In this document: positions 1-36,322 of the stretch, in pieces
Layout: every line of letters begins with the position of its first letter
Position numbering within the stretch: the stretch's first letter is position 1
Assembly: GCF_000336385.2 (NCBI RefSeq)
Contig: NZ_HG424492.1
Coordinates: forward strand, 1-36,322
DNA length: 36,322 bases
DNA from: Lysobacter antibioticus HS124
GTDB lineage: Bacteria > Pseudomonadota > Gammaproteobacteria > Xanthomonadales > Xanthomonadaceae
Direction: 5' to 3'
Translations under genes and position numbers: made by a program
The notes under the pieces: model-generated
Told to the model about the DNA's origin: nothing
What the model saw: only the letters and a program-made list of their open reading frames with translations
The model's database searches: none

Positions 1-69
1 AGCGACGACCTGACCAACTTCGACTACGACCACAAGGGCTGGTTCTTGAACCTGGTGGGGACGTACTGA
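1..69 (+). CDS. C-terminal end of an unidentified protein (partial)
   Basis: The window opens inside an open frame that reads 22 codons and stops with TGA. The tail ends in an aromatic residue after alternating hydrophobic residues (WFLNLVGTY), which is compatible with the last strand of an outer-membrane beta-barrel, but the piece is too short to name a family. The rest lies outside the window. Confidence 0.5.
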   Translation, partial: SDDLTNFDYDHKGWFLNLVGTY

Positions 70-194
70 TAGCGCCGATTGCCGCGAAACGATGCGGTCT
101 CCGACGCGTGAGCCAAGGGGCCGTCGGTCGCGATGAACTTGTCGCGACCGGCGGTCCTGCGGTCGGCGACTCAGAGATACTTGGAGACGGTGGC

Positions 195-2264
195 ATGAGA
201 ATTCGCGCCCGTGTGGTGGTCTGCGTCGGCCTTGGACTGGCGAGCGGCGGCGTTGCGGCCCAACAGGGCATCGGCATCGGAAATGTGGCGACAGCTCCCG
301 GTTTGATCGGGTCCGCGCACCCCAACACGGCCAATCGGGACTGCGCCGCGAATACCGTCGTTGTCGGCGGCCGCCATACGGACCGGGCGATAGGGCCGGC
401 GAATTCCGCCGATGGCATGACCGTCGACTACGATCTGCGCTGCGGGAGCATCAGCACCGACGGCGTGAGCGTCACGGTCGCCAACGACGCCACGTTTACC
501 GATTTCCCGACCTACGACCAACGAGACGTCACGTTGCAGAACACCTGCGCCGCGAACCAGGTCGTCGGTCGGGGCGGCGGTTACGATCGAGATTACCTCG
601 CCCAAGGAACCTGGACCAGTTCCGTCACCCACGTGTGCTATGCCCTGGTCTTGGACGCCAACGATTGGGTCAAGCGCTCCGGCACCGCCTCCGCGACGCA
701 ACTCATCGGCAACAACGAGGCCTACGCGGTGCATACGCTTCGCGGCCCGTTCTGCGCCGATACCATCGATACCGTGAAAGTCGGCTATTTGGGGCGTTTG
801 GGCGGCGAGGGCATCGACGGTGTCCAGCAGCGTTGCGGGCAGTTCATCCAGGCGCGCTTTTCCGCTGCGCTGAACTTCGTCGATTTCGCCTGGAGCACGG
901 CCCTCGGCGGCGCCGGCTGGAACGCGCAGCTGACCCACACCAGCGGCAACATGGCGGTACGCACGCCGCGGCCGGCGGGGGTCAACGACCTCACGCAGTT
1001 CGAAGGCGCGAACGAGCTCTACGTGATCCCCGGCGCCGGCTATTCGGCCACCCCGATCGCGCCGGCCGGCATCGCCGCCAACACCTATGCGGTGACCACT
1101 CCCTGCACCAACGCCACCCGCACCGACGAACAGGACCTGGCCTGCCCGCTGGTGGTGACCGGCCTGCCCGACATCGCGGTCGCGCTGACCACGCCGACGC
1201 CGGCCTACAGCAACTACGGCCAGTTGCAGAACATCGTGCTGACCGCGACCAACGTCGGGCCCGGCGCCACCGATGGCGACGATGGCTTCACCGTGGTCGC
1301 GACCCTGCCGGCAGGCTGGACGGCCGGTGCGCTGCCGGCCAACTGCACTGCCAACGGCGCCAACACGGTCGTGACCTGCGCGCTCAACCCGACCCCGCTG
1401 ACCGGCTCGGCCGCGCCCGGCGGCAACGGCGGCACGATCGGCTTCACCATTCCGGTGACGGTCAATTCGCCCACGCTCAGCGGCGCTTACACCGCCAATG
1501 CCGCGTTGGGCCGCAGCGTGCCCGATGGCGACGCAGATGCGACCAACAACGATTACAACACTGCCAACGACACCACCAGCGGGCCGTTGGTGTTCCAGAA
1601 GCAGCCGATCCTGCGCCTGCGCAAGGCGCTGCCGCTGGGACGGTTCGTCGCCGCGGATCAGTTCCAACTGGATATCGCCGGCACCGGCGGACCGGTCAGC
1701 GCCACCACCACCGGCAGCGGCACCACCGCCAGCGGCGAAGCGCTGCTCAACGGCAGCATCGGCGCGGCCTACACCCTGTCCGAGGCCGGCGCGGCCGGCG
1801 CCAACCTCGCCAACTACGCCAGCGCCTACAGCTGCAGCAACGCCCTGGCCGGTGGCCAGGCCCCGAGCGGCAGCGGCGCCAGTTTCAATCTCACCGCAGT
1901 GGCCGGCGACGATCTCACCTGCACCTTCAGCAATACCCGCACGCCCTTGGCCGATCTGGCGATCACCAAGACCAATACGCCGGTATCGGGGCCGTCCGAT
2001 CAGAGCAACGACACGCTCAATCGTGGCGCGGCGACGACCTACACCATCGTGGTGACCAACAACGGGCCCGATACGGTGAACGGCGCGGTGCTCAGCGATC
2101 CGGCCGGCAATCGCAGCGGCTTGAGCTGCACCGCGCCGCCGGTCTGCACCGGTACCGCCTGTCCGGCGGGATTGACCTTGGCCCAGTTGGAAAGCGGCGT
2201 GGCGCTGGGCGCCCTGGCGAACGGCGCGTCGGTGACGGTGACGCTGAGCTGCAGCGTCAACTGA
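195..2264 (+). CDS. Secreted DUF11 / prealbumin-fold surface protein
   Basis: A 689-residue protein of unknown function, probably exported and extracellular. The ATG at 195 is preferred to an in-frame start at 108 because it begins a clear Sec signal peptide (MRIRARVVVCVGLGLASG..AAQQ) and has GGAGACGG a few bases upstream. After the signal come about 300 residues of unrecognised Cys-containing sequence with several WD/VG patches, then a DUF11-like beta domain (about 325-430), a prealbumin-like/SpaA-type domain (about 475-575, LRLRKALPLGRF...CTFSNT), and a second DUF11 domain (about 580-689, ADLAITKTN...VVTNNGPDTV). DUF11 proteins of this group often end in an IPTL-CTERM or similar sorting tail. 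None is visible here: the protein stops directly after the last DUF11 strand (VTLSCSVN). Function is inferred only as cell-surface or secreted. Confidence 0.8.
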   Translation: MRIRARVVVCVGLGLASGGVAAQQGIGIGNVATAPGLIGSAHPNTANRDCAANTVVVGGRHTDRAIGPANSADGMTVDYDLRCGSISTDGVSVTVANDATFTDFPTYDQRDVTLQNTCAANQVVGRGGGYDRDYLAQGTWTSSVTHVCYALVLDANDWVKRSGTASATQLIGNNEAYAVHTLRGPFCADTIDTVKVGYLGRLGGEGIDGVQQRCGQFIQARFSAALNFVDFAWSTALGGAGWNAQLTHTSGNMAVRTPRPAGVNDLTQFEGANELYVIPGAGYSATPIAPAGIAANTYAVTTPCTNATRTDEQDLACPLVVTGLPDIAVALTTPTPAYSNYGQLQNIVLTATNVGPGATDGDDGFTVVATLPAGWTAGALPANCTANGANTVVTCALNPTPLTGSAAPGGNGGTIGFTIPVTVNSPTLSGAYTANAALGRSVPDGDADATNNDYNTANDTTSGPLVFQKQPILRLRKALPLGRFVAADQFQLDIAGTGGPVSATTTGSGTTASGEALLNGSIGAAYTLSEAGAAGANLANYASAYSCSNALAGGQAPSGSGASFNLTAVAGDDLTCTFSNTRTPLADLAITKTNTPVSGPSDQSNDTLNRGAATTYTIVVTNNGPDTVNGAVLSDPAGNRSGLSCTAPPVCTGTACPAGLTLAQLESGVALGALANGASVTVTLSCSVN

Positions 2265-2399
2265 AGCCGGGCGCAACCGTTGGCCCTCGGGGCCGACCCG
2301 TATTCCGTCGCGACACACTGCCGGCTTCATCCGCGACGACCATCGCAGCGGTGGTTACGTCAGAAGCGTTTCGCGATGTGATGGCACATTCGTCTACTT

Positions 2400-2438
2400 C
2401 TTGCAGGGCCCGGCGTGGCAGTCGCCGGGTCCTGCAAG
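2400..2438 (+). terminator. Strong hairpin downstream of the DUF11 gene
   Basis: A 16-bp inverted repeat (CTTGCAGGGCCCGGCG pairing with CGCCGGGTCCTGCAAG, one G-T wobble) around a 7-base loop. It lies 136 bases after the DUF11 stop. There is no clear T tract, so it may be an mRNA 3'-end structure rather than a classical intrinsic terminator. Confidence 0.45.
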
Positions 2439-2693
2439 ACCATTATCGAACGATACGCGCGCAGGTTCGGCTGTCGTCGCCGCGATTGCGGCGGCGGCGA
2501 TGGCGGGCCGGCTTCAAAATACTGACGTGCACGGTCAATTAGCGACCGACAGCGTTCAGAAGATTAAGTTCCGATGCCGTTCGGCCATCGAAAAACGACG
2601 TTTTTCCCACCGCCGCACGCGGCAATCGGCGATGTAAACGTTTCACCGGTCTGTGTCGGATTTATGACTGGGGCTGCTTCTATCTTGTGACGG

Positions 2694-2710
2694 TTGGCAC
2701 AAAATTTGCA
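2694..2710 (+). promoter_or_regulatory. Sigma-54 (-24/-12) promoter with no evident gene downstream
   Basis: TTGGCACAAAATTTGCA matches the sigma-54 consensus (TTGGCAC-N5-TTGCW) at every conserved base, with the GG and GC doublets at the correct spacing. Transcription would start near 2720 and run rightward. The next believable gene begins at 3844, more than 1.1 kb away. What it drives is unknown: a small RNA, a very short peptide or a long leader are all possible. Confidence 0.7.
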
Positions 2711-3217
2711 GTGATATGGATATCAGCACAATCTGCAAAACGTGATGCGTCCAATGCTTCCATCGTCGATCTCATCGCTTCGCGTCTGCGCCCGCAGCCG
2801 TGGCGTGAGCGCGCCGGTGCGTGGCGTCGGCCGTGTGTGGAGCAGCGCGAACCGTGGCATCGGTTCGTTCTTTCACGGCGACAGTGCGATCGGGTTCGCT
2901 TTTGATTCGGCGGGCTCGATGCTTGGTCTGCGTTACTTTCGGCTGCGCGAGCGGCGTGTCCGAGAGGATTCGCGCCGGTCTGTGTCGAGCCTCGGTTCGC
3001 GCATCGGCCACGCGAGTCGCAACCTCGAATCGAGCTGGATTCGCGCGCGAAAAAAACGACGACGGCGTGTGGACGAATGTTCCTACCCGTTTGCCGATAA
3101 AGAACGGTAGCGTCTGGTAATCGTTGTCAATCCCCTAAGAGTACGTGCGTCCTGCCGGATGCCGTATTCACGGTGTCGCTTTGCCTTGTGAAAGACAGCG
3201 GCGTCAAATACTTGTGA

Positions 3218-3229
3218 ACATGCGCATGT
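3218..3229. repeat. Perfect 12-bp palindrome, possible operator
   Basis: ACATGCGCATGT is self-complementary over 12 bases in the gene-free stretch before the DUF4096 gene. It could be a repressor site, but no adjacent regulator gene supports this. Confidence 0.25.
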
Positions 3230-3843
3230 CGATGCACATATCAATTTTTCATTTCGAATCGCCTCCGGCAGAACGCAGGCTTTCGCGGCTTGGTTTCGAT
3301 TTCTCACTCGCAATCGGAAGTTCGTTCAATTCTGCGTTGCGTACCGGAGCGCGCTCCGGCGAGGGTACGGGCAGCGAGGCTTCGTCGATTCGATGGTCGA
3401 TTCGAACGAGCGCAGTGGGCGGAATCGGGGGGAGCCCCCTGTCGCCGAAGCCGTCGCTGGACGCCGTGAGGAAAACGGATCAGTGGGTCCGGCCGCGACA
3501 CGGGGGAAGGAATCTCCCATACACGTCGGTGCCGGCAGGCTCAACTGAAAAAGCGCCACGGAAGGCGGGCGCAGCCCGTACGTCCATGCCGGCCCTGGAG
3601 GTGCCGGCCATCGCGAATGTCGCCGACCGAAGTCGGCCGCTGCCCGAATCGAAGCAGTCCGATTCCAGGGAGGTCATGCACTGCGTCCAGTCGTCCGATC
3701 CGTATCGCGTGCGGGATATCGCCCGCCGCTGCGCGGCCGGATTCCCCCATAAGACCTCGAAATATAAGTAGAACGCCGTGTGCACTATCCATCCTTATAA
3801 CGATCATGTTGACGATGTCGTGGATCAAACGGAGATCGCCGCG

Positions 3844-4227
3844 ATGATTCCCGACGAACACGAAGAATCCATCTACACCCGGCTGGACGCAAAGCAGTGG
3901 GCGGCGATCGAAGCCGTGCTGCCGCGTACGGTCTATACCCGCAATACCGACACCGAGGACGCGCGGCGTTTCGTCGAAGCCGCGTTGTGGGTAATGGCGA
4001 CCGGCCGGTTCTGGACCGAGTTGCCGCAGGCCGTTTACGGTCCCTGGCGCAAGAACTACGTACGCAGCAATCGTTGGATCTATCGCGGCATGTGGCAGGC
4101 CGTGATCGGCGCGCTGGGTCAGGACAGCGAGCTGTCGACGATGATTTCGCGTTACGTGAAAACCCAGGTCGAGCGACATCAGAAGCTCGGCCGGCGCAAC
4201 GATTTTCGCCTCGACGGCGAGGACTGA
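3844..4227 (+). CDS. Stand-alone DUF4096 (IS5-type transposase N-terminal) protein
   Basis: A 127-residue protein matching the N-terminal DUF4096 domain of IS5/IS427 transposases: LDAKQWAAIEAVLPR, then RRFVEAALWVMATGRFWTELP, a P-W-R-x-x-Y segment, and RWIYRGMWQAVIGAL. The DDE catalytic part of a transposase is absent, and the protein ends in a charged tail (RRNDFRLDGED) rather than breaking off within a domain. The ATG at 3844 has GGAG at 3831-3834; an in-frame GTG at 3778 would add 22 unrelated residues. No inverted repeats or target duplication are apparent. It may be a remnant or a domesticated DNA-binding protein; the intact frame and good ribosome binding site favour a retained gene. DNA binding is inferred, not shown. 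Confidence 0.7.
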   Translation: MIPDEHEESIYTRLDAKQWAAIEAVLPRTVYTRNTDTEDARRFVEAALWVMATGRFWTELPQAVYGPWRKNYVRSNRWIYRGMWQAVIGALGQDSELSTMISRYVKTQVERHQKLGRRNDFRLDGED

Positions 4228-4508
4228 ACCGGCGTTGCGCGTTATGCGGGCGGGTCCGCGGTGCGGCCTGGCCGGCCCCGACTGGAGCGCTGTCCGTACG
4301 GGGTGGCGGCGTTCCGGCGGCCGTTCGGGCGCGGGCCCGCCTGCTTCGCCCGGTTCGGCCGTCCGGCCGCCCGCGCCATCCACCCAGGGCCGCACAGGCG
4401 GTCGGGGCAGGGCTGGGCGATAATCGCCGCTTTGCGATCCGATCCGCGGTAGGCGGCGGGTCCTCTTCCGGCGGGCGCTGGCCGACCGCCTTCGATCAGG
4501 GCGGGACT

Positions 4509-5219
4509 ATGTTGCAACTGGTGGGCTTCGACGGCGACGACACGCTTTGGCACAGCGAGGGGTACTACCAGGAGGCGGCGGTCGAGTTCGAACGCATCCT
4601 CTCGGCCTGGGTCGACATCGGCAACGCCGCCATCCGCCAGCGCCTGTACGCGGTGGAGCGCAACAATCTCGCTTTGTTCGGCTACGGCGTCAAAGGCATG
4701 GCCTTGTCGATGATCGAGGCGGCGATCGACATCACCCAGTCGCGGATCAGCGCGGCCGACATCCACCGTATCGTGGCTCTGGCCAAGGACCTGCTCGATC
4801 ATCCGGTCGAGTTGCTGCCCGGCATCCGCGAGGCGGTGGAGGCGGTGGCGCGCGAGCACCGCATCGTGCTGATCACCAAGGGCGACTTGTTCCATCAGGA
4901 GAAGAAGGTCGCACTCAGCGGCCTGGCCGACCTGTTCCACCGCATCGAGATCGTGTCGGAGAAGGACGAGGCGAGCTATTCGCGGGTCTTGGCCGAGTTC
5001 GGCGTCGCCCCGCAAGGGTTCGCGATGGTCGGCAACTCGCTGCGCTCGGACATCGAGCCGGTCGTCGCCCTCGGCGGTTGGGGCGTGCACATGCCCTACC
5101 ACGTGACCTGGGCGCACGAGATGGAACACGGCATGAGCGGCGAGCATCCGCGCCTGCAGACGGTCAGCGGCGCCGCAGCGATCGCCGAAGCGATCGCGCG
5201 CTTCGATCGCGGGGCTTGA
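4509..5219 (+). CDS. HAD-superfamily phosphatase
   Basis: A 236-residue soluble hydrolase of the haloacid dehalogenase superfamily. Motif I is DGDDT (residues 10-14, the first Asp being the expected nucleophile), preceded by a beta strand; motif II is the VLITKGD strand; a Lys follows in the LFHQEKKVALSGL region; motif IV is MVGNSLRSDI with the Mg-binding acidic residue. A helical cap lies between motifs I and II. Substrate unknown; small phosphometabolites are usual for this group. Start at ATG 4509 follows a G-rich AGGGCGGG sequence. It stands alone, with no gene in the next 550 bases. Confidence 0.85.
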   Translation: MLQLVGFDGDDTLWHSEGYYQEAAVEFERILSAWVDIGNAAIRQRLYAVERNNLALFGYGVKGMALSMIEAAIDITQSRISAADIHRIVALAKDLLDHPVELLPGIREAVEAVAREHRIVLITKGDLFHQEKKVALSGLADLFHRIEIVSEKDEASYSRVLAEFGVAPQGFAMVGNSLRSDIEPVVALGGWGVHMPYHVTWAHEMEHGMSGEHPRLQTVSGAAAIAEAIARFDRGA

Positions 5220-5768
5220 GGCCGCTCGCCTCCGGCCGGATGGACGCCGGCTGCGATCGCCGGCGAGCACTCGACCGGGCGAACGACGGGCGCGCGAGCG
5301 TTTTCGACCGGATCGGGTCCAGCGCACCGGCCTGAATCGCGGCTGCGGTCGCGATTTTCTCCAGCAGCGTCCGACCTTATCGGTCCGCCTGTCGCGGACG
5401 TCGCCCGGCGATGGCGACATGCGGATGCGCCGTGTTGTGTGCTGCATTCGCGTCGCGCAAGGCGGGCGTCGTCGTCCGGTTCGACGCCGAAACTGTGCCG
5501 AATTTCGCGCCGCCGACGATGCGCGGAGCATCGTTCGCGTGCGCGATCCGCCTCGAAAAACGCCGCGCGACCGCATCGTGCGCGCGGTCGGCGGCGGCGA
5601 CTAAGAACATTCCCCGTGCCCACATCCGGCGCAACGGCCTTTAATGCATATCGGCAGGCGGACGAGCCGCCGAGGGCCCAACACTTACGCGCAGCCCAGG
5701 GCGACGGCCCGGCGGTCGCAGGACAAACAGTCTTGGGCGGAAAGCCGCAATTCGAACAGGAGAGTTAC
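5220..5768. other. Gene-free stretch upstream of the cyclase toxin gene
   Basis: 549 bases with no supportable gene. Overlapping high-GC open frames occur in several phases without ribosome binding sites. The 3' part must contain the promoter of the cyclase gene; no clear sigma-70 or sigma-54 box could be chosen by eye. Confidence 0.4.
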
Positions 5769-6956
5769 ATGGGTAAGAACGCCGGCGGCAAGAGCAATGG
5801 GGATGTCATCGACAAGGTCGAAAGCGAATTCGTGACGCCGCAGCACCGGCTTGCGATCGAAGAGGCTTCGGTCAAAGGCAAGTTCGCGGTCAGTTTCAGA
5901 GCGGCGGGCGCCGCCACGTTGGCCGCTCTCGAAGAAGGCGCGGCGGCCAAGGGGCACGACATTCTCGAGAAAACCATCAAGCAGTCGTCGCTCGCCAAGG
6001 CCTATCCGAACAACGCCGCGGAGATGCTGCAAAAGGTGCGCGAGGCCGGCATCGAGGGTTACGTCGGCCATTGGGACAAGGCCAGCGGAGAGCTGAAAGG
6101 CATCTATCTCAGCAGCGGCCACGGCTTGGGCGACAAGGTCCAGGGGAATATCTACCCCATCGACATGAACCGGCTGGACGAATCGCTGGCCCCGCTCAAG
6201 CAGAACCCGGGCTGGAAGGCGTTGCCGTTCACCGGCGACTACGACATGCACGACATGCTGACGTTCCGCGGTGCCGGTCGGCCGCATACGCCGTTGGTCG
6301 ATTCCAAGGAGGAACTTGCGATCCGCAAGGGAATCAACCAGGCGGTCGCCGATGTCGACCCCCGGCGCCCGGTCGCGGATACCGAACACAACGTGATCCG
6401 CCACGGCCCGCAAGTGAACTTCTCCAGCTATATGCTCGACCGCGAAGCGGGAGTGGTGAAGCGCGACGGCGGCTTCCTCGGCGTGGTCGCCAGGCCCGGC
6501 GAGTTTCCGGTGGCGATGGTGGACCGCGGCAAATGGTCGATCATCAACGACTCGAACCAGCTGGCCGGTTACTACCGGAGCGTCGGCGCGCAGATCAAGG
6601 AAACCTGGAATCCCGACGGCGTCAGGACCTTCGCCGATGCGGACAAGCCGGGCATGGTGAAGTACGGCCGGCGCGACGAAACGCCCGCGAAACCGCCCGT
6701 TCCCGCCGCACCGAAGCCGGCCGGCAACGAGCCTTCCGCGGTGCTCGACCGTATGCTGACGGCCGCGCAGGGCGGCGACCGCGAAGCGTTCCGGCAGGCA
6801 ACCCAGCAGGCCGCCGCAGCGGCGCCGGGGCGCGAGCTGCGCAACGAGGCGGCGGCGTCGGTCGACCGCCAGGAGCCGTCGCGGACTCAAGCGACGGCGC
6901 AACCGCAGCCCGTCGAACAGGCGCTGCCGGGCCCGAGCCAGCCGCGCGTGCGTTGA
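5769..6956 (+). CDS. Edema factor/ExoY-family nucleotidyl cyclase toxin homologue (copy 1)
   Basis: A 395-residue protein related to the catalytic core of anthrax edema factor, CyaA and ExoY (class II cyclases), which make cAMP or other cyclic nucleotides inside target cells after activation by a host cofactor. Visible match: FRAAG (R44), EEGAAAKGHDILEK with K61 and K68, GDYDM with D157 and D159, and IRHGPQVN with H212. In edema factor the equivalents are R329, K346, K353, D491/D493 and H577, and the R-K (17) and K-K (7) spacings are the same. The SSDWG stretch after the second Lys in edema factor is replaced. There is no signal peptide. The C-terminal 90 residues are Ala/Gln/Pro-rich (LDRML-AAQGGDRE...ELRNEAA) and resemble tails I recall from xanthomonad type IV secretion effectors, but a full XVIPCD domain is not seen. 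AGGAG precedes the ATG. Paralogue at 20729-21919. Activity is inferred. Confidence 0.8.
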   Translation: MGKNAGGKSNGDVIDKVESEFVTPQHRLAIEEASVKGKFAVSFRAAGAATLAALEEGAAAKGHDILEKTIKQSSLAKAYPNNAAEMLQKVREAGIEGYVGHWDKASGELKGIYLSSGHGLGDKVQGNIYPIDMNRLDESLAPLKQNPGWKALPFTGDYDMHDMLTFRGAGRPHTPLVDSKEELAIRKGINQAVADVDPRRPVADTEHNVIRHGPQVNFSSYMLDREAGVVKRDGGFLGVVARPGEFPVAMVDRGKWSIINDSNQLAGYYRSVGAQIKETWNPDGVRTFADADKPGMVKYGRRDETPAKPPVPAAPKPAGNEPSAVLDRMLTAAQGGDREAFRQATQQAAAAAPGRELRNEAAASVDRQEPSRTQATAQPQPVEQALPGPSQPRVR

Positions 6957-7048
6957 GCGGGCATCCGCGATCCGGCGCCGATGGGGTGCCGGGTCCGGAT
7001 CGGAGCCGGGATCGGGCAAATGCGGAACCGCCGTCGGAAAACGCCGTG

Positions 7049-7621
7049 ATGCAGCAAGACGAGTTGACCGCGCTGATCGGCAGGACCGCGATCCTGATGG
7101 AGCAGTTCGAGCGCCGTTGCGAAGAAATCGAGGCGCATCAACGCACGCTGTGCGAGCAGTTGCAGCAGCTGTCGCAGCGCGCGGTGTGGGCGGTTTGCCA
7201 GGCGGCGGACGAGAGCTTGCGCGATCTGTCCGGGGCCGTGACCGGCAAGGTCGAGGACGGCCTGTCGCAACCGGTGGCGGCTTACGAACATCGCTTGCGC
7301 AAGGCCGGAACGCTGCTGCAGGAGGGTTCCCAAGGGCTGGCGGCGCAAATCGCCCGCTTGCAGTGGCTGCACCGGCAGTTGGTCTGGAAAGTGGTCGCCG
7401 TGGCGTTCGGCAGCCTGCTGTTGTTGCTGGCCGGCGGCGGCTGGTTGTCGTCGCGCTACCGGGCCGATATCGAACGTCAGCGGGTCGGGGCAGACCTGCT
7501 GCGCGCCTATAACCGGGCCGACGTGTCTCTGTGCGATGGACGGCTGTGCGCGAACGTCGATCTCAAGGGGCGGGCCTACGGTGAGGACAAGCAATACCGT
7601 CCGGTGCGGCCGCGGCGCTGA
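7049..7621 (+). CDS. Coiled-coil membrane protein, 'relaxation protein'-like effector partner
   Basis: A 190-residue protein with a long Gln/Glu-rich helical region (about 1-110), one strong transmembrane segment (about 113-133, VWKVVAVAFGSLLLLLAGGG) and a short C-terminal part with two Cys (LCDGRLCANVD) ending QYRPVRPRR. Proteins of this size and layout, sometimes annotated 'relaxation protein', are in my recollection found directly downstream of type IV effector genes in Lysobacter and Stenotrophomonas. It lies 92 bases after the cyclase gene in the same direction, so co-transcription is likely. It could be an accessory, adaptor or immunity protein; nothing in the sequence decides. ATG 7049 chosen; an in-frame GTG lies just before it at 7046. 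Confidence 0.7.
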   Translation: MQQDELTALIGRTAILMEQFERRCEEIEAHQRTLCEQLQQLSQRAVWAVCQAADESLRDLSGAVTGKVEDGLSQPVAAYEHRLRKAGTLLQEGSQGLAAQIARLQWLHRQLVWKVVAVAFGSLLLLLAGGGWLSSRYRADIERQRVGADLLRAYNRADVSLCDGRLCANVDLKGRAYGEDKQYRPVRPRR

Positions 7622-8053
7622 ACCGTGCCTGGCGTGGGGCGGGCGGAGCAGGGCGTGTCGCGCTCGCGCCCGCGGCCCCCGCCGGCCGTTTCGAGGGCGC
7701 GGTTGGCGGGGGCGGGGCTTTCGGCACCGTCGCGCCGGGGGATGGGGCACCGTGTAGCCGGCGACGAGGCCGGCATTGCGTTCGCGTTGCGGTGCGTGCG
7801 GACGGGGTTCGACGGTCCGCCAGCCCCTGCGGGTTTCGAATCGCATGCCTGAATGCTTCGTGGGCGACCGGCGGGCCGGGCGCCTGCCTGGAGCGGCGGC
7901 GGGAGGCGGTTGCAGGCCTTGCGGGGCGCCCGTCCCAACCGCGACTGAGCGGCCGATGGCGACCCCGGAATTGTTCCAAGCCGGTTCACCGTGGCGAAGG
8001 CACATTCGCACCGTACCTGCCGCAGAGCAGGTCCCCCGAATGAGGAGACTGCC
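7622..8053. other. Gene-free stretch
   Basis: 432 bases between the cyclase pair and the Tyr/Arg-rich exported protein. No gene with supporting signals is seen; only GC-rich overlapping frames. The last 60 bases hold the GGAG ribosome binding site of the next gene. Confidence 0.4.
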
Positions 8054-8533
8054 ATGACCGTCCTGTCCCGCTGGCTTGCACCGTTCGTACTCGCCGCCGG
8101 TTTCGGCGCAGTCGCCATGGCGCCGGCGCCGGCCCGCGCCGACGACCTCGCCCGAGTGATCGTCGACATCGCCGACGTCATCGTCCGCAACAACACCCCG
8201 TACTACCGTTACGGCAATTTCGGCTACAACGACCGCCTGATCGTGGTCCGCGACCGCTACGGCCGTCCGACGTACTACCGCAACGTGCCGCGTTACGCCG
8301 ACTATCGCTATCGTCCGGGCCCGCCGTACGGCGTCGCCCACGGCTACTACAACCGCGATTGCAAGCACAACGGCAAGTGCCGGACCACTTACTACGACCC
8401 GCGTTACGACCGCCGTTACGATGGGCGCTATAGCCGTTACGACGACCGTTATCACCGCCACGATCGCCACGACCGGTACGGCCGCGACTACCGTTACGAC
8501 GGCCGCCGCTGGCGCGATCGCGACGACGACTGA
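8054..8533 (+). CDS. Exported Tyr/Arg/Asp-rich protein
   Basis: A 159-residue protein with a Sec signal peptide (MTVLSRWLAPFVLAAGFGAV...ARA, cleavage near residue 29). The mature part is dominated by Tyr, Arg, Asp and His, with repeating YDxRYxR-type units (PRYDRRYDGRYSRYDDRYHR) in the second half and two Cys in RDCKHNGKCR. Highly charged low-complexity periplasmic proteins of this type are common in xanthomonads and have no assigned function. Strong ribosome binding site (GAGGAGA). A GC-rich hairpin follows the stop, so it is probably monocistronic. Confidence 0.8.
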   Translation: MTVLSRWLAPFVLAAGFGAVAMAPAPARADDLARVIVDIADVIVRNNTPYYRYGNFGYNDRLIVVRDRYGRPTYYRNVPRYADYRYRPGPPYGVAHGYYNRDCKHNGKCRTTYYDPRYDRRYDGRYSRYDDRYHRHDRHDRYGRDYRYDGRRWRDRDDD

Positions 8534-8555
8534 GTCCGTCGTCGTCCGGCCTCTC

Positions 8556-8581
8556 GCGACGGCGCCCTCGGGCGCCGTCGC
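8556..8581 (+). terminator. GC-rich terminator hairpin
   Basis: GCGACGGCGCC pairs perfectly with GGCGCCGTCGC around a tight CTC-type loop, 22 bases after the stop of the Tyr/Arg-rich protein. There is no long T run, as is frequent in this GC range. Confidence 0.6.
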
Positions 8582-8761
8582 CGCTTGAGTCGCGGCCGCC
8601 CCACGGCGCGAGCCGACCGCCGGCGCCGGCGGGTGCTAGCCTGCCGCTCGCGGTCCGTCGCCGCGACGCTGCCGTCCCGGAGCCGCTGCCGGCCGCGTTC
8701 CATCCCGAGCTGTCCACTTCGAGCCGTCCACCGACGGTCGTCCACTTCCGCGAGGCCCGCC

Positions 8762-9232
8762 ATGCCGCATTCCAACCATCGTCGTTCGGTTAACCTCCGT
8801 CACCGCCTGGGCCTGGCCGCGGCGCTGGCGCTGGCCGCGACCGCCTTGCCGGGCGCCGCCAGCGCAGGCGGCTCGGTCGATTGCAAGCTCAAGTTCAACA
8901 TGGCCGGCTGGTCGGTGTTCTACAAGACCGCCTCCGGCAACGGCACCATCACCTGCAGCAACGGCCAGAGCATGGCGGTGAAGATCAACGCCAAGGGCGG
9001 CGGGCTGAGCTTCGGCAAGTCGCGCATCGTCAACGGCACCGGCGAGTTCTCCGGCGTGCGCAACATCAGCGAGACCCTGGGCAGCTACGCCAGCGCCGAA
9101 GCGCATGCCGGCGCGGTGCGTTCGAGCAAGGCCCAGGTCATGACCAAGGGCGAGGTTTCGCTGGCCCTGGCCGGCACCGGCCAGGGCTGGGACGTCGGCG
9201 TCGCCTTCGGCAAATTCACGATTTCGCGCTGA
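8762..9232 (+). CDS. Exported conserved protein of unknown function
   Basis: A 156-residue protein with an N-terminal signal peptide (HRLGLAAALALAATALPGAASA, cleavage near residue 36). The mature part is Gly/Ser/Ala-rich and beta-like: VDCKLKFNMAGWSVFYKTASG, then a second Cys in GTITCSNGQ, giving a likely disulfide, then GGGLSFGKSRIVNGTGEF and a conserved C-terminal pattern (TKGEVSLALAGTGQGWDVGVAFGKF). I recognise this as a small conserved periplasmic family but know no function. The ATG at 8762 begins the signal peptide; earlier in-frame codons read as Arg-rich non-coding sequence. Confidence 0.75.
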   Translation: MPHSNHRRSVNLRHRLGLAAALALAATALPGAASAGGSVDCKLKFNMAGWSVFYKTASGNGTITCSNGQSMAVKINAKGGGLSFGKSRIVNGTGEFSGVRNISETLGSYASAEAHAGAVRSSKAQVMTKGEVSLALAGTGQGWDVGVAFGKFTISR

Positions 9233-9288
9233 ACCGCCGCGCCCGGCGGGCGCGGGCGGGACCGGCGCAAGACCTCGGGAGGTCCGCC

Positions 9289-9906
9289 ATGAACCACGCT
9301 TTCAAACGCCGTTTCTTCGCGCTCGCCGCGTCGGTCGCCGCGCTGATCGGCGCCGGCCCCTTGCCCGCGCAGCCAGCCGACAGCGGCTGGAGCCCGCGCA
9401 GCGGCGACGTCTGGGTCGATGCCTGGCTCGGCGACATCAACCGCTACGGCGCCCGCTATCGCGAGCCCTTCGTCGACGAGATGGTGCGCTACTACGGCGC
9501 GCCGCGCGAACTGGTCGGCGACTTGCTAGGCAATCGCGGTTGGACGCCGGGCGACGTCTATTACGCCTGCGCCTTGGCGCAAGTGTTGGGCCGACCCTGT
9601 CGCTACGTGGTCGACGAATGGAACCGCGACCACGCCCAAGGCTGGGGCGCAGTGGCGCAGCGGCTGGGCATCAAGCCGGGTTCGGCCGAGTTCCATCGGC
9701 TCAAGCGCGGCTTCGTGCCGACCTACGACCGCTGGGGCCGGCCGATCACCATCGACCGCGAACTGCGCCGCGACTACCCGAATCGGCCGTATCGCGATTA
9801 CCCGCCGCCCGCGGCGACGGGCAAGGGCCGAGACAAAGCCAAAGACCCGGGCAAGCCGGCCGCCAAGGGCGCCAAGGCGCCGGCCAAGAACGAGCGCCGC
9901 TCCTGA
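9289..9906 (+). CDS. Exported protein with Lys/Ala/Pro-rich tail
   Basis: A 205-residue exported protein of unknown function. Signal peptide MNHAFKRRFFALAASVAALIGAG with a likely cleavage after PLPAQ. A compact middle domain (about 35-150) contains VWVDAWLGDINRYGARYREPFVDEMVRYY, two Cys (YYACALAQVLGRPCRY) and a helical GWGAVAQRLGIKPGSAEF segment. The last 40 residues are a disordered Lys/Ala/Pro/Gly tail (GKGRDKAKDPGKPAAKG). GGGAGGT precedes the ATG. It follows another exported protein by 56 bases in the same direction, so the two may share a transcript. Confidence 0.75.
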   Translation: MNHAFKRRFFALAASVAALIGAGPLPAQPADSGWSPRSGDVWVDAWLGDINRYGARYREPFVDEMVRYYGAPRELVGDLLGNRGWTPGDVYYACALAQVLGRPCRYVVDEWNRDHAQGWGAVAQRLGIKPGSAEFHRLKRGFVPTYDRWGRPITIDRELRRDYPNRPYRDYPPPAATGKGRDKAKDPGKPAAKGAKAPAKNERRS

Positions 9907-9975
9907 CACCGCCGACCGCGCAGGCGGGATGCGCGGTGGTCTCCTGCGCAGCGGCCGGGCGGTTCGCGCCCGGTC

Positions 9976-9981
9976 TATGAT
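9976..9981 (+). promoter_or_regulatory. -10 element TATGAT of a probable leaderless transcript
   Basis: TATGAT lies six bases before the ATG of the acetyltransferase gene and no Shine-Dalgarno is present, so transcription would start at or next to the ATG. Confidence 0.5.
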
Positions 9982-9987
9982 GCGGTC

Positions 9988-10518
9988 ATGAACGACGCAT
10001 CGCCCGGGCCCGGCCCGGCGCCGCTCTCGATCGCCGGCAATGTCCGCGTGGTCGGCTTCGAGCCGCGCTGGCGCGAGGATTTCGCCCGCCTCAACATCGA
10101 ATGGCTGCAGCGCTGGTTCTCGGTCGAACCGATCGACCGCGAAGTGCTCGGCGACCCGGAAACCCATCTGCTCGCCGACGGTGGTCGGATCCTGTTCGCG
10201 GTCGACGACAGCGACCGAGTGCTCGGCACCGTGGCGCTGAAGCGCTACGACGATGGTCTGGTCGAACTGACCAAGATGGCGGTGAAGCCGGCGCTGCGCG
10301 GCGGTGGCATCGGTCGGCAGCTGATCGCAGGCGCGATCGCCGCCTTCCACGACATGGGCGGGCGCGAACTGTTCCTGGAGTCCAGCTCCAAGCTCGGCCC
10401 GGCGCTGCGCCTGTACGAAAGCGTCGGCTTCCGCCACCGCCCGGCGCCGCGGCCGGGCTCGCACTACCGGCGCGCCGACGTGTACATGGTCTGGGAAGCG
10501 GACGCCGCGGGCGATTAG
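9988..10518 (+). CDS. GNAT-family N-acetyltransferase
   Basis: A 176-residue acetyltransferase using acetyl-CoA. The GNAT core is clear: a beta strand VLGTVALKRYDDGLVELTKM, then VKPALRGGGIGRQLI (the R/Q-x-x-G-x-G/A acetyl-CoA pyrophosphate loop), an alpha helix, then LFLESSSKLGPALRLYESVGF, the usual motif B with the helix and Tyr. Substrate unknown. No Shine-Dalgarno is seen and a TATGAT box ends six bases before the ATG, suggesting a leaderless mRNA. Its stop is six bases from the end of the convergent ABC exporter gene. Confidence 0.85.
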   Translation: MNDASPGPGPAPLSIAGNVRVVGFEPRWREDFARLNIEWLQRWFSVEPIDREVLGDPETHLLADGGRILFAVDDSDRVLGTVALKRYDDGLVELTKMAVKPALRGGGIGRQLIAGAIAAFHDMGGRELFLESSSKLGPALRLYESVGFRHRPAPRPGSHYRRADVYMVWEADAAGD

Positions 10519-10523
10519 AGGGA

Positions 10524-12356
<1,833 letters not shown>

Positions 12357-12385
12357 GCGGTCCTGCGGCGGCGAGGGAAGGGCGC

Positions 12386-12416
12386 AGCATAGGACCTCGA
12401 CTGTGCTCGAGGTCAA
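12386..12416 (-). promoter_or_regulatory. MerR/SoxR-type promoter-operator of the ABC exporter
   Basis: On the minus strand, TTGACC (12411-12416) and TATGCT (12386-12391) are separated by 19 bases instead of 17. The perfect inverted repeat GACCTCGA-N6-TCGAGGTC (12393-12414) overlaps the -35 box and fills most of the spacer. The core CCTCGAGCACAGTCGAGG keeps the outer CCTC/GAGG and flanking A/G positions of known SoxR boxes. The predicted start is near 12379, about 23 bases before the ATG. No merR/soxR gene is within the window. Confidence 0.7.
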
Positions 12417-12581
12417 GCGCGGACGCCGCCGGGGTCGAATGCGGCCGGCGGACATGCCATTCTTGGGCCCCGCGGCGACGCCGGGGCAGCCGTTCGCGCC
12501 GTGGTCCGGGGCCGCGGCGCCTCAGCCCCAGCGTTCCAGCCCGCCGTTCAATCCCGCCGTCCAGCAAGGAGCTTCGCAGGC

Positions 12582-13361
12582 ATGAGAGCCGTCGCCGCCG
12601 CCGCCGTATTGGCCGTTTCCGCATTCGCCTCCGCGCCGCAGGCGCGGGCCGCCGATGCCGAGCCGCGGACCCAGTCCTGCTTCCTGCTCTACGATCTCAG
12701 CGCCGGCAACATCGGCCGTCCGCCGACCCAGGCCTGCCAGCGTCAGGTCAGCCCGGCCGCGACGTTCGACATTCCCCATGCCCTGGCCGCGCTCGATGCC
12801 GGCCTGATGAAGGCGACCGCGAGCGGCAACGATCCGGGCGTGGAAAGCCTGCTGCGCTATTCGGCCGACGGTTATTTCATCGGCATCGCCGGCCGCCTCG
12901 GCCCGACCCGCGAGCGCGAGTACCTCAATCGTTTCGGCTACGGCAACGCCGACGTCGGCCGCGGCGCGGGCGCGTTCTGGAACGACGGCGCGCTGAAGAT
13001 TTCGCCGAACGAGCAACTGGGCTTCCTGCAGCGGCTGTTCCGCAGCGAACTGCCGGTCGACCGCCAGGCCATGGCCGAAGTGCGTTCGGCGCTGCGCCAG
13101 CCTGCCGGCGTGGTGGTCGGCTCGTTCGGCGCGGCGCCGTTCGGGCCGATGCCGTGGCGGCACGATCTGATCGTCTCGGCCAAGAGCGGTTCGGTGGTGA
13201 TGCAGGAGAAGAAAGAAGCGGTGCGCTGGCTGGTCGGTCATATCAAGCGCGGCACCCGCCAGATGGTGTTCGTCAGCTGCGTGACCGGGCCGCGCACCCT
13301 GCCGGAGAACGCCGCCGCTGTGCTGGCCAACCACGAGCTGCGCGAGGCGCGGGTGTTCTGA
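12582..13361 (+). CDS. Class D beta-lactamase homologue lacking catalytic residues
   Basis: A 259-residue periplasmic protein (signal peptide to about residue 24) clearly aligned with OXA-type class D beta-lactamases: CFLLYDLSAG near the N-terminus, SPAATFDIPHALAALDAG where OXA enzymes have the S-T-F-K motif, GRLGPTREREYLNRFGYGN carrying the conserved YGN (120-122), FWNDGALKISPNEQLGFLQRLF, and an AKSGS (200-204) in place of KTG. The nucleophile Ser is Ala60 and the carboxylated Lys is Asp63; the S-x-V motif reads S-A-D (94-96). The segment between the first and second motifs is also shorter than in OXA-10. It is therefore predicted not to hydrolyse beta-lactams and may have a binding or sensory role. 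AAGGAG precedes the ATG at 12582. Divergent from the ABC exporter. Confidence 0.8.
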   Translation: MRAVAAAAVLAVSAFASAPQARAADAEPRTQSCFLLYDLSAGNIGRPPTQACQRQVSPAATFDIPHALAALDAGLMKATASGNDPGVESLLRYSADGYFIGIAGRLGPTREREYLNRFGYGNADVGRGAGAFWNDGALKISPNEQLGFLQRLFRSELPVDRQAMAEVRSALRQPAGVVVGSFGAAPFGPMPWRHDLIVSAKSGSVVMQEKKEAVRWLVGHIKRGTRQMVFVSCVTGPRTLPENAAAVLANHELREARVF

Positions 13362-13440
13362 GCCGTGCCGGTTGCGGGGCGGGCCGGCCGCTCGGCGGGT
13401 CGGCTCCGAAGCCGGCGGATCTAGAGGGTGCGCGCCGACG

Positions 13441-15048
<1,608 letters not shown>

Positions 15049-15057
15049 GGGCTATCC

Positions 15058-15086
15058 AAAAGTATAAGTTCGTATCTGAAAGTATA
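15058..15086. promoter_or_regulatory. Candidate RtcR upstream activating sites (direct repeats)
   Basis: AAAGTATA occurs twice (ending at 15066 and 15086), exactly 20 bases apart, that is two helical turns, about 90-120 bases upstream of the rtcB -24 element. This fits enhancer sites for RtcR. On the other strand both repeats read TATACT, so one may instead serve as the rtcR -10 box. Confidence 0.45.
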
Positions 15087-15144
15087 GGAATGCGGCCGGA
15101 TAGAACGCCAATCGATCGATAGGTCTTGCATGAAATATGTTGTT

Positions 15145-15157
15145 AATCAACAGCTTG
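15145..15157 (+). promoter_or_regulatory. IHF binding site
   Basis: AATCAACAGCTTG matches the IHF consensus WATCAANNNNTTR at every specified position. It lies between the direct repeats and the sigma-54 promoter, the usual place for an IHF-induced bend. Confidence 0.65.
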
Positions 15158-15174
15158 TGTTTTATGTCGGCAGG

Positions 15175-15191
15175 TTGGCACGGCGATTGCT
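15175..15191 (+). promoter_or_regulatory. Sigma-54 promoter of rtcBA
   Basis: TTGGCACGGCGATTGCT matches the sigma-54 -24/-12 consensus completely. The start would be near 15202, giving a leader of about 80 bases before rtcB. This agrees with the known RtcR/sigma-54 control of rtcBA in enterobacteria. Confidence 0.9.
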
Positions 15192-15280
15192 CTAGTACAG
15201 GGCAAGTACGGACAGGCAGCATCCCCATCAGGGCTCGCAAGCGCCTGGGCCGGACGCCCGCAACGAAGAGAGCGAACCCC

Positions 15281-16513
15281 ATGAACACCCAGAGCAGCCA
15301 GTACGACGTCATCCATGAGCAGGGCGCGGTGCCGATCAAGCACTGGACCCGCGGCGTGCCGCTGGAAGATGAAGCCCGGCGCCAGTTGCAGAACATCGCC
15401 AAGCTGCCCTTCATTCACCGCTGGGTCGCGGTGATGCCCGACGTGCACCTGGGCAAGGGCGCGACCGTGGGCTCGGTGGTGCCGACCGTGGGCGCGATCG
15501 TGCCGGCGGCGGTCGGGGTCGACATCGGCTGCGGCATGATCGCGGTGCGCACCACCCTGCACGCCGACGACCTGCCGGACCAGTTGGGCCCGCTGCGCGC
15601 GGCGATCGAGAAGGCGGTGCCGCACGGCCGCACCGCCGGCCGCGGCGTGCGCGACAAGGGCGCCTGGGCGAACCCGCCGCAGGCGTCGCTCGACCGCTGG
15701 TCGGCCTTGCACGAGGGCTTCGAGCGCATCGTCGCCAAGCACCCCAGGCTCGAGCGCAGCAACCATTTGAACCACCTCGGCACCCTCGGTACCGGCAATC
15801 ACTTCGTCGAGGTCTGCCTGGACGAGGAGAACCGGGTCTGGTTCATGCTGCACTCCGGTTCGCGCGGCGTCGGCAACGCCATCGGCAGCCATTTCATCGA
15901 GTTGGCCAAGCAGGACATGCGCCGCTGGATGATCAACCTGCCGGACCAGGACTTGGCCTACCTGCCGGAAGGCAGCGACCACTACGCCGACTATGTGTTC
16001 GCGGTCGACTGGGCGCAGCAGTTCGCGCGCAGCAATCGCGAGATCATGATGCGGCACGTGGTCGATGCGGCGCGCCGGGCGATCGACAAGCCGTTCCAGG
16101 CCCAGGCCGAGGCGGTGAACTGCCACCATAACTACGTCAACCGCGAGCATCACTTCGGCAAGGACGTGCTGGTGACCCGCAAGGGCGCGGTGAGCGCGCG
16201 CAAGGGCGAGCTGGGCATCATTCCGGGCAGCATGGGCACGAAGAGCTTCATCGTGCGCGGACTGGGCAACCCGGACAGCTTCCACAGCTGCAGCCACGGC
16301 GCCGGCCGAGTCATGAGCCGCACCGAGGCCAAGAAGCGGATCAGCCTGGAAGAGCACGCCCAGGCCACCGCGCACGTGGAATGCCGCAAGGACGCGGAGG
16401 TGGTGGACGAGTCGCCGGCGGCGTACAAGTCGATCGACGCGGTCATGGCCGCGCAGAGCGACCTGGTCGAGATCGTGCATACCTTGCGCCAGGTGGTGTG
16501 CGTGAAGGGTTGA
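15281..16513 (+). CDS. rtcB: RtcB, 3'-phosphate/5'-OH RNA ligase
   Basis: A 410-residue GTP- and Mn-dependent RNA ligase that joins 2',3'-cyclic phosphate or 3'-phosphate ends to 5'-OH ends in broken tRNA and rRNA. Diagnostic motifs: VGVDIGCGM (metal-binding Asp81 and Cys84), LGTGNHFVEV, LHSGSRGVGN, NCHHNYV, SMGTKSF and SCSHGAGR, whose His339 is the guanylylated residue (His337 in E. coli). Length is normal for the short bacterial type. The ATG at 15281 is preceded by a weak GAAGAG; it is the first gene of the sigma-54-driven rtcBA operon, with rtcA 82 bases downstream. Confidence 0.96.
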   Translation: MNTQSSQYDVIHEQGAVPIKHWTRGVPLEDEARRQLQNIAKLPFIHRWVAVMPDVHLGKGATVGSVVPTVGAIVPAAVGVDIGCGMIAVRTTLHADDLPDQLGPLRAAIEKAVPHGRTAGRGVRDKGAWANPPQASLDRWSALHEGFERIVAKHPRLERSNHLNHLGTLGTGNHFVEVCLDEENRVWFMLHSGSRGVGNAIGSHFIELAKQDMRRWMINLPDQDLAYLPEGSDHYADYVFAVDWAQQFARSNREIMMRHVVDAARRAIDKPFQAQAEAVNCHHNYVNREHHFGKDVLVTRKGAVSARKGELGIIPGSMGTKSFIVRGLGNPDSFHSCSHGAGRVMSRTEAKKRISLEEHAQATAHVECRKDAEVVDESPAAYKSIDAVMAAQSDLVEIVHTLRQVVCVKG

Positions 16514-16568
16514 GCCGGCGCGCCCGGCGCGCGCGGCACGACGAACGACAAGAAGAAACAAGGAGCAA

Positions 16569-16588
16569 GGGCGGCCGGACGGCCGCCC
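16569..16588 (+). repeat. Hairpin between an SD-like AGGAG and the rtcA start
   Basis: GGGCGGCC pairs with GGCCGCCC around GGAC. AGGAG (16561-16565) lies on the far side of it, 30 bases before the rtcA ATG. Folding would bring the two closer, so the hairpin may set rtcA translation. Confidence 0.4.
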
Positions 16589-16595
16589 GGATGCC

Positions 16596-17630
16596 ATGGA
16601 CCGCAAGATGGAAACGATACAAATCAGCGGCATCGAAGGCGGCGGCCAGTTGCTGCGCACCGCCCTGAGCCTGAGCCTGTGCACCGGCACGGCCTTCGAC
16701 ATGCAGCATATCCGCGCCCAGCGCTCGCGCCCGGGCCTGATGCGCCAGCATCTGACCGCGGTCGGCGCGGCGGCGCAGGTCGGCCGCGCCCACGTCGACG
16801 GCGCCCAGCTCGGCGCGACCGAGCTGCGCTTCATTCCGGGCGAAGTGCGTTCCGGCCGCTACCGCTTCTCGATCGGCACCGCCGGTTCGGCGACGCTGGT
16901 GCTGCAGACCGTGCTGCCGGCGCTGTGGCGCTGCGCGGAGCCGTCCGAGCTGAGCATCGAAGGCGGCACCCACAACCCGCTCGCGCCGAGCGCGGACTTC
17001 ATCGCTACGACTTACTTGCCGGCCTTGCGTCGGTTCGGCGTGGAAGTCGACTTCGCTCTGCGCAGCTACGGTTTCTACCCGGCCGGCGGCGGCAGCGTGC
17101 AGGCGCTGGTGCGCCCCTGCGCGCAATTGCAGGTACAGACCTTCGCGCGGCGCGACCCGGCGCCGCGCCTGGAGGCGGCGGTGCTGCTGTCGGCGCTGCA
17201 CGACGAAATCGGCCAGCGCGAGCTGCGCGTGCTCGGCGAACGCTGGGGCCTGGGCGAGGCGCAGCTGCAACTGCGCCGCGTCGCCCAGGCGCACAGCCCG
17301 GCCAACGTGTTGAGTCTGCGCGTCAGCGGCGAGGACCAGCACACCGAGTTGTTCACCGCCTTCGGCGAGCGCGGCGTCAGCGCCGAACAGGTCGCTACCG
17401 GCCTGGCGCGGCAGGTTTCGGCCTACCTGGCTTCGCCGGCCGCGGTCGGCGAGCACCTGTCGGACCAGTTGCTGTTGCCGATGGCCTTGGCCGGCGGCGG
17501 CGAGTTCACCACCGCGGCGATCAGTGCGCACCTGGCGAGCAATGCCCGCCTGATCGAGAAATTCCTGCCGGTGGAGATCGACTGGACGCGCGAGGCCGAG
17601 GATGTCTGGCGAGTGACGGTGCAGTCCTGA
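16596..17630 (+). CDS. rtcA: RtcA, RNA 3'-terminal phosphate cyclase
   Basis: A 344-residue ATP-dependent enzyme converting RNA 3'-phosphate to a 2',3'-cyclic phosphate, a substrate for RtcB repair. Family signatures: GIEGGGQLLRTALSLS at the N-terminus, IRAQRSRPGLMRQHL, GSATLVLQTVLPAL, EGGTHNPLAPSADFI, and the catalytic His region near the C-terminus (GEHLSDQLLLPMAL). Length is normal. ATG 16596 is chosen; a second in-frame ATG is four codons on, and neither has a close Shine-Dalgarno. Second gene of the rtcBA operon; a hairpin terminator follows the stop. Confidence 0.95.
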   Translation: MDRKMETIQISGIEGGGQLLRTALSLSLCTGTAFDMQHIRAQRSRPGLMRQHLTAVGAAAQVGRAHVDGAQLGATELRFIPGEVRSGRYRFSIGTAGSATLVLQTVLPALWRCAEPSELSIEGGTHNPLAPSADFIATTYLPALRRFGVEVDFALRSYGFYPAGGGSVQALVRPCAQLQVQTFARRDPAPRLEAAVLLSALHDEIGQRELRVLGERWGLGEAQLQLRRVAQAHSPANVLSLRVSGEDQHTELFTAFGERGVSAEQVATGLARQVSAYLASPAAVGEHLSDQLLLPMALAGGGEFTTAAISAHLASNARLIEKFLPVEIDWTREAEDVWRVTVQS

Positions 17631-17640
17631 GCGCAATGAA

Positions 17641-17666
17641 GGCGCGGCGGCGTTCGCCGTCGCGCC
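17641..17666. terminator. Bidirectional hairpin between rtcA and the convergent lipoprotein gene
   Basis: GGCGCGGCGGC pairs with GCCGTCGCGCC (one G-T wobble) around GTTC. It starts 11 bases after the rtcA stop and 12 bases beyond the end of the opposite-strand gene. Confidence 0.55.
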
Positions 17667-17677
17667 GGAGCGCGCGG

Positions 17678-18127
17678 TCAAGGCGTGCGCGGCGCCATGC
17701 CGCCGGCCGCCGCGGCCGGGTTGGCGACGCCGGCGCGCAGCCGCACGGCGACGGTGCGGCCGGCGACCGCGGCCGTAGGTTTGTGGGCGATCACCAGGCG
17801 CGCTTTCAGGTAGTCGGCGTACAGCGTGTCGGCGCCTTGCCAGCGCAAGTCGACGCCATAAGCGCTGGCGTTGCGGGTGGCGCCGTGCAGTTCGGCCAGC
17901 GCCGGCGCGGCGCGCCAGTCTGCGCCGTGGGCGACCACCCGGATCCGGTACACGAACGAGGCGGTGGCGCCGGGATTGGCCTCGGTCAGCACCGCATCGG
18001 CGCGCGCGTCGGGCGAAGCGACGCGCGCGACTTCGACATCGGCTGCGGCCGGATCGCGCGCGCAGCCGGCGATCAGCGCCAGCGACAAGGCGGCGACGGC
18101 GGCCCAGCGGCGATGCAGCGTGGTCAT
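17678..18127 (-). CDS. Small lipoprotein of unknown function
   Basis: A 149-residue predicted lipoprotein. Lipobox LIAGC puts the lipidated Cys at residue 22, followed by Ala/Asp, which gives no retention signal I can read with certainty. The mature part has a compact beta-like core: GATASFVYRIRVVAHGADW, then ATRNASAYGVDLRW, then LYADYLKARLVIAHKPTAAVAGRTVAVRLRAGV. I recall similar small proteins with T-S-F-x-Y-x-V and AYGV-LRW motifs in many proteobacteria, function unknown. It lies next to the type 44 toxin gene in the same direction, but a strong terminator separates them. An immunity role is therefore possible but weakly supported. Confidence 0.75.
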   Translation of the reverse strand: MTTLHRRWAAVAALSLALIAGCARDPAAADVEVARVASPDARADAVLTEANPGATASFVYRIRVVAHGADWRAAPALAELHGATRNASAYGVDLRWQGADTLYADYLKARLVIAHKPTAAVAGRTVAVRLRAGVANPAAAAGGMAPRTP

Positions 18128-18211
18128 GGCGAACGGTCTCGGGTGCAGGGCGATGCCGCGCGGCATCGGTGCGGCCAGCATAGAGCACGTGCGGCGCCGC
18201 CGGCGCGAAAC

Positions 18212-18238
18212 GAAAACGCCGGCTGGGCCGGCGTTTTC
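18212..18238 (-). terminator. Intrinsic terminator of the type 44 toxin gene
   Basis: GAAAACGCCGGC pairs perfectly with GCCGGCGTTTTC around TGG. It begins 26 bases after the toxin stop and reads into a TTTT tract on the minus strand, the usual intrinsic form. Confidence 0.8.
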
Positions 18239-18263
18239 GCAACCGATCCGGCCGGCGCTGCGG

Positions 18264-19472
18264 TCAATCCGACCACACCCGCCACATGCCCGAGTTGTAA
18301 TACTCGTAGCCGGCCTTGATCTGCGCCTGGTCGCGCGGATCGTCGCCGTAGCTGCTGTCGCCCAGGTCGTAGGGCTTGCCCCAGCCGTCCTGGGTGGTGT
18401 TGGATTCGATCTGCACGTAGCCGGCGCCACGCAATCCGATCTGCTCGGGGATGTCCATCGCCGCGGCGATCACGCCGAAGTGGAAGTTGCCGTAGTTCTC
18501 GTACTGCGCGCCCTGGGTCTTGAAGTCCCACGGGCCGCCGCCCTGTACCTGCTCCTTGAACCACAGCATGTCGCCCGGGTTCGGGAACTCGTGCTTGTGG
18601 GTGTCGGCGATGTTGGCGTCCATCGACACGCCCGGAGGCGCTTCGGGCACGTTGATCAGCCCAGCCTTGGAGGCCTCTTCCATGCTCAGCACCTTGCCCA
18701 TCGCCTGGGCCACGCCGTCGATGCTGGCGCCGGCGCCGAGCAGGCCGACGTCGTCGTTCTGCATGGTCTTGAGCTGCGGCATCGCCGCTTCGAACACCGC
18801 GGTGCGGGTCGGCAGGTCGGCGCCCTGGGCGGCATTGAGAATGCCGGTCAGGGCGCTGGGGTCGTACTGGTTGGTGCCGGCCGTGCGGCCGCTGAAGTCG
18901 ACGATATGGCGCCGGCCCATGGCCACGCTCATCACGTCCTGCAGTTGTTCCTTGCTCAGCGAACCGACCGCTTCCTGGAACGCGGCCGGGTCGTTGCCGA
19001 GGCTGGCCAGTACCTTGCCGACCGCGACCGTCTCCGCATTGCCCCAGGTGCCCTGGGTGGCGCTGTACTCGTCGCCGATATCGCCCTTGACCGCGTCGAT
19101 GAAGCCGGTCTTGGCGTCGCTGCTGCCGTGGCTGGCGATCGCGTCGGCCAGCGCTTCGCGGCCGCCGTTGTCGCCGTCGAAGGCGCGCACGAAGCGCGCG
19201 GTCTGGGTCGCGTCCATGCCTTCGGCGAGCTTGTTGAACAGATCGCTGCGCTCGCCCTTGCTCAGCGAGCCCATCATGCCGTCGATTTCCTGCGTCCAGT
19301 TCTTGATGTCGTCGTCGCTGAGCTTGCTGATGAACTCGTTGCGTTCTTGCGGCGAGAGTTTGTCGACCTCGGCGCTGATCGCGTCGAGGTCTCCCTTGCT
19401 GACGTCCCAGTCCAGCAAGCCCTGGCTGAGCCGGTCTTTGGCGGTGGATACGGCGGAGTCGACGCTGCTCAT
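18264..19472 (-). CDS. Polymorphic toxin type 44 (Ntox44) domain protein
   Basis: A 402-residue protein. Residues about 296-393 match the type 44 polymorphic toxin domain: LWFKEQVQGGGPWDFK, QYENYGNFHFG, LRGAGYVQ and YGDDPRDQAQIKAGYEYY. I recall the family as predicted nuclease-type toxins, but the activity is not certain. The N-terminal 250 residues are acidic and helical with loosely repeated LSPQER/LSKGER/LSKEQL units. There is no Sec signal, PAAR, LXG or other trafficking domain, so secretion would need a type IV, VI or contact-dependent route not visible here. AGGAG lies seven bases before the ATG. It is monocistronic by its terminator and no obvious immunity gene is attached, unless the neighbouring lipoprotein serves. 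Confidence 0.8.
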   Translation of the reverse strand: MSSVDSAVSTAKDRLSQGLLDWDVSKGDLDAISAEVDKLSPQERNEFISKLSDDDIKNWTQEIDGMMGSLSKGERSDLFNKLAEGMDATQTARFVRAFDGDNGGREALADAIASHGSSDAKTGFIDAVKGDIGDEYSATQGTWGNAETVAVGKVLASLGNDPAAFQEAVGSLSKEQLQDVMSVAMGRRHIVDFSGRTAGTNQYDPSALTGILNAAQGADLPTRTAVFEAAMPQLKTMQNDDVGLLGAGASIDGVAQAMGKVLSMEEASKAGLINVPEAPPGVSMDANIADTHKHEFPNPGDMLWFKEQVQGGGPWDFKTQGAQYENYGNFHFGVIAAAMDIPEQIGLRGAGYVQIESNTTQDGWGKPYDLGDSSYGDDPRDQAQIKAGYEYYNSGMWRVWSD

Positions 19473-19834
19473 GGGGGAGCTCCTGGCGAAAGTGGCGGCG
19501 GCGCTCGCGGCGCGCCGGCGCGGTGCGGTACCGCAATGCAGGGCAGGCTAGGGCGACAGGCGGGCGGCGCGCATTCAGGGGTGACCCTAGGCGTGGCGGA
19601 AAAACATCGAATCCGTGACGTTCATCGCGGCCTGGCTGCGGCCGTCGGCCGTACGCGTCGGTGCGGTCGCGCGGCGCACACAGGGGGCCGCGCGATGCCG
19701 ATGCAGACCGTTTGCGGCAGCGAGGTTTGCGTTGTTTGCCCGCCGGGGGGGCGAGGGTGAACCACGACTGAGGTCCGGTCGCAGGGCCGGCCGGCCAAGA
19801 TCGGCGCATGACCTAAGATCGGGTCTCAGTCCCG
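19473..19834. other. Divergent intergenic region
   Basis: 362 bases between the toxin gene and a small lipoprotein gene on opposite strands. It holds both promoters. TAAGAT at 19814-19819 is a good -10 candidate for the rightward gene. No gene is seen. Confidence 0.4.
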
Positions 19835-20089
19835 ATGAGATCGAGCAAGACGGTCATGATCCGAATTCTCCTTGGCGCCGCGGCGATGAGCCTGTGTCTG
19901 GCTCTGTCCGCCTGCGCTACCGGCGCCGGTGGCGGCGTGGCCGAGCTGTCGCCGGTATGCGCGCAGCAATACCAGCAGGCCTCCGAACAGTCGCGCGGCG
20001 TCGGCGAACAGCAGCGCGCGGTCTACACCCACTACGTGTCGCCGAACTGCCGCGAGGAACAGGAGCGACTGGACAAAGCGCAGCGCTGA
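19835..20089 (+). CDS. Small lipoprotein
   Basis: An 84-residue predicted lipoprotein: basic N-terminus, hydrophobic stretch and lipobox LSAC (Cys 27), then a Gly-rich linker and about 45 residues rich in Gln/Glu (QQYQQASEQSRGVGEQQRAVY) with two further Cys (PVC, NCRE). Function unknown. An in-frame ATG at 19856 (MIRILLG...) would give a shorter, equally good signal; no clear Shine-Dalgarno distinguishes them. A TAAGAT -10 candidate lies at 19814. Confidence 0.7.
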   Translation: MRSSKTVMIRILLGAAAMSLCLALSACATGAGGGVAELSPVCAQQYQQASEQSRGVGEQQRAVYTHYVSPNCREEQERLDKAQR

Positions 20090-20187
20090 TTCGTCGCGCC
20101 GCGCGATCGATACAGGGAGCCGCCGCTGCGCGCGCTCGGCAAGCGCGTGGGGGTGCTCCCCGTCGCCGAGTCGAACGGCGCAGCCGG

Positions 20188-20634
20188 TCAGATCGAACGC
20201 CGCTGCGCCGACAGCCGGATCTCGCGCAAGGGGGCGCCGCCGTCGACGAACAAGCGCCCCTGCGGGGTCAACGCGGCACGAATCCGCGCCAGCGCCCGTT
20301 CTGCGGTTTCGGGATGGCGCCCGTCGAGCGCGCCGACGCGCACTGCGAACGCCAGGTCGTAGCGCGCCTCGCCGTCCTCCAACACCAAGTCCTCCACCGC
20401 GATCCGGCGAAACTCCAGCCGCCCTCCGGCCAGTGATGCGCCCGATCCGGCCAGCGCTTGACCGATCGCCTTGGCCGAACGGTCGATCGCCAGCACCCGT
20501 CCGTCGCCGATCCGCTCCAGCACCGCGCGTGCGGCCGCGCCCGGCCCACAGCCGATTTCCAGCACGCGCAGGCCAGGCCGCAAGGGCAGGGCGCGGACGA
20601 TCGCGGCCAGGCGGGGCGAGATCGGGGTGGGCAT
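20188..20634 (-). CDS. Small class I SAM-dependent methyltransferase
   Basis: A 148-residue protein with a Rossmann methyltransferase core: motif I VLEIGCGPGAAAR, then GRVLAIDRS with the acidic residue after the second strand, then YDLAFAVRVG and a later GRLFVDGG strand. It is short for the class, lacking an added substrate domain, so the substrate cannot be guessed. The start at 20634 (MPTPISPRL) matches the usual beginning of such proteins; an in-frame ATG at 20670 would add 12 residues. No good Shine-Dalgarno is seen at either. It is downstream of and co-directional with the second cyclase toxin gene. Confidence 0.8.
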   Translation of the reverse strand: MPTPISPRLAAIVRALPLRPGLRVLEIGCGPGAAARAVLERIGDGRVLAIDRSAKAIGQALAGSGASLAGGRLEFRRIAVEDLVLEDGEARYDLAFAVRVGALDGRHPETAERALARIRAALTPQGRLFVDGGAPLREIRLSAQRRSI

Positions 20635-20728
20635 GGCATTCGCTGGCGCGGATGCCCGAAGCGGCGCCATCGGAACGCTGGCCGCCCGATCGGAGCGGCG
20701 CAGCGTTCGGGCCCGGGCGGGGATCAGC

Positions 20729-21919
20729 TCACATGCGCGGCCCGGTGCGCGTGGGCGCGCTGGGATCCGGCGGCTGCGTCGCTTGCTGAGGCGCTTGCTG
20801 AGGGGCTTGTTGGATGCGCGCCTGCTGCTCTTGTCGGTCGACCGTCGCCACCGCCTCGTTGCGCAGTTCGCGGCCCGGCGCCGCGGCGGCGGCTTGCTGG
20901 GTCGCCTGGCGCAGCGCTTCGCGATCGCCGCCCTGCGCGGCGGACAGCATGCGATCCAGACTCTGCGAGATGTCCTGGGCCGGGTTCGGTGCTTTGGGGA
21001 CCGGCGGTTTGGGCGGCAGGTCGCTGCTCCATCCGAACTTCACCATGCCCGGCTTGTCCGCATCGGCGAACGACCTGACGCCGTCCGGCTTCCAGGTTTC
21101 CTTGAGCACCGCGCCGGACTTGGTGTAGTACTCGGACAGCTCCTGGGCGTTGTTCAGCACCGCCCACTTGCCGCGATTCACGAACGCGACCGGGAATTCG
21201 CCCGGCTTGGCGACGGCGCCGACGAATCCGCCGTCCTTTTTCACCACCGACGCTTCGTGATCGATCATGTAGCTGGGAAAATTGACCTGCGGGCCATGGC
21301 GGATCACGTTGTGCTCGGTGTCGCGGAACGGGCGCCTGCCGTCGACCTTGGCCACTTCCTCGTTGATCTTGTCGATGATCTGCTTTTCTTCCTTGGAGCC
21401 GACCAGCGGGGTATGCGGCCGGCCCGCGCCGCGGAAGGTCAGCATGTCGTGCATGTCGTAGTCGCCGGTGAACGGCAGCGCCTTCCAGTCAGGCTGCGCT
21501 TTGAGCGCCGACAGCGACTCGTCCAATCGGTTCATGTCGAGCGGGTAGATCTTGTCCTTGACCTGATCGCCCAGCCCGTGGCCGCTGCTGAGGTAGAGGC
21601 CCTTGAGTTCTCCGCTGGTCTTGTCCCAGTGGCCGACATAGCCCTCGATGCCGGCATCGCGGACTTTCTGCAGCATGTCCGCCGAGTTCTCCGGATAAGC
21701 CTTGGCGATCGAAGACGCCTTGATGGTCTTCTCGAGGATGTCGTGTCCTTTCGCCGCCGCCCCTTGCTCCAGCGCGGCCAGGGTCGCCGCGCCCGCCGCC
21801 CTGAAGCTGACGGCGAAATTTCCCTTGCGCGAGGCTTCTTCGATCGCGGCGCGGTGTTCCGGCGTCACGAATTCCCGCTCGACCTGTTCGATCACATTGT
21901 TCTTGTCGTTCTTTCCCAT
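20729..21919 (-). CDS. Edema factor/ExoY-family nucleotidyl cyclase toxin homologue (copy 2)
   Basis: A 396-residue paralogue of the protein at 5769-6956, by eye about three quarters identical over the catalytic region. The key residues are kept: FRAAG (R40), QGAAAKGHDILEK (K57, K64), GDYDM (D153, D155) and IRHGPQVN (H208), with the 17- and 7-residue spacings of edema factor. The tail differs from copy 1: LDRMLSAAQGGDREALRQA, ELRNEAVATVDRQEQQ, then a Gln/Pro-rich end (QQAPQQAPQQATQPP). Gln-rich ends are usual for xanthomonad type IV effectors, but the full XVIPCD signature is not seen. AGGAAG precedes the ATG at 21919. Unlike copy 1 there is no membrane partner gene; a methyltransferase gene lies downstream. 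Confidence 0.8.
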   Translation of the reverse strand: MGKNDKNNVIEQVEREFVTPEHRAAIEEASRKGNFAVSFRAAGAATLAALEQGAAAKGHDILEKTIKASSIAKAYPENSADMLQKVRDAGIEGYVGHWDKTSGELKGLYLSSGHGLGDQVKDKIYPLDMNRLDESLSALKAQPDWKALPFTGDYDMHDMLTFRGAGRPHTPLVGSKEEKQIIDKINEEVAKVDGRRPFRDTEHNVIRHGPQVNFPSYMIDHEASVVKKDGGFVGAVAKPGEFPVAFVNRGKWAVLNNAQELSEYYTKSGAVLKETWKPDGVRSFADADKPGMVKFGWSSDLPPKPPVPKAPNPAQDISQSLDRMLSAAQGGDREALRQATQQAAAAAPGRELRNEAVATVDRQEQQARIQQAPQQAPQQATQPPDPSAPTRTGPRM

Positions 21920-22620
21920 CGTAGCTTCCTGTTTCGATTCGGTTTTGAGCGTGGCGGCCGGCGGAAAGTTCAACCATCGCCGCTGCGGCGCTGCGGCGCT
22001 GCGTGCGGAGCGTTCGGTGCCGGTTATGGTCGTCGCGACGCAGCGCGAACGAGCGCCATGCGGCAGCAATATCGGAGCGCGCGACCGCGCGCCGGCCGTG
22101 CGTGGCAGGACGATGCGTATCGCACCGCGGTTCGTACTGACCCCAGAATAATCTTCGCGATCGCCGTAGCGGCCGGACTTTCGGTCGCGTGCCGCATTTC
22201 GGCTGCGGCGCGTGCTTCGATCGCGAGGCGCGTCACAGATCGATTCGACGTCCTCTTCGCCAGGCGATGAGGGGTTGGATCGAAGCATGAGTATCGAGGC
22301 GCAGCGAGCGACAAGGGGCGGCGAGAGACCGCATGCGTCCGACTCGCATCGCGGCGCGAACGATGACCTGTTCCTGCTTGGTGGGTGCCGACGGCGAGGC
22401 GTCGCGACAGTCCTTGGGATCGACAGGCGCGGCTCGGCGTCGCTCAGCGGGGCGGGATGCGCGCGCTGCGTCCGGCTCGATTCCCGGCGTGCCCGTCGTC
22501 GCGACAATCCCTGCGCGCGCCGCAAGTTTGGGTCCAGGGAGCGGCAGCGACGGGAAGTAGCCATGCCGGGCGCAACATTGCGGCCCGCGCGGAGGAATCG
22601 CAGCCATTGTCCGCCCAAAG
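21920..22620. other. Gene-free stretch upstream of cyclase copy 2
   Basis: About 700 bases without a supportable gene; overlapping frames on both strands lack ribosome binding sites and recognisable products. It should contain the promoter of cyclase copy 2. The right edge marks a drop in GC content where the dusA-proximal island begins. Confidence 0.4.
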
Positions 22621-22647
22621 GTAACTAATTACTTCCTGGACCGCATT

Positions 22648-22729
22648 GGTTACCGAAGACCATGACGGCTAAGCCCTGACAGACCTGGGAAACGTGGCGG
22701 GTTTTCTTATAGGTTACCGAAGTTACCGA
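22648..22729. repeat. GTTACCGA repeats at the left island edge
   Basis: GGTTACCGAAG occurs at 22648-22658 and again from 22712, where GTTACCGA is repeated in tandem (22713-22720 and 22722-22729). Such short iterated sites are typical of recombinase or excisionase arms at island ends, but this is inference. Confidence 0.35.
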
Positions 22730-22930
22730 TCTCCGAAGCATGCTCAGATGCAGCGGCGGGTGGCCTGTGGTAAGCGTAGTTAAGTTGACGCGTGCTGCAA
22801 AAATGCTGTGATCGGATCGCCGAGCGACAGCGTTGCGGGGTAGCGGGGCGGGGAGTACGGTGGCTGGCCTTAGACCTAGAGCGGTCTATCCCGTCCGAAA
22901 GTATTTTTAAGCCCGGAGTCTGTTGAGTCT

Positions 22931-23419
22931 ATGGAAATCAGGGACGTCATGTCGGTCATAGCGCTGATCGTTTCAATCGCTAGCTCGGCTTATGCATACT
23001 CAATAGGCCGTTTCAATCGGAATGTGAAGGCCTCTGAGCTTAAGGCGGCCTTGAACGAGCGTTTCTTCAAGATTGGCGCGCGTGTATCACGAGCATCAGA
23101 AAAGGCGATAAAGTCAGCCGAGCAATGCATTCGTAGGCGTGTGGAAGGCAACTTGACCCAAGCTGTTGGTCAAGCGCTGGCTGAATTTGAGCCGCTCTTT
23201 GAGCGTACATCGAAGTTAGTTGCATCAATTCGGCAACGTGTCGATAATTTGCACGCTAGGGTAATGAAATCGTCACCTGCCGAGATTCTCGAAATTCATG
23301 CCGATTTTCTTTTGGAGGCGAACCGCATAGAAGAGCTGCTAGAGGATCTCGAAGATAACGTGGCAAAATTCGTTACGATCTGGGGAGGTGAGCCCAAGTC
23401 TGCTCCTGTATCTTCGTAA
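22931..23419 (+). CDS. Membrane-anchored coiled-coil protein of unknown function
   Basis: A 162-residue protein with one N-terminal transmembrane segment (VMSVIALIVSIASSAYAYSIG, about 6-26) followed by a long, mainly helical and charged cytoplasmic part with heptad-like spacing, ending in EIHADFLLEANRIEELLEDLEDNVAKF. No family recognised. GGAG lies 12 bases before the ATG at 22931; a second in-frame ATG at 22949 follows AGGGA closely and may be the true start. Codon use is AT-richer than the flanking genes. It converges on the DUF262-HEPN operon with 45 bases between ends, so it may be part of the same cargo or independent. Confidence 0.7.
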   Translation: MEIRDVMSVIALIVSIASSAYAYSIGRFNRNVKASELKAALNERFFKIGARVSRASEKAIKSAEQCIRRRVEGNLTQAVGQALAEFEPLFERTSKLVASIRQRVDNLHARVMKSSPAEILEIHADFLLEANRIEELLEDLEDNVAKFVTIWGGEPKSAPVSS

Positions 23420-23464
23420 CCTTTTGGGAGTTGGAGCGGGCCGGTGCAATAGAAGTGACGCGTC

Positions 23465-24061
23465 TTAGCTGAAATAGCCTTCTAGCTGTTTGAGGATGTC
23501 GTCAACGGCCTTCGCCTCTGCGCTAGGGGCTAATATCGTGGTGACGCGTGCGGCGCTCTGGTGTGCGACATCGCCTCGGCTGGACCCATAGCTCGTCAGA
23601 CTTGCGACCAAAGCGTTGTCGATCTCATCCGGCATTTTTCCAGCAAATACGGCCAGCCGAGCAAAAGAGTATTCCTTGATGCCGTTGTTCTCGCGCACCG
23701 AGTCTCTCGCGTGCTTAATTGTACGCGCCACATCACTCTCCCAATGTGGAGACTCAAGTCGGGGCATTTGCTTAAGGGTGTCGATGAGGGTGAGCGCCAC
23801 AACTAATATGTCGATACATTCCCGTATCGCTTTCCGACCGCCGCTGAAATCAGACTCGATGCGGCTAAGCCCCTGTGTTGCCTTGCGCTCAAGGTAGTCT
23901 TCAATCTCTGCGTGTGCGAGCAATCGGAATGCTGCGAGTGAATCGGTGTCTGGTATGTAGCTCAACGGCTCTCTGTTCTCCTCTTCTAGCTGAGCCTGCA
24001 CAAACTTTGCTTTGAGAGCGTCAATCCTTTTTTGCAAATACTCAAAGTGTACGCACGCCAT
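23465..24061 (-). CDS. HEPN-domain protein partner of DUF262
   Basis: A 198-residue, mostly helical protein. The C-terminal SYGSSRGDVAHQSA carries the HEPN Rx4H motif (R162, H167), the catalytic signature of HEPN ribonucleases, and SLAAFRLLAHAEIEDYLE (41-58) is the conserved first helix of the MAE_28990/RiboL-PSP-like HEPN groups, which are often encoded beside DUF262 genes. It starts five bases after the DUF262 stop with no Shine-Dalgarno, implying translational coupling. Predicted role: RNA-cleaving effector of a two-gene defence or toxin-antitoxin-like system. Family placement is from memory of motifs; RNase activity is inferred. Confidence 0.75.
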   Translation of the reverse strand: MACVHFEYLQKRIDALKAKFVQAQLEEENREPLSYIPDTDSLAAFRLLAHAEIEDYLERKATQGLSRIESDFSGGRKAIRECIDILVVALTLIDTLKQMPRLESPHWESDVARTIKHARDSVRENNGIKEYSFARLAVFAGKMPDEIDNALVASLTSYGSSRGDVAHQSAARVTTILAPSAEAKAVDDILKQLEGYFS

Positions 24062-24066
24062 ATGAT

Positions 24067-25224
24067 TTAGTTGATACGAAAAGTGGTGGGGTCGAACGCC
24101 ATGTCCAACTGTTCGGCAAGTGCTTGCCCCCAGATCGACAGCCGATTGTTCGTTGCCTCCTGCGTTTTGGTGGACTTCTCAATAGCATTCTTGAATGCGT
24201 TATCCCCACAGACCCGTTGAAAAGCTTCTATGACTTTCCCGTTATTAGCAGCTGCATTTTTCGCCACGGCCTCATCGGCGAAGTAGCGCACCAGGCAGTC
24301 GAAGATTGCACGGTTTATTACTCGTTCGTATCGGGAGCCCAGCCACTTGCGAAAAACATATTCGCCAAAGATATTGCTAGCAGTGGCTAGTGCAAGATCG
24401 AGTCTGGCAAAGCGCTCGCCGACTTCGATTTGGCTTTGGTTCCAATCTTGTTCGTAATGTCGCGTCGTGTCGTCAAGAAATTTTTTGAAATCTCCACGAT
24501 AGGTTTCTAAGCTGCGGTCAAAGGCAATGAAACGCAGAACAAGCTCGGAATCTCTCATTCGCTTGTCGAGCTGGGCGCCGAAGACGCTATGGAATGACTG
24601 GCTCTTCTCCAAGTAGCCTTCTATCGCATCAATCAAATTTCCGCCGATGAGGGCTTTTCGAAGTTCTTGTGGTGACAGCGGCAAAGAGCCTGCATTCAGC
24701 CGATAGAATGCCGCATAAAGGAAGTTTTCGTCTTTCCAGTTTCGAATCAACGTAGAGCGCAGCGTGCTATTCTCAAGTCGCTCTTTGTCGGCGTTGTCCA
24801 GCGCTTCGAAAGTCTTGCCGTTCAAGTCGCTTCGCAAGTCGAGGCCGCGAAGAGGATATTTGTTGTCCAGAAAATCTTGGATGGATATGAGCCTTTGCTT
24901 GCCGTCGATGACTATGAAACGGCCGCGATGTTCTCGGTTCTCCGCTAACACCACGTTCGGTACTGGCATGCCGACGATAATCGATTCGATCAGGCGACTC
25001 TTTCTGACGTGATCCCATGCGGATCGGCGCTGGAAGCTTGGGAGTAGATCAATATTGCCTTTTCGAATTTGTAAGTTGATGGACTCGATTGTCCAATCCG
25101 CATTTGTTACGACCGTATCTTGAAATGATACTTTCCCGAGGTCGTCCTCATCTTCCTGCTGACTATCGGGGATAAGTTGGCTGCGTTCTTCAGGCTCTTG
25201 GTCTTTGTCTTCGGCGTTAACCAT
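24067..25224 (-). CDS. DUF262-domain protein (ParB/GmrS-like NTPase fold)
   Basis: A 385-residue protein with a DUF262 domain: an acidic N-terminus (about 1-30), then LLPSFQRRSAW (FQR at 64-66, W70), SRLIESIIVGMPVP, and VIDGKQRLISIQDF, the family's DGQQR motif with Lys for the first Gln. DUF262 domains in GmrSD, BrxU and SspE couple nucleotide binding to nuclease action. The C-terminal DUF1524 HNH nuclease of those proteins is absent: the last 180 residues are helical with no H-N-H motif. The nuclease function would thus be supplied by the HEPN protein encoded directly downstream. AAAGGA lies before the ATG at 25224. Low GC, island-type codon use. Confidence 0.85.
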   Translation of the reverse strand: MVNAEDKDQEPEERSQLIPDSQQEDEDDLGKVSFQDTVVTNADWTIESINLQIRKGNIDLLPSFQRRSAWDHVRKSRLIESIIVGMPVPNVVLAENREHRGRFIVIDGKQRLISIQDFLDNKYPLRGLDLRSDLNGKTFEALDNADKERLENSTLRSTLIRNWKDENFLYAAFYRLNAGSLPLSPQELRKALIGGNLIDAIEGYLEKSQSFHSVFGAQLDKRMRDSELVLRFIAFDRSLETYRGDFKKFLDDTTRHYEQDWNQSQIEVGERFARLDLALATASNIFGEYVFRKWLGSRYERVINRAIFDCLVRYFADEAVAKNAAANNGKVIEAFQRVCGDNAFKNAIEKSTKTQEATNNRLSIWGQALAEQLDMAFDPTTFRIN

Positions 25225-25316
25225 TAGTCGTCCTTTTCTTAAAGTTGAGCGAATATCCTGGTTGGCATTCCGTCGCGCTGCTACGCATCTTTCTTGAGGT
25301 GTTCAGTCAGCTCATA

Positions 25317-25333
25317 GGTACACTAATGGTACA
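25317..25333. repeat. GGTACA direct repeats at the right island edge
   Basis: GGTACA at 25317-25322 and 25328-25333, 11 bases apart (one helical turn), 60 bases before dusA. Similar in layout to the GTTACCGA repeats at the other edge; a possible recombinase arm site. Confidence 0.35.
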
Positions 25334-25391
25334 TCGGGGGCCGGATTTAGCGGGCTTTTTAGGGATCGGTCGGGATTGAGGGGCTTCGTAA

Positions 25392-26402
<1,011 letters not shown>

Positions 26403-26415
26403 GCCGGGTGCGGGC

Positions 26416-27354
26416 ATGATCAGCCGCGACCCGCAGGCCTTCTTCGCCCACGCCCGCGGCCTGGCCGCCGATTTCGGCCCGCCGGTGGCGCGCGCTGCCT
26501 TCCTGGTCGCGCCGGACGGGTTCGCCCGGGCCGAGCAGTCGGCCGGCGACAATCGCTACATGGCCGCCGCCGAAGGCTTCGACCCCGGGCGCGCCAGCGC
26601 CCAGCATCGCGAACTGCACCGCTCCTTGGCCGAGGTCTTGCCGACGGTGTGCTTCGCCGGCGATCCGGACACCCCGGATGCCCTGTTCCCGAACAACGTC
26701 TTCGCTACCGGCCGGCCCGACGCCGCCGGCGATCCGGCGCCGGCGCGCTACCTGGTCGGGCGCATGCGCCACCCGGTGCGCCAGCGCGAGGCCGCGCGCG
26801 CCGACATCCGCGACTTCTTCGGCCAGGTGCTGGGCTATGTCGAGGTCGACCTGTCGCTGCAGCCGCATCCCTGCGAACTGACCGGCTCGGCGGTGATCGA
26901 CCGCGCCCGGGGACTGGGCTACATCGGCCTGTCCGAGCGCTGCGACGAGGCCGGCGCGCGACTGATCCACCAGGCCCTGGGCCTGCGCGCCAGCCTGCTG
27001 TTCGAGCTGGCGCCGGGCGAGTACCACGCCAATGTGGTCCTGGCGGTGCTGGCCGGGCGGGCGGCCCTGGTCGCGCCGGCCGGCTTCGCCGACCCGGCGA
27101 CGGCGGCGGCGATCGCGGCTTTCTATGCGCCGCACGGGATCGTACTGTCGACGGCCGAGCAGGGCGCGTTCGCAGCCAATGCGATCGCGCTGTCGCCCTA
27201 TCGGGTCTGGATGAGCGCCGGCGCCGGGCGCGCGCTGAGCGCGGACAGCCGGGCGGCCCTAGCCGCGGCCGGGTTCGCGGTGGTCACCGTCGAGCTGGAC
27301 GCGATCGAGGCTGGCGGCGGTTCCCTGCGCTGTTGCGTCGGCGAAATTTTCTAG
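26416..27354 (+). CDS. Arginine deiminase-fold hydrolase (CtlX/amidinotransferase-like)
   Basis: A 312-residue enzyme of the guanidino-group-modifying superfamily. Visible motifs: SAGDNRYMAA, TPDALFPNNVFAT (substrate/acidic motif), ELTGSAVIDR, GEYHANVVLAVL with the catalytic His, and the C-terminal GGGSLRCCVGEIF carrying the nucleophilic Cys. The layout best fits CtlX (citrulline utilisation hydrolase) or related arginine deiminase-like proteins; DDAH and agmatine deiminase are less likely. The exact substrate is not determined. It lies 13 bases after dusA and is probably co-transcribed. Confidence 0.85.
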   Translation: MISRDPQAFFAHARGLAADFGPPVARAAFLVAPDGFARAEQSAGDNRYMAAAEGFDPGRASAQHRELHRSLAEVLPTVCFAGDPDTPDALFPNNVFATGRPDAAGDPAPARYLVGRMRHPVRQREAARADIRDFFGQVLGYVEVDLSLQPHPCELTGSAVIDRARGLGYIGLSERCDEAGARLIHQALGLRASLLFELAPGEYHANVVLAVLAGRAALVAPAGFADPATAAAIAAFYAPHGIVLSTAEQGAFAANAIALSPYRVWMSAGAGRALSADSRAALAAAGFAVVTVELDAIEAGGGSLRCCVGEIF

Positions 27355-27470
27355 TGGTCTTGAGGACTTCCGGGAAGAATCCGGGCCGGGACGGGGGCGG
27401 GAATGATTCTCAGCCGCGCACCGGTTTCGGCGCGGCTTGTGACGCGCGTCGGTTCGGGCTGAACACCGGC

Positions 27471-27511
27471 CACCGCTGCGCGGAAAAGTTCAGATCGGAT
27501 TCACCGCTGCG
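27471..27511. repeat. 10-bp direct repeat upstream of the PhoP/PhoQ-type operon
   Basis: CACCGCTGCG occurs at 27471-27480 and 27502-27511, 31 bases apart (about three turns), in the 224-base region before the PepSY-like gene. It may be a site for autoregulation by the response regulator; this is a guess from position. Confidence 0.35.
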
Positions 27512-27578
27512 TTTCGAAAATGCCGACACGCCGCTAAGTTCGTCCATTATTGTTGCGCAGGGGTCTTCGCCGAACGTC

Positions 27579-27926
27579 ATGAGCATCCGCTCCGCCCGAG
27601 TCCTGTCCTCGCTGCTGCTCGTCGCCTCGCTGGCGGCGGCCGGCCAGGCCATGGCCCAGCACGACGGCGACGGACGGCAGTGGCGCGGCCACGACCGGCG
27701 CGACGATCATCGCTCCCTGTCGGACGCGATCCGCCGGGTCGAGCGTGAAAGCGGCGGCGGGCAGGTGCTCAGCGCCGAACGCATCCCCTTCGACGGGCGG
27801 GACGTCAACCGGGTCAAGGTCGTCGATTCCAGCGGCCGGGTCCGGGTCTACATGGACGACCCGCAGCAGCGCGGCGGACGGGAGAACGACCGTCCTACAC
27901 GCCGCGAAGACAGCGATAACGACTAA
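27579..27926 (+). CDS. Small exported PepSY-like protein
   Basis: A 115-residue periplasmic protein. Signal peptide MSIRSARVLSSLLLVASLAAAGQAMAQ; a charged linker (HDRRDDHRS); then LSDAIRRVERESGGGQVLSAERIPF...VNRVKVVDSSGRVRVYMDDP, which has the helix-strand-strand pattern of PepSY domains; acidic/basic tail. PepSY proteins next to two-component systems are thought to modulate sensing or proteolysis. It is 60 bases upstream of the response regulator gene, in the same direction. Confidence 0.8.
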   Translation: MSIRSARVLSSLLLVASLAAAGQAMAQHDGDGRQWRGHDRRDDHRSLSDAIRRVERESGGGQVLSAERIPFDGRDVNRVKVVDSSGRVRVYMDDPQQRGGRENDRPTRREDSDND

Positions 27927-27986
27927 TCTTCGCTTCGACGGCCCTCACGATCCTGTCGGGGCGCCGCAATCATCTAGGGAGTGCCC

Positions 27987-28670
27987 ATGCGAATTCTGCT
28001 GGTCGAAGACGAAGCGCCTCTGCGCGAGACCCTGGCCGCGCGCCTCAAGCGCGAGGGCTTCGCGGTCGACGCTGCGCAGGACGGCGAGGAGGGCCTGTAC
28101 ATGGGCCGCGAAGTGCCGTTCGACCTGGGCATCATCGATCTGGGCCTGCCGAAGATGTCGGGCATGGAGCTGATCAAGGCGCTGCGCGACGAGGGCAAGA
28201 AATTCCCGGTGCTGATCCTGACCGCCCGTTCCAGCTGGCAGGACAAGGTCGAAGGCCTCAAGCAGGGCGCCGACGACTACCTGGTCAAGCCCTTCCACGT
28301 CGAAGAACTGCTGGCCCGGCTCAACGCCCTGGTCCGCCGCGCCGCGGGCTGGAGCAAGCCGACCCTGGAATGCGGCCCGGTCATGCTCGACCTGGCGGCG
28401 CAGACGGTCAGCGTCAACGGCGGCAACGTAGACCTGACCAGCTACGAATACAAAGTGCTCGAATACCTGATGATGCATGCCGGCGAACTGGTCTCGAAGG
28501 CCGATCTCACCGAGCACATCTACCAGCAGGACTTCGACCGCGACTCCAACGTGCTGGAAGTCTTCATCGGCCGGCTGCGCAAGAAGCTCGACCCGGACGG
28601 CGCGCTGAAGCCGATCGAGACCGTGCGCGGCCGCGGCTACCGTTTCGCGATCCCCCGCAGCGGGGATTGA
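27987..28670 (+). CDS. phoP: OmpR/PhoP-type response regulator
   Basis: A 227-residue response regulator. Receiver domain: acidic pocket VEDE (7-10), phosphorylation site Asp51 in IIDLGLPKMSG, conserved Thr in LILTARSS, and Lys in YLVKPF. The C-terminal winged helix is OmpR type (SYEYKVLEYLMMHAGELVSKADL; VLEVFIGRLRKKL; VRGRGYRF). The LTEHIYQQDFDRDSNV segment is that of the PhoP group, and xanthomonads have a PhoP/PhoQ pair with this gene order after a PepSY protein. The ATG at 27987 has GGGAG before it; an in-frame GTG two codons earlier is less likely. Sensor kinase gene follows after 216 bases. Confidence 0.85.
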   Translation: MRILLVEDEAPLRETLAARLKREGFAVDAAQDGEEGLYMGREVPFDLGIIDLGLPKMSGMELIKALRDEGKKFPVLILTARSSWQDKVEGLKQGADDYLVKPFHVEELLARLNALVRRAAGWSKPTLECGPVMLDLAAQTVSVNGGNVDLTSYEYKVLEYLMMHAGELVSKADLTEHIYQQDFDRDSNVLEVFIGRLRKKLDPDGALKPIETVRGRGYRFAIPRSGD

Positions 28671-28677
28671 GCCCGAC

Positions 28678-28696
28678 TCCCCGCCGGCGGCGGGGA
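28678..28696 (+). terminator. Hairpin in the phoP-phoQ gap
   Basis: TCCCCGCC pairs with GGCGGGGA around GGC, eight bases after the response-regulator stop. A second short hairpin (ATCCCC/GGGGAT, 28650-28667) overlaps the stop codon. Neither has a T tract, so they may reduce read-through into the kinase gene rather than stop it. Confidence 0.4.
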
Positions 28697-28886
28697 GAGT
28701 GGACAGCGCGCGTGCGCGGGGTGGACGATACGCCCCGCAGCGGCGCTTGAAGACAGGCCGCGTTGCGGCGATTGAAGCGGGCGGGGCGGATGTTCGCCCC
28801 GGACCCAGAACCGGATCCAGGAGCGCAACCCGACCCATGCGGCCCGCGTCCCCAATCGAGGCGGGCCCGCCGGCCCCTGCGGCCCG

Positions 28887-30296
28887 ATGAGCTGGGGCCA
28901 GCCGCGCTCGCTGCGCGCCCGCCAGCTGCTCGCCGCCAGCCTCGGCCTGCTCGCTTTCCTGGCCCTGGCCGGCTATGCGCTGGACCGCGCCTTCCTCGAG
29001 ACCGCCGAAAGCAATCTGCGCCAGCGCCTGACCAGCTACGCGCTGGCCTATGCCGCCGACACCGACTTCGGCCGCGGCGGCGAGATCATTCCGCCCTACG
29101 ACCCGCCCGACCCGCGTTTCGACCGGCCCGGCAGCGGTCTGTACGCCGAAGTGATCCTGCCCAACGGGCACTGGGATTCGATGTCGGCGCAGGGGCCGGT
29201 GCTGCCCGACGGCGGCATGCTCAAGCCGGCCCAAGAGACCTTCGAGGGGCCGCTGCCGATCACCGAGATCAGCGGCCGCACCGGCGAGGCCTACCGCTAC
29301 GGCCGCGGCCTGATCTGGAGCGTCGACGGCGACAGCAAGTCGGAATTCCAGTACACGATCTACATCCTGGAGGACACCAGCGCGTTGCGCGCCCAGGTCG
29401 CGGTGTTCCGCAAGGCCTTGTGGAACTACCTCGGCGGCGCCGGGGTGATCCTGCTGCTGCTGCAGGCGCTGATCATGCAATGGAGCCTGCGTCCGCTGCG
29501 GCGGGTGATCGAGGAGCTCAAGCGGGTCCAGCGCGGCCTGGCCTCGCGCATGAGCGAGCGCCATCCGCGCGAGCTGGAGCCGTTGACCGAAAGCATCAAC
29601 GCCTTCATCGAGAGCGAGCGCGAGAACCTCGACCGTCAGCGCAACACCCTGGCCGATCTCGCCCATAGCCTGAAGACGCCGCTGGCGGTGCTGCGCGCGC
29701 GGCTGGACGACCGCAACGGCGGCGCGCCGATCGACGCCGACCTGCGCGAAGACTTGGACGTGCAGTTGCGGCGCATGAACGATCTGGTGTCCTACCAGTT
29801 GGCCCGCGCCGCGTCCGGCGGCCACGCCTTGTTCGCCGCGCCGATCGCGATCGAGCCGCACGCCGAGGAGATCGTGCGCGGGCTGGAGAAGGTGTATGCG
29901 AACAAGGGCATCCTGTGCGAGTTCGAACTCGCCGACGCAGTGCAGTTCCACGGCGAACCGGGCGATCTGCAGGAACTGCTCGGCAATCTGCTCGAGAACG
30001 CGTTCAAGTGGGCGCGCTCGCGGGTGCTGCTGACCGTGCAGGCCGGCGAGACCGCGGCCAACCGCCGGCCCGGCCTGCTGATCGCGGTCGACGACGACGG
30101 CCCGGGGATTCCGCCGGAAAAGGTGGCGATGATCTTGCAGCGCGGGGTGCGCGGCGACGAACGCGTGCACGGCCACGGCATCGGCCTGGCGATCGTGCAG
30201 GATCTGGTGCGCGGCTATCGCGGCACGCTCGACGTGACGCCGTCGCAGGAGCTGGGCGGCACGCGCTTCGAAGTGAAGCTGCCGCCGGGCTTGTAA
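28887..30296 (+). CDS. phoQ: PhoQ-type sensor histidine kinase
   Basis: A 469-residue inner-membrane kinase. Two transmembrane segments (about 14-31 and 178-200) flank a periplasmic sensor of about 145 residues. H-box DLAHSLKTPLAVLRA with phospho-acceptor His260; N-box LGNLLENAFKWA; G1 DDDGPGIP; G2 GHGIGLAIV. The H-box DLAHSLKTPLAVL and ATPase features fit the PhoQ group. No Shine-Dalgarno is seen before the ATG at 28887. It is separated from the regulator gene by 216 bases containing hairpins, which is long for a kinase-regulator pair. Confidence 0.85.
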   Translation: MSWGQPRSLRARQLLAASLGLLAFLALAGYALDRAFLETAESNLRQRLTSYALAYAADTDFGRGGEIIPPYDPPDPRFDRPGSGLYAEVILPNGHWDSMSAQGPVLPDGGMLKPAQETFEGPLPITEISGRTGEAYRYGRGLIWSVDGDSKSEFQYTIYILEDTSALRAQVAVFRKALWNYLGGAGVILLLLQALIMQWSLRPLRRVIEELKRVQRGLASRMSERHPRELEPLTESINAFIESERENLDRQRNTLADLAHSLKTPLAVLRARLDDRNGGAPIDADLREDLDVQLRRMNDLVSYQLARAASGGHALFAAPIAIEPHAEEIVRGLEKVYANKGILCEFELADAVQFHGEPGDLQELLGNLLENAFKWARSRVLLTVQAGETAANRRPGLLIAVDDDGPGIPPEKVAMILQRGVRGDERVHGHGIGLAIVQDLVRGYRGTLDVTPSQELGGTRFEVKLPPGL

Positions 30297-30331
30297 GCGC
30301 GGCCGGCCGCCCGCGCTAAGCCGCCCGGCTT

Positions 30332-30361
30332 CCTGTAGGAGCGGCGTAAGCCGCGACCGCG
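30332..30361 (+). repeat. REP-like element, copy 1
   Basis: CCTGTAGGAGCGGCGTAAGC continuing into CGCGACCGCG. The core forms a hairpin (GCGGC..GCCGC). It is the family of dispersed elements with a GTAGGAGCGGC head common in xanthomonads. It lies 35 bases after the kinase stop. Confidence 0.75.
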
Positions 30362-30442
30362 ATGCATCGATCTCGCGCCGTGCCCTGCATTGCGCATCGA
30401 TTCTGCTTCGACCGCGAACGGACGAAGCGAGACCGCGGCGAT

Positions 30443-30470
30443 GGGTCGCGGCTTGCGCCGCTCCTACCCC
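30443..30470 (-). repeat. REP-like element, copy 2 (inverted)
   Basis: The reverse complement of copy 1 (GGTCGCGGCTTGCGCCGCTC then CTAC), with C for T in the GCGTAAG position. Opposite orientation to copy 1. Confidence 0.7.
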
Positions 30471-30588
30471 TGGGCCGTACCGCGTTCGTGGACGAGGCAG
30501 GCGTTGGCGCGACTGCGCTGCCGTTCTACCCGCGGCAGAGCGTAGTCTCGATGGCTGGAGTCGTCGCCGTTTTTTCTGCGCGGTCCGT

Positions 30589-30615
30589 GGTCGCGGCTTA
30601 CGCCGCTCCTACAGG
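30589..30615 (-). repeat. REP-like element, copy 3 (inverted)
   Basis: GGTCGCGGCTTACGCCGCTC then CTACAGG, the exact reverse complement of the copy 1 core. It ends eight bases before the mtfA stop on the opposite strand, so the array fills the gap between convergent genes and may protect both 3' ends. Confidence 0.75.
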
Positions 30616-30622
30616 GGAGGCT

Positions 30623-31372
30623 TCAGGCGAACGGCGAGGGGCCGTAGAAGCGCTCCAGATGCGCGGCGACCTCGGGCATTTCCTGGCGCAGCAATTGCGG
30701 ATCGCTGAAGTGGTATTCGGTGGCGACGGCGAAGAATTCTTCCGGCGCTTCGGCGGCGTAAGGATCGATCGCGGTTTCGCGGCCGGCGTCGACCTCCTGC
30801 ACGAAGGCGTCGTAGGTGCGCTGGAAATCGCGCGCCCATTGCCGCTGCCAGGCGCGCGGCAGCGGCGGGGTGCCGTCGAGCAGGCCGTCGAGCACGTCGA
30901 GCTTGTGCGCCATTTCGTGAGCGGCGACGCAGAAGCCCGCATGCGGATCTTCGCAGTCGGCGCCGACGTCGGCCCAGGACAGGATCAGCGGGCCTTGCTC
31001 CCAGGCTTCGCCGATCAGTTCGTCCTGCCATTCGTGCAGCACGCCGGCGGCGTCGGTGTGGCTGCGGTTCACCCGGAACGCGTCGGGGTAGACGATCAGC
31101 TGCGACCAGCCGCGCAAGCCCTCTTCGCCGAACTCGAGCAAGGGCAGGCAGCACAGCGCGGCCAACCGGGCGCGCTGCGTCCCGTCCAGGCTCAGTTCGC
31201 CGATCGGGCTGATGGTCTTCTCGTGCAGGAAGCGCGCGCTGAGTTCGCGCAGCCGCTGCTGCCGCGCCGGATCCAGCGCCTGCGCCCACGGCAGGGCCGC
31301 GACCGTGTCGCGCCAGACGGCGTCGTCGATGGGGCGGGGCAGGCGCCGCAGCCGGCGCAGGAAATCGAACAA
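30623..31372 (-). CDS. mtfA: MtfA-type zinc peptidase
   Basis: A 249-residue soluble zinc metallopeptidase of the MtfA (DUF980) family; in E. coli MtfA binds the repressor Mlc and is an aminopeptidase. Zinc motif H152-E-x-x-H156 in AAHEMAHKLDVLDG, with the downstream EEFFAVATEYHF segment supplying the third ligand. Other family segments: HEWQDELIGEAW, LILSWADV and the start FDFLRRLRR. The start codon is TTG at 31372, with no ATG in frame nearby. It is the second gene of a likely pair with the small exported protein 18 bases upstream. Confidence 0.9.
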   Translation of the reverse strand: MFDFLRRLRRLPRPIDDAVWRDTVAALPWAQALDPARQQRLRELSARFLHEKTISPIGELSLDGTQRARLAALCCLPLLEFGEEGLRGWSQLIVYPDAFRVNRSHTDAAGVLHEWQDELIGEAWEQGPLILSWADVGADCEDPHAGFCVAAHEMAHKLDVLDGLLDGTPPLPRAWQRQWARDFQRTYDAFVQEVDAGRETAIDPYAAEAPEEFFAVATEYHFSDPQLLRQEMPEVAAHLERFYGPSPFA

Positions 31373-31390
31373 GGGCGAACCGTCAGCGGA

Positions 31391-31675
31391 TCAGCGGAAC
31401 ATGCCCGGCAGGAAGTTGTGCCAGCGCGGCGACTGCAGGCGGTTGTTGCTCTCCGAGTCGCTGTGCACGCTGGGCTTGGCCTTGGTGTCGCGCGCGGTCG
31501 GCGGCGGCGCCGTGCGGCCGCCCGACCGCGCCGCCGTGTCCTTGCGCGGCGCGCTGGCGTTGCTGGAACAGGCGTCGTTCGGGCTGAGCTTGTTGACCTC
31601 GCGCGCACCGACCTCCGCAACGGCCAGGGTCGCGCTGGCGAAGGCGAACAGCAGGCACAGGCAGATCCGTAACAT
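31391..31675 (-). CDS. Small exported protein of unknown function
   Basis: A 94-residue protein with a signal peptide (MLRICLCLLFAFASATLAVAE, cleavage near 20-25) and a short polar, probably disordered mature part rich in Ser, Asn, Arg and Pro, with one Cys (NDACSSN) and the end RWHNFLPGMF. AAGGGA precedes the ATG. It lies just upstream of mtfA in the same direction. No family recognised. Confidence 0.65.
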   Translation of the reverse strand: MLRICLCLLFAFASATLAVAEVGAREVNKLSPNDACSSNASAPRKDTAARSGGRTAPPPTARDTKAKPSVHSDSESNNRLQSPRWHNFLPGMFR

Positions 31676-31840
31676 GGCGGAATCCCTTGGAGGTCGTCCC
31701 GGCCGGCGTCCAGCCACGGGAGATTGCCGACTATAGCGCGAAACCGGGACCGCGTCGGCGGCCCTTCGGCGGTGTGCGACCGGCGGTCGTTGTGCTGCGT
31801 CGCAGCAAGCGCCGGCGCGGGTTTGCGCCAGACTCGCGCC

Positions 31841-33679
31841 ATGCCCGATGCCCGCCCGCCGTTGACCGCTCCGGCCCTGCGCCGGGCCCTGATCGCCGGC
31901 GCCCGCCGGGTCATCGCCGGGCGCGACCGGCTCAACCGGATCAACGTGTTCCCGGTCGCCGACGGCGACACCGGCAACAACCTCGCCCACACCCTCGGCA
32001 GCCTGCTGAACGGGGCGCTGAGCCGGCGCAGCCGGCACATCGGCGAACTGCTGCAACGGGTCGGCGAGGATGCCGTCGACGGCGCGCGCGGCAACTCCGG
32101 CGCGATCCTGGCCCAGTTCCTGTACGGCGTCGCCGAGTACGCGCGCGCCCAGCCGGCGCTCGACGCCGCCGCCCTGGCCGGAGCGGTCCGGCACGGCGCC
32201 GAGCAGGCGCGCGCGGCGCTGGCGCATCCGGTGGAAGGGACCATCCTCAGTGTCATCAACGCCTTCGCCGACGCCCTCGACGAAGCCGCCCGCGCCGGCG
32301 CCGACGGCGGCGACCCGCGCGCCGGTTTCGCCGCCGCGTTGGAGCAGGCCCGCAGCGCCTTGGCCAGGACGCCGCAGCAACTGGCTTTGTTGCAGCGCGC
32401 CGGCGTGGTCGACGCCGGCGCGCGCGGCTTCGTCGACCTGCTGGAAGGCATCGCCGAATTCGTCGACGGCGGCCCGCGCGCGCTGCGCATGCGCGGCGCG
32501 CACGGCGCCGCCAACGACGCTTGCGCCGGGCCTCCCGCCGCGGCGGTGCCGGTCGTCCACGACGCGGTCGACCCGCAGCGGCGTTGGTGTTGCGAATGCC
32601 TGCTGACCGGCGACGCGATGGATCGCGCCGCCCTGGCCGCGGCGCTGGAAGCGCTCGATGCCGATTCCGTGGTGCTGGCCGGCGGCGCCGCGCGGCTGCG
32701 CGTGCACGCTCACGTCGGTGCGCCGCAGCGATTGTTCGACGCCTGCGCCGCGCACGGCGAAGTTGACGGCATGAAGGCCGACGACATGCTGCAGCAGCAG
32801 CGCAGCGTCGAGCGCAACCAGCGCGTGGCGGTGGTCACCGACAGCGCCGCCGACCTGCCCGACGAACTGGCCGAACGCCACGCCTTGCAGGTGGTGCCGG
32901 TGCGGGTGTCGATCGACGGTCGCGATTACCTGGACAAGACCGCGCTGAGCACGGCCGAGTTCTATCGCCGCATGGCCGTCAGCGCCGACCTACCGCGCCC
33001 CAGCCAGCCGCCGGCGGGCGATTTCCGCCGCTGCTTCGACTTCCTGCTCGGCCATCGCGCGCAGGTGCTGTACGTCGGCTTGTCGCGCGCGGTGTCGGGC
33101 ACCCTGCAGGCCGGCGAACAGGCCGCCAGCCGATCCGATCCGCAACGGGTGCGGGTGTTCGACAGCGTCAACGCCGCCGGCGGCCAGGCCTTGCTGGCGT
33201 GGCGCGCGGCGGAGCTGGCCGAGGCCGGCTGGGACGCCGCGGCGATAGTCGCCGAACTCGAACGCCTGCGCCCGGCGACCCGGACCTGGGCGATGGCGCG
33301 CGACATCACGCACGCGGTACGCGGCGGTCGGATTCCGGCCTGGGCCGGCGCGCTGGTGCGCTGGACCGGCCTGACCCCGGTCGCGGCGATGCGCGGCGAC
33401 GGCCGCCTGGGGGTGCGTACCGGCCTGTTCGCGCGCGCCGGCGCGGCGCAGGCCTTTGCCCGCTACGTCGCACGGCAGTTGCCCGCCGGCCAGCGCTGGC
33501 GGGCGATCGTCGGCCATTGCGATGCGGTCGGGGACGGCGAGCGCCTGCTGGCCGAACTGCGCCGCCGGTTGGCGTTGAGCGAGGCCTGGCTGGTCGAGAC
33601 CGGCCCCGCGTTGGGGGCCCACGCCGGCCGCGGCGCCTTGCTGGTCTCGCTGCAGCCGGCGCCTGCGCAAGAGGACTGA
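31841..33679 (+). CDS. FakA-FakB-type fusion (DAK phosphatase + DegV domains)
   Basis: A 612-residue fusion. Residues about 10-190 are the DhaL/FakA kinase domain (RINVFPVADGDTGNNLAHTL with the Asp/Thr nucleotide-metal motif; DGARGNSGAILAQF). A middle part (about 240-315) resembles the FakA linker (WCCECLLTGDAM...VVLAGGAARLRVHAHV). From about 328 comes a DegV fatty-acid-binding domain (VAVVTDSAADLPDELAERH; LSTAEFYRRM; TSQPP-like PSQPPAGDF; LYVGLSRAVSGTLQAG). In Firmicutes FakA and FakB are separate proteins that make acyl-phosphate from exogenous fatty acids. Here they are one chain, and plsY, which uses acyl-phosphate, is the next gene. No Shine-Dalgarno; a CAGACT six bases before the ATG suggests a leaderless start. 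Confidence 0.85.
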   Translation: MPDARPPLTAPALRRALIAGARRVIAGRDRLNRINVFPVADGDTGNNLAHTLGSLLNGALSRRSRHIGELLQRVGEDAVDGARGNSGAILAQFLYGVAEYARAQPALDAAALAGAVRHGAEQARAALAHPVEGTILSVINAFADALDEAARAGADGGDPRAGFAAALEQARSALARTPQQLALLQRAGVVDAGARGFVDLLEGIAEFVDGGPRALRMRGAHGAANDACAGPPAAAVPVVHDAVDPQRRWCCECLLTGDAMDRAALAAALEALDADSVVLAGGAARLRVHAHVGAPQRLFDACAAHGEVDGMKADDMLQQQRSVERNQRVAVVTDSAADLPDELAERHALQVVPVRVSIDGRDYLDKTALSTAEFYRRMAVSADLPRPSQPPAGDFRRCFDFLLGHRAQVLYVGLSRAVSGTLQAGEQAASRSDPQRVRVFDSVNAAGGQALLAWRAAELAEAGWDAAAIVAELERLRPATRTWAMARDITHAVRGGRIPAWAGALVRWTGLTPVAAMRGDGRLGVRTGLFARAGAAQAFARYVARQLPAGQRWRAIVGHCDAVGDGERLLAELRRRLALSEAWLVETGPALGAHAGRGALLVSLQPAPAQED

Positions 33680-33686
33680 CCGTCCG

Positions 33687-33702
33687 CGGCGGTTCGCCGC
33701 CG
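33687..33702 (+). terminator. Short UUCG hairpin
   Basis: CGGCGG pairs with CCGCCG around a stable TTCG tetraloop, eight bases after the FakA-FakB stop. Short, without a T run. Confidence 0.35.
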
Positions 33703-33751
33703 GCGCGGCCCGAAACCGGCCGGGTCGGGCTCGGATCGCGGTCGCCTCGCG

Positions 33752-33757
33752 CATAAT
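33752..33757 (+). promoter_or_regulatory. -10 element CATAAT of a probable leaderless plsY transcript
   Basis: CATAAT ends six bases before the plsY ATG, and no Shine-Dalgarno lies between them, so the mRNA would begin at the ATG. Confidence 0.5.
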
Positions 33758-33763
33758 CCGCGC

Positions 33764-34435
33764 ATGCTGCCCACTGCCTCCACGCCCGCCCTGACCGACC
33801 TCGCTCCGGCGACGTGGGCCTTGTTGCTGGCCGCCTACGCGATCGGTTCGGTTTCCGGCAGTCTGGTCCTGGGCCGGCGGCGCGGCGTCGATATCCGCCA
33901 GCAAGGCAGCGGCAACGCCGGCGGGACCAACGCCTTGCGCACCCAAGGCTGGCGCTTCGCCCTCGGCGTGGTTGCGATCGACATCGGCAAGGGCGCGTTG
34001 GCGGCCTGGCTGGCGCTGCGCTACGCCCCGGTCGGCACCGCGCTGTCGGTGACCGCGCACGGCTATCTGGCCGGTTTCGCCGCGGTGATCGGGCATATCT
34101 GGCCGATCTGGCACGGCTTCCGCGGCGGCAAGGGCGCGGCGACCGTGGTCGGCGCATTGCTGGTGCTGTGGCCGTTCGCGGTGCCGTGGCTGCTGCTGGT
34201 CTGGGGCGCGACCGTGGTGATCAGCGGCTACGTCGGCCTGGCCACGGTGCTGGCGGCGGCTTGCCTGCCGCTGCTGGCCTGGCTCGGCGACGCCGGTTTG
34301 CCGCGCTGGTGCTTCGCGATCGCCGCGGCGCTGCTGATCGCTTTCACCCACCGCGGCAATCTGGCCCGGCTGCGCGCCGGCACCGAATCGCGGTTCGCGC
34401 GGGCGCGGCTGCTGCATCGCTGGCGGCGCGGCTGA
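33764..34435 (+). CDS. plsY: PlsY, glycerol-3-phosphate acyltransferase
   Basis: A 223-residue integral membrane enzyme transferring an acyl group from acyl-phosphate to glycerol-3-phosphate, the first step of phospholipid synthesis. Signatures: YAIGSVSGSLVLGR, GSGNAGGTNALRTQG and GHIWPIWHGFRGGKGAAT, the three conserved loop motifs, with about seven hydrophobic segments. Slightly longer than most PlsY because of a basic C-terminal tail (RFARARLLHRWRRG). It follows a FakA-FakB-type fusion by 84 bases, suggesting linked acyl-phosphate supply and use. The stop overlaps the birA start (TGATG). Confidence 0.93.
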   Translation: MLPTASTPALTDLAPATWALLLAAYAIGSVSGSLVLGRRRGVDIRQQGSGNAGGTNALRTQGWRFALGVVAIDIGKGALAAWLALRYAPVGTALSVTAHGYLAGFAAVIGHIWPIWHGFRGGKGAATVVGALLVLWPFAVPWLLLVWGATVVISGYVGLATVLAAACLPLLAWLGDAGLPRWCFAIAAALLIAFTHRGNLARLRAGTESRFARARLLHRWRRG

Positions 34436-35430
34436 TGGACGACCGCGCTTTGTTGCAACGCCTGATCCAGGGGCCGGCGACCGGCGATGCGCTGGCCAGC
34501 GCGGCCGGGCAGACCCGCGCCGCGGTGTGGAAGCGGATCGAAGCCCTGCGCGAGGCCGGGGTCGCGATCGAGGCCAAGCCCGGGCGCGGCTATGCGCTGG
34601 CGCAACCGCTGGATCTGCTCGACGCCGAGGCGATCCGCGCCGCATTGCCGGCCACGTCGCGCGCGCGCCTGGCCGAGCTGGACGTGGCCTGGAGCCTGGA
34701 CTCGACCAATACCGAACTGTTGCGCCGGCCGACCCCGGCCGACGGGGCGCTGGTGCTGCTGGCCGAACGCCAGACCGGCGGCCGCGGCCGTCGCGGCCGG
34801 GTCTGGGCCTCACCCTTGGCGGCGCATCTGTACCTGTCGCTGGCGCGCAGCTTCGGCGGCGGCCTGGCGCGGCTGGGCGGCCTGAGCCTGGTCGCCGGCA
34901 TCGCCGCGGCCGAAGCCCTGCAGGGGCTGGGTTACGCCGACGTGCGGCTGAAATGGCCGAACGACCTGGTCGTGACCGACGGCGCCGGGCTGCGCAAGCT
35001 CGGCGGCCTGCTGATCGAAGGCGGCGGCGAGTACGCCGGGCCGGCGCGCGCGGTGATCGGCCTCGGCCTCAACGTGCGCATGCCGGCGCAGGCGGCGGCC
35101 GCGATCGACCAGCCCTGGTGCGACCTGGCCGGGCTCGCGCCCGGCCGCGCACTGTCGCGCAACGCGGTGGCGGCAGCGGTGCTGGCGCGCTTGCTGCCCG
35201 CGCTGGACGAGTTCGACCGCGCCGGGCTGGAGCCGTTTCTGGATCGCTACGCCGCGTTCGACGCACTCGCCGGCCAACCGGTCAGCGTGTACGGCGCCGA
35301 GCTGCGCCATGACGGCCTCGCCCTCGGCCTGGCCGACGACGGGGCGTTGCGGGTGCGCCTGGACGACGGCGAAGAGCGCCGTTTCCATGCCGGCGAAGTC
35401 AGCGTGCGCCGCGCGGAGCCGGCACGATGA
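34435..35430 (+). CDS. birA: BirA, biotin-protein ligase and biotin operon repressor
   Basis: A 331-residue bifunctional protein. An N-terminal winged helix (about 1-60, TGDALASAAGQTRAAVWKRI) is present, so it may repress biotin genes as well as ligate. The ligase domain shows STNTELLRR, GGRGRRGRVW (the biotinyl-AMP loop), LKWPNDLVV and GGLLIE, followed by VIGLGLNVRM. The C-terminal SH3-like domain ends FHAGEVSVRR. The start overlaps the plsY stop and the end overlaps coaX by four bases (ATGA), so translation is coupled. Confidence 0.95.
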   Translation: MDDRALLQRLIQGPATGDALASAAGQTRAAVWKRIEALREAGVAIEAKPGRGYALAQPLDLLDAEAIRAALPATSRARLAELDVAWSLDSTNTELLRRPTPADGALVLLAERQTGGRGRRGRVWASPLAAHLYLSLARSFGGGLARLGGLSLVAGIAAAEALQGLGYADVRLKWPNDLVVTDGAGLRKLGGLLIEGGGEYAGPARAVIGLGLNVRMPAQAAAAIDQPWCDLAGLAPGRALSRNAVAAAVLARLLPALDEFDRAGLEPFLDRYAAFDALAGQPVSVYGAELRHDGLALGLADDGALRVRLDDGEERRFHAGEVSVRRAEPAR

Positions 35431-36185
35431 CGGCCTGGCTGTTCGACCTCGGCAACACCCGGCTCAAGTGCGCGCCGCTCGGCGCGGACGGTCGTCCGGG
35501 GCCGGTCTGCGCCCTGCCGCACCGCGAGGACGACGTCGCTGCGGCGTTGGGCGAGACCCTGCCGCAGGCGCGCATCGACACCGCCTATCTGGCCAGCGTC
35601 GCTCATCCGGCCTTGCGCATGGCGGTGCTGCAGGCGCTGACCGCGCGCTGTCGGCGGATCTCGCTGGCGCGCACCCAGGCCGGCTTCGCCCGCGACGGCT
35701 TCGGCCGCGTGCGCATCGCCTATGCCGATCCGCGCAAGTTCGGCGTCGACCGTTTCCTGGCCCTGCTCGGCGCGCACGCGCAGCAGCGTGGCGCGGCGCT
35801 GATCTGCGGCGTCGGCACCGCGCTGACCATCGACCTGATCGACGAGCAGGGCCTGCACCACGGCGGCCTGATCGCGCCGTCGCCGACCCTGATGCGCGAA
35901 GCGCTGCACGCGCGCGCGCCGCAACTGCCCGAGGACGGCGGCGATACGCTCGATTTCGCCGCCGACACCGAAGACGCGCTGGCGTCCGGCGCCAACGGCG
36001 CCGCGCTGGCCCTGATCGAGCGCAGTCTCGAGCGCGCGCAGGCGCGCCTGGGCCAGCGGCCGCGGCTGCTGCTGCACGGCGGCGGCAGCGAAGCCCTGGC
36101 GCGGTGGCTGCCGGCATCGACCCAGGAACCGGCGCTGGTGCTGGAAGGCCTTGCGATCTGGGCCGGCATCGAGACTCCGGCGTGA
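35427..36185 (+). CDS. coaX: CoaX, type III pantothenate kinase
   Basis: A 252-residue cytoplasmic kinase catalysing the first step of coenzyme A synthesis. Visible: the ASKHA phosphate-1 motif FDLGNTRLKCA, SVAHPALR, YADPRKFGVDRFLALLGAH (substrate region with catalytic Asp), CGVGTALTIDLID (phosphate-2) and GGLIAPSPTLMREAL. Type III kinases are not inhibited by CoA and need a monovalent cation. The ATG overlaps the birA stop. The birA-coaX-SPOR order is typical of xanthomonads. Confidence 0.95.
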   Translation: MTAWLFDLGNTRLKCAPLGADGRPGPVCALPHREDDVAAALGETLPQARIDTAYLASVAHPALRMAVLQALTARCRRISLARTQAGFARDGFGRVRIAYADPRKFGVDRFLALLGAHAQQRGAALICGVGTALTIDLIDEQGLHHGGLIAPSPTLMREALHARAPQLPEDGGDTLDFAADTEDALASGANGAALALIERSLERAQARLGQRPRLLLHGGGSEALARWLPASTQEPALVLEGLAIWAGIETPA

Positions 36186-36195
36186 CGGCTGACGC

Positions 36196-36201
36196 TAGAA
36201 T
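36196..36201 (+). promoter_or_regulatory. -10 element TAGAAT of a probable leaderless transcript
   Basis: TAGAAT ends six bases before the ATG at 36208, with no Shine-Dalgarno between. Confidence 0.5.
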
Positions 36202-36207
36202 CGGCGC

Positions 36208-36322
36208 ATGCTCGCTCGTGCTCTCATCGTTCTGTTGATCGCGCTCAACATCGGCGTCGCCGCCTGGTGGGTCGCGCGTCCCGCGCCGGCCGTCCCCGCC
36301 GAAGAAGCGTTGCCGCTCGGCG
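36208..36322 (+). CDS. Start of a membrane-anchored SPOR-type protein (partial)
   Basis: 38 codons are present before the window ends. They encode a single N-terminal transmembrane anchor (LARALIVLLIALNIGVAAWWV) and the start of a Pro/Ala-rich linker. In xanthomonads the gene after coaX usually encodes a SPOR-domain peptidoglycan-binding protein with this kind of N-terminus; the SPOR domain itself lies beyond the window, so the family name rests on context. Confidence 0.65.
   Translation, partial: MLARALIVLLIALNIGVAAWWVARPAPAVPAEEALPLG

Follow-up and report, generated by a model that had tools for sequence, protein, structure and literature searches.

The window (the whole stretch of 36,322 nucleotides that was analysed) carries two adjacent genes on its minus strand. 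Gene A (24067..25224, 385 aa, ATG start) encodes a DUF262 protein (GmrSD_N, ParB-like) with the motif DGKQR at residues 107-111, predicted to act as an NTP-dependent sensor or regulator, and gene B (23465..24061, minus strand, 198 aa) encodes a HEPN protein of the RiboL-PSP type with the motif RGDVAH (R162-x4-H167), the predicted RNase effector. Five bases (24062..24066, minus strand) separate the stop codon of A from the ATG of B, exactly as the sequence-only reading had it, and this spacing suggests that A and B are probably co-transcribed and coupled. A promoter scan revealed no promoter-like site (chance expectation 1.7). The pair is located in an AT-rich island (22622..25320) that separates the chromosomal left flank from dusA (25392..26402, plus strand; Dus, E 1.4e-76), the latter being part of the flank and outside the system; the island has a GC content of 0.51, compared with 0.69 in the left flank and 0.72 in the right flank, and abuts the 5' end of dusA. 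A convergent ORF of 162 aa (22931..23419, plus strand) has an N-terminal hydrophobic stretch by eye and no family above the cut-off; it was considered as a partner of the pair and rejected, having weak matches only.

Residues 55-193 of A were assigned by Pfam to PF03235 (GmrSD_N/DUF262, E 6.4e-24), and no second family was found at E <=1, so the protein has no DUF1524 match; a DHxxP-like motif was absent in a pattern search. The DGKQR motif is invariant across 58 aligned A proteins. Among the PADLOC models, A matches NsnA (E 2.4e-76), the Nsn names being, as we take it, those of Menshen components, and PD-T4-2_A (E 2.5e-36, residues 21-362). Five further DUF262 proteins that were compared also had NsnA as their top match, so that NsnA is non-discriminating; PD-T4-2_A was matched by all 58 aligned A proteins (E <=0.001) and by these five as well. 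No relative was found when the PDB was searched by sequence, whether with A, with B or with the profiles of either, the listed matches in most of these searches being at chance level.

In B, R162 and H167 are invariant in 71 aligned proteins, together with E52, E58, N125, G127 and G141, and a second Rx4H at R101 falls in a column that is not conserved. The AlphaFold2 model of B is helical and confident, with HEPN proteins of toxin-antitoxin pairs as its best matches among solved structures; judged from this model, B appears to combine the helical HEPN fold with Rx4-6H, a criterion of RiboL-PSP-type HEPN. Pfam gave window B no match to PF18735 (RiboL-PSP-type HEPN) or to DUF1524 at E <=1, its sole match at this threshold being MutS_III (E 0.17, far below the cut-off), and PF18735 was matched by 68 of the 71 aligned B proteins at E <=0.1. 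The PADLOC model PD-T4-2_B matches window B weakly (E 0.0025, residues 149-194 only) and is matched by 18 of the 71 proteins at E <=0.1; in hhalign, PD-T4-2 B could be matched to the C-terminal portion of the B alignment, which contains Rx4H (E 3.3e-4, probability 38%). The architecture claimed earlier, a DUF262 protein without DUF1524 followed by a HEPN protein, agrees with Pfam for A and with Rx4H (RGDVAH at R162-H167) for B. According to the available part of Anantharaman et al. 2013 (PMC3710099), the polar residue after the HEPN arginine contributes to catalysis, and the glycine at this place in B is therefore a real deviation.

Relatives were collected by searching a single genome of each species with the patterns of alignment A1, from which the best 80 of 161 relatives were taken, so that these 80 loci lie near the window branch by choice, and from viral contigs, which gave one locus and then eight, one of them on the same contig; L120, a duplicate of L034, was dropped. 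A B homologue stands directly behind A in 84 of the 87 loci (77 of 80 in genomes, 7 of 7 in viral contigs), more than chance, and the recurrence of the pairing, put forward as a check in the sequence-only reading, is hence borne out. The distance between A and B is -11 to 20 bases in 82 of the 84 paired loci, with the B start codon taken as the one nearest the end of A, a choice that favours small gaps. L053 was counted as paired although its B is cut to 122 aa and is without the motif. The three unpaired loci are L061, which ends near a contig end, L104, where a 149-aa ORF without Rx4H follows A, and L108, with a broken A. Judged by record titles, Cyanobacteria, Proteobacteria, Bacteroidetes, Acidobacteria and actinomycetes, Streptomyces among them, are represented among the hosts. 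Distances between A proteins and between B proteins were correlated over 71 pairs (r 0.86, reached in 0 of 5000 permutations). The two genes are accordingly inherited as a unit; a common ancestry is enough to produce a correlation of this size, and it does not speak for contact.

In a sample of 395 genomes of the family, matches to A occurred in 41 genomes and matches to B in three (G000, G393, G181), which are also the genomes with the best A matches. Profile A3 recovered the window and one marginal match (E 9.9e-4) from 274 genomes of the class, and, when set against the HEPN proteins paired with A in L123 and L125, it gave no support. Neither tblastn of window B against plasmids and phages nor tblastn of one relative's B against phages and another's against plasmids produced a match; B diverges too fast for tblastn, and B genes without A may therefore exist. 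A B-type partner does occur on a plasmid (Rhodococcus, profile match) despite the empty plasmid searches.

A FastTree phylogeny of 103 A proteins placed window A and 73 others in one clade (support 0.938). DGKQR is present in all 74 A proteins of this clade versus 2 of 29 outside it, and 72 of the 74 members have a partner B with RG, the other two, L053 (no motif) and L070 (RAEAAH), having been given this label by hand; since the loci were chosen near the window branch, the size and cleanness of the clade are partly a product of sampling. Outside it lie the A proteins of L179 and of two plasmid pairs, L123 and L125; L179 is the sole representative of PD-T4-2 included, and a single sequence does not suffice to position that family as a whole. 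Also outside the clade, R[NGHDC]xxxH occurs past residue 100 of an ORF downstream of A in 19 of 26 A relatives (>=300 residues, family search), in 16 cases as RN, and the remaining 7 have no such ORF. The B profile of the branch matches the B proteins of L181, L124 and L126 and gives no match at E <=1 to those of L123, L125 and L179. As far as sequence can tell, the window pair belongs to a distinct branch of the DUF262-HEPN kind.

PD-T4-2 shows the same arrangement, a DUF262 gene followed immediately by a HEPN gene. In the accessible portion of Vassallo et al. 2022 (PMC9519451) it defends E. coli when cloned, and its deletion in the native strain raises T4 plaquing; in the section of Mariano and Blower available, it is tabulated both under DUF262 and under HEPN PF18735. 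One match to PD-T4-2_B (E 1.6e-61) was found in the 274 sampled genomes of the class, at locus L179, where a DUF262 protein is followed, after a 2-base gap, by a 167-aa protein with RNRVAH. The A protein of this locus is 29% identical to window A over 251 alignment columns. The two pairs differ in their signatures (DGLQR with RNRVAH in L179, DGKQR with RGDVAH in the window), in their position relative to the window clade, which excludes L179 A, and in the branch B profile, which misses L179 B. The comparison with PADLOC models proposed earlier turned out positive for A, which matches PD-T4-2_A, and weak for B against PD-T4-2_B.

Several other described systems share parts of this design. In the available part of Anantharaman et al. 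2013 (PMC3710099), RiboL-PSP-HEPN is listed in an operon with ParB, resembling the window pair in the HEPN family and the ParB-fold partner within one operon; that case is, so far as this part of the paper goes, a computational listing, and differs also in that window B falls below detection by the Pfam model. A literature search for DUF262 together with RiboL-PSP found none. The two-gene DUF262-HEPN design is thus present in the window, as had been proposed, and it is not new, given the tested PD-T4-2 and the 2013 listing. Menshen also possesses a DUF262 gene, and window A matches NsnA; there, its companion is a predicted OLD nuclease (Mariano and Blower, available section), whereas in the window the partner is HEPN. 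Menshen was rejected as a full answer, NsnA being matched equally as best model by five other DUF262 proteins and an OLD nuclease partner being absent, since Pfam and PADLOC gave no match of this type for B or the 162-aa ORF. GmrSD, BrxU and SspE share the DUF262 domain and DGxQR with window A, which differs in having no DUF1524 and a HEPN protein as its partner. The same section of Mariano and Blower describes DUF262 in these systems as working with a nuclease and GmrSD as originally found as two proteins, so that the earlier description of the window design as the reverse of one-piece GmrSD/BrxU/SspE enzymes was overstated.

The 5' end of dusA is a known target of genomic islands, and a dusA-associated integrase is the only universal feature of dusA-specific islands (Farrugia et al., as far as the text was accessible). 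No integrase was found by Pfam in A, B or the 162-aa ORF, and tblastn of two tyrosine recombinases (not dusA integrases themselves) against the window gave no match. There is no recognisable copy of the dusA 5' end on the left of the island, hence no dusA direct repeats at both ends, and blastn of the island against the stretches upstream of dusA in 17 genomes of the same genus gave no match. In a genome of the same species (G205, C2 ~936637 to 1002526; L158, L159), dusA is split: the left flank runs into its 5' end, and the rest of the gene, with a different 5' end, lies ~66 kb further on, with a weak tyrosine-recombinase match (E 3e-5) near the right end of the insertion. This arrangement fits an insertion at the published dusA target; G205 gave no match to A or B. 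The proposal of an AT-rich island at an integration hotspot therefore holds for the base composition, the target, the insertion in G205 and the absence of the pair from that genome, and lacks an integrase and a second dusA end.

The dusA slot of a genome of the same genus (G252, L157) holds ~4 kb of other DNA. A 385-aa ORF in it (reverse complement, 12818-13975) has a Schlafen/AlbA-type likeness by eye and is possibly another defence gene beside dusA. To the left of the island, in a stretch common to G205 and G252, the window has long minus-strand ORFs (20729-22618 and 18264-19472), which by eye resemble secreted effectors of the XVIPCD type of Xanthomonadales.

Related pairs are carried by several kinds of mobile DNA. 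At six loci (L041, L112, L115-L118), the pair lies between the gpA and gpQ homologues of P2-like prophages, five of the six being ~60% identical; at L119 only gpQ is beside the pair. PHROGs named the flanks of L116 and L118 replication nickase and portal, and in E. coli S42 the replication endonuclease gene is followed by two small genes, then by the pair and finally by the gene for the portal. The pair occurs in at least 11 of 5426 E. coli genomes at ~81% DNA identity (megablast), nine of the ten carriers listed being bovine-faeces isolates of one strain series. The gpA-gpQ interval is a hotspot of anti-phage systems, and in P2 it contains old and tin (Rousset et al., accessible part). L034 has the pair in a different prophage, which also encodes an integrase, a helicase and a terminase, and in a Klebsiella P2-type phage (L126, 5908-7811) a pair of the branch lies beside tail-fibre genes, outside gpA-gpQ. 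On a conjugative Rhodococcus plasmid (L124, 5120-5806), A is followed by a 229-residue frame that contains RGDTAH and is recognised by the B profile (E 3.6e-25).

The naming of B is uneven: in the ten records listed from E. coli P2-like prophages it is a 'hypothetical protein', the HEPN partner in the Klebsiella phage is likewise annotated hypothetical, the gene table of the Rhodococcus plasmid has no gene entered directly behind A, and partners in E. coli and Acinetobacter plasmids are annotated HEPN. Counts that rest on a B model may thus miss DUF262-HEPN systems whose partners are hypothetical or unlisted.

The genes next to the relatives were scanned by taking the nearest gene on each side as its longest frame, with no control set; 132 of 150 selected genes were covered, 10 from near-duplicate loci, 3 oversized ones and 5 others being left out. 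These 132 genes showed no sign of defence islands among the families listed, which were 25 of 110 for PADLOC and 25 of 109 for Pfam, and the earlier expectation that relatives of the pair recur in such islands was not borne out by them.

We consider it fairly likely that A and B make up a mobile anti-phage module that is complete with these two genes and is of the same DUF262-HEPN kind as PD-T4-2, standing on a separate branch, with A gating the RNase B. A defence role of the window pair is probable by analogy, because of its likeness to PD-T4-2 and the carriage of relatives in a prophage defence hotspot, gpA-gpQ, and to this extent the candidate defence system of the sequence-only reading is supported. 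As a ParB-like NTPase, A would hold or license B until an infection cue is sensed; the NTP state of A would then release B, a putative metal-independent HEPN RNase, which would cleave RNA and stop phage production or cell growth. These roles are proposed because of GmrSD, BrxU and SspE for DUF262 and of known HEPN RNases for B, by analogy with what the accessible texts say of them. We infer the use of NTP, the contact between A and B, the RNA substrate, the trigger, an abortive outcome and defence by the window copy.

A different function would follow if the pair were a toxin-antitoxin module that mainly stabilises mobile DNA, with B as RNase toxin and A as antitoxin, phage defence being secondary or absent. 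The order of the two genes with the HEPN gene second, the modelled structure of B, whose best matches point to HEPN proteins of toxin-antitoxin pairs, and the related pairs on plasmids are consistent with it; the repeated gpA-gpQ location in P2-like prophages and the defence demonstrated for PD-T4-2 argue against it, yet toxin-antitoxin pairs can also defend and the two readings overlap. We regard this explanation as a serious one with less than an even chance. A GmrSD-like type IV restriction system, with A reading modified DNA and B replacing DUF1524 as the nuclease that cuts DNA, could draw on the GmrSD_N domain of A and on the joint action of DUF262 with a nuclease in GmrSD, BrxU and SspE (accessible section of Mariano and Blower), but B resembles HEPN proteins with Rx4H, known from RNases, and neither protein matches DUF1524 at E <=1 in Pfam, for which GmrSD was rejected as a full answer and this role appears improbable. 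We think it just as doubtful that the pair is a decayed or inactive passenger of an element formerly integrated at dusA: the missing integrase, second dusA 5' copy and promoter-like site would agree with decay, while neither reading frame is interrupted and the window proteins keep the residues that do not vary among relatives.

Returning to an anti-phage module, it is a tentative suggestion that the RGxxxH/DGKQR branch forms a separate defence system, in which a DUF262 switch bearing lysine in its nucleotide motif would gate a HEPN effector that has glycine instead of the usual polar residue after the arginine, the invariant E52, E58 and N125 would assume part of the active-site role, and the RNA target or trigger would be unlike that of PD-T4-2. 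The available parts of the papers contain no description that we found of the control of a HEPN RNase by a DUF262 switch. A second branch in several phyla, with the paired signatures DGKQR and RGxxxH, may offer natural variants for separating the residues of the signal from those of catalysis. Three relatives of A (L006, L012, L013) have a partner of 361-377 aa without Rx4H, whose start lies inside the end of A; this partner is possibly another effector type for DUF262.
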